Shown one piece after another: positions 1-64,000 of a stretch of 64,000 nt of DNA (the first letter of the stretch is position 1; each line of letters begins with the position of its first letter). This stretch comes from Quadrisphaera sp. (GTDB taxonomy: Bacteria > Actinomycetota > Actinomycetes > Actinomycetales > Quadrisphaeraceae): contig JARICT010000100.1 in the NCBI GenBank assembly GCA_029257185.1, positions 1 to 64,000 of the forward strand, in the 5' to 3' direction. The position numbers and the translations under genes were made by a program. The notes under the pieces were generated by a model. The model was given only the letters and a program-made list of their open reading frames with translations. It ran no database searches and was not told the DNA's origin.

Positions 1-1161
1 GACGACGAAGCCGCCGAGGGTGTCGAACGGGCCGTCGGGCAGCACCAGCGCCGTCTGCTCGGTGATCTCCAGGCGGTGCAGCAGCCCGTCCACCTCCACG
101 GCGCCGGTCAGCGGCCTCAGCGCCTCGCTCGGGTCGGCGGCGTCGTCGTACTCGTCCTCGATCTCCCCGACCAGCTCCTCCACGAGGTCCTCGAGGGTGA
201 CGATCCCGTCGGTGCCGCCGTACTCGTCGGTCACCACAGCGAGGTGGCTGCGCACGCGCCGCATCTCGGTCAGCGCCGGCAGGAGGGTGACGGTGCCCGG
301 CAGCCGGGTGACCGAGCGGGTGAGGTCGGAGAGCGTGCCCCCGAAGTCCTTGCGCGCTGCGCTGAGCACGTCGCGGACGTGGACGAAGCCGACGATGTCG
401 TCGGAGGACTCCCCCGTGACCGGGTACCGGGAGTGGGGCTGGTCCTCGACGGCGTCGGCGACCACCCCCACGTCGAGGTCGGCCCGCAGGAACGCGACCT
501 CCGTGCGGGGGATCATCACCTCGGACAGGCGCCGGCCCGCGGCCTCGAAGACGTCGGTGAGCACCGTGCGCTCGTCGTTGCCGAGCTGGCCCGACGTGGA
601 GACCATGTCGCGCAGCTCCTCCTCGGAGACCTCCTCGGCCGCGGCGTTCGGGTTGAGCCCGATGAGGCGCACCACCAGGTCGGTCGAGACGCCCAGGAAC
701 CACACCACGGGGCGGGTGATCGAGGCGATGCGGTCCAGCACCGGCGAGACGAGCAGCGCGACGCCCTCGGTGCGCTGGAGCGCCACCCGCTTGGGCACCA
801 GCTCACCGAGGACGAGGGAGAGGTAGGAGACGAGGACGGTGATGACCACGAGCGCCGCGCCGCTCGCGAGCGCGAGCGGCACCCCCACGTCGGCGAGCAC
901 CGGCGCCAGCGGCCCGGCGAGCTGGGCGCCGCCGTAGGCGGAGGCGAAGAAGCCGGCGAGCGTCACCCCGATCTGCACCGACGACAGGAAGCGGTTGGTG
1001 TTCCCGCGCAGACGGACCACCGCCGCGCCGCGCCGCCCCCGCGACCCGAGGCTGCGGATCTGGGACTCCCGCAGCGAGACGACGGCGAGCTCGGACATCG
1101 AGAAGAAGCCGCCCACCAGGACGAAGACCAGGACCAGGACGATCGACAACCACACGGGCAC
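1..1161 (-). CDS. CNNM/HlyC-family membrane protein with CBS domains (3' end cut off)
   Basis: The 387 visible residues form a CNNM (DUF21) transmembrane domain at about residues 1-175, starting with a strongly hydrophobic helix. Motifs such as SMSELAVVSLR and ELVPKRVALQ are typical of the family. A pair of CBS domains follows at about 205-335 and includes DEYGGTDGIVTLEDLVEE. A CorC_HlyC (transporter-associated) domain is just beginning when the window ends. Relatives are annotated hemolysin or CorC and are thought to handle Mg2+/Co2+ or act as CBS-gated membrane proteins, so the exact substrate is unknown. GTG at 1161 was chosen because an in-frame TGA lies five codons upstream. The frame is open to base 1. 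Confidence 0.9.
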   Translation of the reverse strand, partial: MPVWLSIVLVLVFVLVGGFFSMSELAVVSLRESQIRSLGSRGRRGAAVVRLRGNTNRFLSSVQIGVTLAGFFASAYGGAQLAGPLAPVLADVGVPLALASGAALVVITVLVSYLSLVLGELVPKRVALQRTEGVALLVSPVLDRIASITRPVVWFLGVSTDLVVRLIGLNPNAAAEEVSEEELRDMVSTSGQLGNDERTVLTDVFEAAGRRLSEVMIPRTEVAFLRADLDVGVVADAVEDQPHSRYPVTGESSDDIVGFVHVRDVLSAARKDFGGTLSDLTRSVTRLPGTVTLLPALTEMRRVRSHLAVVTDEYGGTDGIVTLEDLVEELVGEIEDEYDDAADPSEALRPLTGAVEVDGLLHRLEITEQTALVLPDGPFDTLGGFVV

Positions 1162-1210
1162 GGCGCAAGGGTGTCAGGCCCTCGTGGTCGCCGCGGGCGG
1201 TCCGCCGCCC

Positions 1211-2128
1211 TCAGCGCACGAGCCGGCTGAGCCTCCGGTCCGCGAGGGGCTTCCCGCCCGTCTGGCAGGTGGCGCAGTACTGCAGGGAGCGGTCGGCGAA
1301 GACGACCTCGCGCACCACGTCCCCGCACACCGGGCAGGCCTCGCCGGTGCGCCCGTGCACGGCCGTCCCGGCGCGCTTCGCGTCCTTCAGCGCGGAGGCG
1401 GGCCGACCGGCGCACGCCTCGACGGCGCGCCCCAGCACGCCCTTCACCGCGGCGTGCAGCCCGGCCACGGCGTCCTCGTCGAGCGTGGCGGCCACCGCGA
1501 ACGGGGAGAGCCTCGCGGCGTGCAGGATCTCGTCGCTCCAGGCGTTCCCGATCCCGGCGACGACGCCCTGGTCGCGCAGCACGCCCTTGACCTGGCCGCG
1601 CCGCCCCGCGAGCACGGCGGCGAGCGCGGCGACGTCGAAGGAGTCGTCCAGCGGGTCGGGTCCGAGCGTGGCGATCGCCGGGATGCTGCGCGGGTCCCGC
1701 ACGACGTGGACGGCGAGCCCCTTGCGGGTCCCGGCCTCGGTGAGGTCGAAGCCCGGCAGCCGGCCGGGGATGGCTCCGGGGCGGTCGGGGGCTCCCGCGT
1801 CGCCCGCGTCGCCCGCGTCGTCCAAGCGGACGCGCAGCGCGACGGGGCCGCGGCCGGGCTTGGGCGGGGCGGCGGGCAGGGCCTCGGACCAGCGCAGCCA
1901 GCCGGCGCGCGCGAGGTGGACCACGAGGTGCAGGCCGTCCACGTCCACGTCGATCCACTTCCCGTGGCGCTCCACGGCCGTGACGGTGCCCCCGGCCAGC
2001 GCGGTCGGGGGCGGGTCGAAGGTCTTCAGCACGGCGACGGAGGCGATCTCCACCGCGGCCACGACCCCGCCGACCGCACGCTCGCGCAGGAAGCCCACCA
2101 GGGCGTCGACCTCGGGAAGCTCGGGCAC
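1211..2128 (-). CDS. Fpg/Nei-family DNA glycosylase / AP lyase
   Basis: This 305-residue base-excision repair enzyme starts at GTG with VPELPEV. The family's catalytic Pro2 and Glu3 therefore lie directly after the initiator, which fixes the start. A HGKWIDVDV strand carries the conserved lysine, and a helix-two-turn-helix lies near DQGVVAGIGNAWSDEIL. The C-terminus has a C4 zinc finger (CPVC, then CATC 16 residues later) that binds damaged DNA. Whether it prefers oxidised purines (Fpg) or pyrimidines (Nei) cannot be settled by eye. A GC-rich triplet repeat encodes DAGDAGDAG around 1797-1823, probably a surface loop. It lies next to another glycosylase gene (alkA-like) and the DUF2461 gene. 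Confidence 0.92.
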   Translation of the reverse strand: MPELPEVDALVGFLRERAVGGVVAAVEIASVAVLKTFDPPPTALAGGTVTAVERHGKWIDVDVDGLHLVVHLARAGWLRWSEALPAAPPKPGRGPVALRVRLDDAGDAGDAGAPDRPGAIPGRLPGFDLTEAGTRKGLAVHVVRDPRSIPAIATLGPDPLDDSFDVAALAAVLAGRRGQVKGVLRDQGVVAGIGNAWSDEILHAARLSPFAVAATLDEDAVAGLHAAVKGVLGRAVEACAGRPASALKDAKRAGTAVHGRTGEACPVCGDVVREVVFADRSLQYCATCQTGGKPLADRRLSRLVR

Positions 2129-2206
2129 CCTTCGAGCATGCCGCAGCCCCGCCGCCCTGACCAGCGACCGTCGCCGGACCCACGGGCGGATGCCCGTCCG
2201 ATGCCC

Positions 2207-2266
2207 TCGAGCGGGGAGTCGGTGCACGCGACACGCCGCAGGTCGCCGCGCCAGGTCCCCGTTCGA
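2207..2266. repeat. REP-like hairpin, family 1 copy a
   Basis: Imperfect inverted repeat: left arm 2207-2225 and right arm 2248-2266 match at about 14 of 19 positions. Between them the loop contains the core CGACACGCCG (2229-2238). The same layout, with the core 16 bases after the start of GGGG, recurs near 27.15 kb and 47.67 kb. It fills most of the 179-base gap upstream of the Fpg/Nei gene. Confidence 0.65.
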
Positions 2267-2307
2267 GAGCTCGATCGCCGGGACGACGGGCCCCCGGAGG
2301 CACGTCG

Positions 2308-3000
2308 TCACCCCGGCGCGCGCGTCCCGCCCGGGCCGGTGGCCGCCAGCGGCGGCCCGACGTGGCGCTCCAACCACGCGTTCCACCGGCCCACCGTGCG
2401 CCAGGCGGCCGCCACCTCGTCGAGGCACGCCGCATCCTCCAGCCACGGGCCCGGCTCCCGGTCCTGACCCACCACCAGGTGCTTGCGCCGCAGGACGTCG
2501 ATGCGGGGGTGGTCCCTGCTCCACCCCCGCGGCGCCGTCTTCAGCGCGTCCTCCTCCAGGGGGGAGAAACCCTGCTCGTCCAGCTCGGCCAGCAGCGCGT
2601 CCATCCCTGCCGCGCGGCGCTCGTCGTCCTGCAGGTCGCGGAAGCGGCGCAGCTGGTCCTTCGAGGGCATGTACGTCCCGCCGGCCAGGTCGACGCCCCC
2701 GGGGGAGATCGAGAAGTAGTGGATGCCCGCGCCCGCCCCGCCCATCAGCGAGACGCTGGTCTTGTAGGGCGACTTGTCCTTCGAGAACCGCACGTCACGG
2801 TGCGGGCGGAAGACCTTGACCGGGCCGAACTCCTCGTCGAGCGCCGCAGCCAGGGCCTTGGCGGGCTCCGCGACCTGCCTGTCGTAGACCGGCTGGTGCG
2901 CTTCCCAGTAGGCGCGCGAGTTGTCGGCGACCAAGCCCTCGTAGAAGTCGAGCAGGTCCGGGCCGAAGCCCTCGAACGCCTCCGGCGCCGTCGTCGCCAT
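2308..3000 (-). CDS. DUF2461 (TIGR02453) family protein
   Basis: The 230-residue protein begins MATTAPEAFEGFGPDLLDFY, preceded by a GGAGGGA ribosome site. Hallmarks of the family are the early FxGF...FY..L..dNsraYWeah segment, the FSKDKSPYK motif near residue 75, and the IHYFSISPGG and GGTYMPSKDQL strands. Family members are widespread in bacteria with no established biochemical role; this copy has the usual length and looks intact. It is divergent from the adjacent alkA-type gene (91 bases between starts), so the two may share a regulatory region. The function remains unknown. Confidence 0.9.
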   Translation of the reverse strand: MATTAPEAFEGFGPDLLDFYEGLVADNSRAYWEAHQPVYDRQVAEPAKALAAALDEEFGPVKVFRPHRDVRFSKDKSPYKTSVSLMGGAGAGIHYFSISPGGVDLAGGTYMPSKDQLRRFRDLQDDERRAAGMDALLAELDEQGFSPLEEDALKTAPRGWSRDHPRIDVLRRKHLVVGQDREPGPWLEDAACLDEVAAAWRTVGRWNAWLERHVGPPLAATGPGGTRAPG

Positions 3001-3091
3001 GCCCCGTCCCTCCGTCGTGGTCGTCGTCGTGGTCGTGCCGCCCGTGACCGCCGTCGACCGCCGTCGACCGCCGCGACGGCACGATGCACCC

Positions 3092-3979
3092 GTGCCCTCC
3101 GCCAGTGTCGTCCTCCCCCACGACGGCCTGCTCGCCGCCGAGCCGCTGCGCCGCTTCCTCGCCGCCCACGTCGTCCCCGGGCTCGAGCGGCGCGACGCGG
3201 CCAGCGGGACCCACCTCCGCGCGGTGCCGCACTCCGGGACCGCGACGGTGGTCGAGGTGGGGGTGGGCGACGACGGCGCGGTGGGCGCACGGGCGCTCGC
3301 CGGCCCCGACGGCCCCGACGGCTGGGTCGCCCCGGTGCGCCGCTGGCTGGGGCTGGACGCCGACGTGGTGGCCGCCGAGGCAGCGCTGTCCGGCGACCCG
3401 GTGATCGGTCCGATGGTCGCCGCACGCCCCGGGCTGCGGGTGCCGGGCACGGTCGACGGTGCGGAGACCGCGGTGATGGCGGTGGTCGGCCAGCAGGTCT
3501 CCCTGGCCGCGGCCTGCACCTTCGCCGGCCGGCTCGTGGAGGCCTACGGCGAGCCGGTCGAGCACGGCGGGCGGGCCGGCCACGGACTCCGGCTGTTCCC
3601 GGCTCCCGAGGTCCTGGCGGCCGCCGGCCCGGCGCAGATCAGGGCCGCGACGGGACTGACCGGCGCCCGCTCGGCCACGGTGGCAGCCCTGGCGGGGGTG
3701 CTGGCCCTGGGGCTGGACCTCTCGCCGGGGCAGGACGAGAGCGCGCGGGCGGCCGTGCGGGCCCGGCTGCTCGCGGTCCCAGGCATCGGCCCGTGGACCG
3801 CGGACTACGTGGCGCTGCGGGCGCTGGGCGAGCCGGACGCGTTCCTGCCCGGAGACCTGGTGGCCAAGCGGGCGCTCGGGGTGCGGACCACCCGCGAGGC
3901 CGAGGCCGCGTCGCAGGGTTGGCGGCCCTGGCGCGCCCACGCGCTGCTGCACCTGTGGACCACCGCGGTGTTCGCCTGA
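3092..3979 (+). CDS. alkA: DNA-3-methyladenine glycosylase II (AlkA type)
   Basis: The 295-residue protein has an N-terminal AlkA_N-like domain and a C-terminal HhH-GPD glycosylase fold that excises alkylated bases. The helix-hairpin-helix is VPGIGPWTADY near residue 229. The catalytic aspartate is expected at D255 in FLPGDLVAKRAL, matching the FLPDD motif of E. coli AlkA. The start was taken at GTG 3092 (VPSASVVLPHDG) because the open frame further upstream is low-complexity (a poly-Val run). There is no Ada-type N-terminal regulator fused to it. It lies beside an Fpg/Nei glycosylase, so this small region is rich in base-excision repair. Confidence 0.88.
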   Translation: MPSASVVLPHDGLLAAEPLRRFLAAHVVPGLERRDAASGTHLRAVPHSGTATVVEVGVGDDGAVGARALAGPDGPDGWVAPVRRWLGLDADVVAAEAALSGDPVIGPMVAARPGLRVPGTVDGAETAVMAVVGQQVSLAAACTFAGRLVEAYGEPVEHGGRAGHGLRLFPAPEVLAAAGPAQIRAATGLTGARSATVAALAGVLALGLDLSPGQDESARAAVRARLLAVPGIGPWTADYVALRALGEPDAFLPGDLVAKRALGVRTTREAEAASQGWRPWRAHALLHLWTTAVFA

Positions 3980-4070
3980 GCGGGGACCTCCTGAGCGGGC
4001 CGGCGGGCGCGATCGCTGCGTCCTCGTCGCGACACGACAGCCCGGGGTGCGCGCCGCACCGGCGATGCGC

Positions 4071-4076
4071 TAGGAC
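4071..4076 (+). promoter_or_regulatory. Putative -10 of pgm (leaderless)
   Basis: TAGGAC lies with its end 6 bases before the ATG of pgm, so transcription would start at or next to the start codon. No Shine-Dalgarno-like sequence precedes the ATG. No convincing -35 element was seen. Confidence 0.4.
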
Positions 4077-4082
4077 TTCTGC

Positions 4083-5723
4083 ATGCACGAGCGCGCCGGA
4101 CAGACGGCCCAGCCCCAGGACCTGGTCGACCTCGACGCCCTCATGGCGGCGTACACCGACATCAGCCCGGACCCGAGCGAGCCCGCGCAGCGGGTGGCGT
4201 TCGGCACCAGCGGCCATCGCGGGTCGAGCCTGGACGGCGCCTTCAACGAGGCCCACATCCTCGCCACCACCCAGGCGATCGTGGAGTACCGCGCGTCCCA
4301 GGGCATCGGCGGGCCTCTGGTCATGGGCCGCGACACCCACGCCCTCTTGCTCCCGGCCTTCCAGACCGCCCTGCAGGTGCTCGCCGCGAACGACGTGACC
4401 GTGCTCGTCGACAGCCGCGACAGCTGGACGCCCACCCCGGCGGTGAGCCACGCCATCTTGGCCCTGAACTCCGAGGGCGGGCGCGGTCAGGCGGACGGCA
4501 TCGTGGTCACCCCCAGCCACAACCCCCCGCGCGACGGCGGCTTCAAGTACAACCCGCCGTCCGGCGGCCCTGCGGGCTCCGACGCGACCGGCGCCATCGC
4601 CGCCCGCGCCAACGAGCTGCTGGAGGCGGGACTGGACGGGGTGCGGCGCGTCAGCGACGAGAGGGCCCGCAGCCACGCCGGCTCCTACGACTTCCTGGGC
4701 CGCTACGTCGACGACCTGCCGTCCGTCCTCGACCTCGACGCGATCCGCGCCGCCGGCGTGCGCATCGGCGCCGACCCGCTCGGGGGCGCGAGCGTCGAGT
4801 ACTGGGGTGAGATCGCCGAGCGCCACCGCCTCGACCTCACCGTCATCAACCCCGAGGTGGACCCGCGGTTCTCCTTCATGCCGCTGGACGCCGACGGCAA
4901 GATCCGCATGGACTGCTCCTCCCCGTCGGTGATGGGAGGCGTCGTCGCCACCATGTCCGGCGGGGCCCCCTACGACATCGCCACGGGCAACGACGCCGAC
5001 TCCGACCGCCACGGCATCGTCACGCCCGACGGCGGCCTCATGAACCCCAACCACTTCCTGGCGGTGGCGATCAGCTACCTGTTCGCCCACCGCAGCGAGT
5101 GGCGCAAGGACGTCGCGGTGGGCAAGACGCTGGTCTCCTCCTCGATGATCGACCGCGTCGTGGCCGCCCTCGGGCGCCGCCTCCTCGAGGTCCCCGTCGG
5201 CTTCAAGCACTTCGTGCCGGGCCTGCTCGACGGCTCGGTGGGCTTCGGCGGCGAGGAGAGCGCCGGCGCCTCGTTCCTGCGCCACGACGGCACCACGTGG
5301 ACGACGGACAAGGACGGGCTGATCCTGGGGCTGCTCGCCAGCGAGATCCAGGCGGTCACCGGCGAGAGCCCGTCGCAGCTCTACGCCCACCTGGTGGCCC
5401 AGCACGGCGACCCCGCCTACGCCCGCGTGGACGCGCCGGCCGATCGCGAGCAGAAGGCACGCCTCGCCGCGCTCAGCCCCGACGACGTGAGCGCCGACAC
5501 CCTGGCCGGCGAGCCGATCACCGACGTCCTCACGAAGGCGCCGGGCAACGGCGAGGCCGTCGGCGGGCTCAAGGTGGTCACCGAGAACGCGTGGTTCGCG
5601 GCGCGCCCGTCGGGCACCGAAGACGTCTACAAGATCTACGCAGAGTCGTTCAAGGGCGCCGACCACCTGGCCCAGGTGCAGGACGCCGCCCGCGAGGTGG
5701 TCGGCGCCGCCCTGGAGGGCTGA
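4083..5723 (+). CDS. pgm: Phosphoglucomutase (alpha-D-glucose-phosphate specific)
   Basis: This 546-residue cytosolic enzyme interconverts glucose-1-phosphate and glucose-6-phosphate for glycogen, trehalose and envelope sugar synthesis. FGTSGHRGSS is at residues 40-49 and the catalytic phosphoserine is S145 in VTPSHNPPRDGG. A metal-binding loop of the DADSDRHG type follows near residue 305, a sugar-binding GGEESAG near 387, and a phosphate-binding RPSGTED loop near the C-terminus. Length and motif order match the TIGR01132 family (E. coli Pgm is 546 residues). It is a single gene, convergent with the small antitoxin-like gene on the other strand (37 bases between the stops). Confidence 0.97.
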   Translation: MHERAGQTAQPQDLVDLDALMAAYTDISPDPSEPAQRVAFGTSGHRGSSLDGAFNEAHILATTQAIVEYRASQGIGGPLVMGRDTHALLLPAFQTALQVLAANDVTVLVDSRDSWTPTPAVSHAILALNSEGGRGQADGIVVTPSHNPPRDGGFKYNPPSGGPAGSDATGAIAARANELLEAGLDGVRRVSDERARSHAGSYDFLGRYVDDLPSVLDLDAIRAAGVRIGADPLGGASVEYWGEIAERHRLDLTVINPEVDPRFSFMPLDADGKIRMDCSSPSVMGGVVATMSGGAPYDIATGNDADSDRHGIVTPDGGLMNPNHFLAVAISYLFAHRSEWRKDVAVGKTLVSSSMIDRVVAALGRRLLEVPVGFKHFVPGLLDGSVGFGGEESAGASFLRHDGTTWTTDKDGLILGLLASEIQAVTGESPSQLYAHLVAQHGDPAYARVDAPADREQKARLAALSPDDVSADTLAGEPITDVLTKAPGNGEAVGGLKVVTENAWFAARPSGTEDVYKIYAESFKGADHLAQVQDAAREVVGAALEG

Positions 5724-5760
5724 ACCCGGACCTGAGCCAGGAACGGGCCTCCGCGGTCTC

Positions 5761-6090
5761 TCACGGGGTGGCGTCGACGGAACCAGCGGTGCCAGCGCCG
5801 CGCTCTCCGGTGCCTTGCTCTCGAGCGGCGGTGATGACCCGCTCCAAGAGCACGTCCACCCCGTAGGGCCGGGTGTAGGTCAGGATCGACTCCACGGTGG
5901 TGGCGACGTGCCCCCACGGCTCGCGTCGGACCGCGGCAGCGATGCGCCGCCACTCGGGGAGGCCCCCGCGCTCCATGGCGGTCTCGAGCGCCTCTGTCGG
6001 CCAGGTCTCGACCGGGTCGTCCACGCGGGCGTCGACGTTGCGGAAGGCCAGGTCGCTGCTGCTCGCGCCACCGGCCGCCCGGGCGCTCAC
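5761..6090 (-). CDS. Small partner of AbiEii-like nucleotidyltransferase (putative antitoxin)
   Basis: This 109-residue acidic/Trp-containing protein is translated from a GTG that overlaps the TGA of the upstream nucleotidyltransferase by four bases, so the two are coupled. Its middle reads FRNVDARVDDPVETWP followed by EALETAMERGGLPEWRRI and then EPWGHVATTVE. I recall this pattern from small actinobacterial proteins encoded beside AbiEii-like nucleotidyltransferases, but I could not search for it. It would be the antitoxin of a type IV-like module by position. No clear helix-turn-helix is obvious. The last 20 residues are low-complexity and poorly constrained. Confidence 0.6.
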   Translation of the reverse strand: MSARAAGGASSSDLAFRNVDARVDDPVETWPTEALETAMERGGLPEWRRIAAAVRREPWGHVATTVESILTYTRPYGVDVLLERVITAAREQGTGERGAGTAGSVDATP

Positions 6091-6794
6091 GAGGCGTCCA
6101 GCATCGCCGTCGCCAGGGCGGCGCAGAGCGCCCGCACGTCGTCCCAGCGGTGCCACCGCGACGCCAGGCCCTTGTAGCGAGGGAGCTCGGGGATGACGGT
6201 GGTGTCCGCGGGCCGCGGGTCGGAGAGCTGGCGCACCAGCTGGTCCACCACCCCTCCCCGGCTCCCGGCCGCGGCGCGCTGGTCCTCGTAGAAGCGGTCG
6301 ATCTCCAGCAGCACCTGGGCGGCGTGCTCGATCCCGGCGCGCTCGCTGAGGGCAGCGACGTCGAGGAAGTCACGCACGCGGTTGCGAGCGGTGATCAGGT
6401 AGGCCTTGACCCGCAGCGTCTCGTCGGGGGTCGGGACCCGCAGCGTCGCGCCCGACGGCAGCACCACCTCGGCGACGTCGAGCGGACGCCGGCGCCGCAG
6501 CTGTCGGACGCCCGCCTCGACGTCACCCAGCCGCCCCAGGATGATCTTGTGGGGCGTGACGCGGTGGGTCACCCACCCGTCGGTGGCCTCGACCGCCTCC
6601 AGCACCGCGTCGAAGCGGTCGCGGAGGTCGGTGAGCACGTGATCGTGGTCGAAGGACAGGCGGTGCCCGGCATACCAGGCTGCGGCGCTGCCGCCGACCA
6701 GGACCGCGTCGGGAACAGCCTCCTGGAGGCGGGCCGCGGACTCCAGGACGTGGAGGAGCAGCGCGTCTCGCCCTCCCGCCTCGTCCGCGTCCAC
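6087..6794 (-). CDS. AbiEii/AbiGii-like nucleotidyltransferase (putative toxin)
   Basis: The 235-residue protein has a nucleotidyltransferase-fold signature, GGSAAAWYAGHRLSFDHDHV (residues about 34-53). The GGS turn and the D-H-D pair stand in for the usual G-S...D-x-D metal site. Conserved downstream segments are HKIILGRLGDVEAGVRQL, VPTPDETLRVKAYLI and RNRVRDFLDVAAL. Family members are toxins of abortive-infection or toxin-antitoxin modules, thought to transfer nucleotides to tRNA ends or other acceptors. The second metal ligand being His-Asp rather than Asp-x-Asp deserves checking. It starts with GTG six bases after a TATCCT box, so it is probably leaderless and transcribed separately from the upstream carboxylase operon. 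Confidence 0.72.
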   Translation of the reverse strand: MDADEAGGRDALLLHVLESAARLQEAVPDAVLVGGSAAAWYAGHRLSFDHDHVLTDLRDRFDAVLEAVEATDGWVTHRVTPHKIILGRLGDVEAGVRQLRRRRPLDVAEVVLPSGATLRVPTPDETLRVKAYLITARNRVRDFLDVAALSERAGIEHAAQVLLEIDRFYEDQRAAAGSRGGVVDQLVRQLSDPRPADTTVIPELPRYKGLASRWHRWDDVRALCAALATAMLDAS

Positions 6795-6797
6795 CCG

Positions 6798-6980
6798 TCA
6801 AGGATAGGAGCGCTGATCTCGGCGGTCGGCGGTCGAGCGCGGGTGAGCGGCCCGGGGCGCGTGCGTCGTGCCACCGCGGGTGCGCAGCGGCGAGCTGGCC
6901 TCGCGGACCAGCAGCGCGTCGGGCACGAGGGTTCGAGCTTGAGCCGGGTTCATCCCGAAGACGTCCTCGGCGGCGATCAT
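6798..6980 (-). CDS. Hypothetical 60-residue ORF overlapping accC stop
   Basis: The ATG at 6980 overlaps the TGA of the biotin carboxylase gene by four bases, a layout typical of coupled translation here. The first half (MIAAEDVFGMNPAQARTLVP) looks protein-like; the second half is Arg/Pro/Thr-rich and may be non-coding. No family is recognised. It may be a genuine small protein or the remnant of a longer gene. Its 3' end contains the promoter of the nucleotidyltransferase gene. Confidence 0.3.
   Translation of the reverse strand: MIAAEDVFGMNPAQARTLVPDALLVREASSPLRTRGGTTHAPRAAHPRSTADRRDQRSYP
6801..6806 (-). promoter_or_regulatory. Putative -10 of the nucleotidyltransferase gene (leaderless)
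   Basis: On the minus strand TATCCT is followed by TGACGG and then the GTG start, so the transcript would begin at the start codon. No Shine-Dalgarno sequence precedes that GTG, and no clear -35 is visible. Confidence 0.45.
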
Positions 6981-8746
6981 GACGTCTCGACGCGTGCCAG
7001 CGGGGCGCCGGCGTGCACCGCTGCGCCGACCTCGACGGCGCCTCTGACCAAGCGCCCGGCCCGGTGGGCAGCCACGGTGGTCTCCATCTTCATCGCCTCG
7101 AGGGAGGCGACGCCCTGCCCCTCGGCGACGTCCTCGCCGTCATCGACGAGCCAGGCGACGAGGTTCCCCGCCGACGGGCTGAGGAGCGCCGCCGGGTCGG
7201 CGCCGTCCGCCGACGAGGCCGGGTCAGACCCCGCGGAGCCGGTCTGGCCAGAGGACCCCCACGCCCCCGGACCCTCGAGCACCAGGTCCACCGGGAGGCC
7301 CAGCACCACGCGCCGCCCGTCGACCTCGACGGCCACCCGGCGCAGCGGCACCTGCTCGGCGGCCAGCTCGTCGGCGGGCTCGGGCAGCGGCTGCGGTGCC
7401 AGCCGCGCCGCCAGGTGCTCCTCCACCCAGCCGGTGTGCACGCCCAGGACGCCGCCGGGCGCGGTGAACGCCTCGTCCTCCAGCACCGCTCGGTGGGCCG
7501 GGATCGCGGTGGGCACGCCCTCGACCACCATCTCGTCCAGAGCTCGCACCGCGCGGGCGATCGCGTGGTCGCGGTCCTCGCCGACCACCACCAGCTTGGC
7601 GATCAGCGAGTCGAACGCGGGGCCGACGACGGAGCCCTCCTCCACGCCGGAGTCCACGCGCACGCCGGGCCCGGACGGCGTCCGCCAGGTCGTCACCGTC
7701 CCGGTGGCCGGCAGGAACCCCCGCCCGGGGTCCTCCGCGGTGATGCGCAGCTCGATGGCGTGCCCCCGTGACGGCGGGTCCTCGCGAAGCGGCACCTCGC
7801 CGCCGGCGGCGATGGCCAGCTGGGCGCGCACCAGGTCGATCCCCGAGGTCTCCTCGGTGACCGTGTGCTCCACCTGCAGGCGGGTGTTGACCTCCAGGAA
7901 CGAGAGCGTGCCGTCGGCGCCGAGCAGGAACTCCACGGTGCCGGCGCCGACGTACCGGGCGCGGGCGCACACCGCGCGGGCCCCCTCCCGCAGCGCGTGG
8001 CCCTGCTCGTCGGTGAGGAACGGGGCGGGAGCCTCCTCGACGAGCTTCTGGTTCCGCCGCTGCACCGAGCAGTCCCGGGTGCCGACCACCACCACGCGGG
8101 AGGCGTCGGCGAGGACCTGGACCTCGACGTGGCGGGGAGCGTCCAGCCAGCGCTCGACGAAGCACTCGCCGCGCCCGAACGCCGCCACCGCCTCGCGGAC
8201 CGCGGCCTCGAGGGCCGGTCCGATCTCATCGTGGGCCCGCACCACCTCCAGGCCGCGACCGCCCCCGCCGAACGCGGCCTTGATGGCGACGGGGAACCCG
8301 TGCTGCTCGGCGAAGGCGTGCACCTCGTCGGCGCCGGCCACCGGCGACGTGGTCCCCGGGGCCATGGGCGCGCCGACCTCCGCGGCGAGGCGGCGGGCGC
8401 TGACCTTGTCGCCGAGCAGGCGCATCACCGCCGGCGGCGGCCCCACCCAGACCAGGCCGGCCGCGACCACGGAGACAGCGAGGTCGGCGCTCTCGGAGAG
8501 GAAGCCGTAGCCCGGGTGCAGCGCGTCGGCGCCGGCGTCCCGGGCGGTGCGCAGCAGCGCGTCGGCGTCGAGGTAGGCGCGGGCGCCTGCGCTGCCCAGC
8601 GCCCTGGCCTCGTCGGCGGCGCGCACGTGGAGGGCGCCGGCGTCGTCGTCGGAGTACACCGCGACGCTGCGCAGCCCGGCCTCCGCGCAGGCGCGGGCGA
8701 TCCGCACGGCGATCTCCCCGCGGTTGGCGATCAGGACGGTGCGCAT
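6977..8746 (-). CDS. Biotin carboxylase fused to biotin carboxyl carrier domain
   Basis: The 589-residue protein carries the ATP-grasp biotin carboxylase fold: MRTVLIANRGEIAVRI at the N-terminus, the Gly-rich lid AAFGGGGRGLEVV near residue 155, ERWLDAPRHVEVQVLAD near 200, and FLEVNTRLQVEH near 290. The C-terminal 75 residues are a biotinyl domain whose EAMKMET motif places the biotinylated lysine at K553. It carboxylates its own biotin using ATP and bicarbonate. It is the third gene of the pxpA-pxpBC-accC operon, six bases after pxpBC, so the likely carboxyl acceptor belongs to that pathway rather than to fatty-acid synthesis. An alternative is a housekeeping acyl-CoA carboxylase alpha chain, but no beta subunit is nearby. 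Confidence 0.9.
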   Translation of the reverse strand: MRTVLIANRGEIAVRIARACAEAGLRSVAVYSDDDAGALHVRAADEARALGSAGARAYLDADALLRTARDAGADALHPGYGFLSESADLAVSVVAAGLVWVGPPPAVMRLLGDKVSARRLAAEVGAPMAPGTTSPVAGADEVHAFAEQHGFPVAIKAAFGGGGRGLEVVRAHDEIGPALEAAVREAVAAFGRGECFVERWLDAPRHVEVQVLADASRVVVVGTRDCSVQRRNQKLVEEAPAPFLTDEQGHALREGARAVCARARYVGAGTVEFLLGADGTLSFLEVNTRLQVEHTVTEETSGIDLVRAQLAIAAGGEVPLREDPPSRGHAIELRITAEDPGRGFLPATGTVTTWRTPSGPGVRVDSGVEEGSVVGPAFDSLIAKLVVVGEDRDHAIARAVRALDEMVVEGVPTAIPAHRAVLEDEAFTAPGGVLGVHTGWVEEHLAARLAPQPLPEPADELAAEQVPLRRVAVEVDGRRVVLGLPVDLVLEGPGAWGSSGQTGSAGSDPASSADGADPAALLSPSAGNLVAWLVDDGEDVAEGQGVASLEAMKMETTVAAHRAGRLVRGAVEVGAAVHAGAPLARVETS

Positions 8747-8752
8747 GACCCC

Positions 8753-10402
8753 TCAGCTCTCCTCGTCGACGGTGAACCGCACCCGGTCTCCGGGGCGCAG
8801 CTGCCCGACGCGGTCGAGGTGGGCGTCGGTGACGACGGCCACCACCGGATACCCGCCGGTGACGGGGTGGTCGGCGGCGAAGAGCACGAGGTCGCCGTCG
8901 GGGGATGCCTGCAGCGAGCCCGCGGCGATCCCCTCGGTCGGCAGCTCGCCGCCCCGGCTGCGCTCCAGGGGGCGTTCGGCGCTCAGGCGCAGCCCCACCC
9001 GGTCGCTGCGGGCGCCGACCGTCCAGCCCTGGTCGACCAGCGAGCGCACCGCGGCGGGCGTGAACCAGTCGTCGCGGGGCCCGAGGACCACGGCCAGCGC
9101 GGGCGGCTCGGCCAGCGGGAGAGGCTCGGGAAGCTCCGGGACGACGACCTCGCGCACGGCCCCCGCCTCGCCGGCGCCCACGACGAGGACGTCGCCGGCC
9201 GCGAGGGCCGCGGGGCCGAGCCCGGAGAGGGTGTCGGTGCAGCGGCTGCCCAGCACGGGCGCCACGTCCAGGCCGCCGCGGACGGCGAGGTAGGAACGCA
9301 GGCCGCTCGTCGGCCGACCGAGCTCGAGCACCTCCCCGTCGCGCAGCGCGAGCGCCACCCCGTGCTCCCGCTCGCGCCGCACGCCGTCCCGGCTGGTCGC
9401 GGTGAGCCCCGCGCGGGCGCCGGCCACCGCGAGCACCACCTCGCCGCGGGCCACCACCCTCAGACCGCCCACCACCTCCAGGGCCGCGGTCCACGCGGGG
9501 TTGCCGACGGTGGTGTTCGCGGCGACCAGGGCGCTGCGGTCCATCGGTCCCGAGGCGGGGACGCCGGCGCCGGCTCGCCCGGGACGCCCGGCGTCCACCA
9601 CGAGGGTCTGCAGACCCACCGCGGCGACCTCCACGGCGGCGCCCCCGGGAGCCGGACCGCGCACGCCGTCCGCCGCGGCCGCGCCGGCTCGCGGATCGGC
9701 GACCTCGCCGGGCCCACCAGCCTCGTCCGCCTCACCACGGAACACGTCGTCCACCCCGTCAGCGGTCTCGGGGAGGCGCGCGACCGCGACGAAGCGCACG
9801 GTGTCGCCGGGGGCGAGCAGTGCCGGCGGGGTGCGCTCGGCGTCCCACAGCCGCGCCGCGGTCCGCCCGACCAGCTGCCACCCGCCCGGTGAGGAGCGCG
9901 GGTAGATCCCGCTGTGGCGTCCCGCCAGCCCCACGGCGCCGGCGGGCACCCGCGGGCGCGAGGACTGCCGCCGTGCCACCTCCAGCGCCGGGTCGCCGCC
10001 GACCAGGTAGGCGAAGCCGGGCGCGAACCCGCCGAAGCCGACGGTCCAGGGGGTGCCCGTGTGGGCCGCCACGACCCCGTCATCCCCGAGGCCGGTCATG
10101 ACGGCGACCTCCTGGAGGTCCTCCCCGTCGTAGGCCACCTCGACGACGTGCTCGACCGCCGGGCCGGTGGGCGCTGCGTGCCCGATCTCGCCCAGCAGCT
10201 CCCCGACGCGGCGGGCCGCCACGCCCCGGCGCACCGGTCGGTCGAGCACCACCAGGATCGAGCGCGCACCGCACACCGCGTCGACCTGACCGGGCAGGGG
10301 GCGGGCGGAGAGGAGCGCGGCCACCGCGGCGGCCTGCGCGGTGCTCTCGAGGTCGACGACGAGCGCTCGGTCCCCCGCGGGGCGCACCGTCGGGGTGCTC
10401 AC
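8753..10402 (-). CDS. Fused 5-oxoprolinase subunits PxpB-PxpC (KipI/KipA, AHS1-AHS2)
   Basis: The 549-residue protein joins a KipI/AHS1 domain (residues about 1-215, with [15 protein letters not shown] and [17 protein letters not shown]) to a KipA/AHS2 domain. The second domain runs from about 280 to the end and includes [27 protein letters not shown] and [16 protein letters not shown]. The two parts are separate proteins in E. coli and form the ATP-dependent 5-oxoprolinase with PxpA; the same pair is the carboxyltransferase-like half of urea amidolyase. The GTG start overlaps the pxpA stop by four bases. Between the domains lies an Ala/Gly/Pro-rich linker. It is followed by a biotin carboxylase, which suggests a biotin-dependent variant of the reaction. 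Confidence 0.9.
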
Positions 10403-11223
10403 GCGAAGGCCACGACGTCGACGCCGGCGCCGGCGAGGCGCTCGCGCACCGCGGCGGCCATGGCGACCGCGCCGGGCGAGTCGCCGTGCAGGCACACCGA
10501 GGCCGCGTCGACGGCCACGTCCTCGCCCTCGACGGTGGTGAGCACGCCCTCGGTGACGGCGCGCAGCACCCGCGACGCCACCTCGTCGGGATCGTGGAGC
10601 ACGGCGCCGTCGCGGCGGCGGTCCACGAGCGTGGCGGGCCCGCCGTCCGTGGCGCTGGTGTACCCCCGGTCGGCGAAGAGCTCCGGGACCGCGACCAGGC
10701 CGGCCGCGGTGGCCCGCTCCAGCAGCACCGACCCGGGCAGCCCCAGCAGCGGCAGGTCGGCGTCGTCGGCGAGCACCGCCGCCACCACCGCCTCCGCCTG
10801 CTCCCGGTGGTGGACCACGGCGTTGTAGAGGGCGCCGTGCGGCTTGACGTAGCGCACCGCTGTCCCCGACGCCCGGCACAGCGCTCCCAGGGCGCCGATC
10901 TGGTAGAGGACGTCGGCGGCGAGGTCGTCGGGCGCCACGTCGAGGAAGCGCCGGCCGAACCCGGCCAGGTCGCGGTACCCGACCTGCGCGCCGACGCTCA
11001 CGCCGCGCTCGGCCGCGAGAGCGCAGGTGCGGCGCAGGGTCAGCGGATCACCCGCGTGGAACCCGCAGGCGACGTTGGCGCTGGTGACGCTCCGCATCAC
11101 GCCCTCGTCGTCGCCGAGCACCCAGCGGCCGAAGGACTCCCCGACGTCGGCGTTGAGGTCGATCGAGCGCCGCGGGCCCGTCGGCGCGGGGTCGGGGAGG
11201 TCGGCGGCGGGTCGCTCGTCCAC
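10399..11223 (-). CDS. pxpA: LamB/YcsF family 5-oxoprolinase subunit A
   Basis: This 274-residue protein is the first gene of the operon. It shows the family's signature [15 protein letters not shown] at about residues 19-33, then [13 protein letters not shown] and [12 protein letters not shown], and ends with [10 protein letters not shown]. Together with PxpB and PxpC it opens 5-oxoproline (pyroglutamate), a by-product of glutamine and glutamate chemistry, to glutamate. GTG 11223 was chosen because a perfect GAGGAGG lies six bases upstream; an open frame continues further upstream but without such a site. bioY is divergent, with 220 bases between the two starts. Confidence 0.92.
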
Positions 11224-11371
11224 GGTGTCCTCCTCGTCGCGTCCGGTCCGCGCTCGCCCCAGCTCGTCGCTGCGCACCCGGTGACCGGGACGGTAGGCAC
11301 CTCGGAGCGGTGTGACAAGGCACGGTCCTGCCAGATCGTCCGCGGGGTGGGCCGCGGTCTCGTCGGGGCGC

Positions 11372-11377
11372 TACGTT
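11372..11377 (+). promoter_or_regulatory. Putative -10 of bioY
   Basis: TACGTT precedes the 9-bp repeat block; a start about seven bases later would put those repeats in a 60-base leader of bioY. No -35 or BirA-type palindrome was recognised. Confidence 0.35.
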
Positions 11378-11390
11378 CGCCCGGACGCAC

Positions 11391-11426
11391 CCGACGCACC
11401 CGACGCACCCGACGCACCCGACGCCC
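11391..11426 (+). repeat. 9-bp tandem repeat in the bioY leader
   Basis: Four direct copies of CCGACGCAC (the last reads CCGACGCCC), preceded by a ten-base variant CCGGACGCAC at 11381-11390. They lie between the putative -10 and the ribosome site of bioY. There is no start codon to make them part of the protein. Confidence 0.85.
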
Positions 11427-11443
11427 CGACCGGAAGGCCCCCG

Positions 11444-12052
11444 ATGACCGCCCACGCCCTGCCGTCCCCCTCCGCTCCCGGGCTGGTGCTCGCCGACGCC
11501 TGGGCGTCCACCCGCGCGCGCAGCGCCGCGCTCGTGGTGGGCGGTACGGCGGTGACCGCCCTGATGGCCCAGCTGACGGTCCTCGTGCCCGGCTCCCCGG
11601 TACCGATCACCGGGCTGACGCTGGCGCTCGTGGTGGTCGCGGCCTCCCTCGGGCCGGTGCGCGGCCTCGCCTCGATGGGGCTGTACCTCGCGGCCGGGCT
11701 GGTGGGCCTGCCGTTCTTCGCCGACGGCGGGAGCGGGTTCGCCGTGGCGTTCGGCGCGACGGGCGGCTACCTCCTCGCCCTCCTGCCGGCCGCCTGGCTC
11801 ATCGGGCTGGCGGCGCAGCACGGCGCGGACCGCCGCGTCGGGCCGGCGCTGGTGCTGTTCCTCGCCGCCCAGGGCCTGGTCTTCGCGATCGGGGTGCCGT
11901 GGCTGGCGGCGGTGACCGGGATGAACGCCTCGCAGGCGCTGGCCGCCGGGCTGTACCCGTTCGTCCTCGGCGGCGTCGTCAAGTCCGTGGTCGCCGCGCT
12001 CGCCGTGCCCGCCGTCTGGCGTCTCGTGGCGCGGGGCGACGCGGGGCGCTGA
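11444..12052 (+). CDS. bioY: Biotin transporter S component BioY
   Basis: The 202-residue integral membrane protein has about six hydrophobic segments. The BioY signature PVPITGLTLALVVVAASLGP is at about residues 50-69, and GLVGLPFFADGGSGFAVAFGATGGYL at about 86-111. BioY binds biotin and works alone or with an ECF energising module; no bioM/bioN genes are visible here. The ATG was chosen for GGAAGG eight bases upstream, and it follows the tandem repeat block. The neighbouring divergent operon encodes a biotin-carrying carboxylase, which plausibly links biotin uptake to its use. Transcription probably ends at the inverted repeats just downstream. Confidence 0.95.
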   Translation: MTAHALPSPSAPGLVLADAWASTRARSAALVVGGTAVTALMAQLTVLVPGSPVPITGLTLALVVVAASLGPVRGLASMGLYLAAGLVGLPFFADGGSGFAVAFGATGGYLLALLPAAWLIGLAAQHGADRRVGPALVLFLAAQGLVFAIGVPWLAAVTGMNASQALAAGLYPFVLGGVVKSVVAALAVPAVWRLVARGDAGR

Positions 12053-12117
12053 GCCCGCCCCCGGCGCGACCTCCGCGCGATCCCGGCGCGACCCCGGCAC
12101 GGCTCCCGCTGCTGTGA

Positions 12118-12252
12118 CCGGGGACGCCCAGCCGCGCTGGCCGAGCGCCCAGCACGGCTGGACGTCCCCGGTCGCACCACGACAGACCCCCAGCGCGGCT
12201 GGGCGTCCCCGATCGCACCACGGCGGGTCCCCAGCACGGCTGGGCGTCCCCG
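12118..12252. repeat. REP-like repeats, family 2: four copies with 41-bp period
   Basis: This occupies the 303-base gap between bioY and the helicase gene. Copy 1 (12118-12140) is inverted relative to copies 2 (12148-12170), 3 (12189-12211) and 4 (12230-12252). Copies 2-4 have the form CCCAGCnCGGCTGGnCGTCCCCG and are spaced exactly 41 bases. The reverse complement of copy 1 equals copy 3, so RNA could fold as copy 1 with copy 2 (8-base loop) or with copy 3. The copy 1-copy 2 stem may terminate bioY transcripts, though no U-run follows. Each unit also contains a small internal palindrome around CAGCnCGGCTG. Confidence 0.8.
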
Positions 12253-12355
12253 GAGCGAGAGGGACGGCCGGCGCGGCGCGCGGTCCCCCGGCTCCGTCGG
12301 CCGCGGCGACCTGGCAGGGTTGACGGCTCCAACGGGGCGAGCGGGAGGGGCGGCG

Positions 12356-14917
12356 GTGTCGGGCGAGCACGGCGCACGGAGCACGGAGCGGGCCGACGAC
12401 GGCGCAGCAGGTCACGGCATCGCCGAGGAGATCATGGCCGAGCAGAGCCACGTGGACCTCGCCTACCGCCGTCTCGACGAGGCGCGGGAGCTCGCGGGGC
12501 AGCGCCTCGACGAGGTCCGCCGCACCTCGGGAGGCACGCCGGCGGCACGCAGCGAGCGTGACGCCTTCGCCATGCTCTACGAGGACCGCCTGGTCTCGCT
12601 GCGCGCCGTCGAGGACCGGCTGGTGTTCGGGCGCATGGACAGCCGCCCGATCGTCGCCGACGACCAGGACCAGGACCAGGACCGCGACCAGGACCACGAC
12701 CATGGCCAGGACCACGGCCAGGACGGCGGGCTCGGTCCCGACCGTCTCGAGACGCTCTACATCGGCCGCACCGGGCTCTCCGACGACCGCCAGCGCACCC
12801 TGCTCACCGACTGGCGGGCTCCGGCGGTGGAGCCCTTCTACCGCGCCACCGCCGCCGACCCCGGCCGCGTGGTCCGCCGGCGCCACCTGAGCCTGCGGGG
12901 GCGGCGCGTCACCGCCCTCGAGGACGACGTGCTCACCACCGACGGCCTCGACGGCGGCGCCGTGGTCGCCGGCGGCGGAGCGCTGATGGCCGCGGTCGAC
13001 GCCGCCCGCACCGGCCAGATGCGCGACATCGTCGCGACCCTCCAGGCCGAGCAGGACGAGGTGGTCCGCGCCCCCATGAACCAGGTGCTCGTGGTGCAGG
13101 GCGGCCCGGGCACGGGGAAGACCGCCGTCGCGCTGCACCGCGCGGCGTACCTCCTGTACGCCCACCGCGACCGCATCGCCCGCTCCGGGGTGCTCATCGT
13201 CGGGCCCAACGCGGCGTTCCTGCGCTACATCGACCAGGTGCTCCCGTCCCTGGGCGAGACCGGCGTGGTGATGTCCACCCTCGGCGGCCTCTACCCGGGC
13301 GTCCGTGCCACCACCTCCGACGGCGACGAGGCCGCCCGCCTCAAGGGCGAGGTGCGCAGCGCCGCTCTCGTGGCCGCCGCGGTCCGGCTGCGCCAGCGCA
13401 TCCCCGCACGCCCGGTGCGGGTCGACGTCGGTGGCGTCGGCCCGCAGGGGTCCCGTCAGCTCCAGCTGCGCCCGGCGGCCGTGCGCGCCGCCCGTGACGC
13501 CGCCCGCGCCACCGGAGCGGACCACAACACCGCCCGCACCACGTTCGTCAAGCGCCTGCTGTCCGAGCTCGTCCGCCAGACCGCCGCGGCGTCGGGGGTG
13601 CGCCGCGAGGACCTGGACCCCGAGGTCCGCCGCGACATCGAGGGCGAGCTGCGGGAGTCGGTCGCGGTGCGACGCGAGATCAACCTGCTGTGGATGCCGC
13701 TGGACCCCGTCGGCGTGCTCACCGACCTGTGGGCCCGGCCCGAGCGCCTCGCCGCTGCGGCCCGGCTCGCCGAGGAGCGGCACCCAGGTCGCGGCCGAGC
13801 CCCGGTCACCCCGTGGAGCGACGCGGAGCTGGCGTCGCTGCACCGTGAGCGCGGCGCGGCGCTGACCGTCGACGACGTCCCGCTGCTCGACGAGCTGGCC
13901 GAGGTCGTCGGCGACCCCGTCTCGCGCAGCGGGGCCGACGCGGCCGCGCGCGCCGACGCGGAGCGCCGCTCGCGCCTGGCGTACGCCGGGGCGGTCATCG
14001 AGAGCCACGCCACGGACGACACCGAGTCCCTCGAGGGGATGGCCGCCGGCCTCATGGACGCCGAGGACCTCGCCGACCGGTGGGACGTCGGCGGTGTCGG
14101 CGCCACCGTCGCCGAGCGCGCCGCCGCCGACCGCTCGTGGACCTACGGCCACGTGGTGGTCGACGAGGCCCAGGAGCTCTCGGCGATGGCGTGGCGGGTG
14201 CTCGCCCGCCGGTGCCCGTCCCGCTCGATGACGGTGGTCGGCGACCTCGCGCAGACGTCGTCGGTGGCCGGCGCCGTGCGCGGCGGCGGCTGGGAGGAGG
14301 CCCTGAGCCCGGTGCTCGCGGGGACCACGGGCTCCGGCCTCGACCTCGGGCGGCCCTGGCACCTCGCCCAGCTGACGGTGAACTACCGCACGCCCCGCCA
14401 GGTCATGGACCTGGCCGGGGCCGCGCTGCGGGCGGCCGGCGTCGACGCCCCCGTGCCCAGCTCGGTGCGTGACGCCACCACCGAGCCGGTGGCCGTCACC
14501 GCGCCCGGCCCCGTGGGCGGAGAGTGCTGGACCGCCGAGGTCGTCGACGCCGCCGCCGCAGCGCTGGCGCGCCGCGGCGAGGGGACGGTGGCGGTGGTCT
14601 GCCCGCCGGGGCTGCGCCCGCACCTGGCGCGGGCCCTGCGCGGCGACCCGCGCACCGCTGACGCCGCGGCCCCGACCACCCGCAGCGGCCCCACCACGAG
14701 CGCGGTGCACCTCACCGACGTGGCCGGCGTCAAGGGCCTGGAGTTCGACGAGGTGGTGCTCGTGGAGCCGGCCACGATCGTCGCCGCGGGCTCGCGGGGC
14801 ATCAACGACCTCTACGTCGCGATGACCCGCCCCACGCAGCGCCTCGTCGTGGTGACGTCGCAGCCGCTGCCCGCGGGGCTCGAGGCGCTGCGGCCGGAGG
14901 TCCCGCCTGCCGGGTGA
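12356..14917 (+). CDS. HelD/HelR-like RNA polymerase-associated helicase
   Basis: This 853-residue protein has an N-terminal coiled arm (EEIMAEQSHVDLAYRRLDEARE) and an IGRTGL...LTDWRAPAVEPFYRA segment typical of HelD. A superfamily 1 motor follows: Walker A GGPGTGKTAVALHRAAYLLY near residue 250, DEAQELSAMAWRVL, GDLAQT, NYRTP, and the C-terminal motif GVKGLEFDEVVLV with YVAMTRPTQRL. HelD proteins strip stalled RNA polymerase from DNA; some actinomycete members (HelR) also protect against rifamycins. The Asp/Gln/His-rich run at about residues 100-122 is an insertion made from GACCAG-like hexamers. The GTG start has GGAGGGG just upstream. It could instead be a generic UvrD-like ATPase, but the arm argues for HelD. 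Confidence 0.85.
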   Translation: MSGEHGARSTERADDGAAGHGIAEEIMAEQSHVDLAYRRLDEARELAGQRLDEVRRTSGGTPAARSERDAFAMLYEDRLVSLRAVEDRLVFGRMDSRPIVADDQDQDQDRDQDHDHGQDHGQDGGLGPDRLETLYIGRTGLSDDRQRTLLTDWRAPAVEPFYRATAADPGRVVRRRHLSLRGRRVTALEDDVLTTDGLDGGAVVAGGGALMAAVDAARTGQMRDIVATLQAEQDEVVRAPMNQVLVVQGGPGTGKTAVALHRAAYLLYAHRDRIARSGVLIVGPNAAFLRYIDQVLPSLGETGVVMSTLGGLYPGVRATTSDGDEAARLKGEVRSAALVAAAVRLRQRIPARPVRVDVGGVGPQGSRQLQLRPAAVRAARDAARATGADHNTARTTFVKRLLSELVRQTAAASGVRREDLDPEVRRDIEGELRESVAVRREINLLWMPLDPVGVLTDLWARPERLAAAARLAEERHPGRGRAPVTPWSDAELASLHRERGAALTVDDVPLLDELAEVVGDPVSRSGADAAARADAERRSRLAYAGAVIESHATDDTESLEGMAAGLMDAEDLADRWDVGGVGATVAERAAADRSWTYGHVVVDEAQELSAMAWRVLARRCPSRSMTVVGDLAQTSSVAGAVRGGGWEEALSPVLAGTTGSGLDLGRPWHLAQLTVNYRTPRQVMDLAGAALRAAGVDAPVPSSVRDATTEPVAVTAPGPVGGECWTAEVVDAAAAALARRGEGTVAVVCPPGLRPHLARALRGDPRTADAAAPTTRSGPTTSAVHLTDVAGVKGLEFDEVVLVEPATIVAAGSRGINDLYVAMTRPTQRLVVVTSQPLPAGLEALRPEVPPAG

Positions 14918-14977
14918 GATCGGCACGGACCTGTCGGAGGCCGAGCGGGCGCCGCCCCCGGCTGGGAAGGTGCTCCG

Positions 14978-16297
14978 GTGAGCACCGTCCGCCGCGAGGT
15001 CACCGCCAGCCTGCGCAGGCTCTCGCCGCCGGCGCTGGTCCGCGCCGCCCGCCAGCGGTGGCGCAAGGGTGGCCCCGCCGGTCTGGCGTGGGCGCTGCGG
15101 CTGACCGGCGCCGCGGTGACGTCCTTCGTCGTCGCGTCGGCCGTCCTGCCCGGTGCGGCGCCGTTGACGGCGCCGTTGACGACCATGCTGGTGGTCCAGC
15201 TCACCCCCGTCGCGCTGCTGGCCTCGGGCGCCGACCGCATCGTCGCCGTCGTCTCGGGCGTGCTGGTCGCGGTGGTGGTCTCCTCGCAGCTGCCGCTGTC
15301 GTGGTGGAGCCTGGCGATCGTCATCGGCACGTCCATCCTCGTCGGCCAGCTGCTGCGGCTGAAGAACAACCTCATCGAGGTGGCGATCAGCGCGATGCTC
15401 GTCCTCGGTGCCGGCTCGCTGGGGTCCACCGCGACGGCGTGGGACCGCATCGCCGAGACGCTCATCGGCGCGTCCGTCGGCATCCTCGTGACGCTCGCGC
15501 TGCCGCCGCGCATCGCCAGCGGCGCCGCGGGGTCCGCCCTCGAGGGGATGGCCGACCGCCTCGCCGACCTCCTGCGACGCTCCGCCGACACGTTCTGGTC
15601 CGCACCGTCGATCGAGCAGGCGGCCGGCGAGTGGCTGGGCGCCGCGCGCCAGATCAACCACGACGTCCCGGTCGTCGGCGCCGCGGTGCTGCGCGCGGAG
15701 GAGGGGCGCCGCTACAACCTGCGGGCGCTCACCGCCGTCGATGCCGGGCCGGGGCTGCGCGAGGGCATCGAGACCTTGGAGACCACCGCCATCACGGTGC
15801 GCGGCATGTACCGCGCGCTGCGCGACTCCAGCGCCGGCCTGGACCTGCCGGACCACGGCGGCGAGCGGCCCCCCGAGGAGGCCGACGGCGAGGGCGTCGA
15901 GCAGGCCGACGGCTCGGACGACCTCGTCGCGATGGTCCGGAGCGCGGCGGCGCTCGCGCTGGACGACATGGCCAGCGCCGTCCAGTCGTTCGGGGACGTG
16001 GTCGTGGCCGACGTGCGGCGCCGTGACGGCGAGGCCACGCGTGCCCGGCTCGACGCGGCCCTGGAGGGCCTGCGCGAGGCACAGGCGCGCCTGACCGACC
16101 TCGTCCTCGCTGACGACGCCCGGTTCTCGGCGCTGAACTCCACGCTGCTGCAGGCCGCCGACCGCATGCTCGTCGAGCTGAGCCCCCAGCGCCGCGACTC
16201 CAGCCTGGCGCAGCACCAGCCGCGCGGTCTCCCGGCCCGGATCGAGCGGCGCCGCACCGATCGCTCGGACGGTCCATCAAGTTCTCCCGAGCGATGA
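14978..16297 (+). CDS. FUSC/ArAE-like membrane protein, copy 1
   Basis: The 439-residue inner-membrane protein has a basic N-terminus, four or more hydrophobic segments between residues about 30 and 190, and a long soluble C-terminal helical half. Family features are the MLVVQLTPVALLASGADRIVAVVSGV stretch and the RLKNNLIEVAISAMLVL stretch. Members of the aromatic acid exporter/FUSC group are proposed to export aromatic compounds, but the substrate is not known here. GTG was chosen with GGAAGG about 12 bases upstream. Its stop overlaps the ATG of the next gene, a paralogue with the same layout, so the two products probably work together as a hetero-oligomer. Confidence 0.82.
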   Translation: MSTVRREVTASLRRLSPPALVRAARQRWRKGGPAGLAWALRLTGAAVTSFVVASAVLPGAAPLTAPLTTMLVVQLTPVALLASGADRIVAVVSGVLVAVVVSSQLPLSWWSLAIVIGTSILVGQLLRLKNNLIEVAISAMLVLGAGSLGSTATAWDRIAETLIGASVGILVTLALPPRIASGAAGSALEGMADRLADLLRRSADTFWSAPSIEQAAGEWLGAARQINHDVPVVGAAVLRAEEGRRYNLRALTAVDAGPGLREGIETLETTAITVRGMYRALRDSSAGLDLPDHGGERPPEEADGEGVEQADGSDDLVAMVRSAAALALDDMASAVQSFGDVVVADVRRRDGEATRARLDAALEGLREAQARLTDLVLADDARFSALNSTLLQAADRMLVELSPQRRDSSLAQHQPRGLPARIERRRTDRSDGPSSSPER

Positions 16298-18030
16298 CCG
16301 ACCATCGAGGGATGAGCGCGCCCGACCCTTCTCCTCCCGCGCTCGATCGTGACCTGCTGGCCGACGCCCGGCCGTCTGCGCTCTCCCGGTTCCTCTGGCG
16401 CGCGCGGACCCACGCCGCCCGCGCGGCGCGCCGCCACCTCCCCACGCCCGTGCTGCACCGCGTGGAGCCCTTCGTGCGCGCGCAGGAGCGCCGCTGGTGG
16501 CGCGGCGGGCGCGACGGCGTCAGCTGGGCGGTGCGCGTGGCGGGAGCCGCCGCGGCCGCCTACCTCGTCGCGCGCCTGCTGCTGCCGGGGTCCACCCCGC
16601 TGGTCGCCGCCCTCACCGCCCTGCTCGTCGTGCAGCTGACACCGGTCTCGCTGCTGACCAACGGCGCGCTGCGCATCGTCGCGGTCGTCTCCGGGGTGGC
16701 CATCGCCGCGGTCTTCGCCGCCACCGTCTCGCTGACCTGGTGGTCCCTCGCGCTGGCCGTGGTCGCCGCAGCCCTCCTCGGTCAGGCCCTCCGCCTCGGT
16801 GACAACGTCATCGAGGTGCCGATCAGCACCCTGCTGGTCCTCACCGCCGGGCAGTTCGGCTACGGCAGCGCGGCCTCCCACCGCATCGTCGAGTCCCTCC
16901 TGGGCGCCGCCGTGGGGATCCTCATCACGATGGTCGTGCCGCCGCGCATCGTCAGCGACGACGCCGGCAAGGCCGTGGCCGAGGTGGCCGACGCGGTCTC
17001 CGACCTGCTCCTGCGCTCCTCGTGGGAGCTCACGGAGAGCGAGGACGTGCCGGCGAGCGCCCGCGGCTGGGTCGGCGAGGCCCGCGCCGTGTCCCGATGG
17101 GTGCCCGGCGCCGTGACGGCCGTCGACACCGCGATGGAGAGCCGCCGGCTCAACCTCCGCGCCCTCGCCCTCGCCGACACCGGCCCCGGCCTGCGCCAGG
17201 GCGTGGTGGCGATCGAAGCCAGCCTCGTCACCGTGCGCAGCACCTACCGGTCACTGCTGGACGTCGTCGACGGCACCACGTGGGACTCCGACGAGCTGAG
17301 CGAGGAGGTGAAGCTCTCCACAGCCCTGGTGCTCCACGAGGCGTCGGTGGCCGTCGGGGCGTTCGGTGACCTCGTCGCGGCGCAGGCGCGGCGACCCGAC
17401 GTCGGCAGGCCCGCCCGTCTGGGCCGGCCGGCCTCCCGTCAGCGCCGCCGCGCCGAGCGCCGGGCCGCTGCTGGCCCGACCGGAGCCGCTCCCGAGGCGC
17501 TGCGCGAGCGCGAGGCGATGCGGGTGGGCCTGTCCGGCCTGCGCGACGCGCGCGTGAGGCTCACCGAGCTGGTGCTCGTCGACCGCTCCGACTTCGCGGA
17601 GCTCAACGTCACGCTGCTCGCCTGCGTGCGGCGTCTCCTCGTCGAGCTCGACCTCGACCACCGCGACCGGGTGATGTCCACGCCCCCGGGGCGGGCGCTG
17701 CCGCGCCTCGTGGAGCGGCGCGCCGAGGGCCGGGGCGTCGCGCCGGTACCGGACCGGCGCGCCGAGGCCGGGGAGACGGCGCCGACGGCGGAGGCCGGTC
17801 CGCCGGAGGCGACCGGCGGACCGGGCGTCGACGCCGGCGGACCGGTGGTCCCCGACGCGAGAGACGGTGCAGCGGTCGGCGGTGCAGCGGTCGGCGGGAG
17901 GTCCACGGTCAGGGCCGCGATCCGCCGGAGGGCTCCAGCCCGCCGCCGGACCGGCTGGCGGCTCAGTCCTCCAGGGGCATCAGGACCCACAGGACCAGGT
18001 ACACCAGGACCTGCGTCCCGGGAAGGATGA
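16294..18030 (+). CDS. FUSC/ArAE-like membrane protein, copy 2
   Basis: The 578-residue paralogue of the preceding gene is joined to it by an ATGA overlap. The membrane half (residues about 75-220) repeats the same blocks: LLVVQLTPVSLLTNGALRIVAVVSGV and RLGDNVIEVPISTLLVL, closing with VVPPRIVSDDAG. A soluble helical region follows with NLRALALADTGPGLRQGV, also shared with copy 1. The last 110 residues are Pro/Ala/Arg-rich, unlike copy 1, and look disordered. The 3' end overlaps a small pspC gene on the other strand. A role in export is an inference from the family only. Confidence 0.8.
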   Translation: MTDHRGMSAPDPSPPALDRDLLADARPSALSRFLWRARTHAARAARRHLPTPVLHRVEPFVRAQERRWWRGGRDGVSWAVRVAGAAAAAYLVARLLLPGSTPLVAALTALLVVQLTPVSLLTNGALRIVAVVSGVAIAAVFAATVSLTWWSLALAVVAAALLGQALRLGDNVIEVPISTLLVLTAGQFGYGSAASHRIVESLLGAAVGILITMVVPPRIVSDDAGKAVAEVADAVSDLLLRSSWELTESEDVPASARGWVGEARAVSRWVPGAVTAVDTAMESRRLNLRALALADTGPGLRQGVVAIEASLVTVRSTYRSLLDVVDGTTWDSDELSEEVKLSTALVLHEASVAVGAFGDLVAAQARRPDVGRPARLGRPASRQRRRAERRAAAGPTGAAPEALREREAMRVGLSGLRDARVRLTELVLVDRSDFAELNVTLLACVRRLLVELDLDHRDRVMSTPPGRALPRLVERRAEGRGVAPVPDRRAEAGETAPTAEAGPPEATGGPGVDAGGPVVPDARDGAAVGGAAVGGRSTVRAAIRRRAPARRRTGWRLSPPGASGPTGPGTPGPASREG

Positions 18031-18139
18031 GCGAGGCGATGAACAATCCCCTCACCAGCGTCCTGCTGACGCCGAAGCGCTGGGCGATCCCGGCGCAGAC
18101 ACCGGCGATGATCCTGTGGGAGCGGGGGCGAGCGAGCAT
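17963..18139 (-). CDS. PspC domain small membrane protein
   Basis: This 58-residue protein begins MLARPRSHRIIAGVCAGIAQ and continues with a RFGVSRTLVRGLF segment, then a hydrophobic helix ending VYLVLWVLMPLED. That is the complete PspC domain: a short amphipathic start, the GVCaGiA motif, and one membrane helix with a YL.LW..mP close. PspC-type proteins sense or respond to envelope stress; short single-domain copies are common in actinomycetes. The gene is divergent from mrpA (98 bases) and convergent with the FUSC copy 2 gene, with which it overlaps by 68 bases at the 3' ends. Confidence 0.85.
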   Translation of the reverse strand: MLARPRSHRIIAGVCAGIAQRFGVSRTLVRGLFIASLILPGTQVLVYLVLWVLMPLED

Positions 18140-18223
18140 CTGACCACCCTGGCAGCACCCGGGGGCCGTGTCACCCCGGCGCCCCCGGTGCGACCACGGC
18201 GCGCCGCACCTCGACGACCCGCC

Positions 18224-18229
18224 TAGGGT
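18224..18229 (+). promoter_or_regulatory. Putative -10 of the mrp operon (leaderless)
   Basis: TAGGGT ends eight bases before the ATG of mrpA. No ribosome site precedes that ATG, which fits a transcript starting at or very near the start codon. No clear -35 element. Confidence 0.4.
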
Positions 18230-18237
18230 TCGCCTCG

Positions 18238-21200
18238 ATGATGGCTTTGCTCGCGGTGCACCTCGTGGCGGCCGGCCTCGCGGTCCCCGCGGTCCGGCGC
18301 TGGGGCGCGCGCGGGGTCCTCGCCACCGCGCTGGCCCCGCTCGCCGTCGTGGTGTGGCTGGTGACCGTGGTGGCGCGCGACGGCGTCGGCGCCACGCGCG
18401 AGCAGGAGCTGGCGTGGGTGCCCGAGCTCGGGCTCACCCTCGCCCTGCGCCTCGACACGCTCTCGGTCGTGCTCACGGCCGTCGTCGCCGGCATCGGCGC
18501 CCTGGTGCTGGTGTACTCCTCGGGCTACCTCACCGTCGAGGCGCCGCCCGGCACCGACGAGGCCGCGGTGCAGACCCGCACCCGCACCCGCACCACGTGG
18601 ATGCTCGTCGCGTTCGCCGCGGTGATGCTGGTGCTCGTCCTCGCCGACGACCTCCTGCTGCTGTACGTCGCGTGGGAGCTGACGACCGTGCTCTCGTGGC
18701 TGCTGGTGGGAGGGGAGGGCCGCAGCCGTGAGGAGCGGCGGCCCGCCCTCCAGGCCCTGCTGGTCACCACCTTCGGCGGCCTGGCCATGCTCGTGGGGTT
18801 CGTCGTGCTGTGGCACCTGAGCGGCACGACCCGGCTGTCCGCGATCCTCGCCGACCCTCCCCCCGCGAGCGGCCTGCTCACCGCCGCCGCCGTCCTGGTG
18901 CTGGTCGGGGCGGTCACCAAGTCCGCCCTCGTCCCGGTGACCGCCTGGCTTCCCGGCGCCATGGTCGCGCCCACGCCCGTCAGCGCATACCTCCACGCCG
19001 CCGCGATGGTCAAGGCCGGCGTCTACCTCGTCGCCCGCTTCAGCCCGCTGTTCGCCGACGTCCCCGCGTGGCGGGTGCTGGCGGTCACGCTCGGGTGCCT
19101 CACCATGCTCGTCGGCGGGTGGCGGGCGCTGCGCCAGACCGACCTCAAGCTCGTCCTCGCGCAGGGGACGGTGAGCCAGCTCGGCTTCATGATCGCCCTC
19201 TTCGGGGCGGGCGGGCGCACCGCGGCGATCGCCGGCACGGGCATGCTCCTCGCGCACGCCCTGTTCAAGTCCACGCTCTTCCTCGTCGTGGGCGCGATCG
19301 ACCACAGCGCGGGGACCCGGGACCTGCGCCGGCTCTCCGGGCTCGCCCGCCGCACCCCGTGGCTGCTCGCAGCCGCGGTGGCAGCAGCGGCCTCGATGGC
19401 CGGGGTCCCGCCGCTGCTCGGCTTCGTCACCAAGGAGTCGGCGTTCGAGGCCTTCACCCTCGGCCTGGCCGAGGGCTCACCGCCCGGGACGGGCGTGGAC
19501 GTCCTCGTGGCCGTGGTCCTCGTGGTCGGCTCCGCCCTGACCGTGGCCTACAGCGCACGCTTCGTCTGGGGGGCCTTCGCCACCCGCCCGCTCGAGTCGC
19601 CCACCCCCTGGGAGCGCCCGAGCCCGGCGCTCGTGGTGCCCCCGGTGATCACCGGGGCGATCTGCCTGGTCGCGGGGCTCGCGCCGTCGGCGGTGGACGC
19701 CGCCGCCACCGGCGTCGCCGCCACCGCGGCCGACCGGGCGGGCCTCGGCGAGGGCGTCCCGGCCGCCGAGGGCTACCACCTCGCGCTGTGGCACGGGTTC
19801 GGCCTCCCGCTGCTGGCCTCCGCGCTGGCGCTGGCCGGCGGCGCGGCGCTGTTCCTGGCGCGCGACCCGGTCGCCAGGGCGGGGACGGCCCTGGCCGCGC
19901 AGCGGCTGCTCGCCGCGGTCGCGCCGGGCGCCGTCTACCAGCGGGGTCTGAGGCGGCTGCTGAGCACGGCGGCGTCGATCACCAAGGCCACCCAGCGCGG
20001 CTCGCTGCCGCAGTACCTCGCGGGCATCTTCACCGTGCTGGTCCTCGGTCCGGGTGGGGTGCTCCTGGCCGGCCTCGACCAGTCGTGGCCGAGCCGCTGG
20101 CGGCTGTGGGACGACCCGCTGCAGGCGGTGGCCGGCGCGGCCGTGATCGCCGCCTCCGTGGGTGCCGCGCTCACGGGGCACCGGCGGGCCGCGGTGCTCA
20201 TGGTCGGCGCCAGCGGCTACGGGCTCGCCGCGCTGTTCGCGCTCGGCGGCGCGCCGGACCTCGCGCTGACGCAGGTGCTCGTGGAGACCCTCACGCTCGT
20301 CGCCTTCGTGCTCGTGCTGCGCCGCCTCCCCGTCCGCTTCGACGCCGTGCCCGCCGGGTCAGCGCCACGGATGCGGCGCGCCGTCCGCCTCGCCGTCGCC
20401 GCGGCGGCCGGAGCCGTCCTCGCCCTCGCGTCGGTCGTCGCGATCGCGGCGCGCACCGCCACGCCCGTCTCGGAGCGCTTCGCGCGGCTGGCGGTCGAGC
20501 TCGGTGGCGGGGAGAACGTCGTCAACGTCACGCTCGTCGACATCCGGGCGTGGGACACCCTCGGTGAGATCACCGTGATCGTCGTCGCCGCGACCGGGGT
20601 GGCGAGCCTGGTCTTCCTCCGCTCGCGGAGCGGCGCCGCGCCGCGGGTCCAGGACATCGGCCCGGGCGAGGGCGCGGGGGTGGGGGACTCGGTGCTCGCC
20701 CTCGACGGCAAGCGGGACCTCGTCGCCGGCCCCCGGTCGGTCAGCCACGGGAACTGGCTCCCTGCGGTCAACACCCTGCCGACCGAGCGGCGGTCCGTGG
20801 TGCTCGAGCTGGTGGCGCGCGTGATCTTCCCGGTCGTCCTGGTCCTGTCGGTCTACCTGCTCTTCTCCGGTCACGACCACGTCGGTGGTGGCTTCTCCGG
20901 CGGCCTCGTCGCGGGGCTCGCCCTGGTGCTGCGCTACGTGGCGGGGGGGCGCTTCGAGCTCGGCGAGGCGCTGCGGGTCCCTCCCGGGGTGCTGCTCGGG
21001 ACCGGCCTCACGTTCGCCGTCCTGGCCGCGGTGGTGCCGATGCTGACGGGCTTGACCGTTCTCGAGAGCGTGATCCTGCGCGCCGACGTCCCCCTGCTCG
21101 GCGACCTCAAGGCGGTGACCTCCACCGGGTTCGACGTCGGGGTCTACCTCATCGTCATCGGGCTCGTGCTCGACGTCCTGCGCAGCCTGGGAGCAGAGGT

Positions 21201-21252
21201 CGACCGCGTCGGCGCCCGCGACCAGGCCGAGGCCGAGCAGGTGCGGGCATGA
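18238..21252 (+). CDS. mrpA: Mrp Na+/H+ antiporter subunit A (with MnhB domain)
   Basis: The 1004-residue membrane protein is the largest Mrp subunit, related to complex I NuoL. Proton-channel motifs include YVAWELTTVLSWLLVG near residue 142, the lysine-bearing GAVTKSALVPVTAWLP at about 223 and SAYLHAAAMVKAGVYL. The C-terminal quarter adds an MnhB-type domain (VIFPVVLVLSVYLLFSGHDHVGGGFSGGL), and no separate mrpB gene follows. So A and B are fused, as in other seven-subunit systems' long MrpA proteins. The complex exchanges cytoplasmic Na+ (or other cations) for protons and supports pH and salt tolerance. Subunit C overlaps by four bases. Confidence 0.97.
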   Translation: MMALLAVHLVAAGLAVPAVRRWGARGVLATALAPLAVVVWLVTVVARDGVGATREQELAWVPELGLTLALRLDTLSVVLTAVVAGIGALVLVYSSGYLTVEAPPGTDEAAVQTRTRTRTTWMLVAFAAVMLVLVLADDLLLLYVAWELTTVLSWLLVGGEGRSREERRPALQALLVTTFGGLAMLVGFVVLWHLSGTTRLSAILADPPPASGLLTAAAVLVLVGAVTKSALVPVTAWLPGAMVAPTPVSAYLHAAAMVKAGVYLVARFSPLFADVPAWRVLAVTLGCLTMLVGGWRALRQTDLKLVLAQGTVSQLGFMIALFGAGGRTAAIAGTGMLLAHALFKSTLFLVVGAIDHSAGTRDLRRLSGLARRTPWLLAAAVAAAASMAGVPPLLGFVTKESAFEAFTLGLAEGSPPGTGVDVLVAVVLVVGSALTVAYSARFVWGAFATRPLESPTPWERPSPALVVPPVITGAICLVAGLAPSAVDAAATGVAATAADRAGLGEGVPAAEGYHLALWHGFGLPLLASALALAGGAALFLARDPVARAGTALAAQRLLAAVAPGAVYQRGLRRLLSTAASITKATQRGSLPQYLAGIFTVLVLGPGGVLLAGLDQSWPSRWRLWDDPLQAVAGAAVIAASVGAALTGHRRAAVLMVGASGYGLAALFALGGAPDLALTQVLVETLTLVAFVLVLRRLPVRFDAVPAGSAPRMRRAVRLAVAAAAGAVLALASVVAIAARTATPVSERFARLAVELGGGENVVNVTLVDIRAWDTLGEITVIVVAATGVASLVFLRSRSGAAPRVQDIGPGEGAGVGDSVLALDGKRDLVAGPRSVSHGNWLPAVNTLPTERRSVVLELVARVIFPVVLVLSVYLLFSGHDHVGGGFSGGLVAGLALVLRYVAGGRFELGEALRVPPGVLLGTGLTFAVLAAVVPMLTGLTVLESVILRADVPLLGDLKAVTSTGFDVGVYLIVIGLVLDVLRSLGAEVDRVGARDQAEAEQVRA

Positions 21253-21604
21253 CCCCCACCGTCGTCCTGCCGCTCGTGATCGGCGTGGTCGTGGCGGCCG
21301 GCGTCTACCTCATGACCTCGCGCCACCTCAGCCGCGTGGTGGTCGGGGTGGTGCTCGTCGGCAACGGCGTCAACCTGCTGATCCTCTCCGCCGCCGGGCC
21401 CGCCGGGCGCGCCCCCATCGAGGGCTCCGGCGCCGGCGAGATGAGCGACCCTCTCCCCCAGGCCATGGTCCTCACCGCCATCGTCATCACGCTCGCGATC
21501 ACGACGTTCCTGCTGGCCGTCGTGTACCGCCGCAGCCGGCTCTCGGGGGACGACGTCATCGAGGACGACGACGACGACCTCCGCGTCCGCGGGGACGCCG
21601 GCCT

Positions 21605-21608
<4 letters not shown>
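21249..21608 (+). CDS. mrpC: Mrp antiporter subunit C
   Basis: The 119-residue protein resembles complex I NuoK, with three membrane helices and the NGVNLLILSAAG segment. Pro and acidic residues in the middle loop read PIEGSGAGEMSDPLPQAMVLTAIVI, which matches MnhC. The C-terminal acidic tail (EDDDDDLRVRGD) faces the cytoplasm. The start overlaps the mrpA stop (ATGA), and its own stop overlaps the GTG of mrpD. Confidence 0.95.
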
Positions 21609-23232
<1,624 letters not shown>

Positions 23233-23236
<4 letters not shown>

Positions 23237-23796
23237 GCCATGAGCTGACGCGCGGGAAGCCCGCCACCGTCTCGTGGATCCCGCGACGGCACGAGCTGCC
23301 GATGCTCACCCTGATGGTCGTGGTCTACCTCGGGCTGCTCGGCTCGCTGTCGCTGGAGGCGATCGTCAGCGCCGTGGTGGTGGCGCTGGTGCTGCGGGTG
23401 GTCCTCCCGCTGCCCATGCTGCCGCGCGACGGCGAGCCGCACCCGGTGGGGCTGCTGCGCCTCGGCGCCCGGGTGGTCTACGAGCTGGTCGTCTCCAGCG
23501 CCCAGGTCGCCTGGCTCGCGCTGCGCCCCGGGCCCCCGCCGGCCACGAGCGTCGTGGCGATCCGGCTGCGGACCGACTCGGACCTGCTGGCGGTCGTGAC
23601 GTCGATGATCATCACGCTGCTGCCGGGCAGCCTGCTCGTGGACCTCGACGTGCCGACCGCGACCCTGTACGTCCACGCCCTCGGCGCCAGCCACCCCGAG
23701 GCCTCGGCCCGCAAGCAGGCTGCCGCGATCGAGCACCTGGTCGCCGAGGCGTTCGGCTCGCCGGCCGACCGGCAGCTCTGCAGGCAGACCGCATGA
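23233..23796 (+). CDS. mrpE: Mrp antiporter subunit E
   Basis: This 187-residue protein has two N-terminal membrane helices (PMLTLMVVVYLGLLGSL and the next segment). A soluble domain follows with TSMIITLLPGSLLVDLDVPTATLYVHAL, the MnhE signature. MrpE has no counterpart in complex I and is thought to be needed for assembly of the Mrp complex. GTG start, four-base overlap with mrpD. The C-terminal CRQTA ends within the mrpF start. Confidence 0.93.
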
Positions 23797-24071
23797 CCGT
23801 CCTGGGGGTGGCGGGCGTGGTCTCGCTGGCGATCATCGGCGTGGGGGCGGTGCTGACGCTGGTCCGCCTGGTCCGGGGACCGGGCAGCCCGGACCGCGCG
23901 GTCGCCTCCGACGTCCTGGTCAGCCTGCTCATGGCCGGGCTGCTGGTGCACATGACCGTCAACGGCAGCGACACCTTCGTGCCGGTGCTGCTCGTCCTGG
24001 CGCTGCTCGGCTTCGTCAGCTCGTCCACCATCGCCCGCTTCCTGAGCCCCAGCGACCGGGAGGGCGAGTGA
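23793..24071 (+). CDS. mrpF: Mrp antiporter subunit F
   Basis: The 92-residue protein has three membrane helices with the family pattern VRGPGSPDRAVASDVL followed by a hydrophobic helix and ARFLSPSDREGE at the end. The conserved Asp in SPDRAVA lies in the membrane part of MrpF. ATG start overlapping the mrpE stop by four bases. Confidence 0.93.
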   Translation: MTVLGVAGVVSLAIIGVGAVLTLVRLVRGPGSPDRAVASDVLVSLLMAGLLVHMTVNGSDTFVPVLLVLALLGFVSSSTIARFLSPSDREGE

Positions 24072-24517
24072 GCACGCTCGAGACGGTCCTGGACGTCGTC
24101 TCCGCGCTGTGCCTGGTGCTCGGGGCCGTGCTCTCGCTCTCGGCCGGGGTGGGGCTCGTGCGCTTCCCCGACCTCATCTCGCGCATGCACGCCGGCGCCA
24201 AGCCGCAGGTGCTCGGGCTGCTCCTGATGCTGCTCGGCGCGCTGCTGCAGGTGGGGTGGTCGGCGGTCCCCGAGATGCTGCTCGTCGCGGCCTTCCAGGT
24301 GGTGACCGTCCCGGTGGCCACCCACCTGCTGGCCCGGGCGTCCTTCCGCTCGGGGGCCGCGGACCGTTCGCGGCTGGAGGTCGACGACCTCAGCAGCCAG
24401 CTCAGACCGCTGGCCCGGCCGTCCGGGACCGCCGGGCCCCAGGGCTCTCCCGTCGAGGGGAGCGCCCCCGACCGGGCCGGAGACGACGGCTCCGGCCCGG
24501 TCGACCGCGGTCCCTGA
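24068..24517 (+). CDS. mrpG: Mrp antiporter subunit G
   Basis: The 149-residue last gene of the operon begins with GTG overlapping the mrpF stop. Three membrane helices carry the MnhG motif GLVRFPDLISRMHAGAKPQVLGLLLMLLGALLQ. The last 50 residues are Ser/Gly/Pro/Asp-rich and probably disordered, which makes it longer than most MrpG proteins. It ends 15 bases before the stop of the convergent dehydrogenase gene; no clear terminator hairpin lies between them. Confidence 0.92.
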   Translation: MSTLETVLDVVSALCLVLGAVLSLSAGVGLVRFPDLISRMHAGAKPQVLGLLLMLLGALLQVGWSAVPEMLLVAAFQVVTVPVATHLLARASFRSGAADRSRLEVDDLSSQLRPLARPSGTAGPQGSPVEGSAPDRAGDDGSGPVDRGP

Positions 24518-24532
24518 GGAGGCCGGGCGGGG

Positions 24533-25663
24533 TCAGGGGTGCAGCACGACCTTGGTCCAGCCCTCGTCCCTGGCGTCGAAGTGCTGGTACGCCTCGACGG
24601 CCTGGTCGAGACCCAGCTCGTGGCTGACGATGAACCCCGGGTTGGCCCGGCCCGCGATGATGAGGTCGCGCAGCCGCCGGTTGTAGATCTTCACGTCGGC
24701 CTGCCCGGTGCCCAGGCTCAGGCCCTTGAACCAGAGCTTCCCGAACGGGAAGCGCAGCCGGCCCTGCTGCATCAGCTCGTCGGGGCCGTGGGGGTCGGCG
24801 GGGAGGAAGATGCCCACCCCGCCGATGCCCCCGGTGGCCCGCACGACGTCGACGAGGGTGTCGTAGGTCCCGGCCGGGTGCTCGACGCCCTCGTGGTCGT
24901 GCGCCTGCCAGCCGACGGCCTCGACGCCGCGGTCGACGCCGACGCCCTTCGTGGCCTCCATGATCTGCTCGGCGGGGTCGCCCTCGCTGAAGTCGATCGG
25001 GGTCGCCCCCACCTTCTCGGCGAGCGCGAGACGGTCGGCGTGCTGGTCGACGACGAAGATCCGGTCGGCGCCCTGGATGCTGGCCGACAGCGCGGCCATG
25101 AGCCCCACGGGGCCGGCGCCCATGACGGCGATCGACTCCCCGGGCTCGAGACCGGCGAGGCGGGTGCCGTGCCAGCCGGTGGGGAAGATGTCCGAGAGCA
25201 TGGTGAAGTCGAGCTCGTGCTCGGTGCCGCCGGGCAGCCGGAGCGCGTTGAAGTCCGCGAACGGCACGCGCAGGTACTCGGCCTGCCCGCCCTGGTACGG
25301 CCCCATGTCGGCGAACCCGAAGGCGCCGCCGGGGGTGTCCGAGCCGATCTCCAGGCAGAACCCCGTCTTCTGCGCCTGGCAGTTGCGGCAGTGGCCGCAG
25401 CCGATGTTGAACGGCAGCGAGACGCGGTCCCCGACCTTCAGCCGGGTGATGCCGGAGCCGACCTCGGCGACCGTTCCCATGTTCTCGTGGCCGAGGATCC
25501 GGCCCGTCTCGAGGTCGGTCCGGCCCTCGTACATGTGCAGGTCCGACCCGCAGACGTTGGCGGACGTGATCTTGACGACGGCGTCGGTGGGAGCCTCGAC
25601 CTTCGCGTCGGGCACCTCCTCGACGCGGACCTCGTGGGGGCCCTGGTACGTGACTGCACGCAT
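24533..25663 (-). CDS. Zinc-dependent alcohol dehydrogenase, glutathione-independent formaldehyde dehydrogenase type
   Basis: The 376-residue medium-chain dehydrogenase has the catalytic zinc ligands Cys in NVCGSDLHMYEG (about 39) and His-Glu in GHENMG. A structural zinc site is formed by the four cysteines in IGCGHCRNC with the following CLEI. The dinucleotide-binding turn is VMGAGPVGLMAALSA. The long insertion and the GGYxxxQGGQAEYLRVPFADFNAL-like region match bacterial formaldehyde dehydrogenases that work without glutathione (FdhA type). The real substrate may be another aldehyde or alcohol. ATG chosen with AGGAGG nine bases upstream. A TAGGAC box at 25723-25728 may be its -10. It is a single gene, convergent with mrpG. 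Confidence 0.85.
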   Translation of the reverse strand: MRAVTYQGPHEVRVEEVPDAKVEAPTDAVVKITSANVCGSDLHMYEGRTDLETGRILGHENMGTVAEVGSGITRLKVGDRVSLPFNIGCGHCRNCQAQKTGFCLEIGSDTPGGAFGFADMGPYQGGQAEYLRVPFADFNALRLPGGTEHELDFTMLSDIFPTGWHGTRLAGLEPGESIAVMGAGPVGLMAALSASIQGADRIFVVDQHADRLALAEKVGATPIDFSEGDPAEQIMEATKGVGVDRGVEAVGWQAHDHEGVEHPAGTYDTLVDVVRATGGIGGVGIFLPADPHGPDELMQQGRLRFPFGKLWFKGLSLGTGQADVKIYNRRLRDLIIAGRANPGFIVSHELGLDQAVEAYQHFDARDEGWTKVVLHP

Positions 25664-25722
25664 GAACGTTCCTCCTGCGGTACGGCGGGCCGCGGCGGGG
25701 GTCTGCACCGCTGGCCCCCTCA

Positions 25723-25728
25723 GTCCTA
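25723..25728 (-). promoter_or_regulatory. Putative -10 of the dehydrogenase gene
   Basis: Minus-strand TAGGAC in the 108-base gap, about 55 bases before the start codon. No -35 was identified. Confidence 0.3.
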
Positions 25729-25771
25729 CCCCTTCGTGCGGTGACCAGCCACCGGGGAGAGAGCCAGGAGG

Positions 25772-26341
25772 TCAGCGCTCCGTGAGCATGATGCGCGCAT
25801 CGTCCGCCATGCGCGCCACGCGCTCGTAGCCGTCGCCGGCGTAGAGCGGCACCGGGACGAGGCCGGAGACCGGTTGGACGTCGTCCTGGCCCACACGCCC
25901 GCCGAGCAGGACGACGCACACCGAGGTGTCGCGCTGTCTCGAGACCCACAGCAGGCCGTCGGGTGCCATCGGTGAGCCGTGGAGCGCACGAGCCCATGAG
26001 GCGGCGGTCGCCACCTCGTCCTGCAGCCGCCGACGAGCGACGCTCTTCTCACCCCGGACGGGGACGTCGTGGAAGACTCTCTCCGAGACCGCGCCCTCGA
26101 GGTCCTCCGCGGCGCAGAGCACCGCGACGTGCTGGTCAGCGCCGTCCGGCACGAAGGGGCTGACGCGGCCAGGAGTCAGAGGTGCACCCTGGCTCACGTC
26201 GGTGAAGGCATGCCCGTCCCTGTGGGCCGAGTGGACCCTGACCAGCCGGGTGCCAGCGTCGTAGGTGCGGATCGGCGGATCCGTGTCCTCCGATCCCGGG
26301 GGCGGAGGACACGTCGCCGGTGGCTGTGGTGGCGCGCTCAC
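25772..26341 (-). CDS. RES-domain toxin
   Basis: The 189-residue protein begins with a Pro-rich leader and then has the RES features: LVRVHSAHRDGHAFTD at about residues 33-48, the GRVSPF segment near 58, and VAVLCAAEDLEGAVSERVFHDVPV near 72-95. RES toxins are ADP-ribosyltransferase-like enzymes that deplete NAD+ in cells. The GTG overlaps the antitoxin stop by four bases, so the toxin is made after the antitoxin in the same operon, the usual order for RES-Xre modules. The expected Arg, Tyr and Ser/Glu residues of the active site were not placed exactly here. Confidence 0.75.
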   Translation of the reverse strand: MSAPPQPPATCPPPPGSEDTDPPIRTYDAGTRLVRVHSAHRDGHAFTDVSQGAPLTPGRVSPFVPDGADQHVAVLCAAEDLEGAVSERVFHDVPVRGEKSVARRRLQDEVATAASWARALHGSPMAPDGLLWVSRQRDTSVCVVLLGGRVGQDDVQPVSGLVPVPLYAGDGYERVARMADDARIMLTER

Positions 26342-26841
26342 CCCGGGGTGTCGGCGACCGCCGAGCGGACGGCGTCCAGCACGTCGTCCGGCGACTCACC
26401 GAGCAGGTCGACAGGGCGTGCGCCGTCCAGCCAGGCATTGCTCGACGTGAACCACAGCGCCAGGTCCCAGCCCTGGAGTCGATCACCCGCAGCATCGATG
26501 ACCCGCAGCATCGATGACCTGCGCGATGACGGGCCGTGTCCGGCCCGCGCGGCGAGCTGGGTCGACGTCAGGACGCCGTACCTCTCGGCGAGCTCGAGGC
26601 GAGCCTCGGCGTTCCGGTGGGCCTGCAGCACGCTGCCCCGCGGCATGACGCTGCTCAGCGGCGGCATCAGCTGCTCCACCAGAGCAGCCACCCTGCCCCG
26701 CCCCGCAGCCGTCAGCTCGGTCCCGAGGACCACCGGCTCCCCGGCTGCGCACGAGGTCGACCCCTGCGCCGCCACGTCGCGCTCGTCAGAGGTCGTCCCC
26801 GCATCGAGCCGCAGCAGGGTCGCCGCCGTCTCGCGACCCAT
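26338..26841 (-). CDS. Xre/MbcA/ParS-type antitoxin for RES toxin
   Basis: The 167-residue partner has a C-terminal toxin-binding domain typical of ParS-like antitoxins: WFTSSNAWLDGARPVDLLGESPDDVLDAVRSAV. The upstream part contains a possible helix-turn-helix (LELAERYGVLTSTQLAARAG, about residues 85-104). The start chosen is ATG 26841 (MGRETAATLL) with GGAGGG about eight bases upstream; ATG 26856 is an in-frame alternative. A 16-bp direct repeat ending GCATCGAT lies within the gene near 26485-26515. It probably represses its own promoter together with the toxin. Confidence 0.72.
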   Translation of the reverse strand: MGRETAATLLRLDAGTTSDERDVAAQGSTSCAAGEPVVLGTELTAAGRGRVAALVEQLMPPLSSVMPRGSVLQAHRNAEARLELAERYGVLTSTQLAARAGHGPSSRRSSMLRVIDAAGDRLQGWDLALWFTSSNAWLDGARPVDLLGESPDDVLDAVRSAVADTPG

Positions 26842-27257
26842 GTCGTGTCCCTCCATCGTGCAGAGGTGATCGACCGATGAGATCGACGGCATGGATGAGG
26901 GCACCTCACTCGACTCGCGCGCTCACCTCGCTCGACACCGCGGGCGGAGCGTGTCCACGGCTATCCGCCCACCAGGGGTGCAGGAGCAGCCCCAGCGCCT
27001 CGTGCGTCGGTGGAGACCAGGTGAAGCCGGGCAACAGCGCGTCGCGGTGTCAGGGCCGGATCGGCGCCAGGCGGCTCTGACGCCCACCAGAGTCCTGCCG
27101 GGCGGCGCACCGTCCGCCGTCGCAGGACGCCGCGAGCCAGCGCGAACGGGGACCTGGTGCGTCCGACACGCCGTCAGGCGACGCGCCAGGCCCCCGCTCG
27201 ACGGGCTGAGGGCGCGGACGTCTCGCGCGGCGACGACCACGGCGGGCCGCCGTGCGC
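26842..27257. other. Intergenic region of 416 bases, no gene seen
   Basis: Between the antitoxin start and the oleD stop. No reading frame shows a plausible protein in either strand. It should hold the toxin-antitoxin promoter and operator at its left end: two GTCGATC-like direct repeats at about 26867-26890 lie just upstream of the start. Copy b of the family 1 hairpin lies at 27143-27200. The remainder shows nothing recognisable. Confidence 0.6.
27143..27200. repeat. REP-like hairpin, family 1 copy b
   Basis: The best-formed copy: arms 27143-27161 and 27182-27200 are complementary at 16 of 19 positions with a 20-base loop. The core CGACACGCCG is at 27164-27173. It aligns without gaps to the copy near 2.2 kb over about 57 bases. 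It lies just downstream of oleD, where it could also cap the operon's transcript. Confidence 0.75.
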
Positions 27258-28271
27258 TCAGGCCGGGGCGGCCCAGCCGTCGTAGAAGCTCGCCGTGCGG
27301 CGCAGACCCTCGTCGATGCCCACACCCGGTTCCCACCGCAGCGCGGCGCGGGTCTCGCGCAGGTCGAACCAGTGGGCGGTGCCGAGCTGCTCGGCGAGGA
27401 ACCGGGTCAGCGGCGGCTCGTCGTCGGCGACCGACGAGCCGACGCGCCGCAGCACCGCCCAGACGCCCTCGGCGAGCGCGCCCGCCGCCCAGGCGAGCGG
27501 GAAGGGGACGCTGCGCGTGGGGACCTGCCCGCCGCCCGCCAGGGCGATGCGCGAGATCAGCTCGCCGACCGGGCGCGGCTGTCCCGAGGTGACGACGAAC
27601 GCCCGGCCGGCCACGGCCCGGTCCCCCTCGAGGGCCCGGTCCAGTGCCGCGATCACCGCGCTCACCGCGTCGTCGCTGTACGTGGAGTCAACCAGGGGCG
27701 CCCCGTCACCGACCAGCGGCATGCGCCCGGTGAGCGAGCGCTGGGCGACCCGCTCGACCAGCTGGGTGTCCCCCGGTCCCCACATGAGGTGCGGGCGCAC
27801 CGCGACGGTGGTGAAGCCCGGCCCGTCCGCCTCCAGGGCGGCGACCTCCCCTGCGGCCTTGGTGCGGGCGTAGGCCCCCCGGGCGTGGTCCGGGGAGGCG
27901 GGGCCGGCGCCCTCGCCCACGATGGAGGAGCCGGTGTGGGCGACCGACGGGGACGACACCTGGACGAAGGCCCGCGCCCCCGCGCCGCGGGCGGCGGCCA
28001 CCAGGGCGGCGGTCCCGGTCGCGTTCACGCGGGCGAAGTCGGCCTCAGCCCCGGTGAAGCCGACCTTCGCGGCGCAGTGCACCACGGCGCCGGCGCCCCG
28101 GACGGCCTCTTCGAGCGCCCCCTGGTCGGTGACCGATCCGCAGACCTCACGGACACCGTCGACCCCGCTGGAGCGGCGCTGGAGCGTCGTCACGTCGTCG
28201 CCGCGCTCGATCAGGCGCGCCGCCACGGTGCCCCCCAGCAGCCCGGAGGCGCCGGTGACGAGAACCCTCAC
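27258..28271 (-). CDS. oleD: NAD(P)-dependent dehydrogenase of olefin synthesis, OleD
   Basis: The 337-residue extended short-chain dehydrogenase has the nucleotide-binding motif TGASGLLGGTVAARLIERG at residues 6-24 and the active-site pair YARTK (about 124). The 3-beta-HSD/epimerase type C-terminus is present. In olefin synthesis OleD reduces the 2-alkyl-3-ketoacyl product of OleA to the beta-hydroxy acid that OleC turns into a beta-lactone. The gene is last in the oleA-oleBC-oleD operon; its GTG overlaps the oleBC stop by four bases. Outside this context it would be annotated only as an NAD-dependent epimerase/dehydratase. Confidence 0.88.
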   Translation of the reverse strand: MRVLVTGASGLLGGTVAARLIERGDDVTTLQRRSSGVDGVREVCGSVTDQGALEEAVRGAGAVVHCAAKVGFTGAEADFARVNATGTAALVAAARGAGARAFVQVSSPSVAHTGSSIVGEGAGPASPDHARGAYARTKAAGEVAALEADGPGFTTVAVRPHLMWGPGDTQLVERVAQRSLTGRMPLVGDGAPLVDSTYSDDAVSAVIAALDRALEGDRAVAGRAFVVTSGQPRPVGELISRIALAGGGQVPTRSVPFPLAWAAGALAEGVWAVLRRVGSSVADDEPPLTRFLAEQLGTAHWFDLRETRAALRWEPGVGIDEGLRRTASFYDGWAAPA

Positions 28272-31060
28272 GGGGCGCTCCGGGCGCTCGTGCGCCCGGC
28301 CAGGACGCCCTCGGCCCAGGCGGCGACGCGGGCACGGTCGATCTTGGAGCGGTGACGGATGTCGGTGGGCAGCGCGGACGTGACGAGGACCGCGGACACG
28401 TCCACGGGCTGCGCGGCGGTGCGCACCTGCGTGGCGAGACCGAGCGGCGCCGGGCCGGGGGCCGCGGGGCGGCGGTCGTCACGGGCGTCGTCACCGCGCA
28501 CCTCGACCACCACGACGCACACCTGGGCACCGCGCGGACCCACGCCCACGAGCGCCGCGCGCGCCACGGCGGGCAGCTCCTGGACGCGCTGCTCGACACC
28601 GACCGGCGTCACGACGCCGCCGGCGGTGAGGACCACGTGGGCGAGGCGGCCCTCGACCCACAGCCTCCCGGACTCGTCGAGGTGCCCGACGTCGCCCGTG
28701 CGGTGCCACCCGGCGTCGACCGCGGAGGCCCGCTCGACGTCCCACAGCTGGTCGTAGCGGTCCTTGACGTGGGGGGCGCTGACGGCCACCTCACCGGTGA
28801 CGCCCGCCTGCGTCGTCAGCGCGCCGCTCGGGCGCCCGCCGACGTCCAGGGGGGCCACGGCCACCGTCGCGCCGGGCACGGCGGACCCGACCAGCACGCC
28901 CTCGCCGGTCCCCGCCTCCAGCAGCTCCTCGAGCGAGACGTCCGTCGTCGGCAGGGCCTCGGTCATCCCGTAGGGCGTGCGGGCGGTGGCACCGGGCACC
29001 AGCGCCGCCGCGGCTGCCAGGACCGACGGGTCGACGGGGGCCCCGGCGGAGAGCAGCACCTCCACGCCGTCGAGCGCCGCGCTCTGGCGGGCGTCGAGGT
29101 CGCCGGCGGTCGCGACGACGTTGGCCAGCGCTGCCGGTGAGGCGAAGACCCCCTTGGCGCCCACCGCGGCCACCGCGTTCGCGAGCGCGGGGGCGGTCAG
29201 CGTCGCGGGCTTCGTGACGTCGGTCTCCGGCACCGCCGAGGTGGCTCCCAGCGCCGGGCCGAGCAGGGCGAACGGGGCGAAGGCGGCCACGAGCGGCCGG
29301 CCCTCGTCGACGCGGGCGACCGCTCCGAAGGTGTCGCGCATGGCGGCCATGCGCTCGTGCGTGTAGACGACGCCCTTGGCGGGCCCCGTGGAGCCCGAGG
29401 TGAAGATGACCACGGCGTCGTCCCCGGCGGGCGGCCCGGTGTCGTGGTGGCCGAGCACGGACTCTGCGCGTCCGGAGTCACGGGCTGCGGTCAGCGTCTC
29501 GCGGCCGAGCGCCTCGATGGCGGTGAGCTCGGTCGCGGACGACAGGGCGAGCGCAGCGCGGCGCACGAGGGGCCCGCCCGGTGAGGAGCCGACGGCGACG
29601 CGTCGTCCCGGCCACCCGAGGACCCACGCGACGCCGACGGCCGGGTGCACGGCGGCGAGGTGGCTCGGGGCGGCGCCGCGGATCGCCCGGGTCAGGCCCT
29701 TCAGGCCGAGCCCCGCGTCGGCCACCACGCCCACGAGCCCGAGGCGCAGGGAGGCGTACAGGAGCACGGTGAGCTCGACGCCGGGCGGCACCAGGAGGCT
29801 GATGCGCTCGCCCGGCCTGGCGCCGTGGGCGAGCAGGCCGGCGGCGGTCTCGTCGACGCGGCGCGCCAGGGCGGCCCAGGTGATGGTGTCCGGCGGCGCG
29901 TCGGGGCGCAGCTGCACCACGGCCAGCTCGTCGCGGCCCGGTCCTGCGGCCCGCTCGTAGAGCCCGGCGACCATGGGACGGTAGGGGCGCTCAGCCGGTC
30001 CCGGCTGCGGCGGGGCAGCCCTGGGCCGGGCAGGGCGGGCGGCGACGCGCTCCGTCAGCCAGCGCGTGACGATGCCCGCGACGTCGGCCTCCTCCACCAC
30101 GAGGTGCCCGGCGCTCTCCACGCGGTGCACGTCACCGTGGGGCAGGCGCGCGCGCAGGTCGTCGAGGTAGCGCTGGCCGAAGACCGGGTCGCGGGCGCCC
30201 CAGACCACGAGGGAGGGCACCGCGCCCCCCTGCCCGTCGGGACCCGGTCGGCCCGACCCCATGGCGGACAGCCCGGCCGCCACCTCGTCCAGCGCGGGTC
30301 GGCTCGGGTGGTCGAGCGTCGCGGGGATGTCGGAGACGAACGCACCGACGCCCACCCGGTCCGCGGCGCTGCGGTAGGGGGCGAGGTAGGCGCGGCGCAC
30401 GGCGGGGCTCAGGCGCACGCCGGAGCCGGAGGCCCGCGGGGAGGCGAGCATCGCCCGCACGAACCCGGCGGTGGTCTCGGTGACGAGCCGGTGCACCCCC
30501 GGGGCGCGGACCGCCTGCAGCACCGGCGGCGGGGGCTCGGTGGCCCGGTGGTGGACGGCGGTGTTCGTCAGCACCACGCCGGCGACGTGCTGCCCGCGCT
30601 CACGGACCCGGCCGGCCCAGCCGGCGCTGACGATCCCGCCCCAGTCGTGACCGAGCGAGACGAGCGGGGCGCCGGGGGCGCCGCGACCGGTCAGCCCGAG
30701 GACGTCGGTCGCCCGCAGGAGGTCGTCGATGCGCCGCTCCAGGCGACGCCGCGTGCCGGTGCGCTCCGAGAACCCCATGTCGAGCTGGTCGACGGCGACC
30801 ACGCGCCACCCGGCGGCGGCGGCGCGGGCGACGACCGAGCGCCACAGGTAGGACCACGTGGGGTTGCCGTGCACGGCGAGGACCGTGCCGACGGGCTCGC
30901 CGACCACCGACGTGGCCCCGTCCAGGAGGTGCCACCGCCGCGTCACCCCGTCGGCGTCCGCCACGTCGACCCACCGGTGCCAGGCCGGGTCGACGCCGGG
31001 CAGCTCGGGCAGGTCGGGCCGCCGCGACGTCGCAGGGTGGGCATCCGCGCTGGCGGTCAC
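28268..31060 (-). CDS. oleBC: OleB-OleC fusion (beta-lactone decarboxylase / beta-lactone synthetase)
   Basis: The 930-residue protein joins an alpha/beta hydrolase of the haloalkane-dehalogenase group and an AMP-binding enzyme. The hydrolase half has HGNPTWSYLWRSV near residue 62 and nucleophile Asp in SLGHDWGGIVSAG. The OleC half starts near 320 and has IFTSGSTGPAKGVVYTHERM as the ATP loop, YGMTEALPT and WHRTGDVGHLDESGRLWVEGR. OleC closes the beta-hydroxy acid to a beta-lactone using ATP, and OleB removes CO2 to give the cis-olefin. The fused arrangement is known from Micrococcus luteus. Each half has normal length, joined by an Arg/Pro-rich linker. The GTG overlaps the oleA stop. Confidence 0.9.
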   Translation of the reverse strand: MTASADAHPATSRRPDLPELPGVDPAWHRWVDVADADGVTRRWHLLDGATSVVGEPVGTVLAVHGNPTWSYLWRSVVARAAAAGWRVVAVDQLDMGFSERTGTRRRLERRIDDLLRATDVLGLTGRGAPGAPLVSLGHDWGGIVSAGWAGRVRERGQHVAGVVLTNTAVHHRATEPPPPVLQAVRAPGVHRLVTETTAGFVRAMLASPRASGSGVRLSPAVRRAYLAPYRSAADRVGVGAFVSDIPATLDHPSRPALDEVAAGLSAMGSGRPGPDGQGGAVPSLVVWGARDPVFGQRYLDDLRARLPHGDVHRVESAGHLVVEEADVAGIVTRWLTERVAARPARPRAAPPQPGPAERPYRPMVAGLYERAAGPGRDELAVVQLRPDAPPDTITWAALARRVDETAAGLLAHGARPGERISLLVPPGVELTVLLYASLRLGLVGVVADAGLGLKGLTRAIRGAAPSHLAAVHPAVGVAWVLGWPGRRVAVGSSPGGPLVRRAALALSSATELTAIEALGRETLTAARDSGRAESVLGHHDTGPPAGDDAVVIFTSGSTGPAKGVVYTHERMAAMRDTFGAVARVDEGRPLVAAFAPFALLGPALGATSAVPETDVTKPATLTAPALANAVAAVGAKGVFASPAALANVVATAGDLDARQSAALDGVEVLLSAGAPVDPSVLAAAAALVPGATARTPYGMTEALPTTDVSLEELLEAGTGEGVLVGSAVPGATVAVAPLDVGGRPSGALTTQAGVTGEVAVSAPHVKDRYDQLWDVERASAVDAGWHRTGDVGHLDESGRLWVEGRLAHVVLTAGGVVTPVGVEQRVQELPAVARAALVGVGPRGAQVCVVVVEVRGDDARDDRRPAAPGPAPLGLATQVRTAAQPVDVSAVLVTSALPTDIRHRSKIDRARVAAWAEGVLAGRTSARSAP

Positions 31061-32091
31061 CAGACGATCTCGCAGAGCGAGGTGTTGAGCCCGGAGCCGA
31101 CCCCCATGCACAGCACCCGGTCGCCGGGGACCAGCGAGGACACCTGCTGGGCCAGCGTGATGGGCAGCGCGGCGGCCGCGACGTTGCCGAGCGAGGGCAG
31201 CGTCATCGGCACGCGGACCTTGTCGAGCGCGTCGAGGCCGAGGCGACCCAGCAGCGCCGTCGTGTGGGGAACGGACACCTGGTGGAGGACGTAGCGGGCC
31301 ACGCCGGTGGTCCAGCGCCAGTCCTCCTTGGCCTCGTCCCAGGCGTCGGCGATGAGGGAGACCCCCGCCTCCAGCATCCCGGCGGTGTCGGTGGTCATCT
31401 TCCCCTGCACGGCGTGGCACAGGTCGTGGTGCTCGGTGCCCGACCGCGCCACGCCGCCCACGAGGCGGTGGCCACCGGGATGGTCGTCGGAGCGGCCGAG
31501 GACCGCGGCGGCGGCGCCCGAGCCGAGGGTGAGCGTGGCGAACTCGTTGAGGTACTCGGCCCGCGTGATGTCCCCGTCGCGCAGGCGGTCCAGGGTGGCG
31601 CGCTGGGTGGCGCGCACGTCCTCGCTGGCCACGATGAGGGCGTACTCCACCTGCCCGGAGTCGATCATCGAGGCGGCCACCTGCATGCCGTTGACGAACC
31701 CGAGACAGGCGTTGGTGATGTCGAAGTTCATCGTCGAGGTGGGCAGCCCCAGCAGGTGGTGGACGTCCACGGAGACCGCCGGCTCGAGGTAGTCCCGCGA
31801 GACCGACGTGTTGATCACCACGCCGATGGAGGCCGGGTCCACCCCGGCCTCGGACATCGCCTTGGAGCCGGCCATGGCCGCGCCCTCGGCGAGCGAGGTC
31901 CCGTCGGCCCACCACCGCCGCTCCTTGACGCCGGCGACCCGCTGGACGAGCCCGCGGGCCAGCCGGAGCCGCTTCAGGGTGCCGGCCACCGCGTCGTCCA
32001 TCTCCGCCGACGTGACGACGACGGGCGCCTCCTCGGCGGCGATGGACAGCAGAGAGGTGTTGGCCACGCGATAGGCGGTGTTGCCGCTCAC
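31057..32091 (-). CDS. oleA: Acyl-CoA condensing thiolase OleA
   Basis: The 344-residue thiolase-fold enzyme joins two fatty acyl-CoAs head to head, the first step to long-chain internal olefins. The nucleophile cysteine is in DITNACLGFVNG (about residue 120). The conserved glutamate of OleA enzymes is in SVSRDYLEPAVS, and later catalytic residues are His in YVLHQVSVPH and Asn in TLPSLGNVAAA. The glutamate and the downstream oleBC/oleD genes favour OleA over FabH. The start was set at GTG 32091 (VSGNTAYRVANTSLL), with GAGG a few bases upstream. It is the first gene of the operon. Confidence 0.9.
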   Translation of the reverse strand: MSGNTAYRVANTSLLSIAAEEAPVVVTSAEMDDAVAGTLKRLRLARGLVQRVAGVKERRWWADGTSLAEGAAMAGSKAMSEAGVDPASIGVVINTSVSRDYLEPAVSVDVHHLLGLPTSTMNFDITNACLGFVNGMQVAASMIDSGQVEYALIVASEDVRATQRATLDRLRDGDITRAEYLNEFATLTLGSGAAAAVLGRSDDHPGGHRLVGGVARSGTEHHDLCHAVQGKMTTDTAGMLEAGVSLIADAWDEAKEDWRWTTGVARYVLHQVSVPHTTALLGRLGLDALDKVRVPMTLPSLGNVAAAALPITLAQQVSSLVPGDRVLCMGVGSGLNTSLCEIVW

Positions 32092-32241
32092 TAGATCCTC
32101 GATCCTGGACGTCCGGTGCGCGCGACGGTGCCCGAGAGGGCGGGCAGGGGCGCTGTGCACCTCAGGTTACTGGCACGAGGCGATGATCGTCCCCGCCCGC
32201 GCCCAGCACCGCCCCGTTGGAGCACCCGGGGTGACGTCCGC

Positions 32242-33180
32242 TCACTTGAGCCCGCTGCGCGCCATCCCCTCGACGAAGAAGCGCTGGAAGATCCCGAAGA
32301 CCACGAGCATCGGGATGACCGAGAGCAGCGACATCGCCATGAGCGGTCCGTAGTCGCGACCGAACTGGCTCTGCAGGTACAGCAGCCCGATCGGCAGCGT
32401 GTACTGGCTGGTGTCCTGCAGGACGATCAGCGGCCACACGAACTCGTTCCACCGCCACATGAACGTGAAGATCACCAGGACGGCGATGAGCGGCTTGCTG
32501 AGCGGAAGGGCGATCGAGAAGAACGTCCGCCAGGCACCGGCCCCGTCGACGCGGGCCGCCTCGAGCAGCTCGTCGGGCAGCGAGGAGAAGAACTGGCGCG
32601 AGAGGAAGAGCCCGAACGCCTCCGCGAGCCGCGGGAGGACTACCCCGGCGGAGGTGTTCACGATGTCCAGCCCGATGGCGATCTGGAACTGGGCGATCAT
32701 CACCACCTGAACCGGCACCATGAGCGTGGAGATGATCGCCAGGAACAGCACGTTCTTCAGCGGGAAGTCGAGCTTGGCGAAGGCGTACCCGGCCGCGAGG
32801 TTGATGAGGATGGTCAGCACGACGGACCCCGCCGCGATCACCAGGGAGTTGCCGAACCACCGCAGGAACGGGTACTCCTCCAGCGGCGCGACGAAGTTCT
32901 CCCACCGGAAGGCCTGGGGGTAGAGCGCGGCGTCGCTCGCGTAGATCTGGGCCGGCGTGGACAGCGCGGTGACCAGCATCCAGTAGAGCGGGAAAATGAG
33001 GACGGCCGCGATGACGATGCCGAGCGTCAGGCGCCAGGCGCCCGAGCGCCGCTGGTCGCGCTGGCGCGACGGCGCCTTCTTCGAGCGCGTGGGCGTGGGG
33101 GTGCCCCCGGCCGCCCGGGTGCGGGCGCCGCCGGGGGTGGTCACCGCCTCCTGGGCGCGCGGCGCGTCGAGCGTGCTCAT
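32242..33180 (-). CDS. Carbohydrate ABC transporter permease (MalG type)
   Basis: The 312-residue permease starts with a 45-residue basic, Thr/Arg-rich cytoplasmic leader and then has six membrane helices. The EAA loop that docks the ATPase reads EAARVDGAGAWRTFFSIALPLSKP. The C-terminus VEGMARSGLK is typical of MalG/GanQ-like CUT1 permeases. The ATG overlaps the stop of the upstream permease by four bases. No ATP-binding gene is present in the operon, so a shared MsiK-like ATPase elsewhere is likely. The sugar substrate cannot be told from sequence. Confidence 0.92.
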   Translation of the reverse strand: MSTLDAPRAQEAVTTPGGARTRAAGGTPTPTRSKKAPSRQRDQRRSGAWRLTLGIVIAAVLIFPLYWMLVTALSTPAQIYASDAALYPQAFRWENFVAPLEEYPFLRWFGNSLVIAAGSVVLTILINLAAGYAFAKLDFPLKNVLFLAIISTLMVPVQVVMIAQFQIAIGLDIVNTSAGVVLPRLAEAFGLFLSRQFFSSLPDELLEAARVDGAGAWRTFFSIALPLSKPLIAVLVIFTFMWRWNEFVWPLIVLQDTSQYTLPIGLLYLQSQFGRDYGPLMAMSLLSVIPMLVVFGIFQRFFVEGMARSGLK

Positions 33181-34106
33181 GCCAGGTCCCTCCTCTTGCC
33201 CGCTCGCCACTGCACGAGGGTCAGCACCAGGACGATGACGTAGAGCACCACTCCCAGCGCCGCCGCGTACCCCTTGCGCTGCTGCTCGAAGCCCTCGGTG
33301 TAGGCGTAGTTCACGAGCAGGGTGGTCGCGTTCGCCGGCCCGCCGCCGGTCATGACGATGACGAGGTCGAAGACCTGGAACGTGGAGATGATGAGGTAGA
33401 CCAGCAGGAAGAACGTGGTCGGCGCGAGGATCGGCCAGGTGATCGACCGGGTGGTGCGCCAGCGCGAGGCACCGTCGAGCGCGGAGGCCTCGTACACCTC
33501 CGACGGGATGCCCTGCAGACCGGCGAGGTAGACCACCATGACGAACCCGAGCGTCGACCAGATCGACATGATGATGATCGAGACCATCGCCGCGGGTCCC
33601 GACGTCTGCCACGGCACCGCCGGGAGCCCCAGGTCGGTGAGGATGCGGTTGGCCACGCCGAAGTTCTCGTTGAAGATCCAGCGCGCGACGATGCCCGCGG
33701 CCGCCGCGGAGACCACCACCGGCACGTAGAACAGGGCCCGCAGCAGCGCCCGCGCCGGCATCGCGCGGTTCAGCAGCAGCGCCAGGCCCAGCCCGCCGGC
33801 CAGCGAGAGGGGAACGGTGGCGAGCGCGAAGATCCCGGTGTTGCCCAGCGAGCGCCAGAACAGCGGGTCGGAGGCGATCTGGGCGTAGTTCGCCCCGCCG
33901 TTGGGCTGCGCGTCCCCGAAACCGCTGTACCGGGTGAAGGAGTAGTACAGCGTCATCACCAGCGGCGCGAACATGAAGACGCTGAAGACGATCACGGCAG
34001 GCGTGACGAACGTCAGCCCGACGAGCGCCTCCCCGCGGTGGCGCTTGCGCGCCTTCGTGGCCCCCGGAGCCCCCTCGAGCGCCGTGGCCGAACCGAGCAT
34101 GGCCAC
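33177..34106 (-). CDS. Carbohydrate ABC transporter permease (MalF type)
   Basis: The 309-residue partner permease has six helices, beginning LTFVTPAVIVFSVFMFAPLVMTLYYS. Its EAA loop is EASALDGASRWRTTRSITWPILAP. The segment FDLVIVMTGGGPANATTLLVNYAY is characteristic of CUT1 sugar permeases. Start is GTG 34106 (VAMLGS) or ATG 34100, only a few bases after the binding-protein stop. It forms a heterodimer with the next gene's product. Confidence 0.92.
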   Translation of the reverse strand: MAMLGSATALEGAPGATKARKRHRGEALVGLTFVTPAVIVFSVFMFAPLVMTLYYSFTRYSGFGDAQPNGGANYAQIASDPLFWRSLGNTGIFALATVPLSLAGGLGLALLLNRAMPARALLRALFYVPVVVSAAAAGIVARWIFNENFGVANRILTDLGLPAVPWQTSGPAAMVSIIIMSIWSTLGFVMVVYLAGLQGIPSEVYEASALDGASRWRTTRSITWPILAPTTFFLLVYLIISTFQVFDLVIVMTGGGPANATTLLVNYAYTEGFEQQRKGYAAALGVVLYVIVLVLTLVQWRAGKRRDLA

Positions 34107-34109
34107 GGC

Positions 34110-35432
34110 TCAGGCCTTGAGGTTCGCGATGTCAGCGGCGAGCTTGTCCACCGTCTCCTGCGGTGACTGGCCGGAGGAGAAGCACTTCTCCAGCTCCTGC
34201 TGCAGCGCCTGGTTCACCCCCGAGAAGGTCGCGGACGTGCAGGTCTCCACGAGCGGCTCGGGGATGGTCGTGGCCTGGGCCACGAACACCGGCATGAGGT
34301 CGGGGCGCACCGCGTACTCGAGCTCGTCTGCCTCCACGTCCCTGCGGGTGGGCAGCACGGTCGTGGCCTGGCAGAAGTCGATCATGTTCTGCTTCGAGGC
34401 GAGGAAGGCCGCGAACTCGGCCGCCTTCTCGGCGTTCGGCGCGTTCTCCGGCACGACGACGGCGTTGCCGCCCAGGTCGGTGGCCGCGGCGGAGTCCTTC
34501 GGGAGGAACGTCGCGCCGAACTCGAAGTCCTTCACCGAGTCGCTCAGGGCGGGCAGGAGGAAGTCGCCGGCGTAGATGGTGGAGAGCTTGCCGGTGGGGA
34601 AGACGTCGTCGGGGTAGTTGGCCGCCTGCACCAGCAGGGACGGGTCGTGCAGGCCCTTCGTGTAGAGACCCTGGGCGTAGGTCATGGCCTTCAGCCCGGC
34701 GTCGGAGTCGATCGTCACCTCACCGCCGGTGGGCCCCCCGGGGCCGTAGGTCGACCCGCCGGCCTGCGAGAGGAAGCTCAGCCACCGGAACGCCCCGGCC
34801 GCCTGCCAGTTGACCGCGGTGGGGTAGCCCGGCAGGTTCGCGCCCTTGAGCTGCTCGAGCACCTGGGTCCACTCGTCCCACGTCCACGCGGCGTCCAGGG
34901 TGGTGGGCACGTCGGAGATGCCGGCCTGGGCGAAGTGGTCCTGGTGGTAGAGGACGGCGGAGCAGTCGGTGTGGTGCGGCACGCCCACGGGCTTGCCGTC
35001 GGCCTGCACAGCCGCCCACAGGGCCGGGTTGAAGCTGTCCGCGAACCCCGAGGGCAGGGCCGAGGAGATGTCGGCGAGCGCGCCCACCCCGGTGTAGCGG
35101 CCGATGTCGGTGTAGGAGACGCGGAACAGGTCCGGGGCGTTGTTCGACTGCAGCAGCGAGTCGACCTTGGAGAGGACCTGGCTGTACGGCTGGACCTGCA
35201 GCTCCACCTTCGTGCCGTCCTCGGCCTCGAAGGCGTCGGCGATCTTCTGGAAGGCCGCGACCTCGGCGTCTGCGCCCCACAGGACCATCGTCAGGGAGTC
35301 GCTGCCGGAGCCCCCGGAGGACCCGGACGAGCCGCCGCAGGCGCTCAGCGCGGTCCCGGTCAGGGCAGCAGCTCCCCCGACGCCCACCGCGGAGAGGAAA
35401 GAGCGCCGGCTGGGGCGCGGAGGAGTGGGCAC
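34110..35432 (-). CDS. Extracellular sugar-binding lipoprotein of ABC importer
   Basis: The 440-residue protein has a twin-arginine-like signal, RPSRRSFLSAVGVGG, and a lipobox LSAC with the cysteine at about residue 31. A Gly/Ser spacer and a family 1 solute-binding fold follow (LTMVLWGADAEVAAFQKIADAF). Its length is normal for sugar importers. It captures the substrate outside the membrane and hands it to the two permeases encoded downstream. A perfect 18-bp palindrome lies 90 bases upstream of its GTG and may be the operator of the operon. Substrate unknown. Confidence 0.92.
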   Translation of the reverse strand: MPTPPRPSRRSFLSAVGVGGAAALTGTALSACGGSSGSSGGSGSDSLTMVLWGADAEVAAFQKIADAFEAEDGTKVELQVQPYSQVLSKVDSLLQSNNAPDLFRVSYTDIGRYTGVGALADISSALPSGFADSFNPALWAAVQADGKPVGVPHHTDCSAVLYHQDHFAQAGISDVPTTLDAAWTWDEWTQVLEQLKGANLPGYPTAVNWQAAGAFRWLSFLSQAGGSTYGPGGPTGGEVTIDSDAGLKAMTYAQGLYTKGLHDPSLLVQAANYPDDVFPTGKLSTIYAGDFLLPALSDSVKDFEFGATFLPKDSAAATDLGGNAVVVPENAPNAEKAAEFAAFLASKQNMIDFCQATTVLPTRRDVEADELEYAVRPDLMPVFVAQATTIPEPLVETCTSATFSGVNQALQQELEKCFSSGQSPQETVDKLAADIANLKA

Positions 35433-35521
35433 GGGGCCTCCTGGTGCGGCGAGGGGCGACGCTGCGGCGGTGCTGCGAGCCCGGACGGGTCGGTGCTTGC
35501 CCGATGCTGGGTCCGGGCACC

Positions 35522-35539
35522 CCGGGTGACGTCACCCGG
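35522..35539. promoter_or_regulatory. Perfect 18-bp palindrome upstream of the ABC importer
   Basis: CCGGGTGACGTCACCCGG is its own reverse complement. It lies in the 193-base gap between the binding protein start and the chemoreceptor stop, which fits an operator of a dimeric regulator (LacI, GntR or other). A related half-site, GGGTGACGTCC, appears at 32229-32239, near the oleA promoter region. No regulator gene is in the operon. Confidence 0.55.
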
Positions 35540-35625
35540 CTGACAGATCATGCGCCCGATCTCCGCGCGGCGCACCTCAGGGTGCCTGCCCCGCTCCGCC
35601 TGGTCACCCACGCCGCTTCCCCGGG

Positions 35626-36927
35626 TCACCCCGCGGCGATGGCCTCCAGGTCCCGGGACATGGCTGCGGCCTCCGTCACGGCGGCGCCCATGGCGCTCTC
35701 GGCCGCCGCGGTCGAGGCGCTCTGCTCCTCGACCGCGGCGGCGATCGTGGCCTGGCTGTCGACGACGTCGGCCACCAGCTCCTGCAGGCCGGCGAGCTCC
35801 GTGCCGGTCGTCGCGACGTCGGCCAGCACCACGTCGACGACGGAGCGGATCCGCTCGGTGGCCCGGGCGGTCTCCAGGGCCAGCTCCTTCACCTCGCCCG
35901 CCACGACGGCGAACCCGAGACCGGCCTCACCGGCGCGCGCCGACTCGATGGTCGCGTTCAGCGCCAGGAGGTTCGTCTGGTCGGCGATGCTGGAGATGGA
36001 CCGGGCGATCTGGTCGATCTCCCCGGTGGTCGTGGTGAGGCGCTGGACGGTGGACGCGCTCTGCGAGGACCGCTCGCTGGCGCTGCGGGCGGTGGTGGCG
36101 GCCTGCGCGGCCGCGGTGGCGATCTGGTCGATGGCGGCCCGCAGGCCGGCGATGTCGCCGGTGGCGCCCTCGACGCACCGGTCCAGCCGGGACCCGGCGC
36201 TGCGCAGGTCCGCGAGGCGCAGCGCCAGCTCCTCGGCGCGCTGCTCGCGCTCCGCGCTCTCGGCAGCCGCCCGTGCTGCCACCGCGGCCCTGGACTCCGC
36301 CAGCTCGCGCTCCGCCTCCAGCTGTTCCGCGCGATGGGCGGCGGCGCGGGTGGACTCCTGCGCGCGGCGCCCCTCGGCGTCCTCGGTGACCTTCCAGCCG
36401 TAGGCCAGGGCGGCGCCCTCGACGAGGAGGAAGGCGGCGTGGAGCAGGGAGAACGCGATGGGGTTCGCGCGTGCCGCGGGGCTCGAGAAGATCATCTCCG
36501 GCATCGTGAGGCTCATGCCGACGTGGTGGACGCCCACGTACGCCACGGCGAGCAGGAACGGGGTCCACGACTGGTAGAGGGCGACCATGGCGAGCAGCAC
36601 GTAGAACCAGATGTGCACGTCCGTGAGCCCTCCGGACAGCATCACGGCGATGCCGGCGCCCTCCATGAGCCCCAGCGCGACGGCGCCGGCCCGCACCGGC
36701 TGGCTCGGGAGCACCATCGCCACGGCCACGGCGAGGCCCATGGCGAGCAGGCCTCCGACGATCATGAAGCCCCCCCGGCCCGCCATCGCGGTCCAGGAGG
36801 TGAGGACGACGACGTGGAGCGCCAGCACGGACACCAGCAGGCGGTGGCGGGAGGCGAACGACGCCTCGTCCAGGGGAACTCCGCGGGGGACCCACGCGAA
36901 GCGGGCAGGGGTCGAGGTCGTGGTCAC
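35626..36927 (-). CDS. Methyl-accepting chemotaxis protein with polytopic membrane sensor
   Basis: The 433-residue receptor has about six hydrophobic segments between residues 30 and 185 instead of the usual two helices with a periplasmic domain. Several histidines and aromatic residues occur in the membrane part ([28 protein letters not shown]). No HAMP domain is evident; a coiled coil follows and then the signalling hairpin [39 protein letters not shown] at about residues 305-343. The protein stops about 90 residues after the hairpin with no CheR-binding tail. No che genes are nearby. The ligand is unknown; the histidines could hold a metal or heme, which is speculation. GTG start, with GAGG upstream. 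Confidence 0.88.
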
Positions 36928-37040
36928 GCAGCCTCATCGGCACGGGGGCGACCACGGTTGAACCTCGGGGGACCGGCCGGTCTGCCGTGACGACAGGGAA
37001 GAGCGTCTGGTCCTCGGCCGGCTCCGGGGAGCCACCACGG

Positions 37041-37124
37041 TGCGCAAGGGGGGACTTGAACCCCCACGCCCTCTCGAGCACACGGACCTGAACCGTGCGC
37101 GTCTGCCAATTCCGCCACTTGCGC
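37041..37124 (-). tRNA. tRNA-Leu (CAG)
   Basis: The 84-base gene folds with a GCGCAAG / CTTGCGC acceptor, a long variable arm typical of leucine tRNAs and a TTCAGGT anticodon loop, giving anticodon CAG. The terminal CCA is not encoded. It lies between the chemoreceptor and the fhaA promoter, reading opposite to fhaA. Confidence 0.96.
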
Positions 37125-37227
37125 GTGGAGGAGAAACGTACCACCGGCAGCGCCCGTCGCCGCGGGGCCGGCACCCCCGCGGGCGCAGGCATCGCCCGCG
37201 CGGCCCCCGCGGGATCTCGGCGACCCC

Positions 37228-37233
37228 TACCAT
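37228..37233 (+). promoter_or_regulatory. Putative -10 of the fhaA-pknA operon
   Basis: TACCAT about 82 bases before the fhaA start matches the TAnnnT actinomycete -10. It would drive the seven-gene cell-growth operon; no clear -35. Confidence 0.4.
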
Positions 37234-37315
37234 CGACCCGTCAGGCGGTCAGCGGTCACACCACGTCATCGGCGGGTGGGCAGCGGACCACGGGAAGACA
37301 CGGGAGGGAGTGGTC

Positions 37316-38047
37316 GTGGGAGTGCTCGACCGGTTCGAGCGCGGAGTCGAGCGCGTGGTCAACGGAGCGTTCGCCCGCGCCTTCAAGTCCGAGGTGCAGC
37401 CCGTGGAGCTGGCGTCCGCGCTGCGGCGCGAGGCCGACACCACGGCGGCCGTGGTGGGCCCCGACCGCACGCTGGTGCCGAACGCCTACACGGTGGAGCT
37501 CGGGCCCTCCGACCACGAGCGGCTGGGGTCCTGGGGGGACCAGCTCTCGGGCGAGCTGAGCACCGCGCTCACCGACCACGCCCGCAGCCAGCGGTACTCC
37601 TTCCCCGGCCCGGTCACGATCTCCCTCAGCCGCGACGAGGAGCTCGCCACCGGCGTCTTCCGCGTGCGCAGCGCCAGGGTCCGGGGCGGCATCGCCCCCG
37701 GCACCACCGCCAACGCCACCGTCTCCCACCCCGTGCTGGACATCGACGGTCGCCGCTACCAGCTGACCTCGAGGATCACGTCCATCGGTCGCGACGCCGC
37801 GTGCGAGGTGGTCCTCGACGACCCCGGCGCCTCGCGGCGCCACGCGGAGCTCAAGGTCGACGGCGAGCGCATCCTCGTCCGGGACCTGGGGTCGACCAAC
37901 GGCACCTCCGTGGACGGGCAGCGGTTGGGGGACCGCTCACGCGTGGCGCAGGTCGGTGACGGGTCGGTGATCTCCATCGGGTCGACCACCATCACCGTCC
38001 ACTCCCGTGGCGCTCACGCCCAGGCCGCCGAGGACGAGGCATGGTGA
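37316..38047 (+). CDS. fhaA: FHA-domain protein FhaA
   Basis: The 243-residue protein has an N-terminal DUF3662 domain (VGVLDRFERGVERVVNGAFARAFKSEVQPVELASALRREAD and following). A C-terminal FHA domain follows from about residue 145 with SIGRDAACEVVLDDPGASRRHAEL and DLGSTNGTSVDG. FHA domains bind phosphothreonine, and in mycobacteria FhaA binds the phosphorylated pseudokinase MviN to restrain peptidoglycan synthesis. Compared with the mycobacterial protein the disordered linker is very short. Start GTG 37316 was chosen with GGGAGGG seven bases upstream. It leads the fhaA-fhaB-pstP-rodA-pbpA-pknA operon. Confidence 0.93.
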   Translation: MGVLDRFERGVERVVNGAFARAFKSEVQPVELASALRREADTTAAVVGPDRTLVPNAYTVELGPSDHERLGSWGDQLSGELSTALTDHARSQRYSFPGPVTISLSRDEELATGVFRVRSARVRGGIAPGTTANATVSHPVLDIDGRRYQLTSRITSIGRDAACEVVLDDPGASRRHAELKVDGERILVRDLGSTNGTSVDGQRLGDRSRVAQVGDGSVISIGSTTITVHSRGAHAQAAEDEAW

Positions 38048-38084
38048 CCGTCGTGGGATCCAGCACCGGTCGACCGGCCGCGAC

Positions 38085-38624
38085 GTGAGCCAGCTGACGG
38101 TCACCGCGCTGCAGCTGGGTCTCCTCGTGGCCCTGTGGGTCTTCGTCGCCGCCGTGGTCGTCGTCCTGCGCCGTGACCTCTACGGGACCCGCGTGCTCTC
38201 CCGTCCTCGCTCCGCGGGCGGCCCGGGCCCGGGACATGCGGCCCCGCCGGCCGCCGCGGTGGGGTCGGGGCGCGGGGCAACCTCGCAGCCCGCCGCGGCG
38301 GCGCCCCCGCGCCGGCTGGTGGTCACCGAGGGGCCCCTGCGCGGCACCGCCCTGGACCTCGGCCGCGCCCCCGTGCTCATCGGCCGCTCGCCGGAGTGCT
38401 CCCTCGTGCTCGACGACGACTACGCGTCCTCGCGCCACGCCCGTCTGAGCCCTACCGGGTCGCCCCCGGGCGCGACGTGGCGCCTGGAGGACCTCGGCTC
38501 CACCAACGGCACGCTCCTGGCCCGCGCCCCGCGGGCGCCCTCCGAGCCGTTGGAGGGGTCCTCGCCCGTCGGCGCGGGCGCCGTCGTCCGCATCGGGCGC
38601 ACCACCATCGAGCTGCAGGGTTAG
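38085..38624 (+). CDS. fhaB: FHA-domain protein FhaB
   Basis: The 179-residue protein has one N-terminal membrane helix (LGLLVALWVFVAAVVVVLRR), an Ala/Gly/Pro linker and a C-terminal FHA domain with LIGRSPECSLVLDDDYASSRHARL and DLGSTNGTLLAR. In relatives (FipA) it binds FtsZ/FtsQ-type division proteins or PknA targets. GTG start, 37 bases after fhaA. The Arg and Ser residues that read phosphothreonine are present. Confidence 0.93.
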   Translation: MSQLTVTALQLGLLVALWVFVAAVVVVLRRDLYGTRVLSRPRSAGGPGPGHAAPPAAAVGSGRGATSQPAAAAPPRRLVVTEGPLRGTALDLGRAPVLIGRSPECSLVLDDDYASSRHARLSPTGSPPGATWRLEDLGSTNGTLLARAPRAPSEPLEGSSPVGAGAVVRIGRTTIELQG

Positions 38625-38630
38625 CCGGCC

Positions 38631-40090
<1,460 letters not shown>

Positions 40091-40091
<1 letters not shown>

Positions 40092-41530
40092 TGTCGACCG
40101 TCACCACGCTCACCCCCCGCAGCGGGCGCACCACCGAGCTCGGGCTCCTCGCCGTGGCCGTCGGCATCAGCGTCCTCGCCTACGGCATGGTCACGGTCAC
40201 CACGGACGCCACCTGGTCGTCGGGCCTGGGGCGCCACGCCGCGCTGCTGGGGGCGCTGGGGCTCGGCGCCCACGTGGTGGTGCGCTGGCGCGCCTCCTAC
40301 GCCGACCCGCTGATCCTCCCCGTCGCCCTGCTGCTCAACGGGCTGGGGCTGGCCCTGATCCACGGGATCGACGCCGCCCGCGCCACCGCGGGGGCCCCCG
40401 GCGAGGCCTTCGGCCCCAAGCAGCAGGTGTGGACGGTCATCGGCGTGGTGCTGGCGGCGGCCGTCGTCATCGCCCTGCGCGACCACCGGTTCCTGCGCCG
40501 GTACACGTTCACGGCGATGGTGGCCGGCCTCGCCCTCCTGCTGCTGCCGCTGGTCCCCGGGCTCGGCGTGACCATCAACGGCGCCTCGATCTGGATCCGC
40601 GTCGGGCCGCTGTCCTTCCAGCCCGGCGAGCTCACCAAGATCGTGCTCGCGGTCTTCTTCGCCGGCTACCTCGTGACCGCCCGCGACACCCTCTCCCTCG
40701 TCGGCCCGAAGGTGCTCGGCATCCGCTTCCCCCGGCCGAGGGACCTCGGTCCGATCCTGCTCGCGTGGGCGGCGAGCGTGGTCGTCCTCGTCGCCCAGCG
40801 CGACCTCGGGACGTCGCTGCTGTTCTTCGGCCTGTTCGTCGCCATGCTCTACGTCGCCACCGAGCGCGTCTCGTGGATCGCCATCGGCCTGACGCTCTTC
40901 GTCGGCGGCGCGGTGATCGCCGCGACGACGATCAGCCACGTCACCGGCCGCGTCGACGCCTGGCTCCACCCCTTCGACCCCGAGGTCTACGACCGGGACT
41001 TCGGCGGCAGCTACCAGCTGGTCCAGGGCCTGTTCGGGTTCGCCAGCGGGGGACTGACCGGCCAGGGGGTCGGCGGCGGGCGCCCCACCATCGTGCCGTT
41101 CGCCGAGTCGGACTTCATCCTCGCCACCGCCGGTGAGCAGCTGGGCCTGACCGGCGTCATGGCCGTCCTCGTGCTGTATCTCGTCCTCGTCGAGCGGGCG
41201 CTGCGGACCGCCATCGGCGTGCGCGACGGCTTCGGGAAGCTGCTGTCGTCCGGCCTCGGCTTCGTCGTGGCGCTGCAGTGCTTCGTCGTCGCCGGCGGGG
41301 TCCTGCGGGTCATCCCCCTGACCGGGCTGACCATGCCGTTCCTCGCCTACGGCGGCTCCTCGCTGCTCGCGAACTGGATCATCGTGGCGCTCCTGCTGCG
41401 CATGTCCGACGCCGCCCGGCGCCCCGCGCCGAGCCCGCTCGCCCCCGGCCCGGCCGACGGCGAGCGCCCGGACCCGCTGACCGCCCGGGACGAGGTCTCG
41501 GCGAACGAGACCCAGGTGGTGCGGCTGTGA
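40091..41530 (+). CDS. rodA: SEDS peptidoglycan glycosyltransferase RodA/FtsW
   Basis: The 479-residue polytopic membrane protein has about ten helices. Key family motifs are LGVTINGASIWIRVGPLSFQPGELTKI, AQRDLGTSLLFFGLF (with the catalytic-type Asp), VGGGRPTIVPFAESDFILATAGEQLGL, and PLTGLTMPFLAYGGSSLLANW near the C-terminus. SEDS proteins polymerise lipid II during elongation or division, paired with a class B penicillin-binding protein; here pbpA follows directly. Operon position matches the mycobacterial rodA locus. ATG overlaps the pstP stop by one base. Confidence 0.95.
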
Positions 41531-43002
41531 ACGGCCCCGTGCGCCGCCTCGGGATCGTCGTCGGCGCCCTCTTCTCGGTCCTGCTGCTGGCGGCGACCTA
41601 CGTCCAGTTCGTCTCGGCGCCGGCGCTGCGGGCCGACGGGCGCAACTCCCGCACCTTCTACGAGCAGTTCGGGCGCGATCGCGGCCCCATCACCGTGGCC
41701 GGTGAGCCCGTCGCGCAGTCCGAGCCGGTGAAGGACCCGTACCAGTACCAGCGCTCGTACCCCGGCGGGCGGCTCTACGCCCACACCACCGGGTACTACT
41801 CCGTGGTGGCCGGGGCCACCGGGCTGGAGTCCGCGGAGGACGCGCTGCTCTCGGGAACCTCCGACGAGCTGTTCTACCGGCGGCTGTCGGACCTCCTCAC
41901 CGGCCGCAAGCCGTCGGGGGCCGTGGTGGAGACGACGCTCGACCCCGCCGTCCAGCGGGCGGCCGCCGACGCCCTGGGCGACCAGCGCGGCGCCGCGGTC
42001 GCCCTCGACCCCCGCACCGGGGACGTCCTCGCGATGGTCTCCACGCCGCAGTACGACCCCGGCCCCCTCGCCAGCCACGACACCGGCGCGGCCACCGCAG
42101 CGCGGCAACGCCTCCTCGACGACCCCTCCCGCCCCCTGGACAACCGGGCGATCGCCTCGCGCCAGTACCCCCCGGGCTCGGTGTTCAAGCTGGTGACCGC
42201 GGCCGCGGCGCTCGAGAACGGCTGGACGGCCTCGAGCCAGCTGGACGCCCCCGACGAGCTCACCCTGCCCCAGACCACCCAGCCCCTGCCGAACTCCGGG
42301 GGCGCCTCGTGCTCCCCCAGCGGCCGGCAGAGCCTGGCCGACGCCCTGCGCGTCTCGTGCAACACCGCCTTCGCGTCGCTGGGCCTCGAGCTCGGCGAGG
42401 ACAAGCTCACCGCACAGGCCGACGCGTTCGGCTTCGGCACCGACCTGGAGATCCCCCTGACCGTCACACCGTCCACCGTGCCCACCGGCACGAACCCCCC
42501 GCAGCTCGCCCAGTCCGCCATCGGGCAGTTCGACGTGCGGGTCACCCCGATGCAGATCGCCATGGTCTCGGCCGGCATCGCCAACGGCGGCGTCGTCATG
42601 ACGCCGCAGCTCATCGACTCGGTGCGCGGCGAGGACCTCGAGGTGCTGTCCTCGCCGCGCCCGCAGCGGCTGGGCCGGGCGGTCAGCGGCGACACCGCCG
42701 AGAGCCTCACGCAGATGATGGAGGGTGTCGTCGAGGACGGCACCGGCACCGCCGCCCAGATCTCCGGGGTGGCCGTCGCCGGCAAGAGCGGGACCGCCGA
42801 GCAGGCCGCCGACGACCCGCCGCACGCCTGGTTCACCGCGTTCGCGCCCGCCGACGACCCGAAGATCGTCGTCGCCGTCGTGGTGGAGGACGGCGGGAAC
42901 AGCGCGAGCCAGGCGTCGGGGGGCCGCACCGCCGCACCGATCGCCCGACGCATGATCACCGCGCGCCTGGACGCGCTCGAGCAGCAGGAGGAGAGCTCAT
43001 GA
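41527..43002 (+). CDS. pbpA: Penicillin-binding transpeptidase PbpA
   Basis: The 491-residue protein has an N-terminal membrane anchor, a dimerisation region (RTFYEQFGRDRGPI) and a transpeptidase domain. Catalytic residues are S218 in PPGSVFKL (SxxK), S277 in VSCNTAF (SxN) and K420 in AGKSGTAEQ (KTG-like). It cross-links peptidoglycan and is the partner of the preceding SEDS protein. GTG overlaps the rodA stop by four bases. A frame open further upstream lies inside rodA and is not used. No PASTA domain is present. Confidence 0.95.
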   Translation: MNGPVRRLGIVVGALFSVLLLAATYVQFVSAPALRADGRNSRTFYEQFGRDRGPITVAGEPVAQSEPVKDPYQYQRSYPGGRLYAHTTGYYSVVAGATGLESAEDALLSGTSDELFYRRLSDLLTGRKPSGAVVETTLDPAVQRAAADALGDQRGAAVALDPRTGDVLAMVSTPQYDPGPLASHDTGAATAARQRLLDDPSRPLDNRAIASRQYPPGSVFKLVTAAAALENGWTASSQLDAPDELTLPQTTQPLPNSGGASCSPSGRQSLADALRVSCNTAFASLGLELGEDKLTAQADAFGFGTDLEIPLTVTPSTVPTGTNPPQLAQSAIGQFDVRVTPMQIAMVSAGIANGGVVMTPQLIDSVRGEDLEVLSSPRPQRLGRAVSGDTAESLTQMMEGVVEDGTGTAAQISGVAVAGKSGTAEQAADDPPHAWFTAFAPADDPKIVVAVVVEDGGNSASQASGGRTAAPIARRMITARLDALEQQEESS

Positions 43003-44471
43003 GGGGCCTGGGCCCGGACACCGTCCTCGGGGGCCGCTACCGGCTGACCTCCCTGGTCGCCGTGGGCGGCATGGGCGAGGTCTGGCGCACGCTGGACGAC
43101 CTGCTGGACCGCGTCGTGGCCGTCAAGGTGCTCAAGCCCGAGTTCGCGGCCGACGCCGGGTTCCTGGACCGCTTCCGCACCGAGGCGCGCAACAGCGCCC
43201 GCCTGTCCCACCCGAACATCGCCACCCTCTACGACTACGGCGAGGACGACGACCGCGCCTACCTCGTCATGGAGCTGGTCCCCGGAGCGCCGCTCTCGGA
43301 CCTGATCTCCCAGGACGGCCCGCTCGACGTCCCCGTGGCCGCGGCGATCACCGCGCAGACGGCGCGCGGCCTCGCGGCGGCGCACCGGGCCGGCCTGGTG
43401 CACCGCGACGTCAAGCCCGGGAACCTCCTGGTGACCCCCGAGGGCACGGTCAAGATCACCGACTTCGGCATCTCGCGAGCCACCTCGCAGTCCCCGGTGA
43501 CCGCGACGGGCGAGGTGATGGGCACGGCGTCCTACCTGGCGCCCGAGCAGGCCATCGGCCGGCGCGACATCGGGCCGGCCACCGACCTCTACGCCCTCGG
43601 CGTGGTGCTGCACGAGATGCTCAGCGGTGCCCGGCCCTTCGGGGGCGACAGCCAGGTGGCGATCGCCCTGGCCCAGGTCAACCAGGCGCCGCCGCCGCTG
43701 CCCGCCTCGGTCGGCGGAGGGGCTGACGCCCTCGTGGCCTCGCTGCTCGTCAAGGACCCCGAGAACCGACCCTCGGACGCCGCGGGCGTCGCCGCGGTGG
43801 CCGACCGCCTCGCGGCCGGTGACGACGCGGGGGCGCTGGCACGGCTGCGCGGGATCATCCCCGCCGCGGCCGGCGCGGCCACGGCTGCCTCGACCACGGT
43901 CATGCCGGCCGGGGAGGGCACCACCCGCGCCATGCCGGCAGCGGTCGGCGGCGGCGTCGACCCCACCGAGATGGTCGCCGCGCCGATGACCGGCGCGACC
44001 GCGGCCCCGCTGCGGGGCGCCGGGGTGGGCGACCGTGACCCGGCGCCCGGGGGCGGCGGGCGCCCGCCGCGCCGGATGAGCACCCCGCTGATCGGTCTCA
44101 TCGCGGTGCTCGCGATCGTCCTGCTCGCCGCGGTCGTCGGCATCTTCACCCGCCTCGGCGACGGCACGCCGACGCCCGAGCCGGAGGTCTCCGAGACCAC
44201 GACCTCGGAGACGGCGCCGGAGAGCGAGACGCCGACTCCGGACGAGACGCCGACGACGCCCGCGCCGACGAGCGACGCGCCGAGCACGCCTCCTCCGACG
44301 ACCACCACGCCCGAGCGGACACCTGCGCCGGGCGGCGGCGAGACCCGCCCCACCCAGCCCGCACCGGAGACGACGGCGCCGCCGAGGACCACGGCGCCCC
44401 CCGCGGCGCCCGAGCCGCCCCCGGACGAGGGTGAGGCCCCCGGCGCGGGCGCCGACGGGGGCGACGGGTGA
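42999..44471 (+). CDS. pknA: Membrane serine/threonine protein kinase PknA-like
   Basis: The 490-residue kinase has its glycine loop VAVGGMGEVW near residue 20, catalytic lysine in VAVKVLKPEF, HRDVKPGNLL and TDFGISRA. An activation segment TGEVMGTASYLAPEQAIGR follows. Residues about 345-385 contain one membrane helix (LIGLIAVLAIVLLAAVVGIF). The C-terminal extracellular part is an unstructured Thr/Pro/Glu-rich tail without PASTA repeats, as in mycobacterial PknA. ATG overlaps the pbpA stop. In this cluster it phosphorylates growth and division proteins that PstP dephosphorylates. Confidence 0.93.
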   Translation: MRGLGPDTVLGGRYRLTSLVAVGGMGEVWRTLDDLLDRVVAVKVLKPEFAADAGFLDRFRTEARNSARLSHPNIATLYDYGEDDDRAYLVMELVPGAPLSDLISQDGPLDVPVAAAITAQTARGLAAAHRAGLVHRDVKPGNLLVTPEGTVKITDFGISRATSQSPVTATGEVMGTASYLAPEQAIGRRDIGPATDLYALGVVLHEMLSGARPFGGDSQVAIALAQVNQAPPPLPASVGGGADALVASLLVKDPENRPSDAAGVAAVADRLAAGDDAGALARLRGIIPAAAGAATAASTTVMPAGEGTTRAMPAAVGGGVDPTEMVAAPMTGATAAPLRGAGVGDRDPAPGGGGRPPRRMSTPLIGLIAVLAIVLLAAVVGIFTRLGDGTPTPEPEVSETTTSETAPESETPTPDETPTTPAPTSDAPSTPPPTTTTPERTPAPGGGETRPTQPAPETTAPPRTTAPPAAPEPPPDEGEAPGAGADGGDG

Positions 44472-44571
44472 GCACCCCGCACCCCGCCGGCTGCTCGCTC
44501 CGAGCGTGCCGCGAGGGTGCACCGGGGCCCGCCGGTGACGGGTCGCGCCGTGCGCGGGGCTCCCGGGCGGC

Positions 44572-44577
44572 TACCGT
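44572..44577 (+). promoter_or_regulatory. Putative internal -10 for pknB
   Basis: TACCGT in the 142-base gap between pknA and pknB, about 37 bases before the pknB start. It suggests pknB can be transcribed on its own; no clear -35. Elsewhere in the operon most neighbours overlap or nearly touch. Confidence 0.4.
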
Positions 44578-44613
44578 CGGGGACGGACCCAGCGACCTCG
44601 AGGACGGAACCAG

Positions 44614-46677
44614 GTGAATCCCGGCAACGATCTCCCGCGCATGCTGGGCGACCGCTACGAGGTCGGGGAGGTCCTCGGCCGCGGCGGCATGGCCGAGGTG
44701 CACCTGTGCCGCGACCACCGCCTCGAGCGGCTCGTCGCGGTGAAGATGCTGCGCAGCGACATGGCGCGCGACCCGGTGTTCCAGGCGAGGTTCCGCCGCG
44801 AGGCCCACTCGTCCGCTGCCCTGAACCACCCCAACGTCGTCGCCGTCTACGACACCGGCGAGGACTCCTTCACCGACGCCTCGGGCCACACGGCGCGCCT
44901 GCCCTACATCGTCATGGAGCACGTCGAGGGCCGAACCGTCAAGGACATCCTCGGCTCGGCGGCCGCCACCTCGAGCGGCGAGGCGGACGACGAGGGCGGC
45001 GGGGCGCGCCGCGGCCGCGGCACGTCCCGCAGCACGTCCCCGACGGCCACCGCCGAGATCGGCGTGGGGCTCGGCACCGCTGAGGCTGCCGAGATCACCT
45101 CGGGTGTGCTCACGGCGCTGGACTACAGCCACCGCCAGGGGATCGTCCACCGCGACATCAAGCCCGCCAACGTCATGGTCACGCCCGACGGGGTGGTCAA
45201 GGTCATGGACTTCGGCATCGCCAGAGCGATGTCCGACGCCTCCGCGACGATGACGCAGACGTCCGCGGTGATCGGCACCGCCCAGTACCTCTCCCCGGAG
45301 CAGGCTCGCGGGGAGAGCGTCGACCAGCGCACCGACCTGTACTCCACCGGCTGCCTGCTCTACGAGCTCCTCACCGGCAGACCTCCCTTCGTCGGCGACT
45401 CGCCGGTGTCGGTGGCTTACCAGCACGTGCGCGAGCAGCCCGACCCCCCGTCGACGTGGGACGCCACGATCAGCCCCGCGATGGACCGCGTGGTGCTGCA
45501 CGCCCTGGCCAAGGACCGTGACGACCGCTACGCCTCGGCCGGCGACTTCCGCCGCGACCTGCTGGCCGCCGCGGGGGGTCAGGACGTCGCGGCGCCGACG
45601 GTCGCCCAGTCGGCCGAGGCGACCCGCGTCATGAACGCCGGCGCCACCCGGGTGCTCGGTGCCGCGGGAGCTGCGGGAGCCGGCTACGCCCTCGGCAGCG
45701 CCGACGGCGACAGCACCACCGCCTACCCCGCGGCGGAGGACCCGTCCGCCACCGGCTCCACCGCGTCGCACCGTCTCGACGAGGCCGGCGCCGCTCCGTC
45801 GGTGCCCCGCAAGCCGCGCAAGGGCCCGATCGTCGCCGTGGTCCTCGCCATCCTGCTCGCGCTCGGGCTGCTGGCGGCGGTCCTGGCCACCCTCTACCTC
45901 CCGCGGACGCCCGACGAGCCGGCCCCGGTCCCCGTGCCGTCGGTGGTCGGCCAGAGCGAGGGGGCTGCCCGGACGTCGTTGACGGACGCAGGTCTCGTGG
46001 TGGCGGTCGACGAGGAGAGCGACGACACCGTCCCCGAGGGGGACGTCTCCGCGCAGGACCCCGAGGCCGGCGAGGAGGTGGCGGTCGACAGCACGGTGAC
46101 CCTCACGGTCTCCACCGGCCCGGAGGACGTGAGCATCCCCGACGTGAGCGGCCGGAGCGAGAGCCAGGCCACGATCCTGCTGAACGAGGCCGGGCTGACC
46201 GTCGGGGACACCTCTCGGGAGTCCAGCGGCGAGGTCGACGCCGGGGAGGTGGTCCGGACCGACCCCGGCGAGGGCGAGGTGGTCCCGCCGGGCACCGAGG
46301 TCACGCTCGTCGTCTCGAGCGGGAACTCCGACGTGCCGGACGTCGTGGGGTCCACGCAGGTCGAGGCCGCCAACCGCCTCGGTGAGCAGGGCTTCAGGAT
46401 CGACATCGTCGAGCAGCCCACCGAGGACGCCGAGCCCGGCACCGTCATCGGCCAGGATCCGCCCGGGGGCGCCCAGGCGACCCCCGGCGCGACCGTCACC
46501 GTCACCGTCGCGACCGCGCCACCGCCGCCCCCGCCGGAGCCGACCGCGACGCCGACCGACGGGTCCGAGGGGTCGTCGTCGCCCAGCAGCTCGAAGTCCT
46601 CGAGCGGGTCGAAGTCCTCCAGCAGCTCCAAGTCCTCCAGCAGCTCCAAGAAGCCGGGGCCCACGTCCGGCGGCTGA
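44614..46677 (+). CDS. pknB: PASTA-domain serine/threonine kinase PknB
   Basis: The 687-residue kinase has a glycine loop RGGMAEVHLC near 24, VAVKMLRSDM, HRDIKPANVMV, VMDFGIARAM and the activation segment TQTSAVIGTAQYLSPEQARG. That segment keeps the two threonines autophosphorylated in M. tuberculosis PknB. A Ser/Arg/Gly-rich insertion of about 36 residues (roughly 113-148) sits between MEHVEGRTVKDIL and GTAEAAEITSGVL, where M. tuberculosis PknB has a short loop. One membrane helix follows (PIVAVVLAILLALGLLAAVLATLYL). Three PASTA repeats start PVPSVVGQSEG, SIPDVSGRSES and DVPDVVGSTQV, one fewer than in M. tuberculosis. The C-terminus is a Ser/Lys tail. PknB senses muropeptide or lipid II and steers wall synthesis. 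Confidence 0.94.
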   Translation: MNPGNDLPRMLGDRYEVGEVLGRGGMAEVHLCRDHRLERLVAVKMLRSDMARDPVFQARFRREAHSSAALNHPNVVAVYDTGEDSFTDASGHTARLPYIVMEHVEGRTVKDILGSAAATSSGEADDEGGGARRGRGTSRSTSPTATAEIGVGLGTAEAAEITSGVLTALDYSHRQGIVHRDIKPANVMVTPDGVVKVMDFGIARAMSDASATMTQTSAVIGTAQYLSPEQARGESVDQRTDLYSTGCLLYELLTGRPPFVGDSPVSVAYQHVREQPDPPSTWDATISPAMDRVVLHALAKDRDDRYASAGDFRRDLLAAAGGQDVAAPTVAQSAEATRVMNAGATRVLGAAGAAGAGYALGSADGDSTTAYPAAEDPSATGSTASHRLDEAGAAPSVPRKPRKGPIVAVVLAILLALGLLAAVLATLYLPRTPDEPAPVPVPSVVGQSEGAARTSLTDAGLVVAVDEESDDTVPEGDVSAQDPEAGEEVAVDSTVTLTVSTGPEDVSIPDVSGRSESQATILLNEAGLTVGDTSRESSGEVDAGEVVRTDPGEGEVVPPGTEVTLVVSSGNSDVPDVVGSTQVEAANRLGEQGFRIDIVEQPTEDAEPGTVIGQDPPGGAQATPGATVTVTVATAPPPPPPEPTATPTDGSEGSSSPSSSKSSSGSKSSSSSKSSSSSKKPGPTSGG

Positions 46678-46686
46678 GCGCCCCGG

Positions 46687-47313
46687 TCAGCGGGAGAGCA
46701 GCGGGGCCATGCCCTCGGAGCGCGCCACCGCGCCGTCGTCGCCCGCCATCGCGAGCCAGTTCGCGAGCAGCCGGTGGCCACCCTGCGTGAGCACCGACTC
46801 GGGGTGGAACTGCACCCCGTGCAGCGGGAGCGTCCGGTGGCGCAGGCCCATCACCACGCCGCGCTCGGTGGCGGCGGTGACGGTGAGGTCGTCGGGCACG
46901 GTGCCGGCGACCACGGCCAGGGAGTGGTAGCGGGTGGCGGTGAACGGGGTGGGGAGGCCGTCCAGCACCCCGCCACCGCCGTGCTCCACCGCAGAGGTCT
47001 TGCCGTGGAGCAGCTCCTCGGCGTGCGTGACGGTGGCCCCGTAGACCTCGGCGAGCACCTGGTGGCCGAGGCACACCCCCAGCAGGGGCGTCGACGTCTG
47101 CGCGGCGCGGCGCACCAGGTCGGCGCTCACGCCGGCCTCCGCGGGCGTGCCGGGGCCCGGAGAGAGCAGCACGGCGTCCGCCTCGTCGGCCGCCTCGGCG
47201 CCGACCGCGTCGTTGCGCACCACGTGGCAGTCGGCCCCGAGCTGGGTGAGGTACCCGACGATCGTGTACACGAAGCTGTCGTAGTTGTCGACGACGAGGA
47301 CCTTGAGGCTCAC
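46687..47313 (-). CDS. trpG: Glutamine amidotransferase subunit TrpG/PabA
   Basis: The 208-residue class I amidotransferase hydrolyses glutamine and passes ammonia to anthranilate or aminodeoxychorismate synthase. It has VVDNYDSFVYTIVGYL at the start, the catalytic cysteine in GVCLGHQVLAE near residue 83, and the His-Glu pair in GVQFHPESVLTQGG. The choice between tryptophan (TrpG) and folate (PabA) use, or a shared role, cannot be made from sequence. Actinomycete genomes usually carry this gene next to pknB, as here. GTG start at the beginning of VSLKVLVVDNYD. It is convergent with pknB (nine bases between stops). Confidence 0.95.
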   Translation of the reverse strand: MSLKVLVVDNYDSFVYTIVGYLTQLGADCHVVRNDAVGAEAADEADAVLLSPGPGTPAEAGVSADLVRRAAQTSTPLLGVCLGHQVLAEVYGATVTHAEELLHGKTSAVEHGGGGVLDGLPTPFTATRYHSLAVVAGTVPDDLTVTAATERGVVMGLRHRTLPLHGVQFHPESVLTQGGHRLLANWLAMAGDDGAVARSEGMAPLLSR

Positions 47314-47494
47314 ACCGCCATCGTCCCACCGGCGGGCGGTCGGCCGGCCCGGGCTCCTCGGTGGCCCCGCTCCGGCCGCAGGTCTTCGCCCGCACCAGCG
47401 CGCATCGCCAGGTCGCCCGCACCCTTTACCCCGGTCCCCTCCACCTGCGACGGCCGTGGCCACCCACCCTTGCCTCGGCCACGCACCACGACCT

Positions 47495-47619
47495 CGGTGA
47501 TCATGAAGCATCCGCCCCCGATCACGGTGATCATGGGGCATCCGCACCCCGATCACGGTGATCATGGGACATCCGCCCCTCTGCACCATGAAAGAGGGCT
47601 GATCCTTCATGATCACCGG
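47495..47619. repeat. GGTGATCATG repeat group A (three direct, one inverted)
   Basis: Copies at 47495-47518, 47525-47550 and 47556-47580 repeat the pattern CGGTGATCATGnnnCATCCG with 30-31 base spacing. The fourth copy, 47596-47619, is inverted: its reverse complement CGGTGATCATGAAGGATCAG closely matches the first copy. Each unit is centred on TGATCA, itself a palindrome with a GATC site. A transcript could form a long stem between copies 1 and 4. Confidence 0.85.
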
Positions 47620-47660
47620 GCTGGGGGCGGCTGGAGGGGCTGGGGGCGGCGGGCTGAGGG

Positions 47661-47872
47661 GACCGGGGACCTCGTGCGCCCGACACGCCGCGCCACACCA
47701 CACCAAGCCCCCGCTCGCGCGACCAGGACCACACCAGATCCCCGCTCGCGCGACCAGACCCGCACCAAGCCCCCGCTCGCGCGACCAGGACCACACCAGA
47801 TCCCCGCTCGTGCGACCAGACCCGCACCAAGCCCCCGCTCGCGCGACCAGGACCACACCGGGTCCCCGATGG
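47661..47872. repeat. Family 1 hairpin copy c with 31-bp tandem array
   Basis: Left arm at about 47662-47680, core CGACACGCCG at 47681-47690, then tandem units of exactly 31 bases at 47702, 47733, 47764, 47795 and 47826, with a partial sixth from 47857. All share CCCGCTCGCGCGACCAG (one copy has a T for C). Units alternate between two forms (AAGC...GGACCAC and AGAT...GACCCGC), so the true period is 62 bases. Each unit carries the right-arm sequence of the family 1 hairpin, so the array looks like an expansion of that arm. Confidence 0.85.
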
Positions 47873-47914
47873 ACGTGCCGGCCCACCGACTCGTCCGCGC
47901 CCCCACCCCCGCCA

Positions 47915-48008
47915 CGGTGACCATGAAGCTCTAGCCCACCCCTGATCGGTGATCATGCAACTTCGGCCCCCTGACGCCACCAGAAAGGGCCGATCCGCCA
48001 TGATCACC
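47915..48008. repeat. GGTGATCATG repeat group B (two direct, one inverted)
   Basis: Copies at 47915-47937 and 47947-47970 are direct; 47987-48008 is inverted. They are more diverged than group A but keep CGGTGAtCATG and a GGCCC or GCCC end. Group B mirrors group A on the other side of the tandem array. Confidence 0.75.
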
Positions 48009-48026
48009 GCGGTAGTTCCCCAGACC

Positions 48027-48182
48027 TCAACCCACGGTGCCGTCATTGGTGGGCAGGATGCCCGCGACAGCGGGGAACACCGCGGTGAAGAGCACGGCCA
48101 CCAGCAGGAGCGCGAGGACCACCGCCGTCGTCACCCTCAGCCACAGGGGTCCGGGCAGCGCTCGCCACAGCCAGCCGTACAC
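48027..48182 (-). CDS. Small single-helix membrane protein of the sortase/crgA cluster
   Basis: The 51-residue protein begins VYGWLWRALPGPLWLRV, followed by one hydrophobic helix (TTAVVLALLLVAVLFTAVFPAVA) and ends ILPTNDGTVG. This GWLWR.LPGP pattern followed by a helix and a P.ND..V end is familiar from small uncharacterised actinomycete proteins encoded near the class E sortase and crgA. GTG 48182 lies seven bases after the sortase stop. The function is unknown; operon position suggests a link to cell envelope or division. Confidence 0.75.
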   Translation of the reverse strand: MYGWLWRALPGPLWLRVTTAVVLALLLVAVLFTAVFPAVAGILPTNDGTVG

Positions 48183-48189
48183 GCCCGCC

Positions 48190-48927
48190 TCAGCCCTGGG
48201 CCCGGGCCGGCGCCGCGGCAGGCTCCAGGGCCTGGGGGGCGCCCTGCTCGCGCGGGGTCTGCGCCACCAGGTCGGCGTGCACCACGTAGCGCAGCCGGGC
48301 GGAGAACCTCGGGTGGCACGCCGTCAGCGTCAGGGCCCCGGCGGTCGGGGCGTCGCCCGGCTCGCCGGGGACGGGCGCGATGACGTCGACGCGGTCCGGC
48401 GTCACGATCTCGTGGCCGCTCACGCGGTAGGAGAACCAGCCCTGCAGCGTCTCCACGACGACGGGGTCGCCGGCGACCAGCTCGTCGATCCGGGACAGCG
48501 GGGCCCCGTAGGTGGTGCGGTGCCCGGCCAGGGCGAGGTTCCCGATCTCCCCGGGCATCGCCGTCCCGTCGTAGCGCCCCAGCACCCCCCGGTCGAGGAC
48601 GGACCCCCGGTCGGTCCCCTCCAGGGCCGCCACCGACCACCCCGGCCCGAAGCGGGGGACGTGGACGAGCCCGACGGCGTCCCCGCTCGGCGGAGCCTGC
48701 GTCCTCACGGGATCCCCACCGCCCGAGGTCGTCGCCCGCTCCGTCGCTCCCGCGAAGGCCCCGGCCGACGCGAAGCGGGCCTCGACGGCGTCGGACGTCG
48801 CCGCGGACGCGGCACCGGCGGTGACGTCGGTCCACACGAGCTGCCACCCCAGGAAGAGGAGCACCAGCGTTCCGGCCGTCAGGAGCAGCTCGCCGAGCAC
48901 CGAGCGGGGCGTGGCGCGGCGGTTCAC
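48190..48927 (-). CDS. Class E sortase
   Basis: The 245-residue membrane-anchored transpeptidase has a hydrophobic N-terminal helix (LGELLLTAGTLVLLFLGWQLVW), a disordered Ala/Thr-rich segment and a sortase core. Catalytic residues are His in LALAGHRTTYG and Cys in LTLTACHPRFSARLRYVVHAD, with the following Arg. Sortases attach LPxTG or LAxTG proteins to the wall or stitch pili. The GTG overlaps the DUF881 stop by four bases. Confidence 0.9.
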   Translation of the reverse strand: MNRRATPRSVLGELLLTAGTLVLLFLGWQLVWTDVTAGAASAATSDAVEARFASAGAFAGATERATTSGGGDPVRTQAPPSGDAVGLVHVPRFGPGWSVAALEGTDRGSVLDRGVLGRYDGTAMPGEIGNLALAGHRTTYGAPLSRIDELVAGDPVVVETLQGWFSYRVSGHEIVTPDRVDVIAPVPGEPGDAPTAGALTLTACHPRFSARLRYVVHADLVAQTPREQGAPQALEPAAAPARAQG

Positions 48928-49688
48928 GCGCCGGGGGCGCTGGCGTGGTCCAGCTCCAGCGGTCCCTCCCACGCCGGCACGGTCAGCGAGCTCTCCTCGG
49001 AGAGCTCCCACCCGAGCCCGAGGGCCTGGAACGCCCGGTAGTCCTGGACGCTGGCGTCGCCGTCCAGCGCAGCCGTCAGGGCCGCCGGGTCACCGACCGC
49101 CCGCACCTCGTAGGGCGGGGCGTAGAGCCGTCCCTGGAGGCGCAGCGTGCTGCCCACGCACCGCACCGCCGACGTCGCGATGAGGGGCTGGTCCATGAGG
49201 GACACCGCCGTGGCCCCGCCCGCCCACAGCGCGTTGACCACCGCCTGCAGGTCCTCCTGGTGCACGAGCAGGAGGTCGGGGTCGACGTCGACGACGGTCC
49301 CGGGCGGCGCGTCGTCGAGCACCACCCTCACGCCCTGCCCGCTCGCGCCGGCGACGGCAGCGGCGGCGCCGAGGTCCTGGGCTCGCGCGGCCAGGGCGCG
49401 CGCGACGGGATCGCCGGCGTCGGACGAGAGGGCGTCGACCTGCTGGCGCAGGGCCTCGACGTCAGCGGTCCGCGCCTGCACGCGCCGCTCCTCCTGGGCC
49501 ACCAGCGTCGGGAGGTCGGCAGCGTCGGCGCGGAGCTGCTCCCCGTCGGCGGCGCGCGCGGACGTGGCGAACAGGGCCCCGGCGAGGGCGAACGTCACGA
49601 GCGTGCCGATCGCCGCGGGGCCCCCGGCGCGCGGCGTCCGGGCCGGCGCCGACCTCGGGGCCGGCGAGACCGTTCCCGGCTCGTCCAC
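48924..49688 (-). CDS. DUF881 family protein
   Basis: The 254-residue protein has one N-terminal membrane helix (AAIGTLVTFALAGALFATSA), then a coiled coil (LVAQEERRVQARTADVEALRQQVDAL), then the DUF881 core with GVRVVLDDAPPG, VDPDLLLVHQEDLQAVVNALWAGGA and ALLIAT-like and GRLYAPPYEVRAVGD segments. Such proteins lie beside crgA in actinomycetes and may act in division, but have no established activity. GTG 49688 chosen as the last good start before the helix; an open frame continues upstream. It is divergent from crgA. Confidence 0.85.
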   Translation of the reverse strand: MDEPGTVSPAPRSAPARTPRAGGPAAIGTLVTFALAGALFATSARAADGEQLRADAADLPTLVAQEERRVQARTADVEALRQQVDALSSDAGDPVARALAARAQDLGAAAAVAGASGQGVRVVLDDAPPGTVVDVDPDLLLVHQEDLQAVVNALWAGGATAVSLMDQPLIATSAVRCVGSTLRLQGRLYAPPYEVRAVGDPAALTAALDGDASVQDYRAFQALGLGWELSEESSLTVPAWEGPLELDHASAPGA

Positions 49689-49772
49689 GGGTCCGCCCCC
49701 TTCGCCTCGCGCTCCACCCGGCGGGACCTGCGCGCGCCGGCTGCGCGCGCCGCTGCAGCGGCCCCTCACCGC

Positions 49773-49778
49773 TACGCT
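49773..49778 (+). promoter_or_regulatory. Putative -10 of crgA
   Basis: TACGCT in the divergent region between the DUF881 gene and crgA, giving a leader of about 88 bases. No clear -35. Confidence 0.35.
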
Positions 49779-49872
49779 AGGCGATGTCCGGACGGCCACG
49801 GCTCATCCAGCGGTCCGTGGCCCCGCGCCCCTGATGGGGGGCGCCGGTCGACACGCTCGCCCAGGAGGACCC

Positions 49873-50238
49873 GTGCCCGTCTCGAAGCGCCGCCCCTCAC
49901 GGCGGTCCTCGGCGTCGACCGCTCCCCGTGCAGCCCAGACCCCGTCGTCGACGCGCCGCGAACCCTCCGTCAGCTCCGCGGGGCTCAACCCCGTCCCGGG
50001 GCAGGGCACGACGGGGCGGACCGGCATGAGCCTGGCGAGCGCGGACGGCGTGCCGCCGACTCCTCGCTGGTGGGTTCCCACGATGCTCGCCCTGATGATC
50101 GCCGGGCTCCTGTGGATCGTCGTCTTCTACCTCAGCGGCGCCCAGGCCTACCCCGTGCCGCCGATCGGCAGCTGGAACCTCGCCGTCGGTTTCGGGCTCA
50201 TCATCGTCGGGTTCGGCATGACCACGCGCTGGCGCTGA
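49873..50238 (+). CDS. crgA: Cell division protein CrgA
   Basis: The 121-residue protein has a disordered basic N-terminus, then two membrane helices: RWWVPTMLALMIAGLLWIVVFYLSG and WNLAVGFGLIIVGFGMTTRWR at the end. The short loop AQAYPVPPIGSWN is the family signature. CrgA localises to the septum, binds FtsZ and penicillin-binding proteins and helps divisome assembly in actinomycetes. AGGAGG is four bases before the GTG. The N-terminal region is longer than in mycobacterial CrgA (93 residues). Confidence 0.93.
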   Translation: MPVSKRRPSRRSSASTAPRAAQTPSSTRREPSVSSAGLNPVPGQGTTGRTGMSLASADGVPPTPRWWVPTMLALMIAGLLWIVVFYLSGAQAYPVPPIGSWNLAVGFGLIIVGFGMTTRWR

Positions 50239-50377
50239 CGACCCCCTTCCTCCTCTGTCCCCAGGCGCTGTCCACACTGTGGAGGAGTCTGTTATTCACT
50301 GAACCCGGAGCGTGACGAACCGGCGTCGGTCTTCGCCGAGAGGCGAGGCTCCGTCGTCCCAGGGCCGACCCAGGGGG

Positions 50378-51283
50378 TCACCCGGGCAGGAAGCCGCGCG
50401 CCGAGAGCCACAGCCACGACGCCACCACGAGGACCACCACCACGGCAGCAGTCCCGCCGACCTGCACGGCCGTGCGGCGGCGCAGGCCCGCCGCGTCACG
50501 GGAGCTCTGCGGCGCCGGTGCGTAGGCCATGATCGCTCCCACCGCCGCACCGACCACGAAGCCGCCCAGGTGGGCCTGCCAGGCGATGCCGGGCACGACG
50601 AAACCCAGCACCGCGTTGATCCCGACGATGACGAGGGTCTGGCGCAGGTCCAGCCTCAGCCGGCGCTGCAGCACCAGCAGGGCGCCGAACAGCCCGAACA
50701 CCGCGCCGGACGCCCCGACGGTCCCCGGCTGGACCGGGGTCCACAGGAGCAGGTAGCCCACCGATCCCCCGAGCGCCGCCACCAGGTACAGCGCCGTGAA
50801 GCGGGCCCGGCCCAGCGCCGCCTCGAGCGACGGGCCGGTGAGGTACAGGACGTACATGTTGAACGCGACGTGGAGGAAGCTGCCCGGTGAGTGCAGGAAC
50901 GCCGCGGAGACGAAGCGCCACGGCTGCACCCCGCCGAGCGGCGGGTAGAACAGCAGGTCGTTCGTGACGGACCGCCCTCCGGCGAGCTGCAGCAGGTACA
51001 CGCCGACGCAGATCCCGATGAGGGTCAGGGTGACCACCGGCCGGCCCGCTCGGGCGCGCCCCCCGAAGGTGGTCCGGACCACGGGCGCGGCGCTGGCGGC
51101 GGCGGCCACGCAGTCGACGCACTGGACGCCCACCGCAGCCTCGCGCTGGCACTGCGGGCACGCGGGGCGCCCGCACCGCTGGCAGCGGACGGAGGACTCG
51201 CGTCCGGGGTGGCGCGGGCACACCGGCGGCGCCGGGGAAGGCCCCGGCGCCGCCGGCGTGTCCGGGGGCTCGGGAACGCTCAG
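50378..51283 (-). CDS. Rhomboid family intramembrane serine protease
   Basis: The 301-residue protein starts with a zinc-binding B-box-like part, PVCPRHPGRESSVRCQRCGRPACPQCQREAAVGVQCVDC, followed by six membrane helices. Catalytic Ser is in VGASGAVFGLFGALL and the partner His is in WQAHLGGFVVGAAVGA; FLHSPGSFLHVAFNMYVLYL is the helix 2 motif with the Asn. It cleaves membrane proteins inside the bilayer. The start is uncertain: CTG 51283 overlaps the ppiA stop by four bases, while GTG 51223 lies directly at VCPRHPG. No ATG is available in between. Confidence 0.88.
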   Translation of the reverse strand: MSVPEPPDTPAAPGPSPAPPVCPRHPGRESSVRCQRCGRPACPQCQREAAVGVQCVDCVAAAASAAPVVRTTFGGRARAGRPVVTLTLIGICVGVYLLQLAGGRSVTNDLLFYPPLGGVQPWRFVSAAFLHSPGSFLHVAFNMYVLYLTGPSLEAALGRARFTALYLVAALGGSVGYLLLWTPVQPGTVGASGAVFGLFGALLVLQRRLRLDLRQTLVIVGINAVLGFVVPGIAWQAHLGGFVVGAAVGAIMAYAPAPQSSRDAAGLRRRTAVQVGGTAAVVVVLVVASWLWLSARGFLPG

Positions 51284-51798
51284 GCGATCTCCACCGACTC
51301 GATGACGACGTCGTCCTTCGGCTTGTCCTGGGCGCCGGTCGGCACGGCGACGATGGCGTCGACGACCTTGCGGCTCTCGTCGTCGGCCACCTCCCCGAAG
51401 ATGGTGTGCTTGCCGTGCAGCCAGGGGGTGGCCCCGACGGTGATGAAGAACTGCGAGCCGTTGGTGCCCTTGCCGCCGCGCTTGCCCGCGTTGGCCATCG
51501 CCAGTTTGTAGGGCTCCGCGAAGGTGAGCTCGGGGTGGATCTCGTCGTCGAAGGCGTAGCCGGGGCCGCCGGTGCCGTTCCCGACCGGGTCGCCGCCCTG
51601 GACCATGAAGCCCGGGATGATCCGGTGGAACGTCAGACCGTCGAAGAAGGGCTCGTGGGAGGCCTGCCCGGTCTTCGGGTCCGTCCACTCCTTCTCCCCC
51701 GTCGCCAGGCCCGTGAAGTTCGCGACCGTCTTCGGCGCCTGGTGCTCGAAGAGGGTCACCCGGACGTCGCCGTGGTTCGTGTGCAGGGTTGCTTCCAT
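51280..51798 (-). CDS. ppiA: Cyclophilin-type peptidyl-prolyl isomerase
   Basis: The 172-residue cytosolic cyclophilin catalyses cis-trans isomerisation at proline. It shows FHRIIPGFMVQGGDPVGNGTGGPGYAFDDE (catalytic Arg), NGSQFFITVGATPWLHGKHTIFGEV and the final VVIESVEIA strand. ATG chosen, with AAAGGA upstream. The gene lies near the origin in most actinomycetes. It overlaps the rhomboid gene start, so both are probably expressed together. Confidence 0.96.
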   Translation of the reverse strand: MEATLHTNHGDVRVTLFEHQAPKTVANFTGLATGEKEWTDPKTGQASHEPFFDGLTFHRIIPGFMVQGGDPVGNGTGGPGYAFDDEIHPELTFAEPYKLAMANAGKRGGKGTNGSQFFITVGATPWLHGKHTIFGEVADDESRKVVDAIVAVPTGAQDKPKDDVVIESVEIA

Positions 51799-51995
51799 GG
51801 CGGCATCCTTTCACCCCTGCCCGGCCTCGACGGGGCCTCCCCGCTGGCGGGAAGGCACCGCACCGGTGCGGGACGGGCGTCGTCCCCGGGTGCCGGGTGG
51901 CCAGCGCGCTCGGGATCGCGGCATGATGGTAGGAGACAGCACCGTCTGGTGCGCCGCGACCGAGGAGGCAGCCCCGCTGCCCGTGAGGAGGACGA

Positions 51996-53321
51996 GTGTC
52001 GGTCATCAGCCGTCGTTCGAAGCGCAAGACCAAGAGGGCTCTCGCCCGGCACGGCGTGAAGGGCGCAGCCGCTGCGGCGCCCGTCGTGCTGACCGCGGGG
52101 GCCAAGGCCCAGCACGCCAAGCGGCAGGCGGAGCGCCACGCCTCCCACCTGGCTGACGAGGTCAGGAACCGCGGCTCGGCCCTCGGGTCGCAGGCCGCCG
52201 GGCAGTGGAAGGACCGCGCCGCTCCCGCCCTGTCGAAGGCCGCCTCGGACGCGAGCAGCTCCGCGGCCGCGGCACGGGACTGGGCGGCACCGCGCCTCGC
52301 CGAGGCCGGCGAGATGTCGCGCGCACAGCTGACGCAGGCCTACGGCCGCGGCGTCGAGGCCGCGGCACCGAAGGTCGAGCACGCCGCGGGCGTCCTGGCC
52401 CCGAAGGTCGACCACGCGCGGGACCGCATCGTGGACGACTTCCTGCCCCGCCTGGTGGACAGCGTGTCCGCCGCGGCGGCGACGGCGTCGGACAAGCTCT
52501 CCGACGCCACCGACGCGGCGGCCTCCGCCAGCCGCAGCGCCCTGTCCACCGCCGAGGGCAACGCCAAGGACGCCACGAGGACCGGCACGAAGGCCAAGCG
52601 CCAGGGCAAGGGCAAGGCGGTCGCGCTCCGCGGGAAGGTCGAGGTCCAGCAGCGCCGGTCCGGCGTCAAGACCTTCTTCCTCGTCACCACCGTGGTCGGC
52701 GCTGCCGCCGCGGCCGGGTACGCCGTGTGGAGGGCGAGGACGCCCAGCGACCCGTGGGTCCCCGCCACCGGCGGCGACCAGACGCGCCTGTCGCACCCGG
52801 GCCAGGGCAGCGGGGTCGGCTCCGGCGGTCTCGCCAGCTCCTCCTCCGACGTCAACACGCCGGCACCGGACGGCAGGACGGCGCCTCCGGACGAGAGCGG
52901 GAAGACCGAGAGCACGGGGGGGACCACGCCGGCGACGGGCACCACCGCGACCACGGGTACCGGCACCTCCACCGGGTCCGCGGTCCCCCCGCGCAGCAAC
53001 CCGCCGAAGGCGCCCGGGTCGACGTCCCGCGAGGAGAGCAGGGCCGCTGATCCCGAGACGGCGCGCGCCCGCGACATCAAGGCGTCGGGTGAGGCCTCCG
53101 AGGTGACCGAGACGGTCGTCCGTCCGGCACCGCGGGACAAGGACGCCGACCCCGCCTACGGGAAGCCTGCCACCTCGTCCACGCAGGGCGACTCCGGCCG
53201 GCCCGCCGGCGGCGCGGGGAACAAGCCCGGTGACGCCAAGCCCGCGGGGGCGACCTCGCCCGCGCAGGAGGGCACCGGGACGTCCCCGGAGGACAGGAAG
53301 TCCGGCACGGCCAACAGCTGA
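51996..53321 (+). CDS. DUF5324-like membrane-associated protein
   Basis: The 441-residue protein begins VSVISRRSKRKTKRALARHGVKGAA, and up to residue about 215 is Ala/Lys-rich helical repeats (LADEVRNRGSALGSQAAGQWKDRAAPALSKA). One membrane helix follows (KTFFLVTTVVGAAAAAGYAVWRA, about 223-245). The tail is a 195-residue Gly/Thr/Pro-rich region, clearly disordered. The head resembles streptomycete DUF5324 proteins, whose role is unknown. GAGGAGG lies four bases before the GTG. It is divergent from ppiA and ends just before a strong terminator. Confidence 0.75.
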   Translation: MSVISRRSKRKTKRALARHGVKGAAAAAPVVLTAGAKAQHAKRQAERHASHLADEVRNRGSALGSQAAGQWKDRAAPALSKAASDASSSAAAARDWAAPRLAEAGEMSRAQLTQAYGRGVEAAAPKVEHAAGVLAPKVDHARDRIVDDFLPRLVDSVSAAAATASDKLSDATDAAASASRSALSTAEGNAKDATRTGTKAKRQGKGKAVALRGKVEVQQRRSGVKTFFLVTTVVGAAAAAGYAVWRARTPSDPWVPATGGDQTRLSHPGQGSGVGSGGLASSSSDVNTPAPDGRTAPPDESGKTESTGGTTPATGTTATTGTGTSTGSAVPPRSNPPKAPGSTSREESRAADPETARARDIKASGEASEVTETVVRPAPRDKDADPAYGKPATSSTQGDSGRPAGGAGNKPGDAKPAGATSPAQEGTGTSPEDRKSGTANS

Positions 53322-53334
53322 CCCGACACCGCAC

Positions 53335-53373
53335 GACGAAGGCCCCGATCCCAGGAGGATCGGGGCCTTCGTC
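53335..53373. terminator. Strong hairpin terminator
   Basis: A stem of 17 base pairs, GACGAAGGCCCCGATCC with its reverse complement around a five-base loop. It follows the DUF5324 gene by 14 bases and lies between it and the leftward tRNA genes, so it probably works for both directions. No U-run follows. Confidence 0.85.
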
Positions 53374-53404
53374 AGGTGGGCTCGGGCGTGCCGGGAAGGA
53401 TCGG

Positions 53405-53477
53405 TGGAGACGAGGGGACTCGAACCCCTAACCCCCTGCTTGCAAAGCAGGTGCGCTACCAATTGCGCCACGCCCCC
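53405..53477 (-). tRNA. tRNA-Ala (TGC)
   Basis: Acceptor GGGGGCG pairs with CGTCTCC, giving the G3:U70 pair that marks alanine tRNAs. The anticodon loop TTTGCAA has TGC in the middle. CCA is not fully encoded. It follows tRNA-Ile, the usual gyrA-ile-ala order of actinomycetes. Confidence 0.97.
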
Positions 53478-53496
53478 GGGCCGGACGGGGAGAGAG

Positions 53497-53570
53497 TGGG
53501 CCTGGGAGGACTTGAACCTCCGACCTCTTCCTTATCAGGGAAGCGCTCTAACCGACTGAGCTACAGGCCC
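53497..53570 (-). tRNA. tRNA-Ile (GAT)
   Basis: A 74-base gene: acceptor GGGCCTG/CAGGCCC, D-arm AGCTCAGTCGGTTAGAG, anticodon GAT in the loop CTGATAA, and T-arm GGTTCAAGTCC. Lies 19 bases upstream of tRNA-Ala, in the same direction. Confidence 0.97.
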
Positions 53571-53649
53571 GTGGCGTCCTGGTCGTGCCAGCACGGGAGT
53601 CGTCAGACTACACGCCGGGAGTGGTCGCCAGCGTGCCCCCCGACGACGA

Positions 53650-54243
53650 TCAGTCGTCCGTGAGCGTGAGCCGGACGCCTCCCACCAGCGCGCCGCAGAT
53701 GTTGTACAGCACCGCACCCAGCGTCGCGAGCAGCGTCAGCAGCACCACGTCGACCACGGCCACGACGACCGTCAGCGACAGCACCCGGGAGAGGCCCACG
53801 AAGTCCATGAGGTCGAAGCTCGACTCGGTGCCCACGACCTCGCGGATCACGCTGTTGACCGACGCGAAGACGCCGATGCCGTCGAGCACGGCCCACAGCA
53901 CGGCCACGGCCACCACGAGGACCACGCCCAGGGCGACGGAGAGGAGGAAGGCGATCCTCAGCACGGTCCACGCGTTGACGTGGGCGACCGTCAGCCGCAC
54001 CTGTCGGGGACCGACCTCCCCACCGGTGGACGCCGAGCCGGCGTCCGCCCCGGCGTCCGCGCGGGGCGAGGACCCGGCCACCCCGGCGCTCGGGCGCGTG
54101 GCCCGAGGGTCCCGCGTGACGCCTGCCGTGCCGCCCGGCCCGGCTGCCCCACGGCCCTGGCCCTGCGGGGAGGCAGGAGGCCTGTCCGCGGTGGTCGTGG
54201 GGGCACCGGGACGATCCTCTGCAGCGTTCGACGTCGTGCTCAC
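53650..54243 (-). CDS. DUF3566 membrane protein downstream of gyrA
   Basis: The 197-residue protein has a disordered N-terminal half (Ala/Gly/Pro/Thr-rich to about residue 80) and a conserved membrane half. That half has VRLTVAHVNAWTVLRIAFLLSVALGV, LWAVLDGIGVFASVNSVIREV and VLLTLLATLGAVLYNICGALVGGVRLTL. It sits directly after gyrA in most actinomycetes and its function is not known. It starts with GTG 60 bases after the gyrA stop. Confidence 0.9.
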   Translation of the reverse strand: MSTTSNAAEDRPGAPTTTADRPPASPQGQGRGAAGPGGTAGVTRDPRATRPSAGVAGSSPRADAGADAGSASTGGEVGPRQVRLTVAHVNAWTVLRIAFLLSVALGVVLVVAVAVLWAVLDGIGVFASVNSVIREVVGTESSFDLMDFVGLSRVLSLTVVVAVVDVVLLTLLATLGAVLYNICGALVGGVRLTLTDD

Positions 54244-54303
54244 GTGACCCCTCCATCGCGGTGGCTCGGACGAGCGGGGCGGCCGTCGTCGTCTCCTGTG
54301 GCC

Positions 54304-59236
<4,933 letters not shown>

Positions 59237-59289
59237 TCATCGTGTGCAGGGGTACGCGACCGGGGCCGACGGCGCGGCAGGGGCGGTGA

Positions 59290-59895
59290 TCACCCGTACG
59301 TGTCGCGGGGGCCACGACCGTCGCTGACGATCCGGGGGCCGCTGCGCCACGAGGGGGCCGACGGGCCGCGCACCACCAGGCGCGTCACGACGTCCCCGCC
59401 CAGCTCCTCCGCGAGGCGCCTCAGCAGCAGCGGCGCGAGCAGCCTCACCTGCGTCGCCCACGCGGTGGAGTCGGCGCGCACCGTGAGCACCCCGTCCTCG
59501 AAACGCTCGGGGCCGCAGTGCGCGGACAGCTCGGGGCCCACCACCTGCGGCCAGCGGCCCAGCACCCCGCCGACGGCCACCGGGCGCTGCCACCCCCGCT
59601 CGGACACCAGGCGCCCGAGGCTCCCGCCCAGGGCCTGCGGGTCGCGGCCGTCCGGCCGTGCCCCCGAGGACGGCCCGGAGGAGGAGCCCGTCGAGGACCG
59701 GAGCAGCCTGCTCCTGCGGGTGGAGGCCGGCCCCGGCGCCGCGCTGCCCGGGGTCCCGGTCTGGAACCCGCGGTCGCCGGCGGCGGTCCGGGCGCGGTTC
59801 AGCGCCGTGCGGGCCGCGTCGGCGCCGGCGTCGCCCGATTCCTCCCCGGTGCCGTCACCGCTCCCGGCACCGGACGGGTCAGCGCTCTGCGCCAT
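59290..59895 (-). CDS. DUF721 (DciA-like) protein
   Basis: The 201-residue protein has a disordered N-terminal half and a conserved C-terminal domain with [44 protein letters not shown] and [36 protein letters not shown]721 proteins of this type (DciA) load the replicative helicase in many bacteria; the location beside recF and dnaN supports a replication role. Its ATG lies within the end of recF (17-base overlap). Confidence 0.9.
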
Positions 59896-61171
59896 CGCGG
59901 TGCACCTGCCCGCCGGCGACGCGCAGCACCCTCCCCGAGAGCTCGGGGGGCACGTCCTCGTCGACCGCCGCGGTCACCAGCACCTGCTCCGCCCCGGCCA
60001 CCAGCCGTGCCAGACGGCGACGGCGCCCCACGTCCAGCTCGGCGAAGACGTCGTCGAGGACCAGCACGGGGTCGTCGGTGGGCTCCTCCCCGCGCGCGGA
60101 CGGCGCCGAGACGTCGGCGCCGCGCATCAGCGCCCAGCTCGCCAGGCGCAGGGCCAGGGCGAAGGACCACGACTCACCGTGGCTCGCGTAGCCCCGTGCC
60201 GGCCGGTCGTGGAGGTCGAGCACGAGGTCGTCCCGGTGGGGGCCGACCAGGGTGGTCCCCCGCTCCAGCTCCGCGAGGCGCACCTCGTCGAGCTGGGCGG
60301 CCATCGCCGCGGCCAGCTCGGCCCTGCCGGGCAGGGGCCCGCCCCCGACCACGTCCAGGGCGTCCACGGAGGGGACCGAGCAGCGATAGCCCAGCGTCGC
60401 CGCGGGGCCCGCCGTCGGAGGGCCCGCCGTCGAGAGGTCCGCCGACGCCGCCTCTCCCTCGACCGGGCCGCCGGGCTCCACCGGGTCCGCGACGACGGCG
60501 TCGTAGGCCCCGCTGACGTGCGGCGCCAGGCGGCGCACGAGGTGGAGGCGGGCGTGGAGCAGCTCTGCGCCCGCCGCCGCGAGGTGCTCGTCCCACACGG
60601 CGAGGGTCCCGGTCACGTCGTCGGCCGGCCGCTCGCCGCCCCGCCGGGCCCCGCCCCGACCGGCCCTCGCCGAGCGAAGGAGCGCGCTGCGCTGGCGGAG
60701 CACCTTCTCGTAGTCCGCCCGCACCCCGGCGAGCCGCGGGGCCAGGGCGACGAGCACCTCGTCGAGGAAGCGCCGGCGTCCGTCAGGGTCACCCTTGACC
60801 AGCGCCAGGTCCTCCGGCGCGAAGAGGACCGTCCTCAGCACGCCCAGCACCTCGCGGGGACGGGGGACGGGGCTGCGGTTCAGCCGGGCACGGTTGGCCC
60901 GCTTCGGGACGATCTCCAGCTCGACCAGCTGCTCGCGCCCGTCCCGCTCGACGGCGACCCTCACGATCGCCCGCTCGGCCCCCTCCCTCACCAGCGGCCC
61001 GTCGGTGGACACCCGGTGGCTGCCGAGGCTCGCCACGTAGCCCAGGGCCTCGACCAGGTTGGTCTTGCCCTGCCCGTTGCGGCCCACGATCGTCGTGACC
61101 CCGGCGTGGCGGTCGACCTCCACGCCGGCGTAGGAGCGGAAGTCCGTCAGCGACAGGTGGGTGACGTGCAC
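59879..61171 (-). CDS. recF: DNA replication and repair protein RecF
   Basis: The 430-residue ABC-type ATPase binds single-strand gaps and helps load RecA. It starts [24 protein letters not shown], with Walker [16 protein letters not shown] at about residue 33, the signature [19 protein letters not shown] and Walker [14 protein letters not shown] near the end. A region of about 30 residues rich in Gly/Pro/Ala ([21 protein letters not shown]) is inserted before the signature. GTG 61171 lies 22 bases after the gnd stop. Confidence 0.96.
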
Positions 61172-61193
61172 GTGATCGGTGGTCCGGCCGCCC

Positions 61194-62210
61194 TCACCGG
61201 GCCGCGGCGTCGCCGGTGCCCGAGGTGGGCCCCGTCTTCCCGCCCGCCGCGGCGTCGCCGGTGCCCGAGCTGGGCCCCGCCACCCCGGCGTCGGCCTCCT
61301 GGCGCGCCGGCGCGTCGTCGGAGCCGGGGGCGTCCTCGACGGCGTGCCCGCCGAACTCGTGCCGCAGCGCGGCCACGGCTCGCATCGCCGGGGAGTCGCC
61401 CTGGCGCGAGGTGAACCGCGCGTACAGCGCCGCGGTGATCGCCGGCATGGGCACCGCGTTCTCGATGGCCTCCTCCACGGTCCACCGGCCCTCGCCGGAG
61501 TCGTGCACGTAGCCCTTGATGTCGTCGAGCTCGTCACCCTCGGACTCGAGGGCCCGGACCATGAGGTCGAGCAGCCAGGAGCGGATGACGGTCCCGCGCG
61601 ACCACGCCTTGAAGGCACCGTGAACGTCCTCGACGATCGGCTTGGCCGCGAGGAGCTCGTAGCCCTCGGCGTAGGCCTGCATCAGCCCGTACTCGATGCC
61701 GTTGTGGACCATCTTCACGTAGTGGCCGGCCCCGGCCTCGCCGGCGTGGACGAAACCCTCTTCGCGCGGGCCCTCGGGCCGCAGCGCGTCGAAGACGGGC
61801 ATCGCCCGCTCGATCAGCTCCTTGGCCCCGCCGGCCATGAGGCCGTACCCCTCGGTGAGGCCCCACACCCCCCCGGAGACCCCGCAGTCGACGAAGCCGA
61901 TGCCCTTCTCCTCCAGGTTGGCCGAGTGCTTCTCGTCATCGGTCCACTTGGAGTTGCCGCCGTCGATCACCATGTCGCCGCGCTCGAGCCTCTCGGCGAG
62001 GTCGTCGATCACCGAGTCGGTGACCTTGCCCGACGGCACCATGACCCAGACCACCCGCGGCGCTGGCAGTGCCGCGACGAGAGCGTCGGTGTCGGGGACG
62101 TCGGAGACGTCCGGGTTGGGGTCGTACCCGGTGACCTCGATACCGGCGTCACGCAGACGGGTCCGCATGTTGCCGCCCATCTTGCCCAGGCCGATGAGTC
62201 CGATGTGCAC
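61194..62210 (-). CDS. gnd: 6-phosphogluconate dehydrogenase, short decarboxylating type
   Basis: The 338-residue enzyme oxidises 6-phosphogluconate to ribulose-5-phosphate and CO2. The nucleotide fold reads [15 protein letters not shown]; then [30 protein letters not shown] and the catalytic [22 protein letters not shown]. It belongs to the short class, thought to prefer NAD+, which occurs next to dnaN in many actinomycetes. The C-terminus has an added Gly/Thr/Ala tail with the SGTGDAAA motif twice, encoded by 33-base direct repeats (61201-61233 and 61246-61278). GTG start with AGGAGG about nine bases upstream. Confidence 0.94.
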
Positions 62211-62260
62211 GAGGAGCCTCCTAGTGGTGGGCGGGTCGTCGAAGGGTGCTGCTGGCCGCC

Positions 62261-63415
62261 TCAGCCCGCCAGGCGGACCGGCATGATCAGGTAGCGGTAG
62301 GTGGTGTCGTGGCTGGCGTCCGCCTCGCTCTGCCCGGTGAGGACGGCGGGCTTCGAGGCCTGCGTGAAGGCGAACCGCACGAAGGGCGCCGCTACCGCGC
62401 TCAACCCGTCGAGGAGGAAGGCCGGGTTGAAGGCCACCGTGATGTCGTCGCCGTCGAGCTGGGCCTCCAGCGCCTCCGACGCCTGCGCGTCGTCGCCCTG
62501 ACCCGCCTCGAGGACCACCTGGCCCTCGCTGAACGCCAGGCGTACCGGCGTGTTGCGCTCGGCGACCAGGGCCACCCGCTTCACGGCCTCGGACAGCGCC
62601 GCGGTGGCGACGACCGCGCTGACCGGCGACTCCGCGGGGAACAGGGCGCGCACCTTGGGGTAGTCACCGTCCACCAGCTGCGAGGTGGAGCGCCGGCCGC
62701 CGGCCTCGAAGCCCGCCATCCCTGCGCCGCGCCGGCCGCCGATGCCCGGCGCCGGGTCGTCCCCGGACAGCGACAGCGTCACGTCCGCGGCGCCGAGCGA
62801 CTTCGAGACGTCGGAGAGGGTCTTGGCCCTCAGCAGCGCCACCGCGGAGGTCCCGGGGCTCGACGAGCGCCAGGGCACCTCGCGCATCGCCAGCCGGTAG
62901 CGGTCGGTGGCGAGCAGGGTCAGCGTGTCGCCCTCGATCTCCAGGCGGACGCCGGTGAGGATCGGCAGCGTCTCGTCCCGGCTGGCCGCGACCGCGACGC
63001 GGGAGACCGCGTCCGCGAGCACGTCGCCCGGCAGGGTCCCGACGGCTTCCGGCATCGTCGGCAGGCCGGGGTAGTCCTCGACGGGCATCGTCAGCAGGTT
63101 GAACCGCGAGGACCCGCACGTGAGCACCAGCGTGCTCCCCTCGCCCACCACCTCGACGGGCTGGTGGGGCAGCGACCGGGCGATGTCGGCGAGCAGCCGG
63201 CCGGAGACGAGCGCGCGACCTGGCTCACCGACCTCGGCCTCGACCTCGGTGCGGGCTGAGACCTCGTAGTCGAAGCACGAGAGCCGGACACCGCCGCCCT
63301 CGACCGCCTCGACGAGGATCCCCGCCAGCACCGGGACCGGTGGCCGCTGCGGGAGGGCTCGGGCGGTCCAGCCGACCGCCTCGGCAAAGGCGTCTCGATC
63401 TGCTCGGAACCTCAC
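62261..63415 (-). CDS. dnaN: DNA polymerase III sliding clamp (beta)
   Basis: The 384-residue clamp has three repeated domains: VRFRADRDAFAEAVGWTARALPQRPPVPVLAGILVEA at the start, SRVAVAASRDETLPILTGVRLEIEGDTLTLLATDRYRLA in the second, and the final YRYLIMPVRLAG. A Gly-rich extension (DDPAPGIGGRRGAGMAGFEAGGRR) lies between domains 2 and 3, longer than in relatives. GTG 63415 is the only reasonable start; no strong ribosome site precedes it. Confidence 0.96.
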   Translation of the reverse strand: MRFRADRDAFAEAVGWTARALPQRPPVPVLAGILVEAVEGGGVRLSCFDYEVSARTEVEAEVGEPGRALVSGRLLADIARSLPHQPVEVVGEGSTLVLTCGSSRFNLLTMPVEDYPGLPTMPEAVGTLPGDVLADAVSRVAVAASRDETLPILTGVRLEIEGDTLTLLATDRYRLAMREVPWRSSSPGTSAVALLRAKTLSDVSKSLGAADVTLSLSGDDPAPGIGGRRGAGMAGFEAGGRRSTSQLVDGDYPKVRALFPAESPVSAVVATAALSEAVKRVALVAERNTPVRLAFSEGQVVLEAGQGDDAQASEALEAQLDGDDITVAFNPAFLLDGLSAVAAPFVRFAFTQASKPAVLTGQSEADASHDTTYRYLIMPVRLAG

Positions 63416-64000
63416 GTCAGCGCCAGCGCTCCGTCCGTCTGTCGGGCCGGGACCCCGCTGCAGCGGGGGAGGCCGGCGGTGTCGGGCCTTCAGGATGTCG
63501 GGTCGTCCGTGTCCCCGTGCGCGATGGTCGGACGTGCCCCACCGAGAGGATCGACGAGGCGACCATACCGACCGCGGGGACGGGTGCCGTCCCGTGCACC
63601 TCGGCGAACCCTCCGTCGCTCCGCAGAGGACCTCTGCGTCCTCGGTCCGCCGTGCCGCCGGTCCGCGGGCGTCCACATCCCCAGGTGCGGGCCGCGCTGC
63701 CATCAGGGGAGGAGAGGGTCTCGTCATCGTCGTCGGCGGTGTGGACGGTGTGGACAGCCGTCGTCCTCGCAGGTCAGAGCACACGTCGACCTGTGGACGA
63801 CCTGTGGACTGTCGTCCACAGGCACCCCGGTCGTCTGTGGACGACAGAGTCTGTCCACACCGGACCCCCGGACCGTCCACAGGCGGTCCACAGCGCCGAC
63901 ACCCCCTGTCCACAGGAGCTGGGGGTCTGCGCACAGGACGACCGGGTGAGCAGGACGGCGCTCGTCCACAGCCCTCCACAGGGTGGGGACAGTCCCTCCG
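63416..64000. other. dnaA-dnaN intergenic region, oriC side
   Basis: No gene is visible in these 585 bases. From 63740 to 63980 there are at least eleven DnaA-box-like 9-mers in both orientations, all of the form xxGTCCACA or its complement: 63740, 63749, 63792, 63803, 63812, 63836, 63851, 63873, 63884, 63906 and 63962, plus a weaker one at 63972. None is a perfect TTGTCCACA. The part 63416-63739 holds the dnaN promoter and little else. No AT-rich unwinding element was seen; it may lie beyond the window edge. Confidence 0.85.
63562..63567 (-). promoter_or_regulatory. Putative -10 of dnaN
   Basis: Minus-strand TATGGT gives a leader of about 140 bases for dnaN. It matches TAnnnT; no clear -35. 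Confidence 0.4.

Follow-up and report, generated by a model that had tools for sequence, protein, structure and literature searches.

What is the odd island of repeats between a putative trpG-like gene and a gene for a small membrane protein in this Quadrisphaera genome, and how did a 31-bp tandem array arise in its middle? The window (the whole 64,000-nucleotide stretch of DNA that was analysed) belongs to a genome of 3.05 Mb in 178 contigs that is 90.5% complete. Our main reading, to which we give a joint probability of about one half, is that two dispersed palindromic repeats, here called families A and B, have piled up locally to form the island, and that these are REP/REPIN-like hairpin repeats acting as DNA and spread by a trans-acting factor; their mobility and function we infer. 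The features of the window are as follows.

46687 to 47313, minus strand: flanking gene, putative and trpG-like, with a match in 12/12 relatives
47495 to 47618, no strand assigned: family-A element 1, made of two outer + half-units (47495, 47525) and a core hairpin; fold z -4.99 over 47490-47623
47557 to 47617, no strand assigned: 61-bp core hairpin of family-A element 1, in which the centres of a + unit and an inverted one are 51 bp apart, from single-stranded DNA folding and alignment
47660 to 47680, plus strand: degenerate family-B left arm, which passes the arm filter; the fold of 47655-47735 is no stronger than in shuffles (z +1.65)
47681 to 47690, plus strand: conserved family-B decamer CGACACGCCG, from the genome-wide decamer comparison
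47696 to 47717, plus strand: first copy of the family-B right arm, profile match 22.9 bits
47727 to 47872, plus strand: the "31-bp array", five more right arms (47727, 47758, 47789, 47820, 47851), profile matches 18.0-25.2 bits
47915 to 48009, no strand assigned: family-A element 2, made of an outer + half-unit (47915, one mismatch) and a core hairpin; fold z -2.19
47948 to 48008, no strand assigned: family-A core hairpin 2, 61 bp; fold z -3.57 over 47942-48014
48027 to 48182, minus strand: flanking gene for a small membrane protein, from the gene call
2208 to 2265, plus strand: family-B copy, 58 bp, with CGACACGCCG at 2229, from arm filter and profile; fold z -0.32
27143 to 27200, plus strand: family-B copy, 58 bp, with CGACACGCCG at 27164, from arm filter and profile; fold z -1.98

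The small membrane-protein gene is presumably crgA. A search of Rfam with positions 46600-49000 gave no match at gathering score, and two matches far below it had E values of 0.16 and 1.7. All 12 family relatives contain a trpG match, and in six of them the small gene adjoins trpG across a gap of about 27-150 bp (an estimate based on where the protein matches end) compared with 713 bp here, which bears out the description, in an earlier sequence-only reading, of an island separating otherwise close genes. None of GGTGATCATG, CGACACGCCG and the array core was found at the trpG loci of these 12 relatives, and the island is absent from all of them. That reading had named, as evidence against itself, distant species that share the sequence at this locus, and within the 12 family relatives compared no such case was found. 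The trpG gap of the nearest relative, G001, holds a different short inverted repeat, CTGCCAGCAGCGC ... (L180:809-872).

The island itself (47495-48009) contains seven CGGTGATCATG units, of which six are exact and the one at 47915 has one mismatch. Group 1 has + units at 47495, 47525 and 47556 and a - unit at 47608-47618; group 2 has + units at 47915 and 47947 and a - unit at 47999-48009. Related units therefore lie on both sides of the 31-bp array, and each group ends in an inverted unit, both as had been noticed from the letters. With at most one mismatch the unit occurs 14 times in the window, where 0.70 occurrences are expected from 100 dinucleotide shuffles (largest 4). The proposed formation of stems was likewise supported, as both inverted pairs fold as single-stranded DNA better than 200 shuffles (z -3.48 and -3.57). 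Folds of the whole groups gave z -4.99 (47490-47623) and z -2.19 (47910-48014).

Packing of methylation-type sites was also confirmed, with 13 GATC and 8 CATG in the 515-bp island and 294 and 159 in the 64 kb, and six of the seven units are centred on TGATCA. This could suggest a methylation target, in which islands of GATC or CATG are read by a methyltransferase-dependent protein. However, 11 of the 13 GATC and all eight CATG fall within the two family-A elements (six and seven, respectively, inside units), so the density follows from elements that themselves contain these sites, and the family-B consensus has neither motif. We regard such a role as very improbable. The wider idea of a target for a sequence-specific protein holds loosely, in that GGTGATCATG ends recur while stems change, and goes no further than that.

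The two groups of the island are distinct copies of one palindromic repeat that is dispersed in the genome, family A. This inverted repeat, 60-61 bp long, has GGTGATCATG at its ends and inner arms that are able to pair. The genome has 67 exact GGTGATCATG sites, all covered by 34 fetched stretches together with the window; 41 are inside 16 family-A elements at 12 loci and 26 are single. Cores consisting of a + unit and an inverted unit measure 61 bp in 14 cases and 60 bp in one, and the 16th element was counted from unit clusters instead of from the core list (a chance cluster, L030, was not counted as an element). Extra units, where present, are + to the left of the core and - to the right, mostly in steps of 30-31 bp here. 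Unit copies lacking inverted partners elsewhere had been named as speaking against the earlier reading. Such copies exist as the 26 single sites, but they tell little, because 23 of them are inside called genes and the bare 10-mer is present in 59/59 relatives. At one locus (L049:1951-3383), a single 313-aa gene with a low gene score, which we take to resemble actinomycete endonuclease-like proteins, has a family-A element on either side, and a run of GGACCA hexamer repeats lies beside one element (L049:2100-2210).

The array belongs to the second family. The decamer CGACACGCCG occurs 79 times in the genome (34 times for its reversed control), including positions 47681, 2229 and 27164 of the window. 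Examination of 69 of the 79 sites, 66 in 60 stretches and three in the window, gave 37 copies of family B after four false rows were removed from 41. In family B, an inverted repeat of 58 bp with the consensus CGAGCGGGGACCTCGTGCGcGCGACACGCCGcgaGgcGCCGCACCGGCTCCCCGCTCG, CGACACGCCG stands 21 nt from one end, and the distance between the arms is constant in 34 of the 37 copies. For none of the three copies in the window is the fold clearly stronger than in shuffles (z +1.65, -0.32 and -1.98). Across the family, the right arm recurs at an offset of +31, with 12.8 of 19 positions identical compared with 5.2-7.3 at other offsets between 18 and 47. A profile of the right arm was made from 31 of the 37 copies, excluding the three window copies and three that are not 58 nt long, and both strands of the window were scanned with it. 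The top matches were five array units (22.9-25.2 bits). Next, at 17.0-21.4 bits, came the final array unit together with the arms belonging to the two window copies outside the island, and then a match of 11.8 bits; the best score in 20 mononucleotide shuffles of the window was 16.5 bits. Since the array units score highest for this arm, the array is the arm tandemly repeated: it arises from one family-B copy whose right arm has been amplified, and the other 36 copies of family B are elsewhere. Local tandem duplication of that arm would account for its growth.

Families A and B occur together at only one of the 12 family-A loci of the genome. Some other arrangements of the same signals were seen. 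A CATGATCAC unit stands immediately before CGACACGCCG at L289:334 of the source genome, an isolated case of A and B as neighbours beyond the window. At L286:332-355, L302:426-450 and L309:377, two CGACACGCCG (or CGGCGTGTC) copies face each other in inverted orientation about 14-16 bp apart, without family-B arms. A decamer hairpin at L301:393 of the source genome has an AATGCTG / CAGCAT stem, a stem type also seen in genome G013.

These results bear on the proposal that the island was inserted as one element, with the two groups as its ends. The groups do flank the array on both sides and the gap is short in relatives, and a comparable layout recurs at several loci of G013 (single contig), where a roughly 63-nt hairpin, in which 23 nt precede the decamer, is flanked by + units on its left and - units on its right. 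Fourteen such hairpins were found at 13 of 20 fetched G013 loci, which had been chosen for unit clusters. But the source genome has family A without the array at 11 other loci, the array derives from another repeat family, and no clear target duplications were seen at the repeat borders. The two genes framed by arrays in G013 look housekeeping-like; this also speaks against one insertion, and for the same reason autonomous cargo genes in the G013 composites were rejected. The claim that the groups bracket the array as inserted ends is thus unsupported, and a single insertion appears improbable, although slightly less so than a methylation target.

The 20 G013 contexts comprised seven convergent gaps, 11 tandem, one divergent and one overlapping a gene call. 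Half-unit arrays in this genome have a spacing that is near-constant within a locus (57, 42 and 129 bp) and differs between loci (L273:1121-1741, L284:1527-1701, L270:1154-1540), and at a glance the decamer lies on mixed strands along the loci. A composite pattern, TGATCATG followed by CGACACGCC within 8-38 nt, gave 55 matches in 40 of 394 genomes of the class, with one in G013 and none in the source genome. Nineteen matches have a total length of 28-29, including all those in G708, G736, G751, G759, G794 and G808 (2-4 copies each). The other 36 have scattered lengths, include four further two-copy genomes and in part resemble shared coding sequence, and were taken as background. The same composite pattern is present in at least 120 viral stretches. 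A phage origin of the family-A pair was considered and is unsupported, as the pair was found in three stretches of the whole viral collection, with five, seven and six of 10 inner pairs.

The position of the repeats relative to genes raises the possibility that the hairpins are transcription terminators or stabilisers of RNA 3' ends. No family-B copy (0/37) lies over a called gene. Of the 26 gaps holding family B with both flanks called (11 of the 37 copies are without one or both flanking calls), 16 are convergent, 10 tandem and none divergent, whereas 60 baseline gaps comprise six convergent, 41 tandem and 13 divergent (Fisher p 1.7e-6 for convergent and 0.008 for divergent gaps); the size of this effect is rough, because the gene score cut-off was 12 in the A-holding stretches of the baseline and 8 in the family-B contexts, which are stretches of about 800 bp. 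Family B may therefore tolerate or prefer the 3' ends of genes. A terminator role would agree with this bias, with the stable folds of both family-A cores in the window, and with element 2, whose end is separated by 18 bp from the stop codon of the small gene upstream.

Several observations weigh against this role. Fifteen of the 16 family-A elements lie between called genes, in 12 gaps of which nine are tandem, two divergent and one convergent (the right-hand gene call at L046 starts inside the element and that at L036 is doubtful), and the element at L021 lies within an open frame that scores as coding. No T-run is present in the approximately 20 nt after either window family-A element, on either strand. 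In addition, the decamer ignores gene direction in the 10 tandem family-B gaps, where it runs along the genes in four and opposite in six. We consider terminators or RNA stabilisers unlikely, though clearly less so than a single insertion.

Evidence on the hairpins themselves comes from comparison between genomes. Among 297 genomes of the order, eight have the exact family-A pair and none has a same-composition control pattern; this control was used because the reversed GGTGATCATG contains CTAG. Several copies occur in each of G000, G001, G011, G016 and G027 and one each in G002, G093 and G120, with poor inner pairing in G093 (6/10) and G120 (3/10). A pair of the shorter TGATCATG was found in 14 of 396 genomes of the phylum, with several copies only in G000 and G013. 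At least 115 stretches of a named genome collection contain the pair, and the matches listed include 81 pairs at 80 loci. Among these matches, 43 of the 81 pairs have at least 8 of 10 inner pairs, with spans of 50, 52, 53, 60-62 and 72-73, and all 43 are, by their titles, actinomycete records, assigned to Micromonospora, Catellatospora, Klenkia, Geodermatophilus, Goekera, Phytoactinopolyspora, Thermobifida and Quadrisphaera and to metagenome-assembled genomes. The other 38 of the listed pairs are less well paired and include every match outside Actinomycetes. Thus, predicted hairpins related to those of the island occur in Micromonosporaceae, Geodermatophilaceae and other actinomycetes.

Two further types of arrangement were observed in these records. 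A second hairpin type in Micromonospora (L077, L094, L117, L130) has GACGGG-like or related stems and a loop without CGACACGCCG, in some cases with GGAGATC. Pseudonocardia (L115:4384-5838) contains long clusters of alternating - and + TGATCA units, often 53-58 bp apart.

An alignment was made of 46 hairpins of 61 bp, 14 from the source genome, seven from relatives and 25 others, the last being all the 61-bp pairs among the matches listed (L107 was omitted as a duplicate of L248). In 35 of the 46, eight or more of the 10 inner pairs are formed. Changes on both sides were seen at 12 of 22 pairs (171 cells), and the covariation score was 0.405 compared with 0.113 in shuffles (0 of 500 reached 0.405) and at most 0.142 for slid structures; the shuffles lose relatedness and the slid structures keep it. 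Constancy of the hairpin ends is built into this comparison because GGTGATCATG was the search key, but pairing of the inner arms was not part of the search. The predicted stems thus differ between lineages yet remain paired. Within the source genome, covariation of the arms is weak for family A (p 0.019 for n = 16, a set including one false core, L032, and p 0.036 for n = 15 after its removal) and absent for family B (p 0.21, n = 37), so that a hairpin requirement inside one genome is not supported.

In other lineages the two families have a common architecture. Of the 25 hairpins of 61 bp that do not come from Quadrisphaeraceae, 17 contain CGACACGCCG with at most one mismatch, and in all 17 it stands at column 23 from one end, while shuffling of the inner sequence placed it in 0.12 hairpins on average and in at most one of 25. 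It was found in 0 of the 21 61-bp hairpins from Quadrisphaeraceae. A scan for hairpins centred on the decamer gave 17 at 35 sites (named loci, among the matches listed), nine at 16 in G013 and 22 at 66 in the source-genome family-B stretches; none was found at two sites in the stretches from G016, G027, G011 and G002, and two control motifs gave none at 13 and seven sites.

The regular spacing of the units suggests another explanation, namely that they are operator-like double-stranded sites, at which a host protein would occupy several half-sites on one face of the helix, with the inverted pair and the tandem half-units forming a cooperative array. The 36 spacings between neighbouring centres here take only the values 20-21, 30-31, 50-51, 72 and 82, a comb of approximately 10.2-10.3 bp (R 0.97). 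The 43 hairpin-type pairs elsewhere, among the matches listed, span 50-53, 60-62 and 72-73, and the arms of family B are conserved without covarying. The 36 spacings are, however, copies of few events, and the comb is broken by same-direction spacings of 12 and 15 in Actinopolymorpha and Phytoactinopolyspora, 57 in Pseudonocardia, and 32-73 and 129 in G013. The comb hints at helical phasing, but since other lineages break it our conclusion does not rest on spacing. A binding site also has no need of inner arms that differ between lineages and stay complementary. Operator arrays are the strongest of the rival readings and nevertheless a rather unlikely one, a little ahead of terminators.

We therefore return to REP/REPIN-like hairpin repeats. 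A DNA hairpin rather than an RNA one is favoured by the constant signals, by stems that vary from lineage to lineage and still pair, by the indifference of the decamer to gene direction in tandem gaps, and by the lack of T-tails after the window elements. The elements would act as DNA, either as a cruciform or as a single-strand hairpin, as is thought for REPINs. A trans-acting factor may read the constant end or the decamer, in either case together with the hairpin, and copy or keep the elements. The Y1_Tnp domain (PF01797) had no match in the source genome (90.5% complete). Among the 22 other genomes with a family-A pair it was absent from 19, including G013, G002 and G016 (estimated 100% complete), and present in three, in two of which (L104 and L115) the pair hardly pairs inside (4/10 and 3/10). 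As far as the accessible part of PMC6006769 indicates, PF01797 covers RAYTs only in part, so a divergent RAYT could have been missed. Flanking words of 2-9 nt showed no clear excess of matches over cross-pairing in 37 family-B, 15 family-A and 25 other copies. Points that weigh against the main reading are the weak or lacking covariation within the source genome, the unremarkable folds of the window family-B copies, the meeting of A and B at a single locus, the lack of composite matches in the source genome and of decamer hairpins in the G016, G027, G011 and G002 stretches, the element at L021 in a coding-like frame, and the failure to find a mobilising enzyme.

A broader hypothesis can be offered tentatively, with the odds somewhat against it. 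Actinomycetes may carry a widespread superfamily of dispersed hairpin repeats with GGTGATCATG ends and/or CGACACGCCG at 21-23 nt from one end and with freely changing paired stems, whose multiplication depends on an enzyme other than a RAYT; this would represent a second, independently evolved REPIN-like system. If this is true, a REPIN-like lifestyle can run on an enzyme other than RAYT, and the repeats provide a defined sequence for finding that enzyme. Reading the locus as a pile-up of two families explains the odd island and its 31-bp array together and advises caution in calling such arrays the ends of mobile elements. No earlier description of these repeats was found in the open-access literature, among the matches listed.

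Several known systems share some of these characters. Intrinsic terminators differ from both family-A elements of the window in the T-run directly after the hairpin. Miniature inverted-repeat elements (MITEs) of DDE transposons are short non-autonomous inverted repeats in many copies; unlike these, the 37 family-B, 15 family-A and 25 other copies have no clear target-site duplication. The hairpin-plus-iteron origins of ssDNA viruses have a variable stem, a constant motif in the loop region and adjacent tandem copies of an arm, but the likeness is one of analogy only, as the hairpins described here are chromosomal and present in dozens of copies per genome.

CGTC-tagged REPs are palindromic, carry a constant tag, apparently have no dedicated transposase and occur mostly as head-to-head dimers, and Actinobacteria are not among the five phyla listed for them in the accessible part of PMC3733652. 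The present repeats resemble them in being palindromic with a constant signal and in that a RAYT was not found in the source genome. According to the same part of that source, the CGTC of these REPs is unpaired and terminates a palindrome of 20-40 bp on one side, whereas here GGTGATCATG is paired at both ends or CGACACGCCG lies inside. The elements here are 58-61 bp long with paired ends, and their consensus starts with CGAGC or GGTGA.

REPINs, or REP doublets, are tied to RAYT enzymes in the accessible part of PMC3116915, and in this they differ from the present repeats, given the lack of a Y1_Tnp match in the source genome and in 19 of the 22 other genomes with the family-A pair. The REPIN foot tag GTAG (or GTGG) was not seen by eye here, and the aligned 61-bp hairpins start with GGTGATCATG. 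A constant decamer inside the hairpin, as found here, goes unmentioned for REPINs in that part of PMC3116915. The same source describes REPINs as short dispersed extragenic inverted doublets with preferred distances and predicted hairpins, accompanied by single remnants and local tandem clusters (PMC3116915). As far as this description extends, families A and B are like REPINs in being inverted doublets with a preferred spacing and a predicted hairpin, in their many dispersed and mostly extragenic copies (15 of 16 in gaps for family A; 37 for family B, with none over a called gene), and in the presence of single remnants and local tandem clusters.
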